From: Nocardioides sp. HDW12B | GTDB lineage: Bacteria; Actinomycetota; Actinomycetes; Propionibacteriales; Nocardioidaceae | DNA length: 64,000 bases | Direction: 5' to 3' | Assembly (NCBI RefSeq): GCF_011299595.1 | Contig: NZ_CP049867.1 | Coordinates: 3,038,001-3,102,000 of the forward strand | Part shown: positions 1 through 64,000 of the stretch, piece by piece | Layout: each line of letters begins with the position of its first letter | Numbering within the stretch: the stretch's first letter is position 1 | Position numbers and translations under genes: made by a program | The notes under the pieces: model-generated | Told to the model about the DNA's origin: nothing | The model's input: only the letters and a program-made list of their open reading frames with translations | Databases searched by the model: none

Positions 1-1
1 G

Positions 2-202
2 CTGCTGATCGGCGACCTGGCGTTCGGAGGCGGCGGCGACACCGACGACCACGTCAAGGTCGGCATCCTGCTCGGCTCGCTGGTCGCCGCCCTGCTCGCG
101 AGCGTCCTCGTCAAGACCCGCGACCGGGTCTACCGCCGCATCTGGGAGGCCGAGAACGTCGACGACGACCAGGACGGCGTCCCCGACGTCTACCAGCGCT
201 GA
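2..202 (+). CDS. nhaA: Na+/H+ antiporter NhaA, C-terminal end (partial)
   Basis: Only the last 66 residues are in the window; the gene begins before base 1. The reading frame holds an LAFG-type turn, one hydrophobic helix (GILLGSLVAALLASVLV) and a basic then acidic tail ending PDVYQR. This matches the last transmembrane segment and tail of NhaA sodium/proton antiporters, membrane proteins that export Na+ in exchange for protons. A second NhaA, fused to a thioredoxin domain, lies at 25830-27683, so the genome carries at least two. With so little sequence, another antiporter family cannot be fully excluded. Confidence 0.7.
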   Translation: MLIGDLAFGGGGDTDDHVKVGILLGSLVAALLASVLVKTRDRVYRRIWEAENVDDDQDGVPDVYQR

Positions 203-223
203 GGCGGCCCCGCTCGTGCTCGG

Positions 224-1060
224 TCAGCGGTGGAGGCGCTCGCAGTCGCGTCGGGTGTCCCCGCGCTCGGTCCAGGCGTGGTCGCGCCCGTCACCGCAGG
301 AGATCGCGTCGGCCCCGTCGCCGCCGTAGAGGCGGTCCCGACCGGGCCCGCCGCCGACCTGGTCGCGGCCCGCGCCGCCGCGGACGACGTCGTCGTCCTC
401 GACACCGACGAGCCGGTCACCACCGCGACCGCCCTTGATGACGTCGTCCCCGATGCCCGTGCGGATCCAGTCGCTGCCCCGGCCGCCGAAGACCCGGTCG
501 ACCCCGGTGTAGCCGTTGACGAAGTCGTCGCCGTCACCGAGGCGTACGACGTCGTGCCCGGCGTCGGCGAGCACCGAGAGGTTGTAGCGGGCCGGCAGCG
601 AACGGGCGTCGACGAGGTCGTTGCCGAGCCGGGGCACGACGCCGAGCCGCATCGGGTGGCGCTTGGTGACGCGGTCGGAGACCCGGCAGAGCGCGCCGAT
701 GCCGACGCGGACCCGGACGCGCTCGCAGGAGCGCAGCCTCTCGCGCAGCTCGGCCGTGCCGGGGTCGACGATCCGCAGGCCGTTGCGGGTCTCGGTGATC
801 CGCATCCGGCTGTGCTGGAGACCGGCGGTGACGAGGTAGCCCCGCCGGGTGCGCTCGATCTGCAGCCACCGCTGGGGAGCAGGAGCCTTCCGTGCCGCGG
901 CGGGGGCGAGCGCGACCTGCGAGACGGCCGCGGAGGACGGGGCCGCGACGGGCGAGGCGCCGGCGGACACGGGCACGACCGTGCCCAGGACGAGGAGAAA
1001 GGCCGCCCCCGCCGCCGGGACGAGCCCGGCGGCGGTGGACGGCCTCAGCCGTGCCTTCAC
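224..1060 (-). CDS. Secreted RTX-like calcium-binding repeat protein
   Basis: The 278-residue product starts with a basic then hydrophobic signal-like segment (about residues 1-35, ending in an Ala-rich stretch). A middle region has two Cys, and the C-terminal third (about residues 170-265) is a run of nonapeptide repeats of the GGxGxD type, such as GGDGADAISCGDG. Such repeats form calcium-binding parallel beta-rolls in exported proteins. No catalytic domain is visible, so function is unknown. The GTG start follows the stop of the upstream permease by 2 nt, so it is probably translated from the end of the glycolate operon mRNA. It ends 21 bp from the convergent NhaA stop. Confidence 0.75.
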   Translation of the reverse strand: MKARLRPSTAAGLVPAAGAAFLLVLGTVVPVSAGASPVAAPSSAAVSQVALAPAAARKAPAPQRWLQIERTRRGYLVTAGLQHSRMRITETRNGLRIVDPGTAELRERLRSCERVRVRVGIGALCRVSDRVTKRHPMRLGVVPRLGNDLVDARSLPARYNLSVLADAGHDVVRLGDGDDFVNGYTGVDRVFGGRGSDWIRTGIGDDVIKGGRGGDRLVGVEDDDVVRGGAGRDQVGGGPGRDRLYGGDGADAISCGDGRDHAWTERGDTRRDCERLHR

Positions 1061-1062
1061 GA

Positions 1063-2781
1063 TCAGGGCACCATCCAGGACAGGACCGGGGTGGCCTGCA
1101 GCGCGACGAGCGCGCACATGAACACCAGCAGCAGCAGGCTCCATCCCACGACCTTGCGGAAGATGTCGCCCTCCTTGCCGGCCATGCCGACCGCCGCCGC
1201 CGCGATGGCGAGGTTCTGCGGGCTGATCATCTTGCCGAGCACGCCGCCGGAGGTGTTGGCCGCCGCCATCAGGACGGGGTCGAGCCCGGCCTGCGCCGCG
1301 GTCTGCACCTGAAGGGCGCCGAAGAGCGCGTTGGCGGAGGTGTCCGAGCCGGTGACGGCCACGCCGAGCCAGCCGAGGATCGGCGAGAGGATCGCGAACG
1401 CCGTACCGGCACCGGCGAGCCACGCGCCCAGCGCCGCGGTCTGGCCCGAGAGGTTCATGACGTAGGCCAGGGCGAGCACCGCCATGACGGTGAGGATGGC
1501 CGACTTCAGCTCGACGTAGGTCTCGCCGTAGGTCTTGAGGGCGGTGCCCGGCGAGACCTTGAGGATCGCCGCGGTGATGATGCCGGCGAAGATCATGAGC
1601 GTGCCGGCGGCCGGGAACCAGTTGAAGTTGTAGATGGTGGCCACCGGGTCCCCGGACGGGTTGAGGATGTCCAGCCCCGGCCACGTGAAGGCGAAGGTCC
1701 ACGGCTCGGCGGCGAAGAACTCCTTGACCGCCGGGATGTTGATGACGGAGAAGATCGCCACGATCACCAGGTAGGGCGCGTAGGCCTTGACGACGTCGGC
1801 CCGGCTGTCGGCGTGGGCCGGCTCGGTCTTGGTCGCGGTGGCACCCGGGCCACCGGCGCCACCAGGACGGCCGGCTCCGACCGCGCTGCCACCGGACTCA
1901 CCGGCGGACTCGTCGGAGTCGCGCATGTCGGCCGCGGTGATGGTCTGCGACGGGCTCCACACCCGCACCAGCGCCACGATGGCGAGGGCGGAGACGAGGG
2001 CGGCGATGATGTCGGCCAGCGGGACCGAGATGTAGTTGGCCGCGATGAACTGGCCGATGCCGAAGGCGAGACCACCGACGATGGCCGGCAGCCAGGTCTG
2101 CTTGACGCCGCGCTTGCCGTCGACGACGAAGACCAGGACGAGCGGCACGAAGATCGCGAGGATCGGGGTCTGGCGACCGACCATGGCGCCGAGGTTCTCG
2201 ACGGTGAGGCCCGGGTCGTCGTTCACGGTGGAGGTGACGGAGGCCAGCGTGACGATCGGGGTGGCCAGGGCGCCGTAGGCGACCGGGGCGGTGTTGGCGA
2301 TCAGGGCCACCGCGGCGGCCTTGAGGGGCTGGAAGCCCAGCGCCATCAGCATCACGACCGTGATGGCGACGGGGGTGCCGAAGCCGGCCAGCGCCTCGAG
2401 CAGGGCTCCGAAGCAGAAGGCGATGATGATCGCCTGGATCCGCTGGTCGGGGCTGACCTTCTCGAAGGAGCGCCGCAGCACGTCGAAGTGGCCCGACTTC
2501 ACCGTCAGGTTGTAGACCCAGATCGCGTTGATCACGATCCACAGGATCGGGAAGAAGCCGAACGCCGCACCCTCGGCCGTGGCCGAGAAGGTCTGGCTCA
2601 CGGGCATGCCGAAGAGCACGATCGCGATGACGATCGACACCCCGAGCGAGATGAGTCCCGCCAGCCACGCCTTCATGCGGAGGCCGCCGAGGAGGATGAA
2701 CAGGGTCAGCAGCGGTACGGCGGCACACAGCGCGCTGAGCGCGAGCGAGTCACCTACTGCCTCGGGATTCTGCTGGAACAT
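1063..2781 (-). CDS. lctP: L-lactate/glycolate permease, LctP family
   Basis: This 572-residue polytopic membrane protein carries the LctP signature EALAGFGTPVAI near residue 135 and has the family's usual length. LctP permeases import L-lactate, D-lactate or glycolate with protons. A Gly/Ala/Ser-rich hydrophilic loop (about residues 290-325) interrupts the helices and is probably cytoplasmic. The gene lies 48 bp downstream of glcF in the same direction as glcB-G-D-E-F, so the natural substrate is most likely glycolate, as for E. coli GlcA. Lactate remains possible because the family is not selective by sequence. Confidence 0.9.
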   Translation of the reverse strand: MFQQNPEAVGDSLALSALCAAVPLLTLFILLGGLRMKAWLAGLISLGVSIVIAIVLFGMPVSQTFSATAEGAAFGFFPILWIVINAIWVYNLTVKSGHFDVLRRSFEKVSPDQRIQAIIIAFCFGALLEALAGFGTPVAITVVMLMALGFQPLKAAAVALIANTAPVAYGALATPIVTLASVTSTVNDDPGLTVENLGAMVGRQTPILAIFVPLVLVFVVDGKRGVKQTWLPAIVGGLAFGIGQFIAANYISVPLADIIAALVSALAIVALVRVWSPSQTITAADMRDSDESAGESGGSAVGAGRPGGAGGPGATATKTEPAHADSRADVVKAYAPYLVIVAIFSVINIPAVKEFFAAEPWTFAFTWPGLDILNPSGDPVATIYNFNWFPAAGTLMIFAGIITAAILKVSPGTALKTYGETYVELKSAILTVMAVLALAYVMNLSGQTAALGAWLAGAGTAFAILSPILGWLGVAVTGSDTSANALFGALQVQTAAQAGLDPVLMAAANTSGGVLGKMISPQNLAIAAAAVGMAGKEGDIFRKVVGWSLLLLVFMCALVALQATPVLSWMVP

Positions 2782-2829
2782 GACGGCCTCTCGAGGATGC
2801 GGTCTTGACAGGGACGGTGCGTGATCTTG

Positions 2830-4209
2830 TCAGTTTGACGTGAAATTCGCGGCAGCCACGCCGCGGATCGAGGCGTCGAGCACCTCGACGGTGTGGGCCA
2901 TCGACATCGGGTGACCCGACCGCTCGATCGCGGAGGTGACCTGCATGAGGCACCCCGGGTTGGCGGTGACCAGCACCTGCGCGCCGGTCTTCACGATGTT
3001 GGCGGCCTTGCGGTCGCCGAGCTGCTGGGCGGGCTCGGGGTTGATGATGTTGTAGATGCCGGCCGAGCCGCAGCAGATCTCCGCCTCGGGGATCTCCTTG
3101 AGCTCCAGCCCGGGGATGGCGCGCAGCAGGTCGCGCGGTTGCGCGCGGATGCCCTGGGCGTGACCGAGGTGGCAGGCGTCGTGGTAGGCCACGGTCATCT
3201 CGAGCGGGTGGCGCGGGGCCACGGGCCCGAGCTCGTGGAGGATCTCCGCGACGTCGCGGACCCGGTCGGCGAAGGCCTTCGCCTTGTCGGCGTACGTCGG
3301 GTCGTCGGCCAGCAGCTCGGCGTACTCCTTCATCGTCGACCCGCAGCCGGCCGAGTTGACGACGACGTACTCGACCCCGGAGGACTCGAAGGTGTCGATG
3401 AGCTTGCGGGCGAAGCCCTGGCCCTCCGGCTCACGGCCGTTGTGGACCGACAGCGCGCCGCAGCAGCCCTGCGACTTCGGGATGACGATGTCGCAGCCCT
3501 CGGCCTGGAGCACGCGCGCGGTGGCGGCGTTCACGCCGGGGAAGAAGGCGCCCTGCACGCAGCCGACGAGCATGCCCACGGTGGCGCGCCGCTCGCCGGT
3601 GGCCTCGATGCGCTCGGGCAGCGGGATCGGCTTGCCCAGCGGGGGCGCGAGACGCTCCATGGCGGCCAGCTGGGGCGCCATGCGGTCCAGCAGCCCGGTG
3701 CGGCGCATCGCCTTGTCGAGACCGGTCTTCTGCATCACGCGCAGCGGGCCGCGCATGACCTTGAGCCGCTTGGGATAGGGGAACAGCGAGAAGATCAGTC
3801 CGCGCAACGCCTTGTCGGGCGCGGTGCGGTCGTGGTTGCGCTCCACCTGGGCGCGGGTCTGCTCGATGAGGCGGTCGTACTGCACCCCGGACGGGCAGGC
3901 CGTCACGCAGGCCATGCAGCCCAGGCAGGCGTCGAAGTGGCCGACCATCTCGTCGGTCATCGGCTCGCCCTCGAGGCCCTCCTTCATGAGGTAGATCCGC
4001 CCACGCGGGGAGTCCATCTCCTCGCCCCACAGCAGGTAGGTGGGACAGGTGGGCAGGCAGAAGCCGCAGTGGACGCAGTCGCCGATGAGCGCGGCGTCCG
4101 GGGGGTGGTGCTCGTCGAAGGCGCCGCCCGGGGCGGGCATGCCGAGGTCGACGACCGCTCCGGTCTTGCCGAGCTCGTCGCCGTCGGGCCTGTCGTCGGT
4201 GCTGGTCAT
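2830..4209 (-). CDS. glcF: Glycolate oxidase iron-sulfur subunit GlcF
   Basis: The 459-residue protein has two ferredoxin-type [4Fe-4S] motifs, CVHCGFCLPTCP (about residue 46) and CLGCMACVTACP (about residue 95). Two CCG-domain motifs follow, GCCGALSVHNG and CCGSAGIYNI, typical of GlcF and heterodisulfide-reductase-like subunits. It passes electrons from the FAD subunits GlcD and GlcE to the respiratory chain at the membrane. The ATG start lies 1 nt after the glcE stop, which argues for translational coupling. Confidence 0.93.
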   Translation of the reverse strand: MTSTDDRPDGDELGKTGAVVDLGMPAPGGAFDEHHPPDAALIGDCVHCGFCLPTCPTYLLWGEEMDSPRGRIYLMKEGLEGEPMTDEMVGHFDACLGCMACVTACPSGVQYDRLIEQTRAQVERNHDRTAPDKALRGLIFSLFPYPKRLKVMRGPLRVMQKTGLDKAMRRTGLLDRMAPQLAAMERLAPPLGKPIPLPERIEATGERRATVGMLVGCVQGAFFPGVNAATARVLQAEGCDIVIPKSQGCCGALSVHNGREPEGQGFARKLIDTFESSGVEYVVVNSAGCGSTMKEYAELLADDPTYADKAKAFADRVRDVAEILHELGPVAPRHPLEMTVAYHDACHLGHAQGIRAQPRDLLRAIPGLELKEIPEAEICCGSAGIYNIINPEPAQQLGDRKAANIVKTGAQVLVTANPGCLMQVTSAIERSGHPMSMAHTVEVLDASIRGVAAANFTSN

Positions 4210-4210
4210 G

Positions 4211-5479
4211 TCAGATGCCTCCCACGAAGCGGCCCGGCGCGAGCCGGTGGTCGGGGTCGAACTGGTCCTTGACGCGGCGCATCAGGTCGAGCGCGGGGAT
4301 CGGCCCCCACGCGTCGAGACCGGCCTTCACCTCGGCCGGTGCGTCGACGACGACGGCGGCCCCGCCGTGCCGGCCGCAGGTCTCGCGGACCCGCGTGAGC
4401 GCGGCCTGCGCCGCCTCGACGCCCGCGCCTGCCGGGAGGGCGGCGTAGGCCACCCCGACGCCGCCGGAGCCGCGGACGTGGAGCCCGGACTCGCGCGCGG
4501 CGGTGAGCACGTCACCGAGCCCGGACAGCGCGAAGGTCAGCTTGAACGCCGTCGCGCGCTCGTCGCCGCGGGCGTCCGTGTCCCAGGGGTACGTCGCACC
4601 GCCCGCGGGAGGCTCCTCGCGGGACGACACGTCGAGGGCACCCCGGGCGAGCACCGCCTCGATGGTGGTCGAGCGCCCGGCCACCCCGTCCTCGCGCCCC
4701 TCCAAGAGCACGTGGACGAGTCCCTCGCCGAAGGTGGGCCACTCCACCTCCACCGCGGCCGGGACGGCTTGGGAGTGCACCACCGCCTGCACGGCGTCGT
4801 GGACGCCGGTGGCGTCGGCGACGCGGGCGGTGACCCAGCGGCGCGTCTCCGGCAGCGGGTGCAGCCGGAAGACGGCCTCGGTCATGACGCCGAGGGTGCC
4901 GAAGGAGCCGATGAGCAGCTTGCCGAGGTCGTAGCCGGCGACGTTCTTGACCACGCGGCCGCCGGACTTGGCGACCACGCCGTCGGCACGCACGATCGTC
5001 AGGCCGATGAGCAGGTCGCGGGCGGTGCCGACCGCGACGCGTCGCGGGCCGCTGGTGTCGGCCGCCAGGGTGCCGCCGATGCTGGAGCCGGGCACGGTCT
5101 CGTCGAGGGCGAGGCGCTGGCCGCCCTCGGCCACCGTCTGCTGCAGGTCGGCGACGAGCGTGCCGGTCCGAGCGACGGTGATCAGGTCGCCGGCGGCGTG
5201 GTCGAGCACCTCGTCGAGGCCGCTGAGGTCGAGCAGCACGTCGGCGCTGCTCGGGGGCGTGCCCCACGACAGCTTGGTGCCGCGACCGCGCGGGACGACG
5301 CTCAGGCCGTGCGCCGCGGTGGCCTTCATGACCTCGGCGACCTGGGCGGTGTCGGCGGGACGGGCGACGAGGCCGGGCGTGACGCCGTCGACGGCGTCCG
5401 TCTCCGAGCCGTCGCGCACGTCGGCGCAGGCCGAGGCCACGGCCTCGCGGGCGGTCGGGGTGAGGGTCTCGGTCGTCAT
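4211..5479 (-). CDS. glcE: Glycolate oxidase FAD-binding subunit GlcE
   Basis: The 422-residue protein has a PCMH-type FAD-binding fold (about residues 25-200) with the PRGRGTKLSWG and GGTLAADTSGPRR segments expected of GlcE. A shorter C-terminal region than in GlcD is followed by an FDP-type end (DQFDPDHRLAPGRF). GlcE is the second flavin-type subunit of the GlcDEF glycolate dehydrogenase, which oxidises glycolate to glyoxylate. The ATG start overlaps the last base of the glcD stop codon (TGATG), supporting coupled translation and this start. Confidence 0.92.
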   Translation of the reverse strand: MTTETLTPTAREAVASACADVRDGSETDAVDGVTPGLVARPADTAQVAEVMKATAAHGLSVVPRGRGTKLSWGTPPSSADVLLDLSGLDEVLDHAAGDLITVARTGTLVADLQQTVAEGGQRLALDETVPGSSIGGTLAADTSGPRRVAVGTARDLLIGLTIVRADGVVAKSGGRVVKNVAGYDLGKLLIGSFGTLGVMTEAVFRLHPLPETRRWVTARVADATGVHDAVQAVVHSQAVPAAVEVEWPTFGEGLVHVLLEGREDGVAGRSTTIEAVLARGALDVSSREEPPAGGATYPWDTDARGDERATAFKLTFALSGLGDVLTAARESGLHVRGSGGVGVAYAALPAGAGVEAAQAALTRVRETCGRHGGAAVVVDAPAEVKAGLDAWGPIPALDLMRRVKDQFDPDHRLAPGRFVGGI

Positions 5480-6975
5480 CAGAACGCGTCCGCCAGCCCG
5501 GCCTGCACCAGCGGGTGGGCCTCCTTGCGCTTGCCGGGGACCTCGCCGCACAGCCGGGGGGTCGGGAAGACCTTGCCGGGGTTGGAGATCGACTGGGGGT
5601 CGAAGGCGCAGCGAACCAGCTGCATGGTGTCGAGGTCCTCGTCGTTGTACATGCGCGGCATGTACTTCGACTTGTCCATGCCGACCCCGTGCTCGCCCGT
5701 GATGGACCCGCGGTGCTCGATGCACAGGTCGAGGATCGCGCCGCTGACCTTCTCGGCGGCCTCGGCGGCCCCCTCCTTGGCGTCGTCGAAGAGCACCAAC
5801 GGGTGGAGGTTGCCGTCGCCGGCGTGGAAGACGTTGGCCACCCGGACCCCGGACTCCTCCGACAGCTCGGCGATGCGGTGCAGCACCTCCGGCAGCGCGG
5901 TGCGCGGGATGACGCCGTCCTGGACGATGTAGTCCGGGCTGATGCGTCCGACGGCGGCGAAGGCCGACTTGCGTCCGCGCCAGATCAGCGCCCGCTCGGC
6001 CGGGTCGACGGCGAGCCGCTGCTCGAAGGAGCCGTTCTCCCGGCAGAGGCGCTCGACCTCGACGTACTCCTGCTCGACCTCGACGGACGCGCCGTCGAGC
6101 TCGATGACGAGGACCGCGCCGGCGCCGTCGGGGTAGTTGCACTGCACCGCGGCCTCGGCGGCCTCGATGGCCAGCGCGTCCATCATCTCGATGGCGGCCG
6201 GGACGATGCCCGCGGCGATGATCGCCGAGGTGGCCGCGCCCGCCTGGTCGGTGGTCTCGAATCCGACGAGGATCGTGCGCACCTCCTCGGGCAGGCGGAC
6301 CAGCCGGACCGTGGTGGAGGTGACGATGCCGAGCGTGCCCTCGGAGCCGACCACGGCGCCGAGCAGGTCGTAGCCGGGGCTGTCGGGCGCGAGCCCGCCC
6401 AGCGGCACCGTGTCCCCCTCGGCCGTGACGAAGTCCGCGCCGAGGACGTGGTTGGTGGTGAAGCCGTACTTCAGGCAGTGCGCGCCGCCGGAGTTCTCCG
6501 CGACGTTGCCGCCGATGGAGCAGATCTGCTGGCTCGACGGGTCGGGGGCGTAGTAGTAGCCCTCCGGGGTGGCCGCCTTGGTGACGTCGAGGTTGATGAC
6601 GCCGGGCTCCACGACCGCACGCTGGTCGGCGCGCCGGATCTCGGTGATCGCCCGCATCCGCGAGGTCACCACGAGCACGCCCTCGGCGTGCGGCAGTGCG
6701 CCGCCCGACAGCCCGGTGCCCGAGCCGCGGGCGACGTAGGGCACGCCGTGCGCGGCGCACGCCCGGATGACGGTCGCCAGCTGGGCGGCGTCCTCGGGGA
6801 TGACGACCAGGGCCGGGGTGACCCGGTAGTGGGCCAGCCCGTCGCACTCGTAGGTGCGCAGCCGGGTGCGGTCGGTGATGATGCCGGCCGCGGGGATCAC
6901 CCCGCGCACGGCGTCGGTCACCGCGGCGATCTCCGGGGAGACCTCCACGCCCGTCGGCTCCTGCGTGGTCGTCAT
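5479..6975 (-). CDS. glcD: Glycolate oxidase catalytic subunit GlcD
   Basis: This 498-residue FAD-linked oxidase has the PCMH FAD domain (ARGSGTGLSGGALP near residue 92, SIGGNVAENSGG near residue 152). The oxidase C-terminal domain contains HAGDGNLHPLV and the closing EHGVGMDKSKYM motif. It carries the flavin that takes electrons from glycolate, giving glyoxylate, and works with GlcE and GlcF. The gene is 9 bp downstream of the glcG-like gene. Length and motif order are normal for GlcD. Confidence 0.94.
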   Translation of the reverse strand: MTTTQEPTGVEVSPEIAAVTDAVRGVIPAAGIITDRTRLRTYECDGLAHYRVTPALVVIPEDAAQLATVIRACAAHGVPYVARGSGTGLSGGALPHAEGVLVVTSRMRAITEIRRADQRAVVEPGVINLDVTKAATPEGYYYAPDPSSQQICSIGGNVAENSGGAHCLKYGFTTNHVLGADFVTAEGDTVPLGGLAPDSPGYDLLGAVVGSEGTLGIVTSTTVRLVRLPEEVRTILVGFETTDQAGAATSAIIAAGIVPAAIEMMDALAIEAAEAAVQCNYPDGAGAVLVIELDGASVEVEQEYVEVERLCRENGSFEQRLAVDPAERALIWRGRKSAFAAVGRISPDYIVQDGVIPRTALPEVLHRIAELSEESGVRVANVFHAGDGNLHPLVLFDDAKEGAAEAAEKVSGAILDLCIEHRGSITGEHGVGMDKSKYMPRMYNDEDLDTMQLVRCAFDPQSISNPGKVFPTPRLCGEVPGKRKEAHPLVQAGLADAF

Positions 6976-6984
6976 CGGGGCTCC

Positions 6985-7413
6985 TCAGTCCGCCTGGGCG
7001 GTGAGGCCGGCACCCTCGATGCCGGCCACGGCCGCAGCCTCGTCGTTGTCGCTCGTGTCGCCGGTCACGCCGACGGCGCCGAGCAGGTCGCCGCCCTCGT
7101 CGCGCACCAGCACCCCGCCGGGCACCGGCACGAGCGCCCCGCCGACGGCGGAGGTCACGGCGGCGATGAAGTAGGCCTGCTGCTCGGCGCGGCCCATGAT
7201 CGAGCGCGAGCCCATGCCGAGCGAGAGCGCGCCATACGCCTTGCCGAAGCCGATCTCGAAGCGGCTCATCGACGCCCCGTCCTCGCGCTCGACGGCCACG
7301 ACGTGGCCGCCCGAGTCGAGGACGACGACGGTCAGCGGCTTGAAGCCGGCCTGGCTGCCGTGCGCGCGGGCGCCGGCGATGATGCTGCGGGCGGTGTCCA
7401 GGGTGAGGCTCAT
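6985..7413 (-). CDS. glcG: GlcG/HbpS family protein
   Basis: The 142-residue protein belongs to the GlcG/HbpS (DUF336) family. Visible marks are [19 protein letters not shown] near residue 29 and the [20 protein letters not shown] strand pair near residue 100. Relatives bind haem or corrinoids or act as accessory proteins in glycolate and diol operons, and no catalytic activity is established for GlcG. The start codon overlaps the glcB stop as ATGA. Its place inside the operon suggests an accessory role in glycolate oxidation. Confidence 0.85.
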
Positions 7414-9581
7414 GCGGACTGCTCCTTCTTCGACGCACGACGGCGGTGCAGGATCGGCTCGGTGTAGCCGCTGGGCTGGGTCAGGCCCTCGAAGACCAGG
7501 TCGTGCGCCGCGGCGAACGCCTGCCCGTCGAAGTCCGGCGCCATCGGGGTGTACGTCGAGTCGCCCGCGTTCTGCTCGTCGACGACCTTCGCCATGCGGC
7601 GCAGCGTCTCCTCGACCTGCTCCGACGTCACGACGCCGTGGTGCAGCCAGTTGGCGACGTGCTGGGCGGAGATCCGGCAGGTGGCGCGGTCCTCCATGAG
7701 GTTCTCACCGGTGATGTCGGGCACCTTGGAGCAGCCGATGCCCGCGTCGACCCAGCGGACGACGTAGCCGAGCAGGCTCTGGAGGTTGTTGTCGATCTCC
7801 TCCTGTCGGTCCTGCTCCGACCAGTCGTCGGGGTTGCCGAGCGGGATCTGCAGCAGGTCGTCGCGTTCGCGGCGGCGACCTCCGGCGGCGAGCTCCTCCT
7901 GGCGGGCGCGGACGTCGACCTGGTGGTAGTGCAGCGCGTGCACCGTGGCGGCGGTCGGCGAGGGCACCCAGGCGCAGCTGGCGCCGGACTGCGGGTGGCC
8001 GATCTTGGCCTCCAGCATGTCGGCGAGGCTGTCGGGCGCGGCCCACATGCCCTTGCCGATCTGGGCGCGGCCAAGCAGGCCGCACTCGAGGCCGATGTCG
8101 ACGTTGAGGTCCTCGTAGGCCTTGATCCAGGTCTCGCCCTTCATGGCGGCCTTGCGGACCACCGGGCCGGCCTGCATCGAGGTGTGGATCTCGTCGCCGG
8201 TGCGGTCGAGGAAGCCGGTGTTGATGAACACCACGCGCTCGCGGGCCTCGTTGATGCAGGCCTTGAGGTTGAGCGTGGTGCGGCGCTCCTCGTCCATGAT
8301 CCCGACCTTGATGGTCAGCCGCGGCAGGCCGAGCAGCTCCTCGACGCGGCCGAACAGCTCGACGGCGAAGGCCACCTCCTCGGGACCGTGCATCTTGGGC
8401 TTGACGACGTACATCGAGCCCTCGCGGGAGTTGGCCAGCTCGGCCTCGCCGCGCAGCGCCTTGAGGCTGCCGAGGCCGGTCATGATCGCGTCGAGGATGC
8501 CCTCGGGCACCTCGTTGCCGTCCTCGTCGCGCACGGCGCCGGTGGTCATGAGGTGACCGACCTGGCGGATGAAGAGCAGCGAGCGGCCCCGCAGGGTGAC
8601 GTCCTCGCCCGTCGTCGTGGAGTAGACGCGGTCGGGGTTCATCGAGCGGGTGAAGGTCTTGCCGCCCTTGGTGACCTCCTCGGCGAGGGTGCCCTGCATG
8701 AGGTGCATCCAGTTGCGGTAGCCGAGGGCCTTGTCCTCGCCGTCGACGGCGGCGACCGAGTCCTCGAGGTCCATGATCGTGGAGACCGCGGACTCGAGCA
8801 GCAGGTCCTTGACGCCGGCCTTGTCGGTCTCGCCGATCTGGTCGGACGGGTCGATCTGGATCTCGACGTGCAGGCGGTGGTGGACCAGCAGCACGGCGTC
8901 GGGCGTCGCAGCCTCGCCGCGGAAGCCGACGAGCTGCGCCGGGTCGGCGAGCCGGACCGTGTCGTCGCCGACGGTCACCGCGAGGCCGTCGTCGTCGACG
9001 GTGTAGGCCGTGGCGTCGGCGTGCGAGCCCGAGGCGAGGGCGAAGTGCTCGTCGAGGAAGGCGCGCCCGCGGCGGATGACCTCGTCGCCACGGGTCTTGT
9101 TGTAGCCGTCGTCGCCGGGAGCCAGGTCGCCGTCGTGCGGGACGACGTCGGTGCCGTAGAGGGCGTCGTACAGCGAGCCCCAGCGGGCGTTGACCGCGTT
9201 GGTGGCGAATCGCGCGTTCAGCAGCGGCACGACGAGCTGCGGGCCGGCGATGGTGGCGACCTCGTCGTCGACGCCGGAGGTGGAGACCGCGACGTCGGCC
9301 GGCTCGTCGAGCAGGTAGCCGATCTCGCGCAGGAACGCGGTGTACTCCCCCGCGTCCGGCGTGCCGGGGTGCTCGCGGTGCCAGGTGTCGAGACGACCCT
9401 GGATGTCCTCGCGCTTGGCGAGGAGCTCGGCGTTGCGGGGCGCGAGATCGTTGATGACGGCGGCGACGCCGTCCCAGAACATCGCGGACTCGAGGCCCGT
9501 CCCGGGCAGTGCTTCCTCCTCCACGAACCGGTGAAGGGGGGCGGCGACGTCGAGTCCACCGGTCTGCACGCGCTCTGCCAT
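7410..9581 (-). CDS. glcB: Malate synthase G
   Basis: The 723-residue protein has the size of malate synthase G and its motifs, including [19 protein letters not shown], a metal-site region near [17 protein letters not shown], and IGKGMWA followed by HYHQVDV. It condenses glyoxylate with acetyl-CoA to malate in the cytoplasm, moving glyoxylate made by GlcDEF into central metabolism. It is the first gene of the leftward operon. Its ATG has a strong AGGAG site 5 nt upstream, and the promoter and three inverted repeats lie between it and the divergent iclR gene. Confidence 0.96.
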
Positions 9582-9594
9582 GCCACTCCTTGCC

Positions 9595-9676
9595 GATCTT
9601 TCCGTATGGTGGAAAGATCACTCGTTGATAATGGAAACTAGGCAACGAGTACCCGAGGTGTCAACCATCACACCTC
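9595..9676. promoter_or_regulatory. Triple inverted-repeat operator between glcB and iclR
   Basis: Three perfect inverted repeats lie side by side. IR1 is GATCTTTCC/GGAAAGATC (9595-9603 and 9611-9619). IR2 is ACTCGTTG/CAACGAGT (9620-9627 and 9643-9650). IR3 is GAGGTGT/ACACCTC (9655-9661 and 9670-9676). IR1 has the TTTCC-n7-GGAAA shape seen at IclR-family operators. IR2 covers the glcB -10 box and IR3 its -35 box, so binding there would control glcB and probably iclR. Confidence 0.7.
9635..9664 (-). promoter_or_regulatory. Promoter of the glycolate operon
   Basis: On the minus strand TTGACA (9664-9659) and TAGTTT (9640-9635) are separated by 18 bp, a good vegetative promoter. Initiation near 9628 would leave a leader of about 47 nt before the glcB ATG. 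Confidence 0.65.
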
Positions 9677-9713
9677 ATGAGCAGGGCTTCTTCGACCACT
9701 TCGGGGGGATCCG

Positions 9714-10532
9714 ATGACGACGGCAGAGCCGAACGAGCAGCCGGCCGGACGGACGGGCTCCGGCCCGGGCGCCCGCGAGGGCGGGGGCGGGGGCGTGCAG
9801 TCGGTGCACCGTGCCTTCGACCTGCTCGAGGTCGTGGTGGCGCGTGGCGGCTCGGCCACGATCGGCGAGATCGCCGCTGCGGCCGACGTCCCGCTGGCCA
9901 CGGCGCACCGGCTGCTGCGCACGCTCGTGGAGCGCGGCTACATGCGTCAGTCGCCGGACCGTCGCTACGCGCTCGGGTTCCGGCTCGTGCCGCTGGGAGC
10001 GGCCGCCAGCTCGATGGCCGGCGCCGGCACCGAGCACCTGCTCAGCGGGCTGGTCGACGCGCTGGGCGAGACCGCCAACCTCGCCATGCTCGAGGGCTCG
10101 TCGGTCACCTACGTCGCCCAGGTGCCCGGGCGGCACTCGATGCGGATGTTCACCGAGGTCGGCCGCCGGGTGCAGCCCCACTGCACCGCGGTCGGCAAGG
10201 CGATGCTGGCCGAGGTCTCGGACGCCGAGGCCGCGGCGGTGCTGGGGCGGATCCGGCTCGCCCGCCACACGTCCGCGACCGTCACCGACCTCGACGCCGT
10301 GGTCGCCGGGCTGGCCGAGGTCCGACGGCTCGGCTACGCGATGGACGAGGGCGAGCAGGAGGTCGGGGTCCGCTGCGTGGCCGTCGCCGTGCCGCCCGCA
10401 CCCGGGAGCACCCTGCGGCTGGCGGTGTCGGTCTCCGGGCCCGAGCCCCGGATGACCGACGACGTCGTCGCCCGCGCGGTGCCGCTGCTCCAACGGACCG
10501 CCGCCTCGTTGTCCCGCGCCATCGCCGGCTGA
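9714..10532 (+). CDS. IclR-family transcriptional regulator of the glycolate operon
   Basis: The 272-residue protein has an N-terminal winged helix-turn-helix (about residues 28-85; ATIGEIAAAADVPLATAHRL) and a C-terminal IclR effector domain (about residues 110-265) with HCTAVGKAML. IclR regulators bind small organic acids and act as repressors or activators of catabolic operons. It is divergent from glcB and shares a 132-bp intergenic region with the glycolate promoter, so glycolate or glyoxylate is the likely effector. A poly-G ribosome site precedes the ATG. The first 35 residues are low-complexity Gly/Ala/Pro. Confidence 0.88.
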   Translation: MTTAEPNEQPAGRTGSGPGAREGGGGGVQSVHRAFDLLEVVVARGGSATIGEIAAAADVPLATAHRLLRTLVERGYMRQSPDRRYALGFRLVPLGAAASSMAGAGTEHLLSGLVDALGETANLAMLEGSSVTYVAQVPGRHSMRMFTEVGRRVQPHCTAVGKAMLAEVSDAEAAAVLGRIRLARHTSATVTDLDAVVAGLAEVRRLGYAMDEGEQEVGVRCVAVAVPPAPGSTLRLAVSVSGPEPRMTDDVVARAVPLLQRTAASLSRAIAG

Positions 10533-10574
10533 CCCCCGGCGGTCGAGCAGACCCCCGCTGGTCGAGCAGACCCC

Positions 10575-11263
10575 GGTGGTCGATCTCGACAAGCTCGATC
10601 CAAGGAGCAGCGAGCGCCAGCGAGCGTCGTCGAGACCCGGTGAGCCAGGCAGGGACCTGACCCTCCAGGGTCACCAGGTCTCGACAACGGTTGCTACGCA
10701 ACCCGCTCGACCACCGGGATGCGCTCGAGCACCCCATCCGGTGGTCGATCTCGACAAGCTCGATCCAAGGAGCAGCGAGCCCCAGCGAGCGTCGTCGAGA
10801 CCCGGTGAGCCAGGCAGGGACCCCACCCCGGTGGTCGAGCAGCGAGCGCCAGCGAGCGTCGTCGAGACCGGTGAGCCAGACAGGGAGCCAACCCCGGTGG
10901 TCGAGCAGCGAGCGCCAGCGAGCGTCGTCGAGACCTCGCGAGCCAGGCGGGATCCCGACCACCCGGGGTCACCAGGTCTCGACAACGGTTGCTACGCAAC
11001 CTGCTCGACCACCGGGATGCGCTCGAGCAACCCCATCCGGTGGTCGAGCAGCGAGCGCCAGCGAGCGTCGTCGAGACCTCGCGAGCCAGGCGGGATCCCG
11101 ACCACCCGGGGTCACCAGGTCTCGACAACGGTTGCTACGCAACCTGCTCGACCACCGGGTGCGCGCGACCACCCGGGAGTCACCAGGTCTCGACAACGGT
11201 TGCTGCGCAACCTGCTCGACCACCGGGTGCGCGCGACCACCGGGCCTCACCCCTGCTCGACCA
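10575..11263. repeat. Mosaic array of REP-like units
   Basis: Two related units alternate in both orientations. Type A has termini GGTGGTCGAGCA and GTCGTCGAGACC around a GCGAGC direct repeat. It occurs at 10575-10637, 10740-10802, 10830-10869, 10896-10935 and 11039-11078; the first two carry a 23-bp internal insertion. Type B, read on the minus strand, has the same termini around the hairpin GGTTGC-GTA-GCAACC. It occurs at 10677-10715, 10975-11013, 11118-11156 and, with one base change, 11186-11224. A lone terminus lies near 11253-11263. The array fills the whole gap between two convergent genes, and no coding gene is supported in it. Confidence 0.85.
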
Positions 11264-11288
11264 CCGGGTGTGGTCGACCAGGGCGCCG

Positions 11289-12344
11289 TCAGACGCCGAC
11301 GGCGTTCCAGGCTCCGCGGACGACCTGCGCCGCGCCCTTGGGCACGGCCCCTGCCTTGACGAGGATGCGGGCCGACTCCGCCACCTGGGTGGCGGCCTGC
11401 GCGAAGGTCGCCCGGGGGGCGAGGAAGTGCAGCGCGTGGTACCAGATCCGGCTGGTCAGCACGGTGTCTCCCATCTCGGTCGCGGCGAGGTAGAAGGCCC
11501 GGTTGGGGATGCCGGAGTTGATGTGCACCCCGCCGTTGTCGGCGGTGCCGGTGTAGCGGTCGGCGTAGTGCGCGGGCTGCGGGTCCTGGCCCAGGATCGG
11601 GTTGTCGTACGCCGTGCCCGGGTGGCGCATGGACCGCAGCGCCTCACCGAACAGGTCGGGGCCCATGATCTCGTCCCCGATCAGCCAGTCGGCCTCGGCC
11701 GGCGACTCCTTCGCCGCCCACTGCGTGATGGCGGTGCCGAACACGTCGGAGAAGTGCTCGTTGAGGGCGCCGGACTCGTCCTCGTAGACGAGCCCCGAGG
11801 TGAACTGGGTGACACCGTGCGCGAGCTCGTGGGCCACGACATCGAGGGACCGCGAGAAACCTGTGAAGATCACGCCGTCGCCATCCCCGAAGGTCATCTC
11901 GTCGCCGTCCCAGAACGCGTTGTTGTACGCCGTACCAAAATGCACGTTGAGCACGAGGTCGAGGCCGCGGTCGTCGATCGAGTTGCGGTTGAGGACCTTG
12001 CCGAAGAAGGCCCGCACGATCCCGGCGTTGTCGTAGGCGTTGATGACGTCGACGTCCTTGGTCTCGGGCGAGCCCTCGTAGCGGACCAGCGTCACCCGCT
12101 GGTCGGTGGTGCCCGCGCTGTCGTAGACCTCGCGCCGGCCGGTGCCGGTGGGGGCGGGCGCGAGCGCGGCCCCCGGCGCGGGTGCGGCCGCCGGGCCGGC
12201 GGCGGCGGCGTCGCGTCTCTCCCGGGCGGCGTCGGACAGAGCCGACTGGCTGGTGTCGGCGGCAGCGCCGCCGGCGTTCCTGCTCACCTCCGACTGCACG
12301 TAGGGCGGCACGAAGTAGCAACGGGCGTCGTGGTTCACGGACAT
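11289..12344 (-). CDS. Protealysin-like M4 metalloprotease without signal peptide
   Basis: The 351-residue protein has the M4 (thermolysin) zinc site HELAHGVTQ (about residue 168), the third ligand in NEHFSDVFG, and the catalytic His in GGVHINSGIPNRAFY. The N-terminus is not a signal peptide. It begins with a short propeptide containing RCYFVPPYVQ, like the PPL/PPY motif of protealysins, followed by an Ala/Pro-rich linker. Protealysins are made without a secretion signal and mature by removing this short propeptide, so the enzyme may act in the cytoplasm or leave by a non-Sec route. GGAGGGG precedes the ATG. No emfourin-like inhibitor gene follows, because the REP array starts right after the stop. 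Confidence 0.85.
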   Translation of the reverse strand: MSVNHDARCYFVPPYVQSEVSRNAGGAAADTSQSALSDAARERRDAAAAGPAAAPAPGAALAPAPTGTGRREVYDSAGTTDQRVTLVRYEGSPETKDVDVINAYDNAGIVRAFFGKVLNRNSIDDRGLDLVLNVHFGTAYNNAFWDGDEMTFGDGDGVIFTGFSRSLDVVAHELAHGVTQFTSGLVYEDESGALNEHFSDVFGTAITQWAAKESPAEADWLIGDEIMGPDLFGEALRSMRHPGTAYDNPILGQDPQPAHYADRYTGTADNGGVHINSGIPNRAFYLAATEMGDTVLTSRIWYHALHFLAPRATFAQAATQVAESARILVKAGAVPKGAAQVVRGAWNAVGV

Positions 12345-12422
12345 GGCCCCTCCAAAGGCTCGTGAGAAGTTCAGTTCACTCCTCAGGAGCCCCTGGCGGC
12401 AGGAGGTGATACCCAGCTGACT

Positions 12423-12448
12423 GGTCCACCCGGGTCAGCGGGTGGACC
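12423..12448 (-). terminator. Hairpin terminator of the five-gene oxidoreductase operon
   Basis: GGTCCACCC (12423-12431) pairs perfectly with GGGTGGACC (12440-12448) across an 8-nt loop, 9 bp after the last stop codon of the operon. There is no T-tract, as is usual in high-GC Actinobacteria. Confidence 0.6.
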
Positions 12449-12457
12449 GTCAGATGC

Positions 12458-13507
12458 TCAGGCGAAGGCGGGCATCACCCGGTCGTGGATCAGCTGGAGC
12501 TGGGTGTCGACGTCCGGGACGCCCTCGATCTCGCGGCCCATGAGGGCCTTGACCAGGGACGCGTCGGTGATGGCCAGGATCATGTGGTTCACCCCGGCGG
12601 CCGCGATCTGGGTCTGCATCTTCTCGACGCACTCCTCCGGCGTGCCGGCCACCGACAGCCGCTCGGCGAGGTCGGGGGTGGTGAGCTCGATGCCCTTGGC
12701 CATGTCGCCGGCCCCGATGGCCTCGATGATGGGCGCGACCTCCTCGGGCTCGACGCCGTTGCGCCGCAGCTGGTCGTGGGGCATCGACGAGGCGTAGAGG
12801 CCGACCATGCTGCGGGCGGCGTCCTTGGCCTTCGCCGAGTCCTCGGCCACGGAGAAGACGATCCACGCCCCCAGGTCGAGGTCCTGCACGTTCTTGCCCG
12901 CACGCTCGGCGCCGATGGTGCAGTGCTCGATCATGTAGTCGTAGGCCTCGCGGGTGTAGCTGAGCGCGTGGTGGCAGCCGTCGGAGAACTCCGCGGACAC
13001 CTGGAACGACTTGGGCCCCTTCATCGCGCCCATCTTCACGGGCAGCCGCTCCTGCACCGGGCGCGCGAAGGTGAAGAGCCCGGTGTAGTTGAAGAACTCG
13101 CCCTCGTGGGTGATGACGCCGTCGTCGAGCAGGGTGCGGATGACCTCGACGCCCTCCTTCACCCGCGACAGGGGCTTGGTCTTCGACCAGTCGATGCCGT
13201 ACTGCGCCAGCAGACCGAAGTTGCCGCTGGAGAGCACCACCTCGGCGCGACCGCCGGTCAGCTCGTCGAGCGTCGCCGCCGCCTGCGCGATGAGGGTCGG
13301 CTCGCGCAGCACCACGCCGGAGACGCTGGGCCCCATCCGGATCTGGCTGGTGTCGGCCGCGGCCGCGGCGAAGAGCAGCCACAGGTCCTTGTGCCAGGTC
13401 TCGTCGGCGGCGTACACCGCGTGGAAGCCGAGCTCGTCGGCCTTCCTGATCGACGCCAACGACTCCGTGAGGGGGTAGTCGGGGAGCATCACGTAGCTGA
13501 ACTTCAT
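12458..13507 (-). CDS. LLM-class flavin/F420-dependent oxidoreductase
   Basis: The 349-residue protein has the luciferase-like TIM-barrel pattern: DELGFHAVYAADE near residue 27, a DELTGGRAEVVLSSGNFG strand near 82, and SVAGTPEECVEKMQ near 285. Members use reduced F420 or FMN; the residues visible do not decide which. It is the last gene of a five-gene operon, and its ATG overlaps the permease stop as ATGA. The likely role is reduction or dehydrogenation of an intermediate of the imported compound. The substrate is unknown. Confidence 0.85.
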   Translation of the reverse strand: MKFSYVMLPDYPLTESLASIRKADELGFHAVYAADETWHKDLWLLFAAAAADTSQIRMGPSVSGVVLREPTLIAQAAATLDELTGGRAEVVLSSGNFGLLAQYGIDWSKTKPLSRVKEGVEVIRTLLDDGVITHEGEFFNYTGLFTFARPVQERLPVKMGAMKGPKSFQVSAEFSDGCHHALSYTREAYDYMIEHCTIGAERAGKNVQDLDLGAWIVFSVAEDSAKAKDAARSMVGLYASSMPHDQLRRNGVEPEEVAPIIEAIGAGDMAKGIELTTPDLAERLSVAGTPEECVEKMQTQIAAAGVNHMILAITDASLVKALMGREIEGVPDVDTQLQLIHDRVMPAFA

Positions 13508-14991
13508 CGTTCCTCCTTGGTGGGGATGGCGTCGCCGGACGTCGCCTCGCTGCGCAGGTAGGGCTTGGCGACGAGCATGTAGACCAGGCCGACCCCGATG
13601 CCGACGAGGGCGGAGAGGGCCACGACCCAGTTGTCGTACCAGGGCACGTCGGGGGTCCGCGGCCAGGCCACGTTGATCATCGTGAGCACGCCGTAGGCGA
13701 GCGCGGCGACCGTGACCGGCAGCCCCCAGACCCCGAGCGTGAACGGACCCGACGGCACCCAGCCCTTGAGTCGGGCGCGCAGCGCGGCGAGCACGACCAT
13801 CTGGAAGGCGAGGTAGATGCCGAGGATCGCGAAGGACACGATCGAGGTCAGCGCCTTGGTCGACACCACCGAGCCGAGAACGACGACGGCGGGCACGCTG
13901 GCGGCCACGATCATCGCGTACGGCGGCACGTGGCGGACCCGGTCGAAGTGGCGCAGCAGGTGCGAGGCGAAGATCATGTCGTCGCGCGCGTAGGAGTACA
14001 TCAGCCGGCTGGCGGCGGCCATGAGGCTCAGCGTGCAGGACAGGAACGAGATCATCACGACGACAAGGACGAGCTTGGTGCCGACGGTGCCGAAGACGTC
14101 GTTGAGGATCGTCATCACCGGGTCGGGGTCCTCGCCGTTGATGATGGCGCCGAAGTCCTTGACCGCCAGCAGCAGCGACAGGCAGACCAGGGTCGAGGCC
14201 GCGCCGCCGATGTAGATCGTCAGCCGCATCGCCTTGGGGATCTCGCGGGTCGGGTCGGGCACCTCCTCGGCGACGTCGCCGCACGCCTCGAAGCCGTAGT
14301 ACTGGTAAACGCCGATGATGGCGGCGGCGAAGAACGCCGCGAGGTAGCCGCCCCCCTCGCCCGTCACGCCCTGGGTGTCGAAGAGGATCGAGAGGTCCTG
14401 GTTGCGCTCGGTCAGCAGCAGCCAGCCGCCGACGGCCAACGCCCCCAGCAGCTCGCCGGTGAAGCCGACGACCGCGGCGAAGGCCAGCACCCGGGTGCCG
14501 AGCATGTTCAGGGCCAGCGCGACCGCGAGCATGATGAGCGCGCACACGATCGTCGACCCGGTGCCGGCGGTGAAGCCGAGCAGCGCGGCGAGGTAGGGAC
14601 CGGCACCGTAGACCACGCTGGCGATGGTGACCAGCAGCGCGAGGATGTAGACCCAGCCCGTCATCCAGGCCCAGCGTCTCCCCCACAGCCGGCGGGCCCA
14701 GGGGTAGACCCCGCCGGCGACCGGGTACTGCGAGACGACCTCGCCGAAGACCAGCGCCACGAGGAACTGGCCGACGCCGACGATCACGAGCCACCAGATC
14801 ATCGGCGGCCCGCCGGCGACGATCGCGATGCCGAAGAGCGTGTACGTCGCCACCACGGGCGAGAGGTAGGTGAAGCCGAGCGAGAAGTTCGCCCACATGC
14901 TCATCTCACGGCGGAACTCCGAGGTGTAGCCGAGCGCTTCGAGCCGGGCGCTCTCGTCGTCGTGCGCCGGAGGCGTGTCGGCCCGGCTCAC
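13504..14991 (-). CDS. APC-family amino acid/amine permease
   Basis: The 495-residue protein has about 12-14 hydrophobic segments after a 40-residue hydrophilic N-terminus containing LGYTSEFRREMSMWANFSLG, a sequence usual at the start of actinobacterial APC permeases of the amino acid/choline/GABA group. VVSQYPVAGGVYPWARRLWG near residue 105 matches helix 2 of the family. It probably imports an amino acid or amine for the flanking oxidoreductases. The start is taken as GTG at 14991 because it overlaps the upstream stop as GTGA. Confidence 0.88.
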   Translation of the reverse strand: MSRADTPPAHDDESARLEALGYTSEFRREMSMWANFSLGFTYLSPVVATYTLFGIAIVAGGPPMIWWLVIVGVGQFLVALVFGEVVSQYPVAGGVYPWARRLWGRRWAWMTGWVYILALLVTIASVVYGAGPYLAALLGFTAGTGSTIVCALIMLAVALALNMLGTRVLAFAAVVGFTGELLGALAVGGWLLLTERNQDLSILFDTQGVTGEGGGYLAAFFAAAIIGVYQYYGFEACGDVAEEVPDPTREIPKAMRLTIYIGGAASTLVCLSLLLAVKDFGAIINGEDPDPVMTILNDVFGTVGTKLVLVVVMISFLSCTLSLMAAASRLMYSYARDDMIFASHLLRHFDRVRHVPPYAMIVAASVPAVVVLGSVVSTKALTSIVSFAILGIYLAFQMVVLAALRARLKGWVPSGPFTLGVWGLPVTVAALAYGVLTMINVAWPRTPDVPWYDNWVVALSALVGIGVGLVYMLVAKPYLRSEATSGDAIPTKEER

Positions 14992-15299
14992 CGGTCGGCC
15001 CCGTCCGTGCCGGCGCCCTCGGCGTCGACCTCGGCCAGCAGCTCCGAGCCCGTGACCACCGTGTGGGCGAAGTGCCGGTGCATCCACTCCAGGTGGTCGC
15101 CCCGGCTGTTCATGATCCGCAGGCTGTCCCAGTTGGGGAACTGCTGCTGCAGCACCCAGCGCTCCATCAGGCGCGGGTCGACCTCGTAGACGTGCTCGTG
15201 GGTCGTGATCGCCACGTCGGAGACGCGCTGCGGCTCGGGCGGGGTGACCTGCTCGGCGTACCTGTAGCCGATGGGGGTGCGGTCGTGCGCGTCGCTCAT
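14988..15299 (-). CDS. Small conserved-operon protein of unknown function
   Basis: I do not recognise this 103-residue soluble protein. It has no signal peptide, membrane segment or cysteine cluster. Visible features are a central region rich in aromatics and charge (VYEVDPRLMERWVLQQQFPN, then HLEWMHRHFAHTVV) with several His residues, and an acidic C-terminus. It overlaps the FAD oxidase stop by ATGA and the permease start by GTGA, so it is locked inside the operon and is probably a subunit or accessory factor of the FAD/Fe-S dehydrogenase. Confidence 0.75.
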   Translation of the reverse strand: MSDAHDRTPIGYRYAEQVTPPEPQRVSDVAITTHEHVYEVDPRLMERWVLQQQFPNWDSLRIMNSRGDHLEWMHRHFAHTVVTGSELLAEVDAEGAGTDGADR

Positions 15300-16807
15300 G
15301 CGTGGGGTCCCGTCTCGTAGGCGCGGTCGAGCAGGTACTTCCCGGGATTCATGATGTTGTTCGGGTCGAGGGTGCGCTTGAGGTCGAGCATGACGTCGAA
15401 GCCGCGACCGAGCTCCTGCGGCACGAGGTCGACCTCGCCCTCCCGGCAGGAGCCGTGACACGCGCTGATCGAGCCGTTGTGGGCCAGCGCGACGGCAGCG
15501 ATGTCGCGCTTGGCCTTCACCCACATCTCCCAGGCACGGTCGTCGAGCTGCTGCTCCCAGATGCCGACGTCGATCTCGGTCAGGTAGTCCACGCCGGTGC
15601 TGCCGGAGGTGTAGGTGAACATCCCCCAGTCGTCGAAGACGTCGGTGCGGCGCCGCAGGTCGGCGACGATCTCGTGCCAGGCCCTCGAGACCGACGGCAG
15701 GTTGGTGTAGTTGACCGCGGCGTCCTCGCAGTGCCAGCTCATCGGCACGACCTGGCCGGCCTTGGTGCGCCCGTGCAGCGGTGTGGCGTAGCGGTCGTGG
15801 CGCGCGGCCCAGTCGCCCTCGGAGATCTCGTCACCGAGGTAGCGGGCGCCGTGATCCTTGGCGATGCGGAACAGTCGCTTGCCGGCCGGGCGGACCTCGT
15901 CCTCGTAGCCGTACATGACGGCGCAGACGAGGGCTCGTACGTCGTTGGGTTGCGGGATGTAGGCCTCGTCGTCGCGGCGGAGGTAGGCGACCTTCCACTC
16001 GTCGAAGAGCACCGCCCCGGCGAAGGTGGCGACCCCGGCGCGGGCGAGAGCGCCGACGCAGCGGTAGGCGTCGTCGTAGTTGTCGAAGGCCCAGAACGGC
16101 GAGAGCTCCGCCTCGGGCTTGGGGAAGAGCTTGAGCGTGGCCTCGGTGGCGATGCCGAGGGTGCCCTGGTGGCCCATGAAGAGGTGCTTGAGCTGGTAGC
16201 CGCTCGACGACTTGCTGATCTTGTGGCCGATGCCGTCACCGACGTGCATGACCTCGCCGGTGGGCAGCACGTGGTCGAAGCTGAGGACGAGGTCGCGGCT
16301 GTGGCCGTAGCGCGAGCCGATCAGCGACCAGCCGCTGGTGCCGATCCGGCCGCCCACCAGGGAGCACGGGTACGACGCCGGGTCGTCGGGGTAGAACAGG
16401 TCGTGCTTGGCCAGCTGCTCGTTGAGCTTGAGCATGCTGATGCCGGTGCCGACGGTGACGGTGCGGTTCTCCAGGTCGAGCTCCTTGACCTGGTTCATCC
16501 GCTTGACGTCGACGACGATGCCGCCGCGCAGCGGGACGGCTCCGTCGGTCAGGCCGGTGCCGCCGTCGCGCGGCACCACCGGGACCCGCAGCTCGTTGGC
16601 GATGCGCACGACGCCGGCCACCTGCTCGGTGCTGGTGGGCAGCACCGCGAGGTCGGGCAGCCGCTCGCTCCAGCGGTGCACCGGGAAGGGCGCCGGCACG
16701 CGGGCGCGGTTGTAGCGATCGGTCTTCGAGGTCAGGATCTGGTCGTCGGCCAGCACGGTGCGCAGCGCGGTGACGAGCTCGTCGAGCGCCTCCACGGTGA
16801 CGGTCAT
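15296..16807 (-). CDS. FAD-linked oxidase (GlcD/VAO-type dehydrogenase subunit)
   Basis: The 503-residue protein has a PCMH FAD-binding domain: VVPRDGGTGLTDGAVPLRGG near residue 79 and GGRIGTSGWSLIGSRYGHSR near residue 152. The FAD-linked oxidase C-terminal domain ends in SACHGSCREGEVDLVP and DPNNIMNPGKYL. It differs clearly from the glcD product in this window, for example in the Cys-containing HGSC motif in place of EHG. With the Fe-S partner immediately upstream it should form a respiratory-chain-linked dehydrogenase of a hydroxy or amino acid. The ATG overlaps the partner's stop as ATGA. Confidence 0.87.
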   Translation of the reverse strand: MTVTVEALDELVTALRTVLADDQILTSKTDRYNRARVPAPFPVHRWSERLPDLAVLPTSTEQVAGVVRIANELRVPVVPRDGGTGLTDGAVPLRGGIVVDVKRMNQVKELDLENRTVTVGTGISMLKLNEQLAKHDLFYPDDPASYPCSLVGGRIGTSGWSLIGSRYGHSRDLVLSFDHVLPTGEVMHVGDGIGHKISKSSSGYQLKHLFMGHQGTLGIATEATLKLFPKPEAELSPFWAFDNYDDAYRCVGALARAGVATFAGAVLFDEWKVAYLRRDDEAYIPQPNDVRALVCAVMYGYEDEVRPAGKRLFRIAKDHGARYLGDEISEGDWAARHDRYATPLHGRTKAGQVVPMSWHCEDAAVNYTNLPSVSRAWHEIVADLRRRTDVFDDWGMFTYTSGSTGVDYLTEIDVGIWEQQLDDRAWEMWVKAKRDIAAVALAHNGSISACHGSCREGEVDLVPQELGRGFDVMLDLKRTLDPNNIMNPGKYLLDRAYETGPHA

Positions 16808-18165
16808 CGCGCCGACCCGTTCGCCGAGCCGTTCGTCGTACCGCCGACCTCGATGCCGAGGGACGCGGCGAGCAGCTCGTGGATGTCGACGACGTCGATG
16901 TCGACCGCCTCGCCGGCCGCGCTGAGCGGTCGCTCCGACCAGGGGCAGGCGCTGACGAGGGTGTCCACCTCGAGGGCGGCCGCCTTCTCCAGCCGGCTGG
17001 CCGAGATGGCCGCGGTGAGCTCCGGCTTCTCGACCGGGAGACCACCGCCGCCGCCGGAGCAGTAGGACCACTGGGTCACCCGGTCGACGTCGGAGAAGTC
17101 GAGGCCGGGGATCGACCGCAGGATCTCGCGCGGCTCCTTCCAGACGCCCTTGCGCTTGTTGAGCCGACAGGGGTCGTGGTAGGTGATCGCCCGCTCGACC
17201 GGCACCGACGGGGTCAGCCGTCCCTCGCGGATGAGCTCGGCGAAGAGCTCCACGACGAGCACGACCTCGAGGTCGAACTCCTCGCCGAAGTACTTCGGGT
17301 AGTCCTCGGTGAAGGAGATGTAGTCGTGCGGGTCGAGCACGAGGATGCGCTTGGTGCCGGTGGAGCGCCAGTTGTCCAGGTTGTGCCGGGCGAACCGCTG
17401 GGCCTGGTCGACGTACCCCATCTCGGCGGCGGGGCCGCCGCAGCACCACTGCTCGCCCATCAGGCCGAACTCGTAGCCGGCCAGCTGGAGGATCTGCGCG
17501 ACCGCGCGCGGCACCGAGGTCCGGTAGTAGGCCGCCTCGCAGTCGACGAAGAGAACCGACTCGCCGCCGATCGGGATGTCCAGGCCGGCCGACCAGTCGC
17601 GGACGTTCTCCTGCTTGATCGGGATCTCCCCGAGCACGGGCTCGTGGGTCTTGTCGTCGGTGCGCGCGTTCCAGGTCTTCCAGGCGGGCTGGTGGATGCC
17701 GCTCTCCACGGCGAAGGCGCGGACCGCCTTGACCACGTCGACCGTGCGGGTGCGGAAGCGGTAGAAGTCGCCGGTGAAGAGCGTGTTGGGGCAGCGCAGC
17801 TCGCACGCCCCGCATTGGGTGCAGTTGACGTAGTCGCCGGCCACCTCCTCGATGCTCAGCTCGCCCTTGTCCATCGCGACGACGTTGGCGTGGAAGGCCG
17901 TCGGGGTCCACGACTCGTTGCGCGTGACCTGCATGACCGGGCAGACCTCGCGGCAGAACTTGTGGCCGCTCGAGAAGCAGTTGTACGACGCGTTGCGCCA
18001 CTCCTCGGTGAACTCCTCCGTCGGGGTCGGGTCGTGCTTGACCTCGGGGTCCCGGGCGATCTCGTCGCCGAACTGCGCCAGCTCGTCGGGGTTGTCCCGC
18101 ATGCCCGGGGTGAAGGGCACCGAGACCGGGTCGGGTGCACCGGGCGGACGATCGAGCTGGGTCAT
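16804..18165 (-). CDS. Fe-S (CCG-domain) oxidoreductase subunit
   Basis: The 453-residue protein pairs with the FAD oxidase. It has one canonical [4Fe-4S] motif, CTQCGACELRCPN (about residue 115). Ahead of it is an unusual Cys set, NCFSSGHKFCREVCPV (about residue 63), in place of the normal first ferredoxin motif. CCG-type motifs WCCGGPAAEMG and YCSGGGGG follow; the second has lost one Cys of the CCG pair. It probably relays electrons from the FAD subunit. AGGAGG precedes the ATG, and this is the first gene of the operon. Confidence 0.85.
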   Translation of the reverse strand: MTQLDRPPGAPDPVSVPFTPGMRDNPDELAQFGDEIARDPEVKHDPTPTEEFTEEWRNASYNCFSSGHKFCREVCPVMQVTRNESWTPTAFHANVVAMDKGELSIEEVAGDYVNCTQCGACELRCPNTLFTGDFYRFRTRTVDVVKAVRAFAVESGIHQPAWKTWNARTDDKTHEPVLGEIPIKQENVRDWSAGLDIPIGGESVLFVDCEAAYYRTSVPRAVAQILQLAGYEFGLMGEQWCCGGPAAEMGYVDQAQRFARHNLDNWRSTGTKRILVLDPHDYISFTEDYPKYFGEEFDLEVVLVVELFAELIREGRLTPSVPVERAITYHDPCRLNKRKGVWKEPREILRSIPGLDFSDVDRVTQWSYCSGGGGGLPVEKPELTAAISASRLEKAAALEVDTLVSACPWSERPLSAAGEAVDIDVVDIHELLAASLGIEVGGTTNGSANGSAR

Positions 18166-18184
18166 GCGCGCCTCCTGCCGAGCG

Positions 18185-18200
18185 AGTGATGCAGGTCACA
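18185..18200 (-). promoter_or_regulatory. CRP/GlxR-like site in front of the oxidoreductase operon
   Basis: On the minus strand TGTGACCTGCATCACT matches the CRP/GlxR palindrome TGTGA-n6-TCACA at 9 of 10 fixed bases. A possible promoter lies just upstream (TTGTGG, 18 bp, TATCTT at 18214-18209). The site then sits at the start of transcription, a position expected for repression and carbon catabolite control. Confidence 0.55.
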
Positions 18201-18315
18201 GGCTTGGCAAGATACGGGTCCGCCGCACAGCGCCACAAGGTCCTGGTCTCAGCCTGATACGGAGGTCGCCGAGGATCACCGTCGATGTGCGTGGGCCCCG
18301 CCGCACCCGGCCCCT

Positions 18316-18367
18316 CGTCATACGCCTGGACGGTTCTGGGGCCCCGAAACCGTCCAGGCGTATGACG
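18316..18367 (-). terminator. Long perfect hairpin downstream of rnhA
   Basis: A 20-bp perfect inverted repeat (18316-18335 and 18348-18367, arm CGTCATACGCCTGGACGGTT) encloses a 12-nt centre that itself contains GGGGCCCC. It begins 10 bp after the rnhA stop and probably ends that transcript before the next operon. There is no T-tract. Confidence 0.65.
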
Positions 18368-18377
18368 GAGCGGCGGG

Positions 18378-18911
18378 TCAGAGCCCGCTGAAGAGGTCGG
18401 CGTCGTCGTACACGCGCTTGGGCTGCTCGACGACCGCGGTGGTCACCGCGCCCTCGAAGCCCGGTCCGGGCGCCGGTGCGGACCCGCCCTTCCAGGACGT
18501 CGCCGCTGCGTTCGCCAGCTTGTCGGCGGCCTCGTTCAGCGGGTGCCCGGAGTGGCCCTTGACCCAGGCGAACTTCACGCGTCGGCCGGCCATCGCCGCG
18601 TCCAGCGCCTGCATGATCTCGACGTTGAGGACGGGCTGCCCGTCGCCCTTCTTCCACCCGCGGCGCTTCCAGCCGGCCATCCATTTGGTCACCGAGTTGA
18701 TGACGTAGGTCGAGTCGCAGTAGACGAGCAGGTCGTCGTCGAGGTGCGCCGTCTGCTGCAGCAGGTCGAGGACGGCCGTCAGCTCGGCCTTGTTGTTGGT
18801 GCCGTGCGCCCATCCCCCGGCCGCCCAGCAGGCGTCGTCGACGTACCAGCCCCAGCCGGCCGGGCCGGGGTTGCCGAGGGCGGAGCCGTCCGCGGCGGCG
18901 ATAATCGTCAC
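18378..18911 (-). CDS. rnhA: Ribonuclease HI
   Basis: The 177-residue protein has the RNase HI fold with the carboxylates expected of the active site: ADGSALGNPGPAGWG at the N-terminus (Asp), NNKAELTAV (Glu), VYCDSTYVINS (Asp) and the His-containing KGHSGHPLNEAADKLA. It cleaves the RNA strand of RNA-DNA hybrids. The GTG at 18911 puts the first beta-strand (VTII) at the N-terminus, as in relatives; a GTG at 18929 would add six residues. A Gly/Pro/Ala-rich tail of about 40 residues follows the catalytic domain. Confidence 0.93.
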   Translation of the reverse strand: MTIIAAADGSALGNPGPAGWGWYVDDACWAAGGWAHGTNNKAELTAVLDLLQQTAHLDDDLLVYCDSTYVINSVTKWMAGWKRRGWKKGDGQPVLNVEIMQALDAAMAGRRVKFAWVKGHSGHPLNEAADKLANAAATSWKGGSAPAPGPGFEGAVTTAVVEQPKRVYDDADLFSGL

Positions 18912-19012
18912 GGGAGGCGATCCTGCCACCCCGCGAGCGCCTCCCCGGACACCGACCCGGGTCGGGACCGGGCCCAGGGATCCGAGGTCGGGACCGGGGT
19001 CAGGATCCGAGG

Positions 19013-20719
19013 TCAGGCCAGCGGCGTCGTGGTGCTCTCGACCTGCTGGGACCCCGACCGCGTGAGCCAGGAGGCGGTCCGGTGGGCGGCGCTGTCGCGC
19101 CGACGCTTGTCGGCGAGCACGAAGTAGTCCATCTGGGCCCGCTCGCGGTCCACGTCGAGCACGGAGTAGCCGTGGTCGTCGAAGTTGAGGTACTTCACGT
19201 GACGGTTGTTGGCCTGCAGCGTGGCCTCGATCGCCAGCGTCGCGGTCCGCGGCGGCGCCCCGGTCTCCTCGTCGATGTTGCTCGAGGTGACCGACGTGCA
19301 GACCATCTCGACCGCGACGCTCCTCGTGGCCGGGTAGGTGCCCGTGTCCAGGGGCAGGTCATTGGCCCACGCCGAGTGGATGTCGCCCGTGAGGAAGACC
19401 GTGTCGGTGATGCCGTTGTCGTCGAGGTGCGCGATCAGCTCGCGACGGTCGGCGGTGTAGCCGTCCCACTGGTCGAGGTTGAGCGGCACGCCGTCGGCAG
19501 GCCCCTCACCGGTCACCGCGTTGATCGCCTCCACGGCGTCGCGGGGCAGCTGGGCGAAGGACAGCGGCGCGATCATCACCGAGTTGCCGATGAGCTTCCA
19601 CTGCGCGTGGTCGCGCAGCAGCGAGTCCTTGAGCCAGGCCATCTGGCGGTTGCCGGTGATGGTGCGGTCGGGGTCGTCGGCCTCGTCCTGGATCTGCGGC
19701 AGGGGGAACGGGGCCGCGGTGGTCACCATCTCGTCGCGGTAGCTGCGCAGGTCGAGCAGGTTGAGGTCGGCCAGGGTGCCCCACGTCAGCCGTCGGAAGA
19801 GCCGGGTGCCGTCACCGGTCGCGGCGGTGCCGCTCAGACGCACCGGCATCCACTCGTCGTACACGCGCTGGGCGCGGGCCTTGCGCTTCAGGTAGTCGCC
19901 CTCGTCGGGCTGGTGGTTCTCCGCGCCGGCGCGCCAGCTGTCGTTGGTGACCTCGTGATCGTCCCAGGTGACGATGAAGGGGTAACGCCCGTGCAGCCGC
20001 TGCAGGTCGGGGTCGGTCTTGTACTGCGCGTGCCGCCGGCGGTAGTCGGCGAGGCTGACGATCTCGCGGGCGGGCACGTGCGGGCGCACGTCGTCGTCGC
20101 CGTTGCCGCCCTCGTAGAGGTAGTCGCCGAGGTGCAGCACCGCGTCGAGGTCGTCCCGGTCGGCGAGGTGGCGGTAGGCGGCGAAGAACCCGTCGGTGAG
20201 CTGCGAGCAGGACACGACGCCGAGGCGCAGACGGTCGGGGGCGGCCGACGCGGCCGGAGCGGTGCGGGTGCGGCCGACCGGGCTGGTGACGCCGTCGAGC
20301 CGGAAGCGGTAGAAGTACCAGCGACCCGGGGCCAGACGGTCGGCGTCGACCTTCACGGTGTGGTCGCGCTTCGGACCGGTGGCGACCCGACCACGACGGA
20401 CGACGCGGCTGAAGTCGCGGTCCTCCGCGACCTCCCACACGACCTCGACCCGCGGCCCCACGCCCGAGCCGGGCGTCGCCGCGGCGCGCGGGGTGACCCG
20501 TGTCCACAGCACCACCGCGGTCGGCAACGGGTCACCGGAGGCGACGCCGTGGCGGAACACCCGCTCGGACGCGGTGGTGGTGGCACGAGCGGCGGTCGAC
20601 AGCGAGGCAGCCGCGGCCACGCTGGCGCCGGCCGCGAGGAGCCCCCGGCGAGGGATCCGCGGCCCTGCGGGCACGGCGGTCTCAGCGGGCTCGGTGGGTG
20701 TCTCGGCGCGCGGCGTCAT
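19013..20719 (-). CDS. phoD: PhoD-family alkaline phosphatase/phosphodiesterase
   Basis: The 568-residue protein begins with a twin-arginine signal (PRRGLLAAGASVAAAASL, about residues 24-42). A PhoD N-terminal beta domain (FRHGVASGDPLPTAVVLWTR) follows, then a metallophosphatase core with GVVSCSQ, HLGDYLYEGG, TWDDHEVTNDSW and FLTGDIHSAWAND. These hold the metal ligands of the Ca2+/Fe3+ PhoD enzymes. It is exported folded by Tat and releases phosphate from mono- and diesters outside the membrane. No PHO box was recognised upstream. Confidence 0.93.
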   Translation of the reverse strand: MTPRAETPTEPAETAVPAGPRIPRRGLLAAGASVAAAASLSTAARATTTASERVFRHGVASGDPLPTAVVLWTRVTPRAAATPGSGVGPRVEVVWEVAEDRDFSRVVRRGRVATGPKRDHTVKVDADRLAPGRWYFYRFRLDGVTSPVGRTRTAPAASAAPDRLRLGVVSCSQLTDGFFAAYRHLADRDDLDAVLHLGDYLYEGGNGDDDVRPHVPAREIVSLADYRRRHAQYKTDPDLQRLHGRYPFIVTWDDHEVTNDSWRAGAENHQPDEGDYLKRKARAQRVYDEWMPVRLSGTAATGDGTRLFRRLTWGTLADLNLLDLRSYRDEMVTTAAPFPLPQIQDEADDPDRTITGNRQMAWLKDSLLRDHAQWKLIGNSVMIAPLSFAQLPRDAVEAINAVTGEGPADGVPLNLDQWDGYTADRRELIAHLDDNGITDTVFLTGDIHSAWANDLPLDTGTYPATRSVAVEMVCTSVTSSNIDEETGAPPRTATLAIEATLQANNRHVKYLNFDDHGYSVLDVDRERAQMDYFVLADKRRRDSAAHRTASWLTRSGSQQVESTTTPLA

Positions 20720-20774
20720 GCCCCATCAACGGCCGAGTCGACGTCGGGTGACGGTCGGCGGGCCGGCGGCGCTG

Positions 20775-20823
20775 CTTGTGCGGTGGGTTGTGACGGCCTG
20801 ACCGTCACGATCCACCGCACAAG
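20775..20823 (-). terminator. Hairpin terminator after the DHA2 MFS gene
   Basis: Two 22-nt arms (20775-20796 and 20802-20823) pair fully as RNA with two G-U pairs around a 5-nt loop. The hairpin starts 3 nt after the stop of the upstream transporter gene and lies before the phoD start. Confidence 0.65.
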
Positions 20824-20826
20824 GCG

Positions 20827-22281
20827 TCAGGCCGGGGCCGCCACCGGCTCAGCCGCCGCGTCCACCCCCGGCTGCGTCGGCACGCGCGAGGGCAGCAGCA
20901 CCGCGAAGACGACCGCGAGCAGGGCGATCCCGGCCGCGGCCGTGAAGGCGGTCTGCATGCCGCCCACGAACGCCGCGTCCGGGGACGCCCCCTCGGTGGC
21001 AAGGTCGGCCGCCCGCGACGACAGCACGGTGATGGCCACCGCGGTCCCGACGGCGGCGGCGACCTGCTGGGCGGTGCCGAGCAGCGAGCTGCCGTGGGAG
21101 TACAGGTGCGCCGGCAGGGCGCCGAGCCCCAGCGTGAACGCCGGGGTGAACGTCGCGGCCAGGCTGACCATGAGGAGCAGGTGCGCCCCCACGATCACGG
21201 CGTACGGCGTGGTCTCGCCGACCCGGCTCATGACGACCAGCGCGGCCACGATGCCCACGGAACCCGGCACCACCAGCGGGCGACCGCCGAAGCGGTCGAA
21301 CGCGCATCCCACACTGGGGCCGAGCAGGCCCATCGCGATGCCGCCCGGCGCGACCATGAGGCCGGTCTGCAGCGGCGAGAGGCCGCGGACGTCCTGGAGG
21401 TAGAGCGGCAGCAGGATCATCGCGCCGAGCATGGCCAGGAACGACACGGCCTGCAGCGACAGGCTCAGCGTGAAGGTGCGGTGGGCCAGCGTGCGCAGGT
21501 CGAGCAGCGGGGCGTCACGCTTCTGCAGGCTGCGCTGGCGCAGCGCGAACAGACCGATGAGCACCAGCCCGGCCGCGACCAGCGCGACGGGCGGCACCGC
21601 GCTCGCGGCGCCCTCGCCGAGCCCGGAGAGGCCGTAGACGAGCCCGCCGAAGCCGAGCCCGGCCAGCACCACGCTGAGCCAGTCGATCGCGCCCGGCTTG
21701 GTCTCGCCCACGTTCTTCAGCCGTCGCAGGGCGAGCACGGTGATGACCGCCGCGACCGGCAGCACGAGACCGAACAGCCAGCGCCACGACGTCCACTGCA
21801 GGACGATCCCCGAGATGGTCGGGCCGAGAGCGGGGGCCACCGAGATCGCCAGGGTGACGTTGCCCATGACACGTCCGCGGTCGTGCTCGGGCACCACGGT
21901 CATCAGCGTGGTCATCAGCAGCGGCACCATGACCGCCGTACCGGCCGCCTGGACGACGCGACCGCTGACCAGGAGCCAGAAGACCGGTGCCAGCGCCGAG
22001 ACCAGCGTGCCGGTCATGAAGGTCGCCATCGCGACCGTGAACGCGGTGCGGGTCGTGACCCGCTGCAGGAACCAGCCGGTCACGGGGATGACGGTGGCCA
22101 TCGTCAGCATGAACGCCGTCGACAGCCACTGGGCGTCGCGGGCGGTGACGTCGAACTCGACCATCAGCCGCGGGATCGCGTTGACCATGATCGTCTCGTT
22201 GAGGATCACGATGAAGGTCGCCAGCACCAGCCACCGCAGCACGGCGTACGGCGAGGGGGTGGTCGGCGTGGGTGCGCGCAC
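20827..22281 (-). CDS. MFS multidrug exporter, DHA2 (14-helix) family
   Basis: The 484-residue protein has the DHA2 helix-1 pattern (FIVILNETIMVNAIPRL) and WLSTAFMLTMATVIPVTGWF, followed by GRVVQAAGTAVMVPLL. Its length is right for 14 helices. It is expected to export drugs or other hydrophobic compounds by proton antiport. The GTG start at 22281 is preferred over upstream in-frame codons because AGGAG lies 8 nt before it. No regulator gene is adjacent. Confidence 0.88.
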   Translation of the reverse strand: MRAPTPTTPSPYAVLRWLVLATFIVILNETIMVNAIPRLMVEFDVTARDAQWLSTAFMLTMATVIPVTGWFLQRVTTRTAFTVAMATFMTGTLVSALAPVFWLLVSGRVVQAAGTAVMVPLLMTTLMTVVPEHDRGRVMGNVTLAISVAPALGPTISGIVLQWTSWRWLFGLVLPVAAVITVLALRRLKNVGETKPGAIDWLSVVLAGLGFGGLVYGLSGLGEGAASAVPPVALVAAGLVLIGLFALRQRSLQKRDAPLLDLRTLAHRTFTLSLSLQAVSFLAMLGAMILLPLYLQDVRGLSPLQTGLMVAPGGIAMGLLGPSVGCAFDRFGGRPLVVPGSVGIVAALVVMSRVGETTPYAVIVGAHLLLMVSLAATFTPAFTLGLGALPAHLYSHGSSLLGTAQQVAAAVGTAVAITVLSSRAADLATEGASPDAAFVGGMQTAFTAAAGIALLAVVFAVLLPSRVPTQPGVDAAAEPVAAPA

Positions 22282-22411
22282 GGCGGAGCTCCTGGTGCAG
22301 GGCAGGCCGGGGTCGCCGGCAGCATGAGGATCGGGTGGAGGATCAGGTGGTCGGAGTGGGACCAGAGGGCTCAACACCACCGACCCCTGAAGGATTCCAG
22401 CCGGCCGTCGC

Positions 22412-22435
22412 GAGATCCAGCCGATTTCCGGCAGC
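22412..22435. repeat. 24-bp dispersed element, copy 1
   Basis: This sequence, with core CCAGCCGATTTCCGGC, matches 29224-29247 at 21 of 24 bases. Both copies lie in the 5' region of a leftward MFS transporter gene. The core holds a short inverted repeat, GCCG and CGGC. Confidence 0.5.
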
Positions 22436-22453
22436 CCGGCCCGGCGGGGCGGG

Positions 22454-23407
22454 CTACTCGACCTCGGCGATGTGGACCACGGCGTCGCCCGAATTCACCA
22501 GCGGCGCCTCGGTGCGCCCGACCACGATCCCGGGCCGGTCGGCGTGGACGAGCCGGACCCGCTTGCCGAAGGAGTCGAAGAGCCCGCCGAGGCGGCCGCC
22601 CTTCTCCACGCGCTCCCCGAGGTCGACCTCGAGGTGCAGCATGCCGGTGCCGCGGGCGCGGACCCACCCGCTGCGCCACGACACCGCGCTCGGCGCGGGC
22701 GGCTCCTCCGCGAGCGGCTCGACCATCTCCATCGCGGCGAGCACGCGGCGCACCCCGCGCACGCCGGCGTCGATCGCCCACTGGTCCATCCGCCAGGCCT
22801 CGCCGGCCTCGTAGAGCAGCACCTTGGCGCCCCGCTCCCGGGCGGCCGAGCGCAGCGAGCCGTCGCGCAGCTTGGCGTGCATCATCACCGGTGCCGCGAA
22901 GGCGGCGGCCAGCTCGCGGGTGCGCGGGTCCTCGAGGTCGGTGCGGATCTGCGGCAGGTTGGACCGGCGGTCCGAGCCGGTGTGCAGGTCGATGCCGACC
23001 TCGCACTTGTCGATGATCTCGGTGGTCATGAGGTGGGCGATGCGGCCGGCGAGCGACCCGCGCGCCGAGCCGGGGAACGACCGGTTGAGGTCGCGCCGGT
23101 CGGGCAGGTAGCGACTGCCGTTCATGAAGCCCAGCACGTTGACGATGGGCACCGCGATGAGCGTGCCGCGCAGCGTCTTCGGGTCGAGGTCGGCCAGCAC
23201 CTGCCGCACCACCTCGACGCCGACGGCCTCGTCGCCGTGGATGGCGGCGTCGATCCAGACCGTCGGCCCGTCCTCGCGCCCGTGCACCACCCGCACCGGC
23301 AGGTCGACGTCGGCGCCGGTGACCAGCCGCGTGATCGGCAGCGAGAGGGCCTGGTGGCGCCCGGGGCGGACACGGACGGAGCCGATCTCGAAGGAGGGTC
23401 GTGCCAT
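22454..23407 (-). CDS. M14/AstE-like succinylglutamate desuccinylase-family protein
   Basis: The 317-residue protein has the zinc-carboxypeptidase-like motifs of the desuccinylase/aspartoacylase family: DAAIHGDEAVG (His and Glu ligands), DLNRSFPG, and GIDLHTGSDRR (His ligand). A C-terminal beta domain follows (RVEKGGRLGGLFD). Such enzymes cut N-acyl or gamma-glutamyl-type amide bonds. The start codon shares one base with the stop of the zinc protease gene (TGATG), and both sit divergent to a RimK-type ligase. Removal of glutamates added by that ligase is a reasonable guess; the true substrate is not known. Confidence 0.85.
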   Translation of the reverse strand: MARPSFEIGSVRVRPGRHQALSLPITRLVTGADVDLPVRVVHGREDGPTVWIDAAIHGDEAVGVEVVRQVLADLDPKTLRGTLIAVPIVNVLGFMNGSRYLPDRRDLNRSFPGSARGSLAGRIAHLMTTEIIDKCEVGIDLHTGSDRRSNLPQIRTDLEDPRTRELAAAFAAPVMMHAKLRDGSLRSAARERGAKVLLYEAGEAWRMDQWAIDAGVRGVRRVLAAMEMVEPLAEEPPAPSAVSWRSGWVRARGTGMLHLEVDLGERVEKGGRLGGLFDSFGKRVRLVHADRPGIVVGRTEAPLVNSGDAVVHIAEVE

Positions 23408-23880
23408 CAACGACCCCGGTTGCGCCGACGTACGGCGAGCCGCGGCCGGCCACCGACGTACGAGCGGCTCGGGTCGACGGCGAAGCCCTGCGCGAGGGCC
23501 TCCCGGCCGATCAGCATGCGGAACCCCATCTCGTCACGGCGACTCAGCGTCACCTCGGCCGGGGTCACGATGCCCATCAGCGTGACGTCCATGCACACCA
23601 CGAGGCGTTCCTCGCTGTGGCCGGAGGAGCTGCGCACCTCGCGGCGGTCGAGCACCGGCAGCGACACCTCCACGGCGTCCTCGTCGGAGCCCTGCCAGGG
23701 GTGGACCGAGAAACGCACCCAGGGCGCGCCCTCCTGCTCGGTCTCGGTGATGTCGAAGGCGTGGATGGCCGAGGTCCGGGCCCCGGTGTCGAGCTTGGCC
23801 TTGATCCACGTCACGCCCACGTCGGGGAGGGATACCCACTCCCGCCAGCCCGCGACGGTGTAGGAATTGTCGTCGGCCAC
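23407..23880 (-). CDS. rimB: RimB-like ATP-dependent zinc protease family protein
   Basis: The 157-residue protein matches the retropepsin-like Zn_protease family (RimB). KAKLDTGARTSAIHA near residue 25 carries the conserved aspartyl-protease-like DTGA, RREVRSSSGHSEERLVV follows, and the C-terminal signature is MGFRMLIGREAL. RimB works with RimK in removing or trimming glutamate tails on ribosomal protein S6 in Proteobacteria. The GTG start has an AGGGGA site upstream, and only 27 bp separate it from the divergent RimK gene, so both promoters must overlap. Confidence 0.87.
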   Translation of the reverse strand: MADDNSYTVAGWREWVSLPDVGVTWIKAKLDTGARTSAIHAFDITETEQEGAPWVRFSVHPWQGSDEDAVEVSLPVLDRREVRSSSGHSEERLVVCMDVTLMGIVTPAEVTLSRRDEMGFRMLIGREALAQGFAVDPSRSYVGGRPRLAVRRRNRGR

Positions 23881-23907
23881 CTGTCCCCTTCCCTGGTCTG
23901 AGGAACG

Positions 23908-25107
<1,200 letters not shown>

Positions 25108-25116
25108 GCGGGTGGG

Positions 25117-25788
25117 TCAGGGACCGCTGCGGGGCACCGGCGCCCGCCACCGGCGGCGTACGGCGAGCAGGCGCACGCCGCTGATCAGGGCGACGCACCC
25201 CCACGCCACGGCCTCCTGGGTGAGGCCGGAGTCGTAGGCGGCCGCGTAGAACGCCGCTCCCACCAGGGCCGGGATCGCGTAGAGCTCCTGGTCGGTCAGC
25301 ACGCGCGGCACCTCCCCGGTGAGCAGGTCACGGATGATCCCGCCGCCGACCGCGGTCAGCAGCCCGACGACGACGGCCGGCAGGGGCTCGATCCCGAGCT
25401 GCAGCGCCTTGAGCGTGCCCGCCACGGCGAAGAGCCCCAGGCCGAGCCCGTCGAGGACCGTGACGATCCGCCCGATGCGGCCCAGCCGCGGGTGGAAGAC
25501 GAAGGTGAGCACCCCCGCCGCCAGCGCCGCGGTGAGCAGCCGCCAGTCCGAGACGCCGACGGGGGGCACCGCCCCGATGAGCACGTCGCGCAGGATCCCG
25601 CCGCCGAGCCCGGCGGCGAAGGCGACCACGAGCACCCCGACGATGTCGAAGCGCTTGCGCACCGCGGCCAGGCCCCCGGAGAGGGCGAAGACGAACACCC
25701 CGACGAGGTCGAGACCGACGAGCGGCCACGCCCCGACGGGGTCGGCGAGCGGGACCTCGGCGAGGATCACGCTCACGGTCGGGGGCAC
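25117..25788 (-). CDS. TRIC/YicG-type channel family membrane protein (UPF0126)
   Basis: The 223-residue protein consists of two repeats of three helices. Both contain the family motif: GGGILRDVLIG and GGGIIRDLLTGEVP. Relatives form trimeric K+-permeable channels; prokaryotic roles are poorly known. GTG at 25788 is chosen because a TAGGAT -10 box ends 8 nt before it, suggesting a leaderless message; a GTG at 25794 is also in frame. Its stop lies 9 bp from the convergent rimK stop. Confidence 0.85.
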   Translation of the reverse strand: MPPTVSVILAEVPLADPVGAWPLVGLDLVGVFVFALSGGLAAVRKRFDIVGVLVVAFAAGLGGGILRDVLIGAVPPVGVSDWRLLTAALAAGVLTFVFHPRLGRIGRIVTVLDGLGLGLFAVAGTLKALQLGIEPLPAVVVGLLTAVGGGIIRDLLTGEVPRVLTDQELYAIPALVGAAFYAAAYDSGLTQEAVAWGCVALISGVRLLAVRRRWRAPVPRSGP

Positions 25789-25829
25789 GGCCACCCATCC
25801 TAGGTGCCCGACGGGGGCACCGGCCGCGG

Positions 25830-27683
25830 TCACCGACCGGCCAGCGCCTCCGCCAGGCTCTCGGCGTCGTGCGGGCCGGTGTGGCGACGGCCGTTGACGA
25901 AGAACGTCGGCGTGCCCCGCGCGCCGCTGGCCTCCGCGCTGGCCACGTCGGCGCGGATGCGGGCGTCGAGCTCGTCGTCCTCGAGGTCGCGGACGAACTG
26001 CTCGGTGTCGAGGTCGAGCTGACCGGCGTAGCCGACGAGGTCCTCGACCTCGAGCTCGTCCTGGTGGGCGAAGAGCAGGTCGTGCATGGCCCAGAAGGCC
26101 TCCTGCCGGTCGGCGGCCAGGGCGCCGCGCGCGGCGAGCTCGGCGTGCTGGTGGACGTCGGTCAGCGGCAGGTGGCGGAAGACGTAGCGCAGGTCGTCGC
26201 CGAGGCGGTGGCGCAGCTCGCGCGCGAGGTCGGTGGCCTTCGCGCAGAACGGGCACTCGAAGTCGGCGTACTCCACGAGCGTCAGCGGGGCGTCGACCGG
26301 GCCGCGGACGTGGTCGACGCCCGGGTCGACGTCACGGTCGAGGAAGCGCGGCAGGTCGGCGTCGCCCTCCCCACGCAGCACGCGGCCGGCCTGGAACAGC
26401 AACCACCCCAAGCCCGAGGCGAGCACCGCGGACAGCAGCACCGCGACGGTGGCCTGGTCCTGGAGGGCGGGGTCGTCGAAGGCGAGGCCGGTGATGAGCA
26501 GCGAGACGGTGAACCCGATGCCCGACAGCGCCGCGCCGCCGGCCACGTGGCCGGTCTCGACGCCCTGCGGCAGCCGCCCGAGGCCCAGCCGCGCCCCCGC
26601 GAGCACGGCGATCGTGATGCCGACGGGCTTGCCCAGCACCAGCCCGGCCACCACGCCCCAGGTCACCGGCGAGGTGAGCGCGTCGCCGAGGACGCCGCCC
26701 CGCAGGTCCACGCCGGCGTTGGCCAGCGCAAACAGCGGCACCACGACGTAGCTCGTCCACGAGTGCAGCACCGTCTGGAGCCGCTCGTTGACCGAGATCG
26801 ACTGGGCCACCCCGCGGACCGCGGACCGTCCCAACGAGGGCACCGGCGACTGGCGGAAGGCGCGCATCCGCTGCGCCGCGCCCTCGACGACGTCCTTGCG
26901 CGGGTCGTGGGCGGCGATCAGCAGGCCGCCGACCATCCCTGCGATGGAGCTGTGCAGCCCCGAGTTGACGGTCGCCAGCCACAGCACCAGCACGAGCACG
27001 ACGTACGGCGACGCGCGCCACACCCGCGAGCGGTCGAGCACGGCCAGCGCGACGAGGGTGGCGAGCGCGACCGCGAGCCACCCGAGCGAGACCTCGTCGG
27101 AGTAGACCGCGCCGATCACGGTGACCGCGACGATGTCGTCGATGACGGTCAGCGTCAGCAGGAAGATCCGCAGCTGCGTGGAGAACGTCGGCCCCAGCAC
27201 CGCGAGGGCGCCCAGCATGAAGGCGGTGTCGGTGCCGATGACGATGCCCCACCCGTCGGCGGCCTCGCCGGACGGGTTGAGGGCGAGGTAGACCAGCGCG
27301 GGGACGGCCATGCCGGCCAGCCCGGCCGCGAGCGGCAGCCGGACCCGGCGCCGGTCGGTGAGCTCGCCAACCGACAGCTCGCGTCGCACCTCGAGGCCGA
27401 CGACGAAGAAGAAGACCGCCATGAGGCCGTCGTTGACCCAGTGGTGCAGGTCCATCGCCAGCACGGCGTCGCCGACCTGGACGGCCGCCTCGGTCGCCCA
27501 CAGCGACTCGTAGGCGTCGGACCACGGTGAGTTCGCCCACGCCAGCCCGAGGAGGGCAGCGGCCAGCAGCACGCCGGCGCTGCCCGACTCGGTGGCGAGG
27601 AAGCTGCGCAGCGGGGCCGACAGCTGTCCGGCGAGTCCGGTCCTGCTGCCCGCGGTCTCGTCACGGTCCTGGCGCACCTGCAT
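25830..27683 (-). CDS. nhaA: NhaA Na+/H+ antiporter fused to a DsbA-like thioredoxin domain
   Basis: Residues about 20-410 form an NhaA antiporter with [36 protein letters not shown], and TVIDDIVAV carrying the paired Asp of the ion site. Residues about 440-617 form a DsbA/thioredoxin-like domain with the redox motif ECPFCAKA and cis-Pro region [13 protein letters not shown]. The antiporter exports Na+ for protons. The fused domain could act in disulfide exchange or couple the carrier to redox state. This fusion is known in Actinobacteria, and its physiological role is unsettled. Confidence 0.92.
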
Positions 27684-27704
27684 GGCCGCACAACCGCGCG
27701 GCCC

Positions 27705-27746
27705 GCCCGTGTGTTCCCGCCCGTGTGTTCCCGCTCGCGTGTTCCC
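27705..27746. repeat. 14-bp tandem repeat upstream of the NhaA-DsbA gene
   Basis: GCCCGTGTGTTCCC occurs twice in perfect tandem (27705-27718, 27719-27732) and a third time with two changes (27733-27746). It lies 21 bp upstream of the nhaA start codon, within its leader or promoter. The third copy preserves the period exactly. Confidence 0.75.
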
Positions 27747-27798
27747 GCCCGCGCACCCGCGCCCTCCCGGCCCCCCGAGGTCCTCCCCGGCACCCTGC

Positions 27799-29193
27799 TC
27801 AGGCGCGGCGGGCGACCAGCGTGGCCGCGACGCCGAGCACCACGGTGCACGCCAGCGCGGCGGTGAAGGCGTCCCGGTCGGCGGCGGTGCCGACGGCGGC
27901 GAAGACGATGCCGACCACGGCGACGGCCGTGGCGGCGCCGAGGCTGTCGGCGATGGTCAGCGCGGCCGAGTGCCGGCCGTGCTGCTCGCGCGGGCTGAGG
28001 GTGAGCACGGCCGCCGTGGTCCGGGGGTAGGCCGTGCCCATGCCGGTCGCGGTCAGGAACCACCCGGCCACGACCACGGCCGCGGGCAGCCCGAGGGCGA
28101 CCGACAGGACGACGGTCGCAACGCCGCACATCTCGACCGCCGAGCCGATGCGCAGCGCGGTGGCGTCGGGCAGCCGCTCCCCGAGACGCCCCTGGACGTG
28201 GGAGGCGGCGGCCCACCCGAGCGTGGCGGCGGTCAGGACGAGCCCGCTGCGACTGACGCTGACGTCGTACTGCTCCTGCAGGAGGTAGGGCAGGAAGACC
28301 TCGCAGGCGAAGAAGGTGGCGCCGATGAGGCCGCGGGTGGCGACCACGGCCGGCAGGCCCGGGGCCGCGCGCAGGGTGCTGACGGGCAGCAGCGGGCGGA
28401 CGGCGAGGGCAGCGGCGACGAGCGCGGCACCGGCCAGCGCGACTGCGGGCAGTCCGTCGAGCCCGCCGGTGAGGTTGAGCGCCACCACCGCGGCGGCGAC
28501 GCCGACAGCGAGGAGCACCCGCCGCGCGCCCTCGCGCCGACCACCGGGCACCACCGCGACCGCGGCGGGGTCGTCACGGTGGTCGGGGTCGACGGGCGCC
28601 AGGGACCGCAGCCCCGGCACGAGCAGCGTGACCGCGCCGAGGGCGATGCCGACGACGCCCAGGAACACCCAGCGCCACCCGACGCCCTCCGCGACCGTGC
28701 CGGCGAGGAAGGGCCCGACCAGGCCGGGCAGCACCCAGGCCGCCGCCAGCAGCCCGAGCATGCGGGGCCGGTCGACGGGGGCGTAGACCCGACCGACCAG
28801 CACGTAGAGCGCGACGCTCAGGCCTCCGCCGCCCAGGCCCTGGAGGAAGCGGCCGGCGACCAGGGCGGTCACCTCCTGGGCGGTGCCGCACACCACGAGC
28901 CCGAGCGCGAAGACGCCCACGGCGCTCAGCAGCGGGCGGGCCGGGCCGGCGCGGTCCACCCAGAGCCCGGTCAGCACCATGCCGACGACGCTCGCGCCGA
29001 GCGTGGCCGAGAAGGCGACGGCGTACCAGTCCTCGGCGTCGAGGTCCGCGGTCACGACCGGCATGACGGTCGCCACCGCGAGCGCCTCGAAGGCGGCGAG
29101 GAAGACGAGCGCGACGGCGCCCACCGTGGTGCCGCGGTAGCCGGGGGTCAGCAGCGACGTGGTTGCGGTGCGCGCGGTCGTCTGCTGGGTCAC
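27799..29193 (-). CDS. MFS transporter, probable drug exporter
   Basis: This 464-residue membrane protein has 12-14 hydrophobic segments with MFS motifs ([20 protein letters not shown] near the helix 2-3 loop and [17 protein letters not shown]). It is expected to export small molecules by proton antiport. The GTG start lies 7 nt after the -10 box of a MerR-type promoter (29201-29231), so its mRNA is probably leaderless and induced by a MerR-family sensor that is not encoded nearby. Confidence 0.85.
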
Positions 29194-29200
29194 GCCCCCG

Positions 29201-29231
29201 ACACTAGGACCTCAACCATGCTCGAGGTCCA
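29201..29231 (-). promoter_or_regulatory. MerR/SoxR-type promoter with 19-bp spacer
   Basis: On the minus strand TGGACC (29231-29226) and TAGTGT (29206-29201) are 19 bp apart. The spacer is filled by a perfect inverted repeat, GGACCTC (29207-29213) with GAGGTCC (29224-29230). An over-long spacer carrying such a palindrome is the hallmark of MerR-family activation. Confidence 0.65.
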
Positions 29232-29247
29232 GCCGGTTTCCGGCGGC
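29224..29247. repeat. 24-bp dispersed element, copy 2
   Basis: This copy matches 22412-22435 at 21 of 24 bases. It overlaps the upstream half of the MerR-type operator of the second MFS gene. Confidence 0.5.
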
Positions 29248-29292
29248 GCCCACGACCCCGTCACCGCGGCGCGAGCAGGGACGGAGATCCGC

Positions 29293-29721
29293 TCAGCCCC
29301 TCCGACCCTCGAGCCGCGTCGCGACGCGGCGGACGGCGGCCTCGTGGACCGGGTCGCCGCTCATCACCGCGGCCAGCCGCAGGTGCGGCAGCGCGCTCGC
29401 CAGGTCGTCGCGACGCTCGAGGGTGCGACCCAGCGCGTGGTGGGCCCAGTCGTCGCTCGGGTCGTCCTCGACCAGGCTGCGCAGCTCCGCCTCCGCCTTC
29501 GCGAGCTGGGCGCGGATCATGAACGCCCAGGCGCGCAGCGAGCGCAGGCCGCGGTTGGCGGGCTCCTCGGCCAGCGCGGGCTCGAGGACCTCGAGGGCCT
29601 CGACGGGGGCGCGGCGGGCGAGCAGGTCGTGCGCCACGCGGTACGCCGACTCCGGTGCGCGCTGACCGGGGAGGACCACCGGCGGGACGTCGATCGCGGG
29701 CAGGTCGTGGAAGTCGTTCAC
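29293..29721 (-). CDS. Tetratricopeptide-repeat protein
   Basis: The 142-residue protein contains about three TPR-like helical hairpins (ALEVLEPALAEEPANRGLRS, AEAELRSLVEDDPSDDWAHH, ALPHLRLAAVMSGDPVHEAA). TPR domains mediate protein contacts; the partner is unknown. It has no signal peptide or membrane helix. The GTG at 29721 is the best start, but GGAG runs directly into it, so the exact start is uncertain. It is divergent from selO, with 85 bp between. Confidence 0.7.
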   Translation of the reverse strand: MNDFHDLPAIDVPPVVLPGQRAPESAYRVAHDLLARRAPVEALEVLEPALAEEPANRGLRSLRAWAFMIRAQLAKAEAELRSLVEDDPSDDWAHHALGRTLERRDDLASALPHLRLAAVMSGDPVHEAAVRRVATRLEGRRG

Positions 29722-29794
29722 CTCCGCTGCAACGTCGGGACCGGGGCGGGTGTTCCCACGCGTGAGGGGCCGGACGCCGTCACCCGGCCGCGCG

Positions 29795-29800
29795 TAGCCT
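29795..29800 (+). promoter_or_regulatory. -10 box for a leaderless selO transcript
   Basis: TAGCCT ends 6 nt before the selO GTG and no Shine-Dalgarno sequence is present, so transcription probably begins at the start codon. Confidence 0.5.
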
Positions 29801-29806
29801 CGACAG

Positions 29807-31273
29807 GTGAGCAGCCACGCCTTCGCGGTCAGCGTCCCCCTCGACGACGTCTTCGCGCGGAGCCTGCCCGAGCTCGGCGTGCCGCACGAGGCGCAGGAGG
29901 CCCCTGACCCGCAGCTGCTGGTTCTCAACGAGCCGCTGGCCGCCGAGCTGGGCCTCGACCCGGCGGCGCTGCGCGAGCCCGAGGGCGTCCGCTTCCTCAT
30001 CGGTCGCTCCGTCCCCGAGGGCGCGCACCCGGTGGCCCAGGCCTACGCCGGGCACCAGTTCGGCGGCTACTCCCCACGCCTCGGCGACGGCCGTGCCCTG
30101 CTGCTGGGCGAGCTGCGCGGCCCCGACGGCGCCCTGCGCGACGTGCACCTCAAGGGCTCCGGGCGCACCCCCTTCTCCCGCGGCGGCGACGGCCAGGCCG
30201 CGCTCGCCCCGATGCTGCGCGAGTACGTCGTCAGCGAGGCGATGCACGCGCTCGGCGTCCCGACCACCCGCTCGTTGGCGGTGGTGGCGACCGGACGTGG
30301 GGTGCAGCGCGAGGAGGTGCTGCCCGGCGCCGTGCTGACGCGGGTCGCGCGCAGCCACCTGCGGGTCGGCACCTTCCAGTACGTCCGTGCCCTGGGCGAC
30401 GACGACCTGCTGCGCCGGCTGGTCGACCACGCGATCGGGCGGCACCACCCCGGCGCGGCCGAGGACGAGCGCCCGGCGCTGGCGCTGTTCCGCGGCGTGG
30501 TCGCGGCCCAGGCGAGCCTGGTGGCGCAGTGGATGCTGGTCGGCTTCGTCCACGGCGTCATGAACACCGACAACGTGACGATCTCCGGCGAGACCATCGA
30601 CTACGGCCCCTGCGCGTTCATGGACGCCTTCGACCCGGCTGCGCTGTTCAGCTCCATCGACCACGGCGGGCGCTACGCCTACGGCAACCAGCCGGTCGTC
30701 GCGGAGTGGAACCTCGCGCGCTTCGCCGAGACGCTGCTGCCGCTGATCGACGACGACCAGGACAAGGCGGTCGAGCTGGCCGTCGAGGCCCTCGGCGGCT
30801 TCCGCACCGCCTACAGCCGGGCCTGGCTGGACGGGATGCGGGCCAAGCTGGGGCTGCCTGACGGGCTGGCCGACGACGTCGTGCAGCCGCTGGCCGAGGA
30901 CCTGCTCGCGCTGATGCAGCCCTCGCCGGTCGACCACACCTCGTTCTACCGGGCGCTGGCGGAGCAGGGACGCGGCGACGGCACCCCGGCCCGCGACCTG
31001 TTCCTCGACCTCGCCGGCTTCGACGCCTGGGCCGAGCGGTGGGCGGCGGCCGGCCCGGACCCCGACGCCATGGACCGCGTCAACCCGGTCTACGTGCCGC
31101 GCAACCACCTCGTCGAGGAGGCCCTCGAGGCCGCCACCTCCGGGGACCTCGCCCCGCTGGGCCGGCTCCTCGAGGCGGTGACGCAGCCCTTCGTCGTACG
31201 GGAGGGGATGGAGCGGTACGCCGAGCCCGCGCCGGCCGACTTCGGGCGCTACCGCACCTTCTGCGGCACCTGA
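29807..31273 (+). CDS. selO: Protein adenylyltransferase SelO (YdiU family)
   Basis: The 488-residue protein is a pseudokinase-fold AMP transferase. [19 protein letters not shown], the Lys-bearing [40 protein letters not shown] and the closing YRTFCGT are all typical. SelO moves AMP from ATP to Ser, Thr or Tyr of target proteins and protects against oxidative stress. The penultimate region has Cys, the usual bacterial replacement for the selenocysteine of eukaryotic SelO. Confidence 0.95.
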
Positions 31274-31406
31274 GGCACCTGAGGCACCAGGACGGCTGAC
31301 CCGACCAGCACTCCGGCGATCGCCCTCACCCGCACCCGGGAGCGGCCGGCCCGTAGGCTCGTGGCCGACGAGTGCGTGCGTGCCAGGCAGAGAGCGGGGT
31401 GAGGTC

Positions 31407-32393
31407 GTGGAGGACGCCGAGTGGAGCCAGCTCGCGGACCTGGCCCGTCGCTTCTACCTCGAGGACGAGTCGAAGACCGATCTGGCGACCCGCTTCTCGA
31501 TCTCGCGCTTCCGCGTCGCCCGGATGCTGCAGCAGGCGCGCGAGCAGGGGGTCGTCACCATCCGGGTCCACGACCGCGCCCCGGACCGCGCACAGATGTC
31601 GCAGGCCCTCGCCGAGCACCTGGCGCTGCGGGAGTGCACGGTCGTGCCGGCCGAGGACTCCGAGGAGGCCACCCGGCGCGTGCTCGCCCGCGCCGCGGCC
31701 GGACAGCTGGCGCGCCACGTGCGCGACGGCGACCTGGTGGGCCTCTCGTGGGGTCGCACCCTCGTCGCCCTGGCCGAGGAGGTCGACCTCCTCCCCCCGT
31801 GCACCCTCGTGCAGCTGACCGGCACCGTCGGCACGGACATCACCAAGTCGCCGATCGAGCTGGTCCGCCGCATCGCCCACCGCTCGGGCGCCGAGACCGT
31901 GGGACTGTTCTGCCCGCTCTTCGCCTCGACCCCCGCGGTGGCCTCCTCGTGGCGCGCCGACCCGGCGATCGCGCGGGTGCTGGCCCTGCACGGCGACCTG
32001 CACCACGCCGTCCTCTCCCTCGGGTCCTGGGACCCCCCGATCACCCAGCTGCAGCCCTACCTCACCGCCGACGACCGCGCCGAGCTCGACGACCAGGGCG
32101 CCTGCGCGGAGCTGGCCGGGATCTTCCTGCGCGCCGACGGCACCCCGGTCACGGGCACCCTCGACGAGCGACGGGTCTCGGTGAGCGTCGACCAGCTCGC
32201 CCGCGCGCCGCGCGTCCTCGCCGTGGCCGGTGGCGTGGAGAAGGCCCCGGCGATCGCCTCGGCCGCCCGCTCGGGGCTGCTGACCTCGCTGGTGACCGAC
32301 GACCGCACCGCCCTGGCCCTGCTCCGCGGGCCCGAGGTCACGAGCCCGGTGCTGCGCCTGCACCGCGAGCTGCCCGCCGCCGCTGCGCACTGA
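31407..32393 (+). CDS. SorC/DeoR-family sugar-responsive regulator
   Basis: The 328-residue protein has an N-terminal helix-turn-helix (KTDLATRFSISRFRVARML, about residues 23-41) and a SorC-type sugar-phosphate-binding domain with GDLVGLSWGRTL and VAGGVEKAPAIASAARSG. SorC proteins bind phosphorylated sugars and control neighbouring operons. A GTG at 31407 with GGGG 7 nt upstream is preferred to a GTG at 31380. It lies upstream of the PTS operon in the same direction with a 177-bp gap that holds the probable operators. Confidence 0.85.
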   Translation: MEDAEWSQLADLARRFYLEDESKTDLATRFSISRFRVARMLQQAREQGVVTIRVHDRAPDRAQMSQALAEHLALRECTVVPAEDSEEATRRVLARAAAGQLARHVRDGDLVGLSWGRTLVALAEEVDLLPPCTLVQLTGTVGTDITKSPIELVRRIAHRSGAETVGLFCPLFASTPAVASSWRADPAIARVLALHGDLHHAVLSLGSWDPPITQLQPYLTADDRAELDDQGACAELAGIFLRADGTPVTGTLDERRVSVSVDQLARAPRVLAVAGGVEKAPAIASAARSGLLTSLVTDDRTALALLRGPEVTSPVLRLHRELPAAAAH

Positions 32394-32499
32394 GACCGGC
32401 TCCGGTTCCGGCTCCGTCAGACCCAGCCCCGGCGCCGTCGCGTCCCGGGCCGTCCGTCCGTCCGCCCCGGCAACGTGTCCTTCGTTCGGGGGAAAGGGG

Positions 32500-32552
32500 T
32501 TGACGCCTGCGCTCACCTGAGCGTTACTTGATCATATGAGCGCATGACGCTC
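32500..32552 (+). promoter_or_regulatory. Promoter and palindromic operators of the PTS operon
   Basis: TTGACG (32500-32505) is a probable -35 box; the -10 is weak (TTACTT, 18 bp away). Two inverted repeats follow: GCTCA-CC-TGAGC (32511-32522) and GAGCG-CATGA-CGCTC (32538-32552). They flank the expected start of transcription and suit binding by the adjacent SorC-type regulator. Confidence 0.5.
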
Positions 32553-32570
32553 GGATGAGCAGGTGAGGTG

Positions 32571-33380
32571 ATGACCGTGCCCGAGACCGATGCCCGCGCC
32601 GCGGCCGCACGCCCGACGGCGCGTCGGAGCGTGATCGTCGACGGCGTGCCCGTCGAGGCCGACGTCGACCCCGACCTGCTCCGCGACGTGCTGCTGCTGG
32701 CCCTGGAGCGCGTCGCCGCCCGTCCGCGACGCCACCGCCGTGCGTTCGCGCTGCTCGTCGCGCCGCCCGGTGCCGGCAAGTCGACCCTCGCAGCGGTCAT
32801 CGGCGAGGAGGCCGCCGCCCGCGGCCTGGCCCTCGACGTCCTCGGCCTCGACGGCTACCACCACAGCAACGACTACCTGGCCGACCACCCGGCCGACCCC
32901 GACGACACCTCCCCCGACGCCGCCCCGCTGAGCTCGATCAAGGGGGCGCCGGCCACGTTCGACGTCGTCGCCCTGGTGCGCGACCTGGCCGCGGCCCGCA
33001 ACGACAGCGACGGCGCGGCGTCCTGGCCGGTCTACGACCGGCGCACCCACGAGGTCTCCCCCGAGCGCCGACCGCTCACCGCGGACCTGGCGCTGCTCGA
33101 GGGCACCTGGTTGCTGCTCGACGAGCCGGGCTGGCGCGACGTCGCGTCGGCCGCCGACCTCGTGGTGTTCGTCGACGCCGACCCGTCCGACCTCGCCGAG
33201 CGACTCGTCGCCCGCAAGGTGCGCGGCGGTCTCAGCCGCTCCGAGGCCGAGGCCTTCCACGCCCGCAGCGACCACCCCAACGTCATCCGCGTCCTGGCCG
33301 ACAGCGACCGGACCCGTGTCGACGTGCTTCTGCGACTGCACGCCGACGGCAGCCTCACCCACCAAGGAGGACACCAGTGA
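32571..33380 (+). CDS. P-loop sugar/nucleoside kinase (FrcK/PRK09270-like)
   Basis: The 269-residue protein is a P-loop kinase of the uridine kinase/pantothenate kinase-like group. It has a Walker A motif VAPPGAGKSTLA near residue 61, a substrate-binding LGLDGYHHSNDYL, and LLEGTWLLLDEPGW. Relatives phosphorylate fructose, nucleosides or sugar phosphates. In this PTS operon it may phosphorylate a hexose-phosphate or a free ketose formed by the dehydrogenase. The ATG at 32571 has AGG 7 nt upstream; its stop overlaps the EIICB start by ATGA-like GTGA. Confidence 0.8.
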   Translation: MTVPETDARAAAARPTARRSVIVDGVPVEADVDPDLLRDVLLLALERVAARPRRHRRAFALLVAPPGAGKSTLAAVIGEEAAARGLALDVLGLDGYHHSNDYLADHPADPDDTSPDAAPLSSIKGAPATFDVVALVRDLAAARNDSDGAASWPVYDRRTHEVSPERRPLTADLALLEGTWLLLDEPGWRDVASAADLVVFVDADPSDLAERLVARKVRGGLSRSEAEAFHARSDHPNVIRVLADSDRTRVDVLLRLHADGSLTHQGGHQ

Positions 33381-34942
33381 GCACCCCGACGAGCGAGCGC
33401 CCGAGCGCTCAGAGCGGCGCCGACGCGCCCGACCGCACGAGCCCGCCGCCGGGAGGCACGACCCGGCGCTCGCACCGCGCGCGCGTGCAGGCCTTCGGCG
33501 GCTTCCTCACCGCGATGGTGATCCCCAACGTGGGCGCCTTCATCGCGTGGGGGCTGCTGACGGCACTGTTCATCCCGACCGGCTGGCTGCCCAACGCCGA
33601 CCTGGCCAAGCCGATCGAGCCGATGATCCTGTACCTGCTGCCGCTGCTGCTCGCCTACACCGGAGGGCGCCTGGTCCACGGCCAGCGCGGCGCGGTGGCC
33701 GGCATGCTCGGCACCATCGGGCTCATCGTCGGCGCCGACATCCCGATGTTCCTCGGCGCCATGATCATGGGACCGCTGAGCGCGTGGCTGATCATGAAGA
33801 TCGACGGCGTGCTCGAGAAGCGCATCCGGTCGGGCTTCGAGATGGTGGTCAACAACTTCACGCTCGGGTTCCTCGGGCTCGGGCTGATCATCGCCTCGTA
33901 CAAGGCGATCGGCCCGCTCATCAGCGCGCTGAACTCGGTGCTGCTCGACGCCATCAACGCGCTCGTCGACACCGGCGCGCTGCCGCTGCTGTCGATCCTC
34001 AACGAGCCGGCGAAGGTGCTGTTCCTCAACAACGTGATCGACCAGGGGCTCTACTACCCCCTCGGCCTGCAGGCAGCAGCCGACGACGGCAAGTCGATCT
34101 TCTTCATGGTCGCCTCGAACCCCGGGCCGGGCCTCGGCCTGCTGGTCGCCTTCTGGCTCTTCGGCGGGAGTCGCACGGTGCGCGACAGCGCCCCGGGGGC
34201 CATGATCATCCACTTCCTCGGCGGCATCCACGAGATCTACTTCCCGTACGTGCTCATGAAGCCGCTGACCATCCTCGGCATGATCGCCGGCGGCATGTCC
34301 GGGATCGCCACCTTCATGGTCTTCGACGCCGGTCTCACGGCCGGGCCCAGCCCGGGCTCGATCTTCTCCTACCTCGCGCTGACGCCCCCGGGCAACCACC
34401 TCGGCGTCGTCGCGGGCGTCCTGTCCGGCGGGCTCGTCAGCTTCGTCGTCACCTCGGTGATCCTCAAGGTCACCGGTGGCGCGGGCGACGACGAGGACCT
34501 GCAGTCCTTCGCCGACCAGTCGAGCGCGATGAAGGCCGAGGGTCAGTACGTCGCCGGTGGCGCCTCCGCTCCGACGTCACGCCGTGAGGGTGGCGCGACG
34601 GCGACCCTCACCCGGGAGCAGGTCGGCACCGTGGTGTTCGCCTGCGACGCCGGCATGGGCAGCAGCGCCATGGGCGCCAGCGCCTTCCGCACCAAGGTCC
34701 GCAACGCCGGCCGCGACGACCTCACCGTCGTGCACGCCGCCATCGAGGCCATCCCGGCCGAGGCCGACCTCGTCGTGGTCCACCGCGACCTCGCCGACCG
34801 CGCCCGCTCCGCCCGCCCCGACGTCGAGCTGGTGACGATCAGCAGCTTCCTGGGCGACCCGGCGCTGGACCGGCTCCAGGCCCGGTTGACCACCGACGAC
34901 AGCCGCACCGAGAACGACGGAGGTACCACCGATGAAGGCTGA
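33377..34942 (+). CDS. PTS EIICB, mannitol-type transporter
   Basis: The 521-residue protein joins an EIIC membrane domain (about residues 35-375; FIAWGLLTALFIPTGWLPN, GGIHEIYFPYVLMKP with the sugar-site Glu) to a cytoplasmic EIIB domain (about residues 415-510). The EIIB phosphorylation Cys is in VFACDAGMGSSAMGASAF. It imports and phosphorylates a hexitol or ketose using phosphate from the separate EIIA encoded at 36257. Mannitol is the closest named family; the operon context suggests an L-sorbose-like ketose or a hexitol. Confidence 0.88.
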   Translation: MSTPTSERPSAQSGADAPDRTSPPPGGTTRRSHRARVQAFGGFLTAMVIPNVGAFIAWGLLTALFIPTGWLPNADLAKPIEPMILYLLPLLLAYTGGRLVHGQRGAVAGMLGTIGLIVGADIPMFLGAMIMGPLSAWLIMKIDGVLEKRIRSGFEMVVNNFTLGFLGLGLIIASYKAIGPLISALNSVLLDAINALVDTGALPLLSILNEPAKVLFLNNVIDQGLYYPLGLQAAADDGKSIFFMVASNPGPGLGLLVAFWLFGGSRTVRDSAPGAMIIHFLGGIHEIYFPYVLMKPLTILGMIAGGMSGIATFMVFDAGLTAGPSPGSIFSYLALTPPGNHLGVVAGVLSGGLVSFVVTSVILKVTGGAGDDEDLQSFADQSSAMKAEGQYVAGGASAPTSRREGGATATLTREQVGTVVFACDAGMGSSAMGASAFRTKVRNAGRDDLTVVHAAIEAIPAEADLVVVHRDLADRARSARPDVELVTISSFLGDPALDRLQARLTTDDSRTENDGGTTDEG

Positions 34943-36260
34943 GACGGTCGCTGAGACGGTCGCTGAGAAGATCACCGCCAGAGCCGCACGCATCCACGGC
35001 CGAGGGCAGGTCGCGGTCGGCGAGGTCGAGCTCCCCGCCCTCGGCGCGCGGGAGCTGCTCCTCGAGGTCGTGAGCAGCAGCATGTGCCTGTCGACGTACA
35101 AGGCGATGTCGCTCGGCTCCGACCACAAGCGCGTGCCCGACGACATCGAGGACGTCCCGGTGATCACGGGCCACGAGTTCGCCGGGGTCCTGCGCCAGGT
35201 CGGCAGCGGCCTGGGCGACGACTTCGCGGTGGGTCAGCACGTGGCCGTGCTGCCGACGATGATGCTCCCGAGCGGCGACAGCCCGGGCTACAGCTATCCC
35301 TTCTACGGCGGCGACACGACGTACACCGTCATCCCCGAGGTGGCCGTCGACAAGGGCTGCGTGCTGCCCTACGACGGCGACTACTTCGCCAACGCGTCGC
35401 TGGCCGAGCCGATGTCGTGCATCATCGGCGCCTTCCACGCCAGCTACCACACGCGTCCGCTGGTCTGGGAGCACGACATGGGCCTGAAGCGCGAGGGCTC
35501 CCTGGCGCTGCTCGGGTGCGGCGGTGCGATGGGCATCGGGGCGCTCGACTACGCCCTGCACGGGCCGTTCGGGAGCCGGACGGTCGTCGCCGTCGACGTC
35601 AGCCGCGAGCGGCTCGACCGCCTGCGCGACCTCTTCCCGCCGGAGAAGGCGGCGCAGGAGGGCGTGCGGCTGGAGTACGTCGACGCCTCGCAGGTCGACG
35701 CCGGTGAGGCGCTGCGCGAGATCCACCCCGAGGGGTACGACGACGTCGTCGTCTTCGCCGCGCACCGCGAGCTCGTCGAGACCGGCGACGCCGTGCTCGG
35801 CCACGACGGTTGCCTGAACTTCTTCGCCGGACCGACCGATAAGGAGTTCACCGCCGGGCTGAACCTCTACAACCTCCACTACGAGGCCACGCACGCGGTC
35901 GGCACGTCCGGGGGCGGCCGCGCGGACATGGAGGAGAGCCTGCGGCTGTCGGCCGAGGGCCGCATCGACCCCTCGACGATGGTCACCCACGTCGGCGGTC
36001 TGCAGGCGGTCCCGGGGGCGCTGCAGGGCCTGCCCGACTTCACGGGCGGCAAGATCCTCGCCTACCCGCACGTCGACCTCCCCCTCACCGCGATCGCGGA
36101 CCTGGGGTCGCTGGCCGCGGAGGACGACCGCTTCGGCGAGCTCGCCCGGCTGGTCTCCGCCACCGACGGGATCTGGAACAAGCAGGCCGAGGTCTACCTC
36201 CGCGAGCACTTCGACGCGCAGCGGGCACACGGGAACCGGGCCGCCGGAGGTGCGTCGTGA
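34932..36260 (+). CDS. SorE-like zinc-binding dehydrogenase (L-sorbose-1-phosphate reductase type)
   Basis: The 442-residue medium-chain dehydrogenase resembles SorE. SSSMCLSTYKAMSLGSDHKR, VPDDIEDVPVITGHEFAG, PGYSYPFYGGDTTYTVIP and LAEPMSCIIGAFHASYHTR follow the order seen in L-sorbose-1-phosphate reductases. A Rossmann segment, LALLGCGGAMGIGALDYAL, follows. SorE interconverts a ketose 1-phosphate and a hexitol phosphate with NAD(P)H. The gene overlaps the EIICB end by 11 bp. An N-terminal duplicated AETVAETVAEK is odd and may come from a short tandem repeat. Confidence 0.82.
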   Translation: MKAETVAETVAEKITARAARIHGRGQVAVGEVELPALGARELLLEVVSSSMCLSTYKAMSLGSDHKRVPDDIEDVPVITGHEFAGVLRQVGSGLGDDFAVGQHVAVLPTMMLPSGDSPGYSYPFYGGDTTYTVIPEVAVDKGCVLPYDGDYFANASLAEPMSCIIGAFHASYHTRPLVWEHDMGLKREGSLALLGCGGAMGIGALDYALHGPFGSRTVVAVDVSRERLDRLRDLFPPEKAAQEGVRLEYVDASQVDAGEALREIHPEGYDDVVVFAAHRELVETGDAVLGHDGCLNFFAGPTDKEFTAGLNLYNLHYEATHAVGTSGGGRADMEESLRLSAEGRIDPSTMVTHVGGLQAVPGALQGLPDFTGGKILAYPHVDLPLTAIADLGSLAAEDDRFGELARLVSATDGIWNKQAEVYLREHFDAQRAHGNRAAGGAS

Positions 36261-36697
36261 CCGCGGCCGACGTCGCCGACCTGCTGCCCGACGAGGCCGT
36301 GGTGCTCGCGGGGCGAGCGGGCTCGCGCGATGAGGCGATCGAGGAGGCCGGCCGGCTGCTCGTGGGCGTCGGCGCCGTCGAGTCGTCGTACGTCGACGCG
36401 ATGCTCGAGCGAGAGCAGTCGGTGTCGACGGCGATGGGCGCCGGGCTGGCGATCCCGCACGGCACCAACGAGGCCAAGGGCTCGATCCACCGCACCGCGC
36501 TGTCCTTCGTGCGCCACGCGGCGCCCGTCGACTGGAGCGGACATCCGGTCGAGTTCGTCGTGGGCGTCGCCGGGGTCGGCGACGACCATCTCGAGCTGCT
36601 CGGGAAGCTGGCCGAGGTCTTCACCGACCCCGACCAGGTCGACCGGCTGCGCGCCGCGACGTCCGCCGAGGAGGTCCGCGCCGCCCTCGGCGGCTGA
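36257..36697 (+). CDS. PTS EIIA, fructose/mannitol family
   Basis: The 146-residue protein is an EIIA of the fructose/mannitol class. The phosphorylated His is in GLAIPHGTNEAKG (about residue 72), and HLELLGKLAEVFTD is the typical helix. It passes phosphate from HPr to the EIICB. The start overlaps the dehydrogenase stop (GTGA), closing the operon of kinase, EIICB, dehydrogenase and EIIA. Confidence 0.9.
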   Translation: MTAADVADLLPDEAVVLAGRAGSRDEAIEEAGRLLVGVGAVESSYVDAMLEREQSVSTAMGAGLAIPHGTNEAKGSIHRTALSFVRHAAPVDWSGHPVEFVVGVAGVGDDHLELLGKLAEVFTDPDQVDRLRAATSAEEVRAALGG

Positions 36698-36746
36698 GCC
36701 ACCGCGCGGTCACCGCGAGCTCGCTCGCACGGCCCGTGCCTGAGGC

Positions 36747-37217
36747 TCAGAACCTCATGCGCCGCTCGGGGTCGAGCTCGTCGAGCAGCGCGTCTCCGAT
36801 GGCGGTGAGCTGAGCGAGCTGCTCGCGGCTCAGCGGGTCGACGACGGTGCGGCGCACCGTGGCCACGTGTCCGGGGGCGGCGGCGACGATCGCCTCCCAC
36901 CCGACCTCGGTCAGGGTGGCGTCGGCGCCGCGTCCGTCCTCCGCGCTCGCGGCGCGCTCCACGAGCCCGCGCGCCTCCATCCGTCGCACGACGTGGGAGA
37001 GCCGGGGCGCCGTGGCGTTGGTGCGGCGGGCCAGGGACGTCATCCGCAGCGTGCGCCCGGGGGCCTCCGACAGCATGGCCAGCACGAAGTACTCGAAGTG
37101 GGTCAGACCCGAGTCGCGGCGCAGCTGGGCGTCGAGCACGCCCGGCAGCAGCTCGACGACGGCGATGAGGCGCAACCACGCGTCGCGCTGCTCCTCGTCG
37201 AGCCAGGGTCCGTCCAC
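36747..37217 (-). CDS. MarR-family transcriptional regulator
   Basis: The 156-residue winged-helix protein has the MarR pattern: THFEYFVLAMLSEAPG, RMTSLARRTNATAPRLSHVV recognition region, RRMEARGLVERA and a wing. MarR proteins repress transport or catabolic genes and release DNA on binding a phenolic or acidic ligand. It is divergent from the tripartite transporter operon. GTG at 37217 follows a TACCCT -10 box by 7 nt, suggesting a leaderless message. Confidence 0.88.
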   Translation of the reverse strand: MDGPWLDEEQRDAWLRLIAVVELLPGVLDAQLRRDSGLTHFEYFVLAMLSEAPGRTLRMTSLARRTNATAPRLSHVVRRMEARGLVERAASAEDGRGADATLTEVGWEAIVAAAPGHVATVRRTVVDPLSREQLAQLTAIGDALLDELDPERRMRF

Positions 37218-37224
37218 AGGGGCC

Positions 37225-37251
37225 AGGGTAGCGGGGTAGTTGACGAGACAA
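37225..37251 (-). promoter_or_regulatory. Promoter and possible operator of marR
   Basis: TACCCT (37230-37225 on the minus strand) lies 7 nt before the GTG. A near-palindrome TTGACGAGACAA (37240-37251) sits in the -35 region and could be a MarR operator. No clear promoter box was found for the rightward transporter genes. Confidence 0.4.
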
Positions 37252-37366
37252 GCACTCCCCCGCTCGCGCGGTGACAGGTTCTCGCGGCCCTACCCTCGGG
37301 AGTCATTGTCATCTATCTTGGTGCATTAACTTGCTTTTGGTCCGCTTCCGTCGTCATCATCGACGT

Positions 37367-37978
37367 ATGGCCCTGTCCCAGCTGCTTCGGCGTGCCGACA
37401 CCGACCCGGAGCCCGACGTCCGTCGGGAGCCGCTGGTCGTGCGCGTGGCTCCGGAGCTCGTCACCCTGGCCCTGGTCGCCGTGCTGTGGCCGGCCACGGT
37501 CTCCCTGGACAGCGCCGCCGGCGGACCCGGCCCGGCCTTCTTCCCCCAGGTGCTGCTGGCAGTCCTGGCCCTCGCGTCCGTCGGGGGCCTCGTCGTCGAG
37601 GCGAGGCGCTCGCGCGGGGGCGCCGCGCCGGCGACCGCCGTCTCCGAGGTGCCCGGACCGGGCGACCCCGGCCTCGGCTCGGAGGACGAGGGCGAGGAGA
37701 CCGACCTGCGGCGCGCGCTGCAGGCCGCGGGCCTCGTGCTCGGCTACGTGGCGGCAATCGCGGTCATGGGCTGGGTGCTGGCCTCGACGCTGTTCGCGCT
37801 GGTCTTCCTGTGGCTGTCCGGCCACAGGAAGCCGTGGGCGTTGCTGGGTGTCGCACTCGTGGCACCCCAGGTGCTCGCCTACCTGTTCGTGAAGATCGTC
37901 TACATCGCGCTGCCCACCGGCGTCGGCGTCTTCGACACCGTGACCGTCTTCCTCTACCGGGTGTTCGGCATCTACTGA
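37367..37978 (+). CDS. tctB: Tripartite tricarboxylate transporter small subunit TctB
   Basis: The 203-residue protein has four hydrophobic segments (about residues 30-45, 62-78, 125-147 and 160-180) and a charged Glu/Asp/Gly-rich loop between the second and third, the layout of TctB. It partners TctA and the binding protein TctC, which follow in order. The TTT class takes up carboxylates by ion symport. Confidence 0.85.
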   Translation: MALSQLLRRADTDPEPDVRREPLVVRVAPELVTLALVAVLWPATVSLDSAAGGPGPAFFPQVLLAVLALASVGGLVVEARRSRGGAAPATAVSEVPGPGDPGLGSEDEGEETDLRRALQAAGLVLGYVAAIAVMGWVLASTLFALVFLWLSGHRKPWALLGVALVAPQVLAYLFVKIVYIALPTGVGVFDTVTVFLYRVFGIY

Positions 37979-38074
37979 CCGCGCCCTGACCCACCCGCCC
38001 GACACCCCTGACCGACCCGACCGCCCCGTCGACGCGGCGGCAGCCTCGATCCTTCCCCCCAGGAGTCACTCGCG

Positions 38075-39643
38075 ATGGAGACCCTCTCGGGCGTCCTGGA
38101 CGCCTTCGCGTCCTTCGACGCCGGCCTCTGGGCCATCCTGCTGCTCGGCGTCGTCGCCGGCCTCCTGGTCGGCGTCCTGCCGGGCCTCACCTTCGTCATG
38201 GGTGTGCTGCTTCTCCTGCCGCTGACCTACGGCATGGAGGCCGGCAGTGCCGTCGCCCTCATGCTCGCGGTGTACGTCGCAGGCACCTACGGCGGCGCCA
38301 TCACCTCGATCCTGCTCCACGTGCCCGGGGAGCCGAACCACGTGCCGCTGCTCTGGGACGGCCACACCATGGCCCGCCAGGGCCGTGCCGCCGAGGCACT
38401 CGGGTGGGCGGCCGTCTCGGCGCTGGCCGGCGGCCTCGTGTCGTGGGTGGTCCTCGCCTTCGTCTCCGAGCCGATCTCACGGCTCGCGCTCAACCTGGGC
38501 CAGCCGGAGTACTTCCTGGTCGTCCTCATCGGCCTCACCAGTGTCCTCGTCCTGACCGACGACTCCGTGCGCCGCTCCCTGATGGCGCTGGTGGTCGGCA
38601 TGCTCATCGCGACCGTCGGCGTGGACGACGTCTACGGCTCGGTGCGGTTCAGCTTCGGCAGCGACCTGCTGCGCGACGGCATCGACTACCTGCCGATCAT
38701 GATCGGCGTCTACGCCGTGACCCACGTGCTCGTGCGCTACGGCGCCCGGTTCGTCGCCGAGACCGACAGCCAGCCCACCCGGGTGCGGACCGTCGTCCCG
38801 GGCCCGCGCAAGATCTGGCGCCACCGCGGCAGCCTCACCCGCGGGGTCACGCTGGGATCGCTCATCGGCACCGTGCCCGGCGCCGGGGCGACCGTCGCCT
38901 CGTTCCTGGCCTACGGCGTCGAGCGGCAGTTCAGCCGGGACCGGGCCACCCTCGGGCGCGGCAACCCCGACGGCGTCATCGCCCCGCAGGCGGCGTCCAC
39001 GGCCACCGTCGGCGGCGCGTTCGTACCGATGCTGGTGCTCGGCATCCCCGGCAGCGCCGCCACCGCGGTCATCCTCGGCGCCCTGCTGCTGCACGACGTC
39101 CAGCCCGGCCCGCAGATCTTCTCCACCCAGCCCGAGCTCGTCTACACGATCATCGCGGCCCTGCTGGTCAGCGTGCTGCTGATGTTCGTGCTCGGGCTGC
39201 TGACGGCCGGTCCGATGGTGCGGCTGCTGCGCGTCCCCGAGGCGTACGTCGCGGTGCTGATCGTGCTCTTCGCCTACATCGGCGCCTTCGCCATCCGCAA
39301 CACGCTCTCCGACGTGTGGATCATGGCGGGCTTCGCCGTCCTCGGCCTGCTGCTGCAACGGTTCGGCTTCCCCCTCGCACCACTCGTGCTGGGCGCCATC
39401 CTCGGTCCGCTCGCCGAGCGCTACTTCACGACGACCATGATCTCGACCGACAACGACCCGTCGGTCTTCCTCACGCGCCCCGTCTCGGTGGTGCTCGTCG
39501 TGGTCTGGCTCGCGCTGATCGCCTTCCTGACGTTCCGCGCGACCCGCAGGACCCCCGACCACCCGGGGCCGACCCCGGGCGACCAGCCGGGCGACACACC
39601 CGGCACCGACCCCCACCCCTCCCAGGAGAAGACACGTGCCTGA
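38075..39643 (+). CDS. tctA: Tripartite tricarboxylate transporter permease TctA
   Basis: The 522-residue protein is the large TTT permease, with signatures GLLVGVLPGLTFVMGV near residue 28, AVYVAGTYGGAITSILLHVPG near residue 70 and TVPGAGATVASFLAYG near residue 268. It has about 12 helices and a Pro/Gly/Asp-rich C-terminal tail. It is the transport channel for the substrate delivered by TctC. Confidence 0.92.
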   Translation: METLSGVLDAFASFDAGLWAILLLGVVAGLLVGVLPGLTFVMGVLLLLPLTYGMEAGSAVALMLAVYVAGTYGGAITSILLHVPGEPNHVPLLWDGHTMARQGRAAEALGWAAVSALAGGLVSWVVLAFVSEPISRLALNLGQPEYFLVVLIGLTSVLVLTDDSVRRSLMALVVGMLIATVGVDDVYGSVRFSFGSDLLRDGIDYLPIMIGVYAVTHVLVRYGARFVAETDSQPTRVRTVVPGPRKIWRHRGSLTRGVTLGSLIGTVPGAGATVASFLAYGVERQFSRDRATLGRGNPDGVIAPQAASTATVGGAFVPMLVLGIPGSAATAVILGALLLHDVQPGPQIFSTQPELVYTIIAALLVSVLLMFVLGLLTAGPMVRLLRVPEAYVAVLIVLFAYIGAFAIRNTLSDVWIMAGFAVLGLLLQRFGFPLAPLVLGAILGPLAERYFTTTMISTDNDPSVFLTRPVSVVLVVVWLALIAFLTFRATRRTPDHPGPTPGDQPGDTPGTDPHPSQEKTRA

Positions 39644-40628
39644 CCACTCCCGCAGAACCGTCGCGCTGACAGCCGCCCTGGGCCTCTCACTGTCCCTGGT
39701 CGGCTGCGGCCTCGTCGACGACTCCGGAGGGGGCAGCGGCGGCGGGGTGTTCGAGCGTCCGGTGGAGCTCGTCGCCCCGTTCGGCCCCGGCGGCGGCTCC
39801 GACCAGGTAGCACGCGCGATGGCCCAGGCCATGGCCGAGCCCCTCGACACCGACGTCCCGGTCGTCAACGTGCCGGGGGCGACCGGCAGCACCGGAATGA
39901 CCGAGATGCTGTCCAGCCGCCCGGGCGAGTCGATGGCGGTGCTGATCCAGGACACCCTCGCCACGGTGTCGGCCGGCGGTGCTGCCTTCGAGACCGACGA
40001 GCTGCGCGCGGTGTGCCGCGTGCAGTCCATGCCCTCGGCGCTGATGGTCAGCAAGGACACCTTCAAGAACTGGGACGAGCTGCTGGCCGAGGCCAAGGAC
40101 GCCGCCAAGCCCCTGACGGTCGCGACCGTGGGTTCCGGCAGCGTCGACGACGTGGTCCTGGGGGCGGTCGAGGACGTGCACGGCGCGTCGTTCCGCGCGG
40201 TGCCCTACTCCGAGCCGACCGAGCGCTACACGGCGCTGCTCAGCGGAGAGGTCGACGTCCTCTACGAACAGCTCGGCGACGTGCGCCAGTACCTCGACTC
40301 CGGCGACTTCGTCCCCGTGGTGCTGCTGAGCGAGGAGCCCGTGGAGGGCTTCGACGACGTCCCGCTGGCCACCGACGTCGACCTCCCACCGGAGGTCGTG
40401 CTGCCGCAGTTCCGCGGCCTGGTGGTCGACGCCGACACCAGCGACGAGATCGTCGACGCCCTGGCCTCGGCCTGCGAGGAGGGCGTCGGCACCGACGACA
40501 TGTCGACGTTCCAGGAGCAGGTGTACGCCGACAGCGACAGCTACCTGGGGCCCGACGACTTCCAGACCTTCCTGGAGGACCAGGAAGCCCTGATCGCCGA
40601 GCAGCTCGACGCCTACGGCGTCGGCTGA
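39636..40628 (+). CDS. tctC: Tripartite tricarboxylate transporter binding lipoprotein TctC (BUG family)
   Basis: The 330-residue protein has a lipoprotein signal with lipobox LVGC at about residue 24, then a Gly/Ser linker. The Bug fold follows, with VELVAPFGPGGGSDQVARAM and VPGATGSTGMTEML. BUG proteins bind a carboxylate between two lobes and hand it to TctAB. The ligand cannot be read from sequence. The start overlaps the tctA end by 8 bp. Confidence 0.9.
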   Translation: MPDHSRRTVALTAALGLSLSLVGCGLVDDSGGGSGGGVFERPVELVAPFGPGGGSDQVARAMAQAMAEPLDTDVPVVNVPGATGSTGMTEMLSSRPGESMAVLIQDTLATVSAGGAAFETDELRAVCRVQSMPSALMVSKDTFKNWDELLAEAKDAAKPLTVATVGSGSVDDVVLGAVEDVHGASFRAVPYSEPTERYTALLSGEVDVLYEQLGDVRQYLDSGDFVPVVLLSEEPVEGFDDVPLATDVDLPPEVVLPQFRGLVVDADTSDEIVDALASACEEGVGTDDMSTFQEQVYADSDSYLGPDDFQTFLEDQEALIAEQLDAYGVG

Positions 40629-40649
40629 GCCTGAGAGAGGAACAGACCG

Positions 40650-41795
40650 ATGGATCTCACCATGCACTGGTTCCTGCCCACCACCGGCGACGGTCGCAGC
40701 CTCGTCGGAGGTGGCCAGGGCGTCCCGCAGCAGGGCACCGTGGTCGGCTCCGACGCCGCGGGCGTCGGCACGGCCTCGCAGTACCGGCCGCCGGACCTCG
40801 ACTACCTCGCCACCGTCGCGAAGGCCGCCGACCGGCTCGGCTTCAGCGGCGTCCTCACCCCGACCGGCACGTTCTGCGAGGACGCCTGGGTGCTCACCGC
40901 GGCGCTGATCCCCGAGACGACGCGCCTGACGTTCCTGGTCGCACTGCGGCCCGGTCTCATCTCGCCGACGCTCGCGGCGCAGATGGCGTCGACCTTCCAG
41001 CGGCTCTCGAACGGCCGCGTCGCGCTCAACGTGGTGACCGGTGGTGAGCCGACCGAGCAGAAGAGGTTCGGCGACCACCTGTCGCACGACCAGCGCTACG
41101 CGCGCACCGACGAGTTCCTGGCCGTCGTGCGCGGCGCCTGGGGCGAGCAGCCCTTCGACCTCGCGGGCGAGCACTACGACGTGGTCGGCGCCCGGACCCG
41201 GGAGGCCCCCGACCCCGCGCCGTCGATCTACTTCGGCGGCTCCTCCCCGGCGGCCGGCCCGGTGGCGGCGCGTCACAGCGACGTCTACCTGACGTGGGGC
41301 GAGCCCCCGGCGCAGGTGGCGGAGAAGGTGCAGTGGATCCGCGGCCTGGCCGAGGAGCAGGGCCGCAAGGTGCGCTTCGGCATCCGCCTGCACACGATCG
41401 CCCGGGACTCCTCCGAGGAGGCCTGGCGGCACGCGAGCCGTCTGCTCGAGGCGCTCGACCCCGCCGACGTCGAGAAGGCCCAGCAGGCGATGGCAGCCAG
41501 CGAGTCGGTCGGTCAGCAGCGGATGAGTGCGCTGCGCGCCCAGTCCGGTGGCGGCGGGCACGAGCTCGAGATCGCCCCGAACCTCTGGGCGGGCGTCGGC
41601 CTCGTGCGCGGAGGCGCCGGCACCGCCCTCGTCGGCAGCCACGAGGAGATCGCCGACCGGATCGAGGAGTACGCCGAGGCCGGCATCGAGGAGTTCATCT
41701 TCTCGGGCTACCCGCACCTCGAGGAGGCGCACTGGTTCGGTGAGGGCGTCATGCCGGTGCTGCGCAGCCGCGGCCGGCTGGCCCAGCTCCTCTGA
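40650..41795 (+). CDS. SsuD-like FMNH2-dependent monooxygenase (LLM class)
   Basis: The 381-residue protein matches the alkanesulfonate monooxygenase group: MHWFLPTTGDGR at the N-terminus, LVALRPGLISPTLAAQMAST, LSNGRVALNVVTGGEP and DQRYARTDEFL. SsuD cuts the C-S bond of sulfonates using FMNH2 and O2. Here it follows the tripartite transporter genes by 21 bp, so the imported compound may be a carboxylated sulfonate or another substrate of a flavin monooxygenase. No flavin reductase gene is adjacent. Confidence 0.85.
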   Translation: MDLTMHWFLPTTGDGRSLVGGGQGVPQQGTVVGSDAAGVGTASQYRPPDLDYLATVAKAADRLGFSGVLTPTGTFCEDAWVLTAALIPETTRLTFLVALRPGLISPTLAAQMASTFQRLSNGRVALNVVTGGEPTEQKRFGDHLSHDQRYARTDEFLAVVRGAWGEQPFDLAGEHYDVVGARTREAPDPAPSIYFGGSSPAAGPVAARHSDVYLTWGEPPAQVAEKVQWIRGLAEEQGRKVRFGIRLHTIARDSSEEAWRHASRLLEALDPADVEKAQQAMAASESVGQQRMSALRAQSGGGGHELEIAPNLWAGVGLVRGGAGTALVGSHEEIADRIEEYAEAGIEEFIFSGYPHLEEAHWFGEGVMPVLRSRGRLAQLL

Positions 41796-41833
41796 TCCGA
41801 GACGCACCCCAGCACGGATCCCGGACGGATCAG
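41792..41833. terminator. Shared convergent terminator hairpin
   Basis: CTGATCCG (41792-41799) pairs with CGGATCAG (41826-41833). Each arm contains the stop codon of one of the two convergent genes, so the hairpin could end both transcripts. The 26-nt loop makes the structure modest. Confidence 0.4.
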
Positions 41834-42954
41834 GTCGACCGGCGCAGGCTCAGCTCGCGCCCCAGCAGGCTGCCGAGCCGGTCGACCTCCTCCGCCAACG
41901 CCGTGTCCGGGCACGGGCCCGCACCACGCCAGGCCACGACGACCTCGTCGTCGGCCCGGGTCCACGTGCCGGCCACGACCCCGTCGACCACCACGAGGTC
42001 GGACTTGCGGGTGACGGAGTCGCGCAGGTCGGGCGGTGTGACGTGGGGGTCGGCGGTGCCCGGCCCCATCACCCACTGGTCGTGGCCGGGGAGCAGCCGC
42101 ACGGCACCGGTCGGCGCGGCCCCCAGGAGCGGCTCCACGTCTTCGGCGACGACGAGGGCCGTCGTCCCCTCGACGTCGACCCGCGCCAGTGCCTCGTCCA
42201 GCTCGGCGAGCCAGCCGTCGATCCGCCTGCGCCCGGCGCTGAGCCCGCTGCCGAACCAGTGGTGGACGTGGTCGGTGGTCGCCGGGCCGTAGGTGCGCAG
42301 GTAGGCCGCGACCGCTCGCGGGCCAGCGACGTCGAGCTCGGGGATCCCTCCCCACCGAGGGTTGTCGTCGAGCCGTTGGAAGGTCGTCCGCCCGTCCCGC
42401 GACGGGCCGATGCTCATGTCGCCCTGCCAGGTCAGCGCCTTGACGAGCGCCCAGCCGTCGGCGTCGAGGATCGGCTTCAGGTGGCGGTAGCGAGGGTCGA
42501 GAGCGAGCGCGTCGGCGAGCTCACCGAGCGTCAGGGGCCCCTCCGCCAGCGCCGAGCGGACCGCCGCGCGGAAGTCGGGCCAGGCCTCGGCGGTGAGGCC
42601 GTAGTGCTCCACCCAGCTCCTGCGCTCCCACTGCCGTCCGGCCGCCCGCAGCGCGAGGACGTCACCGCCCTCCTCGGGGGCCAGGTAGTGCACGGCCCCG
42701 CGGAACGCGAAGGCCTTGACCACCGCCCCCTCGACGAGGGCCTGCCGCAGCTCGCCTGCCTCCGACGCACGACGGCGCGTCCGTACGGCGAGCTCGGCCC
42801 GGGACTCGTCCATCGAGAGCACCGCCCCGAGCCGCCGGACGACCCCGGCCGGCGACTCGTCGCCGACCGGCTCGAGCAGGTGCCGCTGCAGCCGCCACGC
42901 CAGCGCCTGCGGCCAGGTGACAGAGACGGAGGCGGAGACGTCGATCGGACTCAT
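41830..42954 (-). CDS. HTH_42 winged-helix (AlkZ-like) protein
   Basis: The 374-residue protein belongs to the HTH_42 family, which includes the DNA interstrand-crosslink glycosylase AlkZ/YcaQ. Visible features are ALAWRLQRHLL at the N-terminus, a middle LTWQGDMSIGPSRDGRTTFQRL, RTYGPATTDHVHHWFGSGLS and LLPGHDQWVMGPG near the C-terminus. A role in repair of bulky or crosslinked DNA bases is possible. Actinobacterial members also act in antibiotic self-resistance, and the target here is unknown. Confidence 0.8.
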   Translation of the reverse strand: MSPIDVSASVSVTWPQALAWRLQRHLLEPVGDESPAGVVRRLGAVLSMDESRAELAVRTRRRASEAGELRQALVEGAVVKAFAFRGAVHYLAPEEGGDVLALRAAGRQWERRSWVEHYGLTAEAWPDFRAAVRSALAEGPLTLGELADALALDPRYRHLKPILDADGWALVKALTWQGDMSIGPSRDGRTTFQRLDDNPRWGGIPELDVAGPRAVAAYLRTYGPATTDHVHHWFGSGLSAGRRRIDGWLAELDEALARVDVEGTTALVVAEDVEPLLGAAPTGAVRLLPGHDQWVMGPGTADPHVTPPDLRDSVTRKSDLVVVDGVVAGTWTRADDEVVVAWRGAGPCPDTALAEEVDRLGSLLGRELSLRRST

Positions 42955-42992
42955 GGACCCACGGTGCCACCGGTTCCGGACGCCTGACGTCC

Positions 42993-43643
42993 TCAACCCG
43001 CGGTCGGCGGCAGGAAGGACGCCGCTGCCAGACGGGCCACCCACGCGGCGTACTCGTCGTCGCTCCAGCCGTCGTCGAGGACCAGCCGGCGGTAGCCGAG
43101 CGGGTCCATGAGGAGCGAGGCCATCGCCGCTGCCCGGTCCACGCCGATGTCCTCACGGAGGGCGCCGAGACCGTGCAGCTGCTCGGCGAAGCCGCGCGCC
43201 CCGGCCAGCCGGTTGCGCTCGGAGACCGCGTGGAGCGCAGCAGCCTCGTCGTCGACGTCGGCGGCCGCGGTGAGGACGGGGTGGAGCAGCGCGAGGCGGG
43301 CGGCGATGCCGGTCACCATGTGCCCCCACAGCACCACCACGCGTCGCGGGTCGGTCTCCTCCACGAGCTCCCGGATCACCGGCCGGTCCTCGAGCGCCAC
43401 CGGCTCGTCGTCCCCGGTCAGCGCCCAGTCGATGGCCAGCTTGAGCAGCCCGACCTTGCCGCCCACCGAGTTGAAGACCGTCTTGCGGCTCACGCCCGCC
43501 CCCGCGGCGATGGCGTCGACCGTGGTGCCGGCGAAGCCGCGCTCGATGAACAGGGCGGATCCTGCCTCCACGATCGCCCGGCGCGTGGCGCGCGCCTGCC
43601 CCGCGCGCAGCGAGGACCGGTACGGACGGGTCGCCTCTGGCAC
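42993..43643 (-). CDS. TetR-family transcriptional regulator
   Basis: The 216-residue protein has an N-terminal TetR domain (RRAIVEAGSALFIERGFAGT, then DAIAAGAGVSRKTVFNSVGG) and an all-helical ligand domain. It is divergent from the FAD-dependent oxidoreductase gene. GTG at 43643 is chosen because AGAGG lies 7 nt upstream; a GTG at 43658 lacks such a site. Confidence 0.87.
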   Translation of the reverse strand: MPEATRPYRSSLRAGQARATRRAIVEAGSALFIERGFAGTTVDAIAAGAGVSRKTVFNSVGGKVGLLKLAIDWALTGDDEPVALEDRPVIRELVEETDPRRVVVLWGHMVTGIAARLALLHPVLTAAADVDDEAAALHAVSERNRLAGARGFAEQLHGLGALREDIGVDRAAAMASLLMDPLGYRRLVLDDGWSDDEYAAWVARLAAASFLPPTAG

Positions 43644-43674
43644 TTGACAGCCTCTCACAATCAGGGTGACTCTC

Positions 43675-43691
43675 GACGTAATGAATACGTC
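43675..43691. promoter_or_regulatory. TetR-type palindromic operator
   Basis: GACGTA-ATGAA-TACGTC is a perfect inverted repeat midway between the two divergent starts (43643 and 43718), the usual place and size for a TetR-family operator. Confidence 0.65.
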
Positions 43692-43717
43692 ACCAGTGTA
43701 ACCGAGAGAAGGCCGTC

Positions 43718-45046
43718 ATGCGCGTGCTCGTCGTGGGCTCCGGACCGACCGGGATCGTCCTGGGTGCCGCCCTGGGACGTCGCGGCCACCACGTCGTCTC
43801 CGTGGACCGCGACGCCGGCCCGACGGTGGACGGGTGGCACCGGCGCGGCGTCATGCAGTTCGTCCACGCCCACAACTTCCGACCGCAGGTCACCCAGCTG
43901 CTGGCCCGCGAGTGGCCCACGGCGTACGACGCGTGGCGGGACCTGGGCGCGGAGCCGATCGCCTCCGGTCACCCCGGCGCCGACCCGGCCCGGCTCGGCA
44001 TGCTCTCGCGCCGGGAGACCCTGGAGCGCGCACTGCGGCTGGCGGCCGAGCGGGACGCGCTGCTCGAGCTGCGCGTCGGGCACGTCGACGGGCTGCTCGA
44101 GGACCGCGGACGCGTCCGGGGCGCGCTCGTCGACGGCGTCGCCGTCGAGGCCGACCTCGTGGTGGACGCCTCCGGGCGCGCCGGCCGGATCGGCTCCCGC
44201 GCCCGCGACCACCGGGTCCCCGACGACCTCGGAGGGCCGTGCGGCCTGGCGTACGTCGACCGCACCTACCGGCTGCGTGACGGCGCCGAGCCCGGCCCGA
44301 TGAACACCCCGATGGGCTTCATCGGCGAGCTCCGCGGCTACCAGTGCCTGGTCTTCCTCCACGAGCTCGGCCACTTCTCCGTCGTCGTGGTCCGACCCAC
44401 CGCTGACCCGGAGCTGGCGGCCCTGCGCGACCTCACGACCTACGAGGCGGCGTGCGCCGCGGTCCCGGTCCTCGCCGCGTGGACCGACCCCGGGCGGTCC
44501 CGCCCGACGTCGGGCGTCCTCGTCGGTGGGGCGCTGCGCAACGTCTACCGGAGCCAGCAGGTCCGCGAGGGCCTGGTGACCGTGGGCGACGCGGTCGCCA
44601 CGACGACGCCGACGCGCGGCCGCGGCGTGGCCATGGCCTGCCTGCAGATCGAGGCGCTGCTGGGTCTCCTGGACGGGGGCGCTGACCCGCGCACGGTGGC
44701 CGGCCCCTTCGACGCGTGGTGCGCGGAGAACATCCGGCCGTGGGTCGCCGACCACATCGCCATCGACGGCGGGATGGAGCGGCGCTGGCAGGGCGAGGAC
44801 ATCGACCTCGACGCTCCGCTGACCTCCGACCTCGTCGCGGACGCCGTGCAGGCGGAGCCGCGGATCGGGCCGTACGCCGGCGGCTACTTCGCCATGACCG
44901 CCCTCCCCTCCACCCTGGCGCCCGCCGAGCCCCTCGCCCGTGCGGTCTACGAGCGGGGCTGGCGGCCTCCCCTCACCGAGGGGCCCAGCCGCGACGAGCT
45001 GGTGGCGATCATCGGGCGGACGTCCCTCGCCACGGCCGGTCGGTGA
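43718..45046 (+). CDS. FAD-dependent oxidoreductase/monooxygenase
   Basis: The 442-residue protein starts with a Rossmann FAD motif (VVGSGPTGIVLGAALGRRGH) and has the second FAD motif GLVTVGDAVATTTPTRGRG near residue 285, as in p-hydroxybenzoate-hydroxylase-like flavoproteins. DASGRAGRIGSRARD is the inner nucleotide-binding strand. The substrate is unknown, and the divergent TetR gene suggests induction by it. Start: ATG with GAGAGAAGG upstream. Confidence 0.85.
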   Translation: MRVLVVGSGPTGIVLGAALGRRGHHVVSVDRDAGPTVDGWHRRGVMQFVHAHNFRPQVTQLLAREWPTAYDAWRDLGAEPIASGHPGADPARLGMLSRRETLERALRLAAERDALLELRVGHVDGLLEDRGRVRGALVDGVAVEADLVVDASGRAGRIGSRARDHRVPDDLGGPCGLAYVDRTYRLRDGAEPGPMNTPMGFIGELRGYQCLVFLHELGHFSVVVVRPTADPELAALRDLTTYEAACAAVPVLAAWTDPGRSRPTSGVLVGGALRNVYRSQQVREGLVTVGDAVATTTPTRGRGVAMACLQIEALLGLLDGGADPRTVAGPFDAWCAENIRPWVADHIAIDGGMERRWQGEDIDLDAPLTSDLVADAVQAEPRIGPYAGGYFAMTALPSTLAPAEPLARAVYERGWRPPLTEGPSRDELVAIIGRTSLATAGR

Positions 45047-45053
45047 GGTCGCC

Positions 45054-45776
45054 GTGAGCACGACGGTCGCGCCGTCCGAGACCACCGGCGGCACCGCCAC
45101 CGCGGCGCGGCTGACGCTGCTCGCCGCCACGCTCGGCGCCACCGCCGTGGTCGTCGGCGCCGGCGGCCTGCTGTGGCCCGAGCCTGCGGGAGGCGGCGAC
45201 ACCTACGCCTTCGCCGACGTCGCGCCGATCCGGGACCGGTGGTGGGGTCTCCTCGGAGGACTCGCGGTCGTCGGCGTGGTCAACGTGACCCTGCAGGCGC
45301 TGGCGACGATGCTCCTCGTCCGCGAGCGGGGCAGCACCTGGGCGACCGCCGGTGCCGTCCTGATGTGGGTCGGGATCGCGTCCCAGGCGGTGGGGGTCGC
45401 CGGGTGGGCGTCGGCCTACTACTACCCGACGGACCCCGGCCTGGAGCCGGGTCTCGGCGAGGCCGTCGTGGAGGCGGCGAACCAGGACCCGGGCCACCTG
45501 TTCGCCTTCCTGGTCCCCGGTGCGCTCCTGGTCGTGCTGGGCACCGTCCTGCAGAGCATGGGGCTGCTCCGGGCCCGCACCGTCCCGCGGTGGGTGCCCG
45601 TCGCGCTGCTCATGACGGTGCTCACCCTCGTCGTCCCCGGCAGCGGAGCGCTCGGACTCGTCACGAGCGTGCCGATGGCGGCCGGAGCCGTCGGACTGGC
45701 GGTGCACCTCTGGCCGGGAGAGCGCGTCAGCCGGGGTCGCCGTACGCGAGCGGGCGACCGCCGTAGCGCACGGTGA
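45054..45776 (+). CDS. Four-helix integral membrane protein, unknown function
   Basis: I do not recognise this 240-residue protein. It has about five to six hydrophobic segments (residues about 18-40, 65-88, 100-122, 150-170, 180-200 and 205-220) and a basic C-terminus. GTG at 45054 has GAGG upstream and follows the flavoprotein stop by 7 bp, so the two are probably cotranscribed. The last 50 bp overlap the convergent VOC gene. Confidence 0.7.
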   Translation: MSTTVAPSETTGGTATAARLTLLAATLGATAVVVGAGGLLWPEPAGGGDTYAFADVAPIRDRWWGLLGGLAVVGVVNVTLQALATMLLVRERGSTWATAGAVLMWVGIASQAVGVAGWASAYYYPTDPGLEPGLGEAVVEAANQDPGHLFAFLVPGALLVVLGTVLQSMGLLRARTVPRWVPVALLMTVLTLVVPGSGALGLVTSVPMAAGAVGLAVHLWPGERVSRGRRTRAGDRRSAR

Positions 45777-46155
45777 TGAGCTCGAGGAAGTTGCCGTCGG
45801 GGTCGCGGAAGTAGAGCCCGCGCCCGCCGTCGTCGTGGTTGACCTCACCGACACGGGTGGCCGACGAGTCGGCGTAGTAGTCGATGCCGCGGTCCACCAG
45901 CCGTGCCAGGACGGTGTCGAAGCGCGTCTCCTCGACGTGGAACGCGTAGTGCTGGGCGTGCACGGGGGCGGTGTCCCAGCCACCGAAGGCCAGGGTGACG
46001 TCGTTGCCGAGGTCGACACAGGCGAAGGGCGGCTCGGTGCGCACCGGCCCCAGGTCGAGCAGCTCGGCGTACCACCGGGCCGAGCGCTCCTTGTCCGTGC
46101 TCGGGACGATGGTGTGGTCGAACCTGACATGCCGCTGCCCATGGCTCCTCCTCAC
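45727..46155 (-). CDS. VOC (glyoxalase/bleomycin-resistance) superfamily protein
   Basis: The 142-residue protein has paired beta-alpha-beta-beta-beta modules: FDHTIVPSTDKERSARWYAE, HAQHYAFHVEE, and GLYFRDPDGNFLELIT near the C-terminus. His, His and Glu are placed as metal ligands in many VOC enzymes. Function could be an isomerase, dioxygenase or resistance protein. The GTG start is the only in-frame choice near the N-terminus; a strong AGGAGG lies just inside it, so the start is uncertain. Confidence 0.75.
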   Translation of the reverse strand: MRRSHGQRHVRFDHTIVPSTDKERSARWYAELLDLGPVRTEPPFACVDLGNDVTLAFGGWDTAPVHAQHYAFHVEETRFDTVLARLVDRGIDYYADSSATRVGEVNHDDGGRGLYFRDPDGNFLELITVRYGGRPLAYGDPG

Positions 46156-46461
46156 GGGTGGGCCGTCCGGCCCACCCGGTTCCATGCTCCACGTCCGGCG
46201 GGGCGTCGTCCTCGCGCACAAGGCCCGACCGACCGTGCCGGAGGTCCCCCCGGGGCTCCCGCTGCCGCGTGCATCCGGGGCACCCGGGGCCCCGTCCCTC
46301 CCGGCCGCGGCAACGCGCGGCAGGTAACGCAAGCATCACGAACGCACACGCTCCGGGCGTTCGTGCTGGACCGGGCGTGCCGAAGGGACGATGATCGACG
46401 CCGGGTCACGAGCCGACGACGGCCGACGCCGCGCTCGACCCTTCGAGACAAGGGGAACGAG
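46156..46461 (+). other. Gene-free region upstream of the BCCT gene
   Basis: No gene is supported in these 306 bp. They hold an inverted repeat, CACGAACGC (46337-46345) with GCGTTCGTG (46357-46365), about 97 bp before the transporter start. It may be an operator for an osmotic or substrate-responsive regulator. No clear promoter boxes were identified. Confidence 0.5.
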
Positions 46462-48186
46462 ATGACGGACGTCGCTTCGCACGAGACCGAGGGCTCGCCT
46501 CCCGGACCACCGCAGGACCAGAAGGCCGGCAGACCGGTCGACCGCACCGTGTTCGGCGTGGCCGCCGTCGCCGTCACCGCCTTCGTGCTCTGGGGCGCGA
46601 TCGACCCCACCGCCATGGGCGAGACGACGGACTCGACCCTGACCTGGCTCGAGAAGAGCTTCGGCTGGCTGTTCGTGCTCACCACGGCGTTGTTCGTGCT
46701 CTTCTCCGCCTACCTGGCGCTGAGCCGCTACGGCAACATCCGGCTCGGCCCGGACGACTCGACGCCGGAGTTCAGCACGTTCTCGTGGGTGTCGATGATG
46801 TTCGCCACCGGCATGGGCATCGGTCTCATCTTCTGGGGCGTCGCCGAGCCGCTGACGCACCTCAACACCCCGCCGCTGGGCGAGGGCGAGCCCGGCACCC
46901 CCGAGACCGCCCGGGTCGCGATGGAGTACACCTTCTTCCACTGGGGCCTGCACCCGTGGTCGATCTACGCCGTCATCGGACTGGCGATCGCCTACTTCGC
47001 CTACCGCAAGCAGGCGGGCAACCTGATCTCCGGCGCCTTCCGGCCCCTGATCGGCGACGCCGCGGGACGCGCCCCGGGCAAGGCGATCGACTCCGTCGCG
47101 ATCATCGCCACCCTCTTCGGGTCGGCGACCTCGCTGGGCCTCGGCGCCCTGCAGATCACCGGCGGCCTCGACAACATCTTCGACGGCTCGGGCAAGAGCG
47201 TGGTGCTCGCGCTCGCCGTCATCTGGGTGCTCACCGCCTGCTTCGTGCTGTCCGCGGTGACCGGCATCGAGAAGGGCGTGCAGTTCCTGTCCAACGCCAA
47301 CGCCGTCGGCGCCGTGATCCTGGTGCTGTTCCTCTTCGTGGTCGGGCCGACCGTCTTCATCCTCAGCACCTTCACCGAGGGCGTCGGTGCCTACCTCACG
47401 CAGCTGCCGACTATGAGCGGTCGCACGGGCGCCTTCGACGACGCCGCCTCGTCCTGGCTCAACGACTGGACGATCTTCTACTGGGCCTGGTGGGTGTCCT
47501 GGACGCCGTTCGTCGGCATGTTCATCGCGCGCATCTCCAAGGGCCGCACGATCCGCCAGTTCGTGGGCTACGTCATCGTCGTGCCGAGCCTGGTGTCCTT
47601 CGTGTGGTTCTCGATCATGGGCGGCGCGGCCTTCGACCTGCAGCTCAACAAGGGCGTCGACCTGGGCAAGGCCCTCGAGGACGAGGGCACCGAGAGCATC
47701 CTGTTCACCGTGCTGGGCGAGTACCCGCTGGCCTCCATCACCGTCGTGCTCGCCATCGTCCTCATCGCGGTCTTCTTCATCACCGGCGCCGACTCCGCAT
47801 CGATCGTCATGGGCATGCTCAGCCAGCACGGCGAGGAGGAGCCCCGACGCAACCTGGTCATCTTCTGGGGCGTCGCCCAGGGCGCGGTGGCCTCGGTGCT
47901 CCTGTGGTCGGGGGGAGACAACCTCAGATCCGGGCTGCAAGCGCTGCAGAACCTCGTGATCATCGTCGGCGGCGCCTTCATGCTCGTGATCATCGCGATG
48001 TGCGTCTCGCTGATGAAGTCGCTGCGGGCCGAGCCTTACGAGTCCACGCTGCCCTCGCGGGTGCGCAAGGCCGTGCTCTACGTGCAGGACCGGAACCAGG
48101 AGTCGCAGCACGCAGTCGCGCTGACGGCCCTCGGCGCCGACCACGAGGAGGTCAACGGGAGGGGCGAGGGCCCGACGTCGCGGTGA
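46462..48186 (+). CDS. BCCT-family betaine/choline/carnitine transporter
   Basis: The 574-residue protein has 12 hydrophobic segments and BCCT signatures: ATGMGIGLIFWGVAEPL near residue 113, FFHWGLHPWSIYAVIGLA near residue 157 and the aromatic box region WTIFYWAWWVSWTPFVGMFIA near residue 335. It takes up quaternary ammonium compounds such as glycine betaine with Na+ or H+. AGGGG precedes the ATG. It stands alone, which fits osmoprotectant uptake. Confidence 0.93.
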   Translation: MTDVASHETEGSPPGPPQDQKAGRPVDRTVFGVAAVAVTAFVLWGAIDPTAMGETTDSTLTWLEKSFGWLFVLTTALFVLFSAYLALSRYGNIRLGPDDSTPEFSTFSWVSMMFATGMGIGLIFWGVAEPLTHLNTPPLGEGEPGTPETARVAMEYTFFHWGLHPWSIYAVIGLAIAYFAYRKQAGNLISGAFRPLIGDAAGRAPGKAIDSVAIIATLFGSATSLGLGALQITGGLDNIFDGSGKSVVLALAVIWVLTACFVLSAVTGIEKGVQFLSNANAVGAVILVLFLFVVGPTVFILSTFTEGVGAYLTQLPTMSGRTGAFDDAASSWLNDWTIFYWAWWVSWTPFVGMFIARISKGRTIRQFVGYVIVVPSLVSFVWFSIMGGAAFDLQLNKGVDLGKALEDEGTESILFTVLGEYPLASITVVLAIVLIAVFFITGADSASIVMGMLSQHGEEEPRRNLVIFWGVAQGAVASVLLWSGGDNLRSGLQALQNLVIIVGGAFMLVIIAMCVSLMKSLRAEPYESTLPSRVRKAVLYVQDRNQESQHAVALTALGADHEEVNGRGEGPTSR

Positions 48187-48248
48187 CGACGGCGCCTCGT
48201 CGCCCGTGGTGACGCCGGGGGCGGCTGGGGATCGGCTGGCACAGTGAG

Positions 48249-49475
48249 GTGGTGCCCACGCTCCCCCCGCTACCGGACGTCGACGACACCGAGGCTGTGG
48301 TGGCGTGGGTCGCCGAGCACCTCGGCCACCTGACCCTCGAGGGTGCGAGCGGGGTCCGACCCGGAGGTCACCGGGGCGGGCAGGCGGCGGCTGACGCCGC
48401 GCTCGCCACGCTCGACGTCGCCGGCTACGCACGCTCGCGCTCGACGGTGCTGCCGGAGGGACGCCGCGGCGCGAGCCGGCTGTCGCCGTACGTCCGGCAC
48501 GGGCTGCTGAGCCTGCCGGAGGTCTGGGACGCGGTGTCCGACGCGCCATCGGGCGACAAGCGGAAGTTCCGCGACGAGCTGATGTGGCAGGAGTACGCGC
48601 GTCACGTCTACGCCCGCGTCGGGACCGGGACCCGCCGGCCGCTGCGCTACGAGCCGCCCCACCCCGCGTCCCCGCCGGCCTGGGACGACGACATGGCCTG
48701 CACGTCGTGGGTGCAGGGCGAGCTCGAGGGCAACGGCTGGCTGGTGAACCAGACCCGCATGTGGTGGGCCGGGCACTGGACGGTGCGGCACGGTCGCGAC
48801 TGGCGCGACGGCGAGGACGGCTTCTTCCGCCACCTGCTCGACGGCTCGCGCGCGGCCAACCGGCTGGGTTGGCAGTGGACGGTCGGGGCGGGCACCGGCA
48901 AGCCCTACGGCTTCAGCCGCTGGCAGGTCGAGAAGCGCGCACCCCAGTTGTGCCGCTCCTGCCCGCTGAAGGACGCCTGCCCCATCCAGGACTGGCCCGA
49001 CGCCGAGCGCGGCCCACGCGTTGAGGACGGGCCCCTGACCTCCCCCGCCGAGGGGGCGACGGCTGCCGGTCCGGACACCCCCGTCATCGAGGGGACGCCG
49101 GAGGCCGTGTGGCTGACCGCCGAGTCGCTCGGCGACGGCGACCCGGCGCTCGAGGCGCACCCGGGCCTGCCCGTCGTCTTCGTGTACGACGAGCCGCTGC
49201 TCGCCTCGCTGCGCCTGTCCGGCAAGCGGCTGGTGTTCCTCGCCGAGTCGCTCGCCGACCTGGCCGGGCGGCGGGAGGTCGAGGTCCGGCTGGGGCGAGT
49301 GGCCGACGAGCTGGCAGGCACTCCGGTCGCGACGACGTTCGCGCCGGTGCCCGGATTCGCGTCGCGCTCGGCGTCCGTCGACGTGGCCGCCCTGCACCCC
49401 TGGCCGTGGCTGGCCCGCCCGGGCACCCAGCGGCTCACGTCGTACAGCGCCTGGCGCAAGGGCGTCCGCCGCTAG
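48249..49475 (+). CDS. Photolyase-like protein with swapped domain order
   Basis: Residues about 75-245 match the FAD-binding domain normally found at the C-terminus of photolyases and cryptochromes (SRLSPYVRHGLLSLPEVWDA, FRDELMWQEYARHVY, NGWLVNQTRMWWAGHW, AANRLGWQWTVG). A Cys cluster LCRSCPLKDACPI follows (about residue 238). Residues about 285-408 then resemble the Rossmann-like domain that photolyases carry at their N-terminus (AVWLTAESLGDGDPALEAHP, LPVVFVYDEPLL, SGKRLVFLAESLADL). The two domains are therefore in reverse order. Blue-light DNA repair or sensing is plausible. GTG start. Confidence 0.8.
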   Translation: MVPTLPPLPDVDDTEAVVAWVAEHLGHLTLEGASGVRPGGHRGGQAAADAALATLDVAGYARSRSTVLPEGRRGASRLSPYVRHGLLSLPEVWDAVSDAPSGDKRKFRDELMWQEYARHVYARVGTGTRRPLRYEPPHPASPPAWDDDMACTSWVQGELEGNGWLVNQTRMWWAGHWTVRHGRDWRDGEDGFFRHLLDGSRAANRLGWQWTVGAGTGKPYGFSRWQVEKRAPQLCRSCPLKDACPIQDWPDAERGPRVEDGPLTSPAEGATAAGPDTPVIEGTPEAVWLTAESLGDGDPALEAHPGLPVVFVYDEPLLASLRLSGKRLVFLAESLADLAGRREVEVRLGRVADELAGTPVATTFAPVPGFASRSASVDVAALHPWPWLARPGTQRLTSYSAWRKGVRR

Positions 49476-49517
49476 CGAGGCGCCCGGCCCGGCCATGGCG
49501 CGCCGCACGGCAGCACG

Positions 49518-49523
49518 TAGGTT
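49518..49523 (+). promoter_or_regulatory. -10 box for a leaderless yccF transcript
   Basis: TAGGTT ends 6 nt before the GTG of the YccF gene and there is no ribosome-binding site. Confidence 0.45.
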
Positions 49524-49529
49524 CACCGG

Positions 49530-49904
49530 GTGCGCTTCCTCCTCAACGTCATCTGGCTCGTCTTCTCGGGCTTCTGGCTCTTCCTCGCCTACCTCGTGCT
49601 GGGCGCGCTGGTGTGCCTCACGATCATCGGCATCCCTTTCGGCATCGCGGCGTTCCGCATCGCGAGCTACGCACTGTGGCCCTTCGGTCGTGACGTCGTA
49701 CGTCGCGGGGACCACGGCGCTGCGTCGACCGTGGGCAACGTCCTGTGGTTCCTGCTGGCCGGGCTGTGGCTCGCGATCGGCCACGCGGTCTCGGGAGTCG
49801 TGCTCTGCCTCACCCTCATCGGCATTCCGCTGGGCCTGGCGAACTTCAAGATGATCCCGATCTCGCTGTCGCCGCTCGGCCGGCAGATCGTGCCGTCGCG
49901 CTGA
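49530..49904 (+). CDS. YccF-domain inner membrane protein
   Basis: The 124-residue protein has four hydrophobic segments in two similar halves. Each half contains the YccF motif CLTIIGIPFGIAAFRIA or CLTLIGIPLGLANFKM, followed by a Pro-Phe/Leu-Gly turn. The function of YccF is unknown. Its stop faces the convergent monooxygenase gene 94 bp away. Confidence 0.88.
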   Translation: MRFLLNVIWLVFSGFWLFLAYLVLGALVCLTIIGIPFGIAAFRIASYALWPFGRDVVRRGDHGAASTVGNVLWFLLAGLWLAIGHAVSGVVLCLTLIGIPLGLANFKMIPISLSPLGRQIVPSR

Positions 49905-49998
49905 CCAGGCCGACCGGTTGCTCAGCGTCGCCGCCGCTCCCTGACCGCGGCGCGGGCACGACGGTCGCTCGTCCGCTGCTCCGACGGACCGCCGACAC

Positions 49999-51375
49999 TC
50001 AGACGCTCACCCGCGAGCGGTACGCCGCGGCGGGGTGCCGCTCGGGCAGGCGGTCGGACCCGCTGAGGCGTGAGCGCAGGGTCTCCCCCGCGACGTACTC
50101 CCGGCGGGCGAGCCCGCGTGCCTGGAGCTCGGGCACGACGTGGTCGACGAACACCTCGAAGCTCTGCGGGAGCGTCCAGTTCATGACGTTGATGCCGTCG
50201 ATGCCGCGCTGCTGCCACGCGGCGAGCGCGTCGGCGATCTGCTCCGGGGTGCCGACGACGCGACCGCGGAGCCGGGCGGAGAGCCGAGCCAGGTCGGCGA
50301 TGGTGGGCTCCCGGTCGCCGTCGAGCTCGCGCAGCCACTGCAGGTGGCTCTGCAGTCCCTCGGTGCGCACCTGCGACAGCGGGGTGTCGGGGTCGAGCTG
50401 CGCGCCGGTGTCGGGGTCGAAGCCGAGGTTGGAGTGGAGCAGGAAGCCGTCGGCCGAGAGGTAGGAGTCGATCTCGGCCTCCAGGCGCCGCGCCTCCTCC
50501 TCGGTCGATCCGACCACGAAGCTGAGGCCCAGGAAGAAGGAGATGTCGTCGGCCCGACGGCCCGCCTCGACGGCCAGACGGCGGGTGTCGGCCACCAGCT
50601 CCTCGGTCTTCTCCGGTGTCGAGGACAGCAGGAACTGCGCCTCCGCGTGCCGGGCGGCGAACCGGCGACCGACCGGCGAGGACCCCGCCTGGAACAGCAC
50701 CGGGGTGCGCTGTGGGGTGGGGGCGGACAGGTGCGGCCCGGCCACCCGGTAGCGCTCGCCCACGTGGTCGATGCGCCGGATCCCGCGGGGGTCGGCGTAC
50801 ACCCCGGAGGCCTTGTCGCGCAGGAGCGCGTCGTCGTCCCACGAGCCCTCCCAGAGCTGGTAGACGACCTCGAGGTACTCCTCGGCCCAGCGGTAGCGCT
50901 CGTCGTGCGCGAGGAGCCGGTCCGCGCCGAAGTTGCGGGCAGCGCCCTCGAGGCTGCTGGTGACGACGTTCCAGCCGATCCGGCCGCGGGTCACGGCGTC
51001 GAGGGTGGACATCCGGCGGGCGAACTCGAAGGGGTGGGCCTGGATCACCGAGCTGGTGACGGCGAAGCCGAGGTGCTCGGTGCTGATCGCGAGCGCGGGC
51101 ACCAGCACAGACGGGTCGTGGTTGGGGAACTGCAGCCCCTCGCGCGCGTTGACCGCGAAGTCGCCGCCGGCGGGACCGTAGAGGCCGACCACGTCGGCGA
51201 AGAACATCGTGTCGAAGCGACCGCGCTCCAGGGTGCGGGCCAGGTCGATCCACATCGACACGTCGTCGAACTCGCTCTGCCGGGCGGCCGGGTGGCGCCA
51301 CAGCCCGTGCTGGATGTGCGAGTTCGTGTTCATCACGAACGCTGCGAGGCGCAGCGGTCGGGGTTCGCGGGTCAT
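49999..51375 (-). CDS. NtaA/SnaA/DszA-family FMN-dependent monooxygenase
   Basis: The 458-residue LLM-class protein has the NtaA-group motifs: LERGRFDTMFFADVVGLYG, RMSTLDAVTRGRIGWNVVTS, SPVGRRFAARHAEAQFL and GTPEQIADALAAWQQRGIDG. Family members oxidise nitrilotriacetate, dibenzothiophene sulfone or similar with FMNH2 and O2. The divergent MHS symporter may import the substrate. A GGAGG lies 4 nt before the chosen ATG; a GTG one codon earlier is also possible. Confidence 0.87.
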   Translation of the reverse strand: MTREPRPLRLAAFVMNTNSHIQHGLWRHPAARQSEFDDVSMWIDLARTLERGRFDTMFFADVVGLYGPAGGDFAVNAREGLQFPNHDPSVLVPALAISTEHLGFAVTSSVIQAHPFEFARRMSTLDAVTRGRIGWNVVTSSLEGAARNFGADRLLAHDERYRWAEEYLEVVYQLWEGSWDDDALLRDKASGVYADPRGIRRIDHVGERYRVAGPHLSAPTPQRTPVLFQAGSSPVGRRFAARHAEAQFLLSSTPEKTEELVADTRRLAVEAGRRADDISFFLGLSFVVGSTEEEARRLEAEIDSYLSADGFLLHSNLGFDPDTGAQLDPDTPLSQVRTEGLQSHLQWLRELDGDREPTIADLARLSARLRGRVVGTPEQIADALAAWQQRGIDGINVMNWTLPQSFEVFVDHVVPELQARGLARREYVAGETLRSRLSGSDRLPERHPAAAYRSRVSV

Positions 51376-51481
51376 CACGCCTCCGTCGTCGTGTGTCGGA
51401 CGTCTCAAATAACACTATCTCCACTGAATTTGTATAGTTTATCGCCGCGACGCACCCCCTGTCGAAAGGACCCCCTCGCCG
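51376..51481. promoter_or_regulatory. AT-rich divergent promoter region
   Basis: This short region is conspicuously AT-rich. It holds TATAGT (51433-51438) as a good -10 box for the rightward symporter gene, and an inverted pair ACTAT (51414-51418) and ATAGT (51434-51438). A shared operator for the divergent monooxygenase and symporter genes is likely. Confidence 0.45.
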
Positions 51482-52852
51482 ATGACCTCCGCGACCCTGG
51501 ACCAGAGCCCACCCGCTCCCACCCCGCCGGCGACCCGGCAGCGCCACCGACGCGTGCTGACCGCCGCCTTCGTCGGCACCACCGTCGAGTACTACGACTT
51601 CTACCTCTACGCCACCGCGGCGGCCCTCGTCTTCGGCCCGACGTTCTTCCCCAACGTCTCCCCCGTGGTCGGCCTCATCGCCTCCTTCGCGACGTACGGC
51701 GTGGGCTTCGTGGCCCGCCCGGTCGGAGGGCTCGTCGCCGGCCACCTCGGTGACCGGATCGGCCGCAAGAAGCTGCTCGTGGCCTCGTTGCTGCTCATGG
51801 GCGTGGCGTCCACGGCGATCGGCCTGCTGCCGTCGTACGACAGCATCGGCATCACCGCCGTCGTCGGCCTGGCGACCCTGCGCATGCTCCAGGGCATCGC
51901 CGCCGGCGCCGAGTGGGGCGGCTCCGCCCTGCTGTCGGTCGAGCACGCTCCCGCTCATCGTCGCGGCCTCTACGGCAGCTTCACCCAGATGGGCTCGGCC
52001 GGCGGCCTGCTGCTCGCCACCGGCGTCTTCTACTCCGTGCGCACCATCATGGGCGAGGAGGCGTTCCTCGCCGGCGGCTGGCGGATCCCCTTCCTGCTCA
52101 GCGCGATCCTGGTCGTCGTGGGCCTCGTGATCCGGCTGCGGCTCGAGGACGCCCCGGAGTTCGTCGCCGTCGCCGAGGAGGGCCGCATCGAGAAGCTCCC
52201 GGTGATGACCGTGCTGCGCCACCACCGCCGAGCGGTGGCCACCACGGCCGGCCTCCGGCTCGTCCAGCCGGCGCTGTTCTCGATCCTGACGACCTACATC
52301 CTCAGCTACCTCGCCGACCAGCGCGGAGACTCCGGACCGGCGCTGAAGTCCGTGCTGATCGTCTCGGCCCTCAGCCTCGCCTCGACCCCGCTGTGGGGCA
52401 TGGTCTCCGACCGCGTCGGCCGGCGCCCCCTGGCGATCGCCAGCTCGGTGGGCATCGCGGTCTTCATCTGGCCGTTCTTCGCGTTCCTCGACCACGGACC
52501 GCTGCTCCTGCTGCCCGTCGTCGTCTTCCTGGGCATGAACATCCTTCACGACTCGATCTACGGGCCGCAGGCCGCGTGGTTCGCCGAGCAGTTCCCCACC
52601 GAGATCCGCTACACCGGGGTCTCCCTGGGCTACCAGCTCGGCAGCATCGTGTCGGTCGGGCTGACCCCGCTGCTCGCGGTCTGGCTGGTCTCGGTGGGCG
52701 ACGGCTCGCCGTGGCTGCTCTGCCTCTACGTCAACCTGCTCGCGGTGCTGTCGGTCGCGGCGGCCCTCGTGGCGCGCGACGGCTCCCGCTCCGCAGCCGC
52801 GGCACACCGGGCCGGCGTCCCCGACCGGAAGCTCACGGTCGAGGCCACCTGA
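51482..52852 (+). CDS. MHS-family (metabolite:H+ symporter) MFS transporter
   Basis: The 456-residue protein has the MHS layout: TVEYYDFYLYATAAALVFG in helix 1, RPVGGLVAGHLGDRIGRKKLL at the helix 2-3 loop, LQGIAAGAEWGGSALLSVEHA, and STPLWGMVSDRVGRRPL at the second conserved loop. These proton symporters import organic acids, betaines or osmolytes. Divergent placement with the NtaA-type monooxygenase suggests uptake of its substrate. Confidence 0.9.
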   Translation: MTSATLDQSPPAPTPPATRQRHRRVLTAAFVGTTVEYYDFYLYATAAALVFGPTFFPNVSPVVGLIASFATYGVGFVARPVGGLVAGHLGDRIGRKKLLVASLLLMGVASTAIGLLPSYDSIGITAVVGLATLRMLQGIAAGAEWGGSALLSVEHAPAHRRGLYGSFTQMGSAGGLLLATGVFYSVRTIMGEEAFLAGGWRIPFLLSAILVVVGLVIRLRLEDAPEFVAVAEEGRIEKLPVMTVLRHHRRAVATTAGLRLVQPALFSILTTYILSYLADQRGDSGPALKSVLIVSALSLASTPLWGMVSDRVGRRPLAIASSVGIAVFIWPFFAFLDHGPLLLLPVVVFLGMNILHDSIYGPQAAWFAEQFPTEIRYTGVSLGYQLGSIVSVGLTPLLAVWLVSVGDGSPWLLCLYVNLLAVLSVAAALVARDGSRSAAAAHRAGVPDRKLTVEAT

Positions 52853-52901
52853 GCGGATCCCGCCGTGCCGGGTGTGCGATGAGCACGTCGGCACCGCCCG
52901 C

Positions 52902-52930
52902 GAGGGCCGGCACGGCTGGGCCCGGCCCTC
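52902..52930. terminator. Bidirectional terminator between convergent genes
   Basis: GAGGGCCGG (52902-52910) pairs perfectly with CCGGCCCTC (52922-52930) across an 11-nt loop. It lies between the MHS symporter stop and the stop of the convergent reductase gene. Confidence 0.6.
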
Positions 52931-52937
52931 ACGGGGG

Positions 52938-53789
52938 TCAGCGGACGGCGTCGAGCACGGCCTGCTTGGCCGAGGTCGGGGTGCGCCCGAGCAGCTCGCC
53001 CAGGTGGCCGCTGGTGACGTGCAGGTCGCCCGCCCGGACCCGGCTGTCGACGTCGGCGAAGACCGCAGCGGCGGGGCCGAGGCCGGCGCCCTCGAGGATG
53101 CCGCGCAGGGTCGCCTCGTCGACGTCGGTGTAGGTGATCTGCTGGCCGAGCGCGTCGGAGAACAGCGACGCGAGCTCGGACATGGTGACGGCCTCGCCGC
53201 CGAGCTCGTAGACCTTGCCCTCGTGGCCGTCGGCGCTGGCCACGACGGCCGCCGCCTCGGCGTACTCGCTGCGCGGGGCGATCGACACGAGGCCGTCGCC
53301 GGCCGCGCCGACCATGCCGTGCTCGAGGTAGGTCGGGGCCTGGGCGGAGTAGTTCTCGACGTACCAGGCGTTGCGCAGCAGCGTGACCGGCAGGCCGGAC
53401 GCGGCGAGCAGCTCCTCGGTCTCGCGGTGCTCCTGCGCGAGCAGCATCGGTGTGCTGTCGGCCTTCGGGATCGAGGTGTAGACGACGCGCGCGACGCCGG
53501 CCTGCACGGCTGCGTCGACGACGTTGCGGTGCTGCGGCGTACGACGCCCGACCGCGCTGCTCGAGACGAGGACGAGCACGTCGCCCGAGCCGAGCGCGGG
53601 CGCGATGGTGGCGGGGTCCTCGAAGTCGACGGCGGCGGTGCGGACGCCGCGCTCGGCGAGGTCGGCGACCTTGTCGAGCGAGCGTCCGGTGGCGGTGATG
53701 GTCTCGGCGGGCACGCGGCGGTCGAGGAGGTGCTCGACGACGAGGTGGCCGAGGTGGCCGGTGGCTCCGGTGACGACGATCTGGCTCAT
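52938..53789 (-). CDS. NmrA-like NAD(P)H quinone reductase (QorB-type SDR)
   Basis: The 283-residue protein starts with a Rossmann motif, VVTGATGHLGHLVVEHLL, and keeps the atypical SDR/NmrA pattern, with LVLVSSSAVG and a VTLLRNAWYVENY segment as in QorB-like quinone reductases. It probably reduces quinones or other electrophiles with NADPH. It is divergent from an HxlR-type redox regulator, the arrangement of qor2/qorR in Corynebacterium. Confidence 0.85.
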   Translation of the reverse strand: MSQIVVTGATGHLGHLVVEHLLDRRVPAETITATGRSLDKVADLAERGVRTAAVDFEDPATIAPALGSGDVLVLVSSSAVGRRTPQHRNVVDAAVQAGVARVVYTSIPKADSTPMLLAQEHRETEELLAASGLPVTLLRNAWYVENYSAQAPTYLEHGMVGAAGDGLVSIAPRSEYAEAAAVVASADGHEGKVYELGGEAVTMSELASLFSDALGQQITYTDVDEATLRGILEGAGLGPAAAVFADVDSRVRAGDLHVTSGHLGELLGRTPTSAKQAVLDAVR

Positions 53790-53873
53790 GGGGTGCTCCT
53801 ACGGGTGAGGCTCTGCGGGCTGTCACCGGTCCGAACCACGGCGTACGCTGGACACTTCCCATCGGAGAGCAGC

Positions 53874-53895
53874 CACTTCAAAGTGCTGTAGGCAC
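53874..53895. promoter_or_regulatory. Two overlapping palindromes, probable HxlR operator
   Basis: CACTT-CA-AAGTG (53874-53885) overlaps GTGC-TGTAG-GCAC (53883-53895). Both are perfect and lie just upstream of the regulator's ribosome site, within the divergent promoter region. Confidence 0.55.
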
Positions 53896-53907
53896 CTGGA
53901 GGTGACC

Positions 53908-54306
53908 ATGCAGGTCAGCGGCCTGAACGACGCACGCGCCACCGCACGCTTCGCCCCCGACCCGTTCACCGCCGCCTGTCCGTCGCGCACGGTGCTCGAC
54001 CGGATCGGTGACAAGTGGACGGTGCTGGTCATCTCGTCGCTCACCGACGGCCCGCAGCGATTCGGCGAGCTCGCGCGGCGCATCGACGGCGTGAGCCAGA
54101 AGATGCTGACCCAGACCCTGCGGGGCCTCGAGCGCGACGGGCTGGTCACGCGAACCATCTACGCCGAGGTGCCGCCGCGCGTGGACTACGAGCTCACCGA
54201 CCGCGGCCGGACGCTCATCGCCCCACTTCAGGCGCTCATCTCCTGGGCCGAGAAGCACGTGCCCGACATCGAGCGTGACCGCGCGGCCTACGACGCCCGC
54301 GGGTGA
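53908..54306 (+). CDS. HxlR-family (QorR-like) redox-sensing regulator
   Basis: The 132-residue winged-helix protein has a single N-terminal Cys in FTAACPSRTVLDRIGDKWT, the position of the sensing Cys in HxlR/QorR regulators. FGELARRIDGVSQKMLTQTLRGLERDG follows as three shorter helices, with EVPPRVDYELTDRGRTL as the wing. Oxidation or alkylation of the Cys normally releases it from DNA. It should repress itself and the divergent reductase. ATG at 53908 has GGAGG 5 nt upstream. Confidence 0.9.
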   Translation: MQVSGLNDARATARFAPDPFTAACPSRTVLDRIGDKWTVLVISSLTDGPQRFGELARRIDGVSQKMLTQTLRGLERDGLVTRTIYAEVPPRVDYELTDRGRTLIAPLQALISWAEKHVPDIERDRAAYDARG

Positions 54307-54395
54307 GATCGGGCGCGTTGCAGCACGTCGGAGCGCAGTCCTCCAGGCGCAGCCCCAGGCCTCACTCGTCGTACCGCCGTGACCGGAGAGTCGCG

Positions 54396-55478
54396 CTAGG
54401 CGACCCGGGTGTCGTCGCGCAGCTGCCGCTGCACGGCCAGGGCAGCAGCACGCCCGGCGCGGTTGCCGCCGATGGTGCTCGCTGACGGGCCGTAGCCGAC
54501 CAGCTGCACCCGCGGGTCGTCGGCCGCCGTGGTGGCGCTCTGGACGTCGGTCGAGGAGGTGAGCAGGCGGATGCCGCCGTGCGGGGTGCGCAGCCCGAGC
54601 GGCGCCAGGTGGCCCACGGCGGGGCGGAACCCGGTCGCCCACAGGATGACGTCGACGGTCTCGGACGACCCGTCGGCCCAGCGCACCCCGTGCGGCTCGA
54701 TCCGCGCGAACATCGGGCGACGGTCGTAGGCGCCCCGGCGCGCGGCCTCCTGCTCCTGCTCACGCAGCGCGATGCCGGTCACCGAGACCACCGACCGCGG
54801 CGGCAGCCCGTCGCGCACCCGGTCGGCGACCAGGCCGATCGCGGCGCGGCCGTCGAACTCCCCGGAGGAGAAGTCCCGCCACACCGGCTCGCTGCGCGTC
54901 ACCCAGACGGTGTCGGTGACGAGCGCGATCTCGCCGAGCAGCTGCACCGCGCTCGCTCCTCCGCCGACCACCAGCACCCGCTTGCCGCGGAAGTGCTCGG
55001 CACCCGGGTAGTCGACGGTGTGCAGCTGCTCGCCGCGGAACGTCTCCTGCCCCGGGTAGTGCGGCACGAACGGCCGGCTCCACGTGCCGGTGGCGTTGAC
55101 CACGGTCCGGGTCGTCCAGGCGCGCCCCCCCGCACGTACGACGAGCAGGTCGCCGTCGTCCTCGACGGCGGTCACCCGGACCGGGCGCACGACCGGAAGG
55201 TCGTGGCGCCGCTCGTAGTCGCCGAACCAGCGGGGGATGACCACGTTGGCCCGTTCCCCGCCGCGCCCCGGAGCGGGGCCGTCCGGCAGGTCGGCGACGC
55301 CGTGGACGTCGTCCATCGTCAACGAGTCCCACCGGTGCTGCCACGCTCCACCGGGACCCTGCTCCGCGTCGAGGACCACGTGGTCCAGCCCGAGCCGGGA
55401 CAGGTGGTACGACGTCGACAGACCCGCCTGCCCGGCGCCGACGACCACGGCGTCGAGGGGATCGGTGGAGGCGCTCAC
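54396..55478 (-). CDS. FAD-dependent monooxygenase (FMO/putative K+ transport flavoprotein type)
   Basis: The 360-residue flavoprotein has an FAD motif AVVVGAGQAGLSTSYHLSRLG at the N-terminus, and NATGTWSRPFVPHYPG and KRVLVVGGGASAVQLLGEIA as the NADPH-binding site in the middle. DVILWATGFRPAVGHL is the ATG-type motif near residue 275. Members act as Baeyer-Villiger or N/S-oxygenases. GTG start with GAGG upstream. The substrate is unknown. Confidence 0.87.
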   Translation of the reverse strand: MSASTDPLDAVVVGAGQAGLSTSYHLSRLGLDHVVLDAEQGPGGAWQHRWDSLTMDDVHGVADLPDGPAPGRGGERANVVIPRWFGDYERRHDLPVVRPVRVTAVEDDGDLLVVRAGGRAWTTRTVVNATGTWSRPFVPHYPGQETFRGEQLHTVDYPGAEHFRGKRVLVVGGGASAVQLLGEIALVTDTVWVTRSEPVWRDFSSGEFDGRAAIGLVADRVRDGLPPRSVVSVTGIALREQEQEAARRGAYDRRPMFARIEPHGVRWADGSSETVDVILWATGFRPAVGHLAPLGLRTPHGGIRLLTSSTDVQSATTAADDPRVQLVGYGPSASTIGGNRAGRAAALAVQRQLRDDTRVA

Positions 55479-55506
55479 GTCCGCCTCAACGCGCGCGACG
55501 ACCCGG

Positions 55507-55830
55507 TTATGCCGCGACGTAGAGCTTGCGCAGGCGCTCGGTCAGCTCCCACCGCGTGCGGTCACCCTCGTAGAGGCGGACCACGACACCAGGTCCCAGG
55601 TCGATGACGCTGCCGTCCTCGAACGTGACCGTGCCGCGACCGGCCAGCACGAGGAACACCTCGTCGGCCTCGACGTCGTCGTCCGTGCCCGGGCCGGCGT
55701 CCCACAGGCCGATCTCGCTCCGCCCCAGCTCGGCCAGCGTCGCGACCGCGGTCTGCAACGGCTCGGAGCCTCCGTCGGGCGTCGTGGGCGCCGCGAGCCC
55801 ATCACGGGCGATCAGGCGCACCTCGGCCAT
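55507..55830 (-). CDS. Small cupin-domain protein
   Basis: The 107-residue protein is a single cupin barrel, with ADEVFLVLAGRGTVTFEDGS and GPGVVVRLYEGDRTRWELTE as the two cupin motifs. The His and Glu set of metal-dependent cupins is only partly present. Such proteins may bind a small ligand or act as isomerases. ATG at 55830 is chosen; GTG at 55839 is also in frame and neither has a good ribosome site. It is the last chromosomal gene before the island junction. Confidence 0.75.
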   Translation of the reverse strand: MAEVRLIARDGLAAPTTPDGGSEPLQTAVATLAELGRSEIGLWDAGPGTDDDVEADEVFLVLAGRGTVTFEDGSVIDLGPGVVVRLYEGDRTRWELTERLRKLYVAA

Positions 55831-55948
55831 CGACGTCACGAAGGGCAGCCTAGGGCCGGCTCGCTCGAGCCGCGCAGGTGCGGGTCCACCGTCTCGCGAC
55901 GCCACGAGCCCGAGCGGAGGCTCACGCCACCAACTGCGGCAGACAAGC

Positions 55949-55988
55949 AACAGGGCCTGACCTGCGTCTGCGCAGATCAGGCCCTGTT
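55949..55988 (-). terminator. Native terminator of the interrupted tRNA-fMet gene
   Basis: AACAGGGCCTGA (55949-55960) pairs with TCAGGCCCTGTT (55977-55988). An inner CTGCG/CGCAG stem gives a 4-nt loop. It lies directly after the tRNA 3' end on the minus strand and shows which side is original chromosome. Confidence 0.75.
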
Positions 55989-55990
55989 CG

Positions 55991-56027
55991 TTGTAGCGGG
56001 GGCAGGATTTGAACCTGCGACCTCTGG
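55991..56027 (-). other. Attachment site: 3' fragment of an initiator tRNA-fMet gene
   Basis: On the minus strand these 37 nt read as the end of a bacterial initiator tRNA: the last bases of the anticodon stem (CCAGAGG), the T arm (GCAGGTTCAAATCCTGC) and the acceptor 3' strand CCCCGCTAC. The sequence beyond 56027 does not continue the tRNA: no anticodon loop, D arm or matching 5' acceptor strand is found. Integrases that target tRNA genes leave exactly this 3' remnant at one end and a rebuilt tRNA at the other. The complete gene should therefore lie beyond the right edge. Confidence 0.8.
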
Positions 56028-56334
56028 AGTCACACAGGGCGATTCCGAGTGCTACCTAACGTTGCGGGAAACAGCCGAATCGCTTGTGTTGACGCGGTGT
56101 TCGCTGTCTCGAACGATCCCGATCGTCCCCGATCCGGGCCGGCTTAGGCCGACAGATTCCGGAGGGTAAGAGGAGGGCGATCAAGTCCAGCTGCGGCCGG
56201 CACCGCTATGTTGCCATGGACAAACCGCCATATACGCTTTCGGGACAAGCGGATAGTGTGCTGCAGTCGATTCGACCGTGGAGTCATCACGGCAGACGAA
56301 CTTAAGGTCGCCCCCCGTGAAGGTTGACAGTGCC
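56028..56334. other. Gene-free left end of the island
   Basis: I see no convincing gene in these 307 bp. Both strands have short open frames without ribosome sites or recognisable products. The region is where integrase arm sites would be expected next to an att site, but no clear repeats were identified. Confidence 0.4.
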
Positions 56335-56493
56335 CTACTTCCAGTAAGCGCCGTGCCGCGAGCAAAGACCTCCGGTGCTGTTGCACTTACTACAAGTGAG
56401 TCGGTCGCCGAGAATCGACTGTCCCGGCTTGTTCTTGCAGTTCGGACATACCGTTATCGTCGTCCCGCACTTGCGACATTGTTCCGCAGCCAT
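56335..56493 (-). CDS. 52-residue zinc-ribbon protein
   Basis: This small frame encodes 52 residues with CRKCG near residue 6, CPNCK near 16, CSKCN near 34, and C then H at 44 and 47 (GLCSRHGAYWK). Three CxxC pairs and a Cys/His pair make one or two zinc knuckles likely. The ATG is preceded by GGGGG at 8 nt, a good ribosome site, and the frame ends with TAG. There is no membrane helix. The function is unknown; nucleic-acid or protein binding is plausible. It is the first island gene from the left and is divergent from the ParB-like gene. Confidence 0.7.
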   Translation of the reverse strand: MAAEQCRKCGTTITVCPNCKNKPGQSILGDRLTCSKCNSTGGLCSRHGAYWK

Positions 56494-56660
56494 GCACCAC
56501 GCCCCCTAAATTCAGCCATGCCTCACGCACGCCTATTGCGAGCGACCCTATCCACATCGAAGCCGTCCCGCGCGGTTTCGAGCACCTGTCAGCTCTCCCC
56601 CGCCTCTAGCGCTGCATGTTGACTAGAGTGAGTCCGCACTCCGAAGGATGTGGTTCGGCG

Positions 56661-57275
56661 ATGACCTGGCGGACGAAGTTCCTGGCTGTCCCCACAGCCC
56701 AACTGCAACAGGATGAAGAGGTGAGCCCTACCGCCAAGGCGACCCCTGAGCAGATGCGGGCCCATATGGCCCAAGTCCCGGCCGTCTACAACAGGATCGG
56801 AGCCGGGGCGCGTGCTGAGGACTTCCAACGGATGCGCGCTAGTGGCGATCCGCAGACTCGCGCCGTAGGCGACGCCTACCATCATCTGTTCTCGCCAGCC
56901 GGCGTTGACCACCGGCTCGAAGCCGAGATCGTCGAGGGCAAGGGCCTGGTGGTGACGCGAGGGCGCCACCGCGTTGAGGCCGCCCGCGAGATTGGGCTCC
57001 CCTACGTCCCAGTCCACGTTCGCGCAGCCGACGAGCGAACCCTGGATGCCGCCACACGAAGCTTGGAGGACCAACTGCAACCGACTGCTCCTGATGCGGT
57101 GATCGCGCAACAACAATTGAACGCCGAACACCGTGAAGCACGGTCAGCGACAGTGGAGCGAACCGGGCCGCAACCTACAGTGAGTGCGAGCGGCACCGAC
57201 CGGGCATCGCGCGCAATGGACGCCCCGTCCGCTACCTCTCAGACAGGTCCGTCGAGAGGTCCCGGTCGTTCCTAG
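56661..57275 (+). CDS. ParB/Srx-like domain protein of the island
   Basis: The 204-residue protein holds a ParB-like segment in the middle (about residues 95-125), VTRGRHRVEAAREIGLPYVP followed by VHVRA. This is the G-x-HR-x-EAA pattern of ParB/sulfiredoxin-fold domains that bind nucleotides or DNA. A helical region precedes it (PEQMRAHMAQVPAVYNRIGA), and the C-terminal 70 residues are low-complexity and probably disordered. There is no helix-turn-helix, so it is not a full partition protein. ATG at 56661 is chosen; an ATG at 56616 would add 15 residues. Confidence 0.65.
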   Translation: MTWRTKFLAVPTAQLQQDEEVSPTAKATPEQMRAHMAQVPAVYNRIGAGARAEDFQRMRASGDPQTRAVGDAYHHLFSPAGVDHRLEAEIVEGKGLVVTRGRHRVEAAREIGLPYVPVHVRAADERTLDAATRSLEDQLQPTAPDAVIAQQQLNAEHREARSATVERTGPQPTVSASGTDRASRAMDAPSATSQTGPSRGPGRS

Positions 57276-57291
57276 GCGGTCCGAGAACCGC

Positions 57292-57297
57292 TAACCT
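57292..57297 (+). promoter_or_regulatory. -10 box for a leaderless message
   Basis: TAACCT ends 7 nt before the GTG at 57305, and no Shine-Dalgarno sequence is present. Confidence 0.4.
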
Positions 57298-57304
57298 CAG
57301 ACTC

Positions 57305-57610
57305 GTGAACGCTGCCTGGGAGTACGCGGTCCTTCGCGTCTATTCGCACTTCCCCGATCCCAACACGGGGGAAGAGTTGTGGGCTCTCCAGACTCGCGGC
57401 GAAATCGAGCACGGGAAGGTTTCCACCGACGAGTTGGAGTTGTTCAACGAGCTTGGGCGGGCTGGCTGGCGCGTACGGTTTCGTGGTGCCGGGTCGGGTG
57501 TACCTGACTCCAAGCTTCTAGACCGACATGTTCGGGAGTCATCTGCAGGCCGAGTCATCGGCACGGAGGAATGGCTCTTGGAGCGCAAGCTGGACGAGCC
57601 GCGGGCGTGA
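57305..57610 (+). CDS. DUF4177-like small protein
   Basis: The 101-residue protein follows the DUF4177 pattern: WEYAVLRVYSHFP at the N-terminus, ELELFNELGRAGWRVRFRGAG in the middle and EEWLLERKLDEP at the end. This family is a small alpha/beta fold of unknown function found widely in phages and mobile elements. GTG start, probably leaderless. It is convergent with the ThuA-like gene 50 bp away. Confidence 0.6.
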   Translation: MNAAWEYAVLRVYSHFPDPNTGEELWALQTRGEIEHGKVSTDELELFNELGRAGWRVRFRGAGSGVPDSKLLDRHVRESSAGRVIGTEEWLLERKLDEPRA

Positions 57611-57660
57611 CCTGACCCCTTGCAACCGAGGTCGCCACCCAGGTCGCCGTACCGAGAGAG

Positions 57661-58371
57661 TCAGCGCCGGAGGTCACTCCTGATCTCGTCGAGCGCAAGG
57701 CCGAGCGACTTGCCAGCCTGCTCGAAGGACCGGTTGGACGTCGCGCTGAACTGCTTGACCACGAGGAGTTGCAGCAACCTCGTCTCCCGGTCAGAAGTCT
57801 GAGCCTTGTTGTGGAAGCAGGTGTAGAAGATCGAGCCTTCGCCGTATTTGGCGTACGCCATGATCGGGTTACCTGCTTGCTGGCTGCCCTTCGCTGCCGT
57901 GAGCAGAGACTCGGCCTTGCCGCGCCGCAGAACAGCCCAAGCCCCCATGTCGAACTCGACATCGATCCGACCCCCGAGAACGTCCTTGAGCTCGGGGTCA
58001 ATGACTTCCGCACTCACTTGTCCACGAGAACCCGAGCGTCCGCCAAAGTCGAAAACGCCCGGAAACGCCTGGGCGATCAATGTGTCGGCATGGTCGGAGG
58101 CATAAAGGCACCCACCACTCCGAACGAACTCCGCGAGGCCGCGCGGATCAACCTGGTCCGGCGTGCCACAGTTCACGAAGAGAAGAGAGCACTCGAACGA
58201 GCCATCGAATGGCTCGAACTCAACGCCCATCGAGGTGAGAATCTCCCCGATGTTGTCGTTGCCCGGTCGCGTGACGAAGACCTTCTGATGGCCAAGACGT
58301 GAAAGGTGTGGACCTGGTGGGAACTCGGTAACTCCCGTTGAGTCCATGACCCTGCGCCGCCATCGACTCAT
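57661..58371 (-). CDS. ThuA/GATase1-like protein with shared N-terminal tag
   Basis: Residues about 4-26 (WRRRVMDSTGVTEFPPGPHL, then SRL) form a tag that matches the N-terminus of the vWA protein of the same operon at 13 of 23 positions. Residues about 30-215 resemble ThuA/class I glutamine-amidotransferase-like domains: CSLLFVNCGTPDQVD, FVRSGGCLYASDHADTLI, and AYAKYGEGSIFYTCFHNKA. No complete Cys-His-Glu triad could be assigned, so it may be a binding domain, not an amidotransferase. ATG at 58371 overlaps the DedA stop as ATGA, which fixes the start. It is the last gene of the operon. Confidence 0.7.
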   Translation of the reverse strand: MSRWRRRVMDSTGVTEFPPGPHLSRLGHQKVFVTRPGNDNIGEILTSMGVEFEPFDGSFECSLLFVNCGTPDQVDPRGLAEFVRSGGCLYASDHADTLIAQAFPGVFDFGGRSGSRGQVSAEVIDPELKDVLGGRIDVEFDMGAWAVLRRGKAESLLTAAKGSQQAGNPIMAYAKYGEGSIFYTCFHNKAQTSDRETRLLQLLVVKQFSATSNRSFEQAGKSLGLALDEIRSDLRR

Positions 58372-59063
58372 GCCGCGTCGGCTTCTTGGACTCGCTGCCT
58401 CCGGTGGCGGCGCTCGATGAGAAACTGCGCAAGGACGGCAGCGCCGAATAACACAGCTCCGAGGAGTGCCAGCACAGCCCCGACAACCGGTGACCCATCC
58501 TCGCTGCGCAGTGAGGAGCTCGCCATCGCGTAGATGCTGATGTAAGTGGCGGACCAGAGGATGCACGACGGAGCAGCCCAAGCCACAAAGCGACGGAACG
58601 GAAAGGCGTGGACCCCCACCACAAATGGCGTGACCGTTCGGAGGACTGGGATGAAGCGCGATGTAAGGATCCAGGGCCCGCCACGACGCTCCACCATTCG
58701 TCCAACAGGACCAATGCGCTGCTCACCAGCTCGCCGTCGCAACCAGCGGCGCCGATGCAGGGTTGGACCGACCCATCGGCCAAGCCAATAGCCGGTGACT
58801 TCCCCGATGAACGCTCCAAGCGACACCAGAACGCCAAGCAGGAATCCTTCCCGCGGACTTTGGACCGCCGCCGAGGCGACCAACATGACGGTATCGCCGG
58901 GGACGAGCAGACCGGTGATGACGTTTGTCTCGAACATTGCGGCTGTGCCAGCCAGCAGCGCCCGGGCGGTCGGGTCGACAGTTTGAACCTTGTCAATCAG
59001 CTCGCTAACGGAGCCCCCGAAGTTCTGCAGCAAGTCCCATACGCCGTCCCAGAATCCCGTCAT
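58368..59063 (-). CDS. DedA-family (VTT-domain) membrane protein
   Basis: The 231-residue protein matches DedA: FETNVITGLLVPGDTVMLVA near residue 43, FIGEVTGYWLGRWVG near residue 85, GGPWILTSRFIPVLRTVTPFVVG near residue 128, and a terminal helix with a basic tail. DedA proteins move or flip lipids such as undecaprenyl phosphate or phosphatidylethanolamine. Its presence inside a chaperone/GTPase operon is unusual. It lies 38 bp after the vWA stop and is coupled to the next gene by an ATGA overlap. Confidence 0.82.
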   Translation of the reverse strand: MTGFWDGVWDLLQNFGGSVSELIDKVQTVDPTARALLAGTAAMFETNVITGLLVPGDTVMLVASAAVQSPREGFLLGVLVSLGAFIGEVTGYWLGRWVGPTLHRRRWLRRRAGEQRIGPVGRMVERRGGPWILTSRFIPVLRTVTPFVVGVHAFPFRRFVAWAAPSCILWSATYISIYAMASSSLRSEDGSPVVGAVLALLGAVLFGAAVLAQFLIERRHRRQRVQEADAA

Positions 59064-59101
59064 GCTCTCGCCTTCCTCATCGCGAGTGCCATTACTTCCC
59101 G

Positions 59102-59713
59102 TTAACCTTTGCGTATGAGGCCCTGCGCCATCGACGCAATCGAGTCCGCGAGGTTCTCCGACGTGGCGGTGCGCGCAGCCGCGGTCTCCGTGGATATGGA
59201 GGCGAGCTCTTGTGCGCTGCCTTCACCGAGGCCGCACGTCAAGATCCGGATGTTGTCGTTGATGAGTTCCGCTGCTTTCGACTCAGCGGTATGACGGTTT
59301 CCGAGGTCACCGTCTCCGAAGATCGCCACCACGCGGTCGCCTACATCGAGCGCCATCAACTGCCGATGTGCAAGCGTCAGAAATGGGACAGCATCGTTGC
59401 CGCCTGACGCAACAGCGCGCGAGAGAAGGGAGTGCGCTGGCTTCGGGCTGGAGTCCGGTGGCGTATCGCCCTCGACACCGTGGTGCCACAGGATCACGCC
59501 AACTTGGTATCCCGCGTCAACCGCCTCGTCGATAAAGCGCTTGCACCCCTTCACTGCCTTGAAAATTCGGTCGCCTTGCATCGAGCCACTGACGTCGAGC
59601 GCCAACACCACTGCGCCTCCGAACCGTGAGCGCAAGCGCTGAAAGTGCGGGCCGACGGGATACTCAGTTACCCCGTCGGAGCTGAACGACTTGCGAGTCC
59701 ATCCTGCTGCCAT
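59102..59713 (-). CDS. Minimal vWA-domain protein with shared N-terminal tag
   Basis: The first 26 residues contain the tag WTRKSFSSDGVTEYPVGPHF (then QRL), shared with the ThuA-like protein. The rest is one von Willebrand A domain. The MIDAS motif is VVLALDVSGSMQGDR (DxSxS), with SGGNDAVPFLTLAHR and VAIFGDGDLGNRHTA supplying the later metal contacts. Such domains bind partner proteins through a divalent metal. There is no signal peptide, so it is cytoplasmic. It lies 11 bp after the Hsp70 stop. Confidence 0.85.
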   Translation of the reverse strand: MAAGWTRKSFSSDGVTEYPVGPHFQRLRSRFGGAVVLALDVSGSMQGDRIFKAVKGCKRFIDEAVDAGYQVGVILWHHGVEGDTPPDSSPKPAHSLLSRAVASGGNDAVPFLTLAHRQLMALDVGDRVVAIFGDGDLGNRHTAESKAAELINDNIRILTCGLGEGSAQELASISTETAAARTATSENLADSIASMAQGLIRKG

Positions 59714-59724
59714 CGCTGCTCCGC

Positions 59725-61296
59725 CTACCGATCCAACGTGAGGCCACTGACGACCTGATGCTGCTCGGCGACCTCGGCGTCATCGAGGACTCCGTGAATG
59801 AACGCCTCTACTTCGAGTTTGGTCTTCGCCGTGCCCTCGGCCGATTCGACGGTCATACGCCCGTCCAGGTCGACCGACACGAACAAGGTGAGGGGGCTTC
59901 CTGCCGCGCGCGGCGGGATACCGACAATCTCCCCCTCCAAGACGATTCGGTTGTCGGCGGGCTCCTTGGATGTCACCGCACCACCCTGCTCGTATAGCTG
60001 GATGCGTGCCCGATCCTGCTCGTTTACGATGGTCGCTACGACATGTTCCTTGTGGTTGATGGGCAACGGCGTGTTGGCCGGCACGAAGTGGTGAACGTAC
60101 GGCTCCTCTCGCCAAGGCTCATGACTTGAATGGATGAGGATGCCGATCGACCGCGGCAGCACCGGAGTGATCCGGGCGAGCGGCCCTGGGAGTCCGGGCC
60201 GAGAATCAGCGACTCCCCCACTCTGCGCGACAAGCTGCGCGGCCAAGATCGCGGCCCCCCGTGCGACTGCCTTGTCAGGGTCGGTGAGCCGGACGGGAAG
60301 ACCTAAGCGCTCCCCCAGCGACTTACGAATCATCGGCATCCTGGTCGACCCTCCGACCAAGAGCACCTGTCCAGCGGCTGGCGAGCCCAAGACGGCAGCC
60401 GACTCGATCACGCGCGTCACGGTGTCAAGGCATCGGACCATCAGGTCCCTTGACGCTTCCTCGAAGGCAGCTCGATCGAGCCTCAGCTCGATGGCCCGGC
60501 CTTGGAACCGAATGCGCTCCGTCACGCTGTCGCGTCCCGTGAGTTGGCGCTTGATGCGCTCCGATGCCGCTTCGACGGTGCCCATCACGTCCTCGTCGTA
60601 GCGCAGATCGTCAGCGTTCGACAGCTTGTCCACTTCCGCCCACAGGAGGTCTTGGATTCGGCTATCCCAATCCAGTCCGCCGAGCCTCGTTTCACCATCC
60701 ACTGCCCAGACACGGGGCGCGCCTTTGTGCATACCGACGACAGCAACGTCGAAGGTGCCGCCACCCAGGTCGAAGACAAGAGAGGTGACGTCTGGTTCGT
60801 TTGCCAAGCCGTAGGCGTAGGCGGCCGCAACGGGCTCCGCAAGGAGTTCAAGGCACTTCAGCCCCCCGATCTCTGCCGCCGCGTGGGTAGCCTCCTTCTC
60901 CGCCACGCCGAAGTAGGCCGGGACGGTGATGACGGCGGCGAGGTCATCCAACGGCACGGCAAGGGCCCGAGATGCATCCATGGCCAGGTGCCGCAGGATG
61001 ACGCCGGAGATGCCTTCGGGCGTGTAACGCTGGCCGTGGAACTCCAGGGGAAACTCGCTACCCATCTGACGCTTGATTCCCGTCACGACGTTCTCAGGGT
61101 CGCGCGCAAGCATCCGCTTGGCTTCCTCCCCGACGAGTGCTCGTTCGCCGACCGCGAAATGCACGACTGAAGGAGTCAACTCCCCGCCGTCGGAGGATTC
61201 AACGATGGTCTCGCTGCCGTCACGGTCCCGATGGATCACGCAGGAGTACGTCGTCCCCAGGTCAATCCCGATGCTTCTCAGGTCGGTCACCGGCAT
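59725..61296 (-). CDS. Hsp70/DnaK-like chaperone lacking the C-terminal lid
   Basis: The 523-residue protein has a full Hsp70 ATPase domain (about residues 1-375): IGIDLGTTYSCVIHRD, LAEPVAAAYAYGL, VFDLGGGTFDVAVVGM and VLLVGGSTRMPMIRKSLGER. A beta-type substrate-binding domain follows (about residues 400-500; FVPANTPLPINHKEHV, DNRIVLEGEIVGIPPRAAG). The helical lid and the acidic tail of housekeeping DnaK are absent. It is a dedicated chaperone-like ATPase of this operon, not the cell's main DnaK. Its start overlaps the end of the SH3 gene by 10 bp. Confidence 0.9.
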   Translation of the reverse strand: MPVTDLRSIGIDLGTTYSCVIHRDRDGSETIVESSDGGELTPSVVHFAVGERALVGEEAKRMLARDPENVVTGIKRQMGSEFPLEFHGQRYTPEGISGVILRHLAMDASRALAVPLDDLAAVITVPAYFGVAEKEATHAAAEIGGLKCLELLAEPVAAAYAYGLANEPDVTSLVFDLGGGTFDVAVVGMHKGAPRVWAVDGETRLGGLDWDSRIQDLLWAEVDKLSNADDLRYDEDVMGTVEAASERIKRQLTGRDSVTERIRFQGRAIELRLDRAAFEEASRDLMVRCLDTVTRVIESAAVLGSPAAGQVLLVGGSTRMPMIRKSLGERLGLPVRLTDPDKAVARGAAILAAQLVAQSGGVADSRPGLPGPLARITPVLPRSIGILIHSSHEPWREEPYVHHFVPANTPLPINHKEHVVATIVNEQDRARIQLYEQGGAVTSKEPADNRIVLEGEIVGIPPRAAGSPLTLFVSVDLDGRMTVESAEGTAKTKLEVEAFIHGVLDDAEVAEQHQVVSGLTLDR

Positions 61297-61826
61297 CTCG
61301 GCAGTCCGTCGGTGTTCGTGGGAACGTAGGCATCGGAGATGTAACCGAGTCCAACGATGTGGTCCCACCGCCTAGAAGGCCCGTATGGTCCGTTGCTCAC
61401 ACGGTCTCCGTTCTCGACTTTGCAATCGGCCTTGACCCAACTTCCCTTATCAAGGACCTTCACCACCTTCGCATCAACAGAAGGGGCGACACGCACATTA
61501 ATGTTGGCCGAAACCCTGATTCTCTTAGTCGAGCCCGAGTCGTTGCCGCCCCCGCCGCGGTTCTCGCCGCCTCCGCTGTAGTTGTTGCCATCTCCGCTGT
61601 AGTTGTCGCCGCCTTCGTCCATCGCCCACGGCCACGGGATGACATTGGACACCCGTTGCTGAACGTCAAGGACGTTGGTCTTTGACGTATCCCAGATCCG
61701 AACAGCACGGTTGTCCGCCAACGCCCACGTGAGCAACGCGGCCGCTGCGGCCGCAACGATGACGAAGTGCATGAGGGTCCACGCTGTACGAAAAGTCCAA
61801 TAGATCAGTGGGATGCCGTTCTTCAT
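61287..61826 (-). CDS. Membrane-anchored SH3b-domain protein
   Basis: The 179-residue protein has one N-terminal transmembrane segment (about residues 13-36), a Gly/Asn/Ser-rich spacer (about residues 70-100) and a C-terminal bacterial SH3 domain (IRVSANINVRVAPSVDAKVV through GYISDAYVPTN). SH3b domains bind cell-wall peptides or proteins. The anchor puts the domain on the outer face if the N-terminus is inside. The start overlaps the GTPase stop as ATGA. Confidence 0.78.
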   Translation of the reverse strand: MKNGIPLIYWTFRTAWTLMHFVIVAAAAAALLTWALADNRAVRIWDTSKTNVLDVQQRVSNVIPWPWAMDEGGDNYSGDGNNYSGGGENRGGGGNDSGSTKRIRVSANINVRVAPSVDAKVVKVLDKGSWVKADCKVENGDRVSNGPYGPSRRWDHIVGLGYISDAYVPTNTDGLPRCR

Positions 61827-63457
61827 GCCGCTCCCTCCGCAACAGGCACGGGCGCCGCGCGCGGGATCACGCTCAGTCGCGAGTCGGTCGTCTTCAGTGC
61901 CCAATCGAGGACTCGTACAGGGTGAAGGGGATTGTGCCCGTCTCGCGTGCCGTAGGAGTCAACCGCGAAGTACTCGACCCGCTTGAAGTCCTGGTCGACT
62001 CTACGAATGAAGCCGTCTGCTCCACTACGGCGCAGCCACGACTTGATCGTTGCGCTGTCTGATGGATCGAGCGAACCGAGGCCCGGGAGCCTCTGCAGCA
62101 CATCGAGCTTGGTCAAGACGATCGCCAAGCTCTTGGAGCCGAGCCGCACGTCTTCAGCACGTAAGCGGTCCACGACGCTTGCATAGGAGTCCTCTGGGTC
62201 GCCCTGTGCGATAGGGACTACCCCTCCCATGTTCGCCACTCGCAGTTGCTCAGTCACCTGGGGAAGCGCGAGCGGATCGAGCATGAAGAGAAGTACGTCG
62301 GCTGTGTCGATGTACCCAAGGCCCTGTGACCGCTCCCAGTCGACGAAATTCTCGCCTGCAGCGTCCATCAACTGAATTTCAAGTTCCCGGCCTTTCAGTG
62401 AAAGGATGAGGGGGACTCCTTCTGGCCGATCTTCCCATGCGGTCTTCGCGACGCGCTGGCCAGATGTGACCGCGGTGGCGGCGGCCTTGAGGAAGGTCTC
62501 GGCCACTGGGGAAATGGGTGCGAGGGAACCCGACAGTGCCTCAATGCGGCTTTGAAGTTCCACCACCCCGCTGGACAAGAACTGCGTCTTCCCTGCCCCC
62601 ACAGCACCGATGACAGGGACAGGCAGCACACGTCTCGTGCCGCTGCCCTTTGGCACGTCCTGGAGGCAAAAGGGGCAGACCGTGTCGAGATGCTTCGCGG
62701 CCCCTCCGACCGTCGCAGGGATGCTCGTGCCACAGCCGCACCGCCGGCGGATGATCCCCAGTGGACCGGGCCTCACGTCGTGGTGGATCGTTGAGCAAGA
62801 GGCACCGATGCATCGGTAGCTCGGCGACGTCGTGACTCGATAGCACTTGGCACACCTCAGCGTCGCCTTGCGCCGGCGTCGGATCAGTCGGTCGTAGGAG
62901 CGATAAGTGAGCACCCCGCCTTGTTGGATGATGTAGACGAACCCGCCGAGAAGGCGCATGACGACGTACCACACCGACGTCGAGATCCAGGCGCCGATCG
63001 CGAAACCCGCGAAGGGTGGCAATAGAACGGCAAGCCACGCTGGCTTCGGGTCTTGATCGAAGAGCCACGAAAACGCCCCGTTAACTGTGCGCTTCCTTTG
63101 AGTCAGGACCGCGTTAGCGTCGCGTTTCGCCTGGTGTGGGTTGTAGATCGGCCATGCACGATCCCAACCGAAGTGCTTGGCCTGTCCCTTCGGTGCATCA
63201 CCTAGCACCTTTCCTGCCACGACGGCTTCCGGGGTGGCGATCTCGGGTTCCTCCGCTGCTTTGCCGCGCAGCACTCGAGCAGGCAGTACGACGCCCGCTA
63301 GGGCGCCGATGGCAATGCCCGCCGCGAATGCCGCGATCCAGAACACGAGAACCCATGCGAAGACTCGCGCTAGAGCGGCAGCCACTACCCAGAGGGCAAA
63401 TCCAATGGCAGCGATCGCTGCCATGATCATCAGAAACCAACCCGCGAGTTCTTCCAT
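61823..63457 (-). CDS. Membrane zinc-ribbon TRAFAC-type GTPase (DO-GTPase2-like)
   Basis: The 544-residue protein starts with two long hydrophobic segments (about residues 6-60), has further ones near residues 143-185, and then a Cys-rich region (about residues 200-270; LRCAKCYRV, YRCIGASC, RRCGCGTS, VCPFCLQDV) that should bind two or more zinc ions. Residues about 280-530 are a GTPase domain. It has a P-loop VPVIGAVGAGKTQFLSSG, a switch-region LMDAAGENFVDW resembling DxxG, and IVLTKLDVL as the TKxD base-recognition motif. The order fits the double-GTPase/TRAFAC proteins of predicted conflict systems. The gene starts 2 bp after the previous stop. Confidence 0.8.
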   Translation of the reverse strand: MEELAGWFLMIMAAIAAIGFALWVVAAALARVFAWVLVFWIAAFAAGIAIGALAGVVLPARVLRGKAAEEPEIATPEAVVAGKVLGDAPKGQAKHFGWDRAWPIYNPHQAKRDANAVLTQRKRTVNGAFSWLFDQDPKPAWLAVLLPPFAGFAIGAWISTSVWYVVMRLLGGFVYIIQQGGVLTYRSYDRLIRRRRKATLRCAKCYRVTTSPSYRCIGASCSTIHHDVRPGPLGIIRRRCGCGTSIPATVGGAAKHLDTVCPFCLQDVPKGSGTRRVLPVPVIGAVGAGKTQFLSSGVVELQSRIEALSGSLAPISPVAETFLKAAATAVTSGQRVAKTAWEDRPEGVPLILSLKGRELEIQLMDAAGENFVDWERSQGLGYIDTADVLLFMLDPLALPQVTEQLRVANMGGVVPIAQGDPEDSYASVVDRLRAEDVRLGSKSLAIVLTKLDVLQRLPGLGSLDPSDSATIKSWLRRSGADGFIRRVDQDFKRVEYFAVDSYGTRDGHNPLHPVRVLDWALKTTDSRLSVIPRAAPVPVAEGAA

Positions 63458-63459
63458 CG

Positions 63460-63993
63460 CTATTCCCCCTTGTTCCGGCGGAACGGCCCGCCCAGCCTGC
63501 GCTTGCCCCCGTACGGACTAGCTTGGTGCCGCACGTACTTGTCCATCTCGCTCTTCAGATGCGGTTGCATCCTCGCCGTCGCCACCAGCTCTGGCTTGGC
63601 TAAGAAGATCTCCGCAAGTGCGTCCTCCGCTGCTGCCGCCACTCGCTCATCTGGATCGGTGCGAAGGCTGAGGCCGTGGTCGATGGCACGCATAACATGT
63701 TTGGTCGCTGCCAGATCGAGGATCGACGTACGGATCGCTTCTGGTCCCCACGGGTCAGCGGCCCGTAGCAGCTTCTCGACCTCCTCGGAGTTCGAGGAGT
63801 TGAGCAGCAGCCAGCCGACATCGGAGAGGAGGAATGGTGTCAGTCGTCCCAAGTAGGGAAGGCATGTGGCCATCCGAGCCGCCGATCGCATCGACACTTC
63901 GTCACGGGCTCGTCTGAACGATGTACGTGCCCGGGAGTATTCGTCCGCAAAGGCTGCCAACTCGGTGTCCGTAGATCGGCGCAGGCTATCCAT
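63460..63993 (-). CDS. Helical-repeat protein at the operon front (start uncertain)
   Basis: The 177-residue frame is almost wholly helical and Ala/Leu/Arg-rich, with HEAT-like stretches (PWGPEAIRTSILDLAATKHV, DERVAAAAEDALAEIFLAKP) and a basic tail (GGKRRLGGPFRRNKGE). I do not recognise a named family. The ATG at 63993 lacks a visible ribosome site and the frame stays open to the window edge, so the true start may lie outside. It precedes the GTPase gene by 2 bp and probably acts with it. Confidence 0.6.
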   Translation of the reverse strand: MDSLRRSTDTELAAFADEYSRARTSFRRARDEVSMRSAARMATCLPYLGRLTPFLLSDVGWLLLNSSNSEEVEKLLRAADPWGPEAIRTSILDLAATKHVMRAIDHGLSLRTDPDERVAAAAEDALAEIFLAKPELVATARMQPHLKSEMDKYVRHQASPYGGKRRLGGPFRRNKGE

Positions 63994-64000
63994 CAGTGAG

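Follow-up and report, generated by a model that had tools for sequence, protein, structure and literature searches.

A short tag on unrelated tail proteins of a GAP1-N2-type double-GTPase operon in Nocardioides sp. HDW12B

A leftward operon of 12 genes overlaps the right end of the window, the 64,000 bp stretch of the Nocardioides sp. HDW12B genome that was analysed. Judged by sequence, its core belongs to the GAP1-N2-type double-GTPase systems of the HSP70/GrpE theme, a type predicted to be a conflict system by Kaur et al. 2020 (PMC7159879). Two unrelated proteins encoded on its tail, a vWA protein and a ThuA-like protein, have a 23 aa N-terminal tag in common. The cluster, with its two GTPases and several chaperones, most likely acts against viruses or as a suicide system. 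That it is a conflict system of this theme whose tail carries a chaperone-addressed client module has a little short of an even chance of being correct.

The first gene of the operon begins approximately 10.8 kb past the window end, and five genes lie outside the window, reaching genome position 3112752. Read leftward, these encode GrpE (genome 3111958–3112752), Hsp70A (3110382–3111965), a rearranged pseudo-Hsp70 (3107696–3110359), an FN3 protein (3105012–3107699) and GTPase 1 (GTP1, 3103834–3105012). The seven genes of the window are the downstream part of the operon. All seven leftward ORFs were confirmed at 57661–64000, and they are as tightly packed as the initial annotation had described, with spacing from a 10 bp overlap to a 38 bp gap. 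A T4CP-like ATPase gene (genome 3113188–3114714) is divergent from the operon, and a 219 aa gene (56616–57275, forward strand) without a Pfam match above cut-off is convergent with it; the latter is presumably ParB-like.

The first of the seven, initially taken for a helical-repeat protein of 177 aa, is merely the C-terminus of a 790 aa GAP1 protein (reverse strand, 63460–64000 and on to window position 65832; genome 3101460–3103832). This protein matches the Pfam profiles GAP1-N2 (PF20013) at 71.4 bits and GAP1-M (PF20014) at 45.0 bits, each with a cut-off of 24, while its C-terminal 177 aa give 12.9 bits with HEAT_2, below the cut-off, and match no Pfam C domain. GTP2 (61823–63457, reverse strand), a 544 aa membrane zinc-ribbon member of the double-GTPase pair, matches the P-loop GTPase profile DO-GTPase2 at 51.3 bits (cut-off 27) and has hydropathy peaks at residues 2–63 and 140–160, its N-terminal TM region. 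GTP1 reaches 24.0 bits with DO-GTPase, under the cut-off of 27, and an alignment of four sequences, its own among them, preserves its motifs SGKT, DxxGE and [ST]KxD and its paired cysteines. The pair combines, by sequence, one GTPase with paired zinc-ribbon cysteines and one that is membrane-bound. The FN3 protein matches fn3 at 31.2 bits (cut-off 25) and has no DnaJ or TPR match in Pfam. The first 350 aa of its relative in locus L048 give a mostly helical AlphaFold model (pLDDT 83) with no PDB match at E≤0.001. A J-domain in the FN3 protein was rejected, being supported neither by Pfam nor by this model, and no J-domain that might load Hsp70B was found.

The conserved operon thus read from sequence consists of two GTPases, GAP1, an FN3 protein, GrpE and lidless Hsp70s. 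GAP1-N2 with GAP1-M, the double DO-GTPase and the FNIII protein are features of GAP1-N2-type systems, and the HSP70 (308.8 bits) and GrpE (35.3 bits) encoded in the neighbourhood are those of the HSP70/GrpE theme. The initial description of a GTPase-centred predicted conflict system fits the text of Kaur et al. (PMC7159879) on this theme. The core cannot be called undescribed, as it had been, because the family was predicted in that paper.

The two complete Hsp70s, Hsp70A (527 aa, 308.8 bits) and Hsp70B (59725–61296, reverse strand, 523 aa, 282.7 bits), align to the Pfam HSP70 profile no further than about position 510 of 599. Both keep the ATPase motifs and the beta substrate-binding domain, and the helical lid is absent, so that the earlier reading of an Hsp70 without a lid is true of each; Hsp70B is a nucleotide-binding domain and a beta substrate-binding domain. 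The pseudo-Hsp70 is domain-rearranged and degenerate, with GVHLGST and DLGGMS where GIDLGTT and DLGGGT are expected. It might, more speculatively, be a decoy of this strain that draws off invader proteins aimed at the working Hsp70; if so, a degenerate Hsp70 next to a working one would be a decoy open to testing.

In the family, Hsp70B is followed downstream by a vWA protein, a ThuA-like protein or both, and in some cases by DedA as well. The vWA protein (59102–59713, reverse strand, 203 aa) matches VWA_2 at 30.4 bits (cut-off 27), and the MIDAS DxSGSM and the FGDGD aspartate do not vary across an alignment of six sequences that includes its own. The membrane protein of the VTT/DedA family (58368–59063, reverse strand, 231 aa) matches VTT at 70.9 bits; DedA proteins are described in an abstract as undecaprenyl phosphate flippases. 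Pfam backs the names initially given to the GTPase, Hsp70, vWA and DedA proteins, and the membrane link proposed for the system is supported. The supposed SH3 protein (61287–61826, reverse strand, 179 aa) has a single TM segment and, at its C-terminus, an SH3-like extension; SH3_3 gives 17.9 bits against a cut-off of 27, and most relatives seen carry only the TM part of approximately 70 aa.

The ThuA-like protein (57661–58371, reverse strand, 236 aa) has no Pfam or NCBIfam match, and its likeness to ThuA, noted initially, holds for the fold. Its AlphaFold model, of a ThuA-like/class I amidotransferase-like fold, matches the ThuA-like structures 4jqs and 4pxy (ranks 7 and 11; TMq 0.51 and 0.54). 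The top-ranked structures are GH42 beta-galactosidases, of which one piece has this same fold. Distant relatives are found inside large secreted-looking proteins in other classes of the phylum; a ThuA profile has no match in 15 genomes, a set without any genome known to match. The ThuA-like protein has no matches in phages, plasmids or viral contigs, the vWA protein has only two weak viral matches (31–35% identity) and GTP1 matches only two plasmid records (23–24%). A phage or plasmid origin was rejected on these results.

The tag is WRRRVMDSTGVTEFPPGPHLSRL in the ThuA-like protein and WTRKSFSSDGVTEYPVGPHFQRL in the vWA protein, with RRxF as its core. At the four loci that have both proteins, the two tags score 59–79 against each other, compared with at most 31 in 20,000 shuffles each. 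A tag search of 20 genomes at E<1e-6 gave 22 matches, 15 in vWA and seven in ThuA-like proteins and none in anything else, nine of them outside the training set. Across 364 genomes of the class, four matches at E≤0.001 were found in three genomes, all within this system. The window genome has no third tagged protein, the next match being at E=0.13. In the one ThuA-like model the tag is unstructured (pLDDT<50, residues 1–26), and in both proteins it adjoins the first strand of the fold. A twin-arginine export signal was rejected because no hydrophobic stretch was found in either protein.

The tag goes with Hsp70B. It is present in 15 of the 16 genomes with Hsp70B and in none of the four without (p=0.001), in a set picked by similarity to the core in which two of the four negatives are Nocardiopsis. 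Leaving out L057, a genome found through the tag itself, the counts are 14 of 15 and none of four (p=0.0013). The sixteenth Hsp70B genome is that of Actinomyces dentalis, in which Hsp70B and vWA are fused in one 981-codon frame and the tag has decayed. A hidden Hsp70B was searched for in the four untagged genomes and not found: at E≤1e-30 their Hsp70 matches comprise the Hsp70A of the system, one extra match in the genome of L054 that is closer to Hsp70A than to Hsp70B, and further ones that do not exceed 208 bits.

Of seven comparisons made for the distances between vWA tags, the one with the Hsp70B substrate-binding domain gives the strongest correlation (r=0.71, partial 0.59), in tests that are exploratory and handle phylogeny by one control. 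Partial correlations are 0.37 with the Hsp70A ATPase domain, 0.33 with the Hsp70B ATPase domain, 0.16 with GTP2 and 0.14 with the vWA body. None of 46 vWA windows beats the tag against the Hsp70B substrate-binding domain, and the near-ties overlap it. The seven ThuA-like tags do not track this domain (partial r −0.10), and 44 of 54 ThuA-like windows do as well as or better than the tag. The co-variation supports docking of the tag on Hsp70B for vWA, not for the ThuA-like protein. We infer that Hsp70B is where the tag docks its clients, and it may hand the vWA and ThuA-like proteins to this dedicated chaperone.

A total of 117 other loci were compared, with a core locus defined by GTP1, GAP1 and Hsp70A; they include 37 of the 39 GAP1-N2 places (the window's own and one below cut-off being omitted), whose genomes may partly coincide with those of 80 named loci. 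The core is present in 18 of the 117, all of which also have GrpE, FN3 and GTP2. DedA is found in four of the 18 (L016, L048, L056 and L060) and in none of the other 99. The ThuA-like protein is likewise in four of the 18; a fifth, in L063, lay outside the compared locus segment. Pseudarthrobacter siccitolerans has the same gene order, tail included, without the pseudo-Hsp70 and the SH3 extension, and Pseudarthrobacter L048 has the same convergent ParB-like neighbour. Hsp70B followed by vWA or ThuA-like genes is seen in Frankia, Rhodococcus, Gordonia, Modestobacter, Cryobacterium, a Bifidobacteriaceae MAG and others. The window genome, L048 and L016 all keep the divergent T4CP-like gene. In L167 it comes after tagged vWA genes, and Z1, DUF4420 and AIPR genes lie beside a tagged vWA gene; a second amidotransferase-like protein there is perhaps tagged too.

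The operon is part of a 30.7 kb island bounded by a 35 bp tRNA-Met repeat. The left, attL-like copy of the tRNA-Met(CAT) 3' half, an exact direct repeat, is at 55993–56027 (reverse strand) and the right copy (genome 3124694–3124728) is inside the intact tRNA-Met (3124692–3124768). The tRNA-borne island of the initial annotation is a tRNA-targeted island, although the tRNA itself is outside the window and only the left repeat is inside. The island has two GmrSD-type genes and the remains of an integrase spread over three frames.

In the favoured mechanism, the FN3/GAP1 assembly would sense an invader or envelope damage and then switch the membrane-sited GTPase pair. Hsp70B, which lacks a lid and would be cycled by GrpE, would hold the tagged vWA and ThuA-like proteins through the tag, and would free or assemble them once the GTPase switch fires. 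Action would be at the envelope, since the TM/SH3 protein and DedA are membrane components, and would probably be growth arrest or death of the infected cell. The GmrSD genes, the tails that vary among relatives, a papain-fold toxin domain in the relative L061 (71.2 bits) and the Z1, DUF4420 and AIPR genes of L167 provide a defence context, and a suicide or surveillance role may be inferred. It is tentatively suggested that this is an address-tag system in bacterial immunity, in which a 23 aa peptide assigns unrelated proteins to a dedicated lidless Hsp70 that keeps them inactive until the membrane GTPase switch. If so, chaperone specificity, rather than a fusion or a dimerising domain, would select the effectors that join the system, a case of a private Hsp70 picking immune effectors by a short peptide. 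The tag is a simple, testable link, with a chaperone–effector pairing that one mutation might uncouple.

The same conflict system could be wired otherwise, with the tag docking on GAP1, a GTPase or the FN3 protein, the Hsp70s mainly forming multimeric assemblies, and the vWA and ThuA-like proteins as ligand-binding or scaffold parts. Multimeric assembly of HSP70 and tubulin in these systems is proposed in the available part of Kaur et al. (PMC7159879), the ThuA-like tags lack co-variation with the Hsp70B substrate domain, and the tag adjoins the first strand of both folds and could therefore be a fold-linked surface. This wiring is nevertheless somewhat unlikely, as the tag follows Hsp70B and not the core, the A. 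dentalis fusion coincides with tag decay, and the vWA tag is nearest to the Hsp70B substrate domain and less near to GTP2 or the vWA body. A role outside immunity, in which the GTPases, DedA, TM/SH3 protein and chaperones maintain the envelope or membrane proteins under stress, would suit the VTT, TM and SH3 parts, the flippase type of DedA and an operon rich in chaperones. It is improbable given the patchy occurrence of GAP1-N2 (38 of 391 genomes of the order, and absent from the one other listed genome of the genus), the tRNA-targeted island with its GmrSD genes, the variable tails and the toxin domain.

The T4CP-like gene in the window genome, L048, L016 and L167, the tRNA repeat and the integrase remains would be expected if the operon were cargo of a conjugative or mobilisable element, serving island transfer or maintenance with the T4CP-like ATPase. 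This is very improbable: the integrase is split, no relaxase or other type IV secretion match was found among the island genes scanned, which include part of the small genes, and L048 has the same cassette with no tRNA within the 21 kb compared. The cassette there adjoins what we take to be a housekeeping-type gene. Chance adjacency of unrelated genes in this strain could account for DedA and the ThuA-like protein each being in only four of 18 core loci. It was rejected, with a negligible probability, on the conserved order, including the core in 18 other loci and the DedA and ThuA-like tail in Pseudarthrobacter, on the pairing of Hsp70B with vWA or ThuA-like genes in Frankia and the other genera, and on the vWA–Hsp70B gene fusion.

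PADLOC gave only weak matches to the operon (PtuA1 14.2, PDC-M61B 19.5 and PDC-M63B 14.6 bits), and a known defence family was rejected; for the T4CP-like neighbour it gave mad8 at 41 bits. The ThuA-like protein resembles the ThuA family in fold, without a match to its sequence models. No kinase or PP2C match, as in the TerY-P triad, and no McrB-type GTPase, as in CoCoNuTs (PMC11090510), is present among the Pfam matches of the operon. The CoCoNuTs, as far as the accessible text describes them, are also GTPase systems to which Hsp70-like units, vWA proteins and FtsK/HerA-type ATPases are added; the GTPase and Hsp70 partners of the operon are from other families. The MoxR-vWA ternary systems are similar, in the portion of PMC7159879 available, in pairing a chaperone ATPase with vWA as a switch or threshold and in having a constant core and a variable tail. 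Hsp70B is in the place of their chaperone, with no MoxR-type match in the Pfam-scanned operon proteins. Effector-associated domains (EADs) are, in the same portion, like the tag in being short modules on different proteins thought to recruit them to a core partner. EADs are small domains that pair homotypically with a copy on the core protein, whereas the tag is 23 aa, predicted to be disordered in one model, and has no third carrier in the window genome.

The closest likeness is to the GAP1-N2 HSP70/GrpE theme of Kaur et al. (PMC7159879), with which the operon shares the DO-GTPase pair, GAP1-N2/M, FN3, HSP70 and GrpE, membrane association and an actinobacterial distribution. The FNIII protein of that theme is typically, not by definition, fused to DnaJ or TPR. 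GAP1-N2 double-GTPase systems, themselves predictions, are strongly linked there, in the text available, to multicellular bacteria. A second HSP70 gene is also found in a subset of those systems, where it lacks the peptide-binding domain, whereas that of the operon keeps the beta substrate domain. Standalone vWA belongs to the kinase/PP2C theme in the available text and to the HSP70/GrpE theme in the operon. That text, as available, has no mention of the tag common to the two proteins, of the fusion of Hsp70B with vWA or of the rearranged pseudo-Hsp70, and no description of the tag or of the Hsp70B-vWA-ThuA-DedA set was found in the open-licence PMC literature searched. DedA, ThuA, TraG and VirD4 have zero occurrences in the main text of PMC7159879; the tail, the shared tag and the T4CP-like neighbour are therefore, as far as is visible, additions to the systems described there.

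The window is taken from bases 3038001-3102000 of a single-contig genome of 4.19 Mb. All seven leftward frames described in the initial annotation are present, four of them with Pfam matches above cut-off and the remaining three without. The 177-aa helical protein, proposed there as a gene of its own, is instead the end of GAP1 (GAP1-N2 71.4 bits, GAP1-M 45.0 bits). When the sequence past the window end is included, the leftward operon has 12 genes, all on the reverse strand, with overlaps of up to 10 bp and gaps of no more than 38 bp between neighbours. Beyond the window are GrpE (genome 3111958-3112752), the adjacent Hsp70A (3110382-3111965), an odd Hsp70 of 887 aa (3107696-3110359; 69696-72359 in window numbering and 4696-7359 of locus L010), an FN3 protein of 895 aa (3105012-3107699) and GTPase 1 (3103834-3105012). 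GAP1 (3101460-3103832) has its C-terminal end inside the window and is followed there by GTPase 2, a TM/SH3 protein, the second Hsp70 (Hsp70B), a vWA protein, a VTT/DedA protein and a ThuA-like protein.

The region is bounded by an exact 35-bp repeat at window positions 55993-56027 and genome positions 3124694-3124728, a repeat-to-repeat span of 30,701 bp. The right copy lies within a tRNA-Met gene (genome 3124692-3124768). At the right end of this island is an integrase split across three reading frames (genome 3123078-3124282), one piece of which has a Phage_integrase match of 36.8 bits; sequencing error aside, the island has probably lost its mobility through this split. The integrase is adjoined by a small HTH_17 (excisionase-like) gene. 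Other island content includes a T4CP-like ATPase, an IS481-type protein, an SSB-like gene and two GmrSD-type genes. The latter are an adjacent GmrSD_N (DUF262) pair (locus L007 8135-12207; 105.5 and 61.3 bits) resembling SspE/HEC-type defence proteins.

The core parts tested for a GAP1-N2 system with HSP70 and GrpE were found, with the exception of GAP1-C, the GTPase 1 score and the FNIII fusion partner. No Pfam profile match to GAP1-C was found in the GAP1 protein. GTPase 1 scores 24.0 bits, under the cut-off of 27, the motifs nonetheless being present. For the first 350 aa of the FN3 protein, modelled from the Pseudarthrobacter siccitolerans relative (pLDDT 83), there was no PDB match at E ≤ 0.001. 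In the order, a search of 391 genomes found GAP1-N2 in 38, with 37 scoring above cut-off. These 37 places were pooled with the best 80 of 101 confirmed core loci from named actinobacteria, giving 117 loci. On direct comparison, GTPase 1, GAP1 and Hsp70A occur together in 18 of the 117, and GrpE, the FN3 protein and GTPase 2 are also present in all 18.

The tail of the operon, from Hsp70B to the ThuA-like gene, varies among relatives. In P. siccitolerans the gene order is identical, from T4CP through a convergent 219-aa gene, except that the 887-aa gene is missing and the TM/SH3 protein is reduced to its TM part. In two Frankia loci Hsp70B is followed by a ThuA-like gene and a third stops at Hsp70B, while a Rhodococcus locus has Hsp70B and vWA, then DedA and ThuA-like on the opposite strand. 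The Nocardiopsis loci have no genes of the system past the TM protein. DedA is found in 4 of the 18 core loci versus 0 of the 99 others (p=0.0004, which is a guide only because the loci are related and the position of DedA varies; 117 loci, the named ones being the best 80 of 101). In the sister system L061 (15890-20175), what separates the TM protein from Hsp70B includes a papain-fold toxin 1 (glutamine deamidase) domain gene, matched in Pfam at 71.2 bits, and a gene for a HerA-like ATPase, at 37.4 bits; L062, L063 and L065 have a similar arrangement as judged by eye. Adjoining a related system without Hsp70B is a double AAA+ ATPase with a trypsin-like domain (L016 969-4217). Nocardiopsis coralli has, on a different contig, a second Hsp70A-like gene then an FN3 protein (L173 360-6167), perhaps a second system of the GAP1-N2/Hsp70 kind.

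The vWA and ThuA-like proteins have a common N-terminal pattern of 23 residues, approximately WxRRxFxSxG[VL]T[EQ]xPxGPxLxRL, in which W, T, P and G are invariant in 13 of 13 tags. Four loci encode both proteins; comparing the tags within a locus gives scores of 59-79, versus 31 at most for shuffles. When a profile built from the 13 tags was run against six-frame translations of 20 genomes, 22 matches were obtained at E<1e-6, of which 9 were new to the profile. Fifteen are vWA proteins and seven ThuA-like, with no other protein type. A further match (E=9.8e-5) is a protein without a Pfam match that looks amidotransferase-like (L167 10000-10992); those following it are at E ≥ 0.016 in the 20 genomes. 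The surrounding region (L167 1503-14347) has a tagged vWA then a T4CP-like gene, adjoined by Z1, DUF4420 and AIPR (abortive infection) genes. The contig-end vWA of L167 overlaps the truncated vWA of L149 by 36 aa. Across 364 genomes of the class, the tag is present in at least four places in at least three genomes at E ≤ 0.001, although misses are possible because no more than 24 candidates were scored per genome; the matches are in Nocardioides HDW12B and two genomes that correspond by coordinates to Frankia loci.

Presence of the tag follows presence of Hsp70B. It is found in 15 of 16 genomes with Hsp70B versus none of four without (p=0.001), or in 14 of 15 (p=0.0013) on exclusion of L057, which was itself found through the tag. 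A 17th Hsp70B genome, L117, found with the vWA profile, is tagged; in L050, where the contig ends inside Hsp70B, the vWA and ThuA profiles gave no tag-type match. A search at E ≤ 1e-30 for a hidden Hsp70B in the four negative genomes recovered the system's Hsp70A in each and no Hsp70B. The L054 genome has an extra Hsp70, beside an FN3 protein, that scores 336 bits to Hsp70A versus 254 to Hsp70B, and the remaining Hsp70 matches are at 208 bits or less. In two positive controls Hsp70B was recovered at 929 and 313 bits. The untagged Hsp70B genome is Actinomyces dentalis, where Hsp70B and vWA form a single open frame of 981 codons and the residues preceding vWA retain only the end of the tag. In this single case the remnant has the appearance expected of a docking tag rendered superfluous by fusion.

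Distances of the vWA tag were compared across 13 loci, with GTPase 1 as the control in partial correlations. The substrate-binding domain of Hsp70B shows the strongest association (r 0.71, partial 0.59, 0 of 2000 permutations), followed by the ATPase domains of Hsp70A (partial 0.37, 5 of 2000) and Hsp70B (0.33, 13 of 2000). Partials are lower for the Hsp70A substrate domain (0.19), GTPase 2 (0.16) and the vWA body (0.14). None of 46 windows along vWA beat the tag, the near-ties overlapping it. For the ThuA-like tag, in seven loci, this association is not seen: the partial with the Hsp70B substrate domain is -0.10, with 44 of 54 windows equal or better. We infer that the tag docks on Hsp70B; the effector outcome of the system is likewise a predicted one.

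The ThuA-like protein is modelled (pLDDT 79) with an amidotransferase-like fold, the tag part being unstructured. Distant relatives of its domain occur in other classes of the phylum (L138-L145), where they are part of large open frames (850-1148 aa) of secreted appearance; some of these frames also contain SLH-like repeats.

The 887-aa protein has an HSP70 profile match of 257.5 bits and a domain order that is the reverse of a normal Hsp70. Its N-terminal part corresponds to the first domain of the FN3 protein (186/338 identical), its middle to an Hsp70 substrate domain (65/146) and its last part to an Hsp70 ATPase domain (277/356). Key ATPase motifs are altered and the reading frame is intact. 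The dN/dS is 0.14 for the ATPase domain against Hsp70A, 0.31 for the substrate domain and 0.34 for the first domain. No such FN3-Hsp70 chimera was found among the best 80 of 101 named loci. Inactive enzymes are suggested as decoys in such systems in the main text of Kaur et al. 2020 (PMC7159879), and this degenerate Hsp70 may be a decoy.

That main text describes GAP1-N2 systems as paired DO-GTPases with an FNIII protein, HSP70 and GrpE being present in about 14% of the neighbourhoods. On its sequence features, the Nocardioides operon is a predicted system of the GAP1-N2 type with the HSP70/GrpE theme. Its core is already predicted by Kaur et al. 2020 (PMC7159879); the tagged tail module would be new, to judge from that main text and the open-licence PMC literature.
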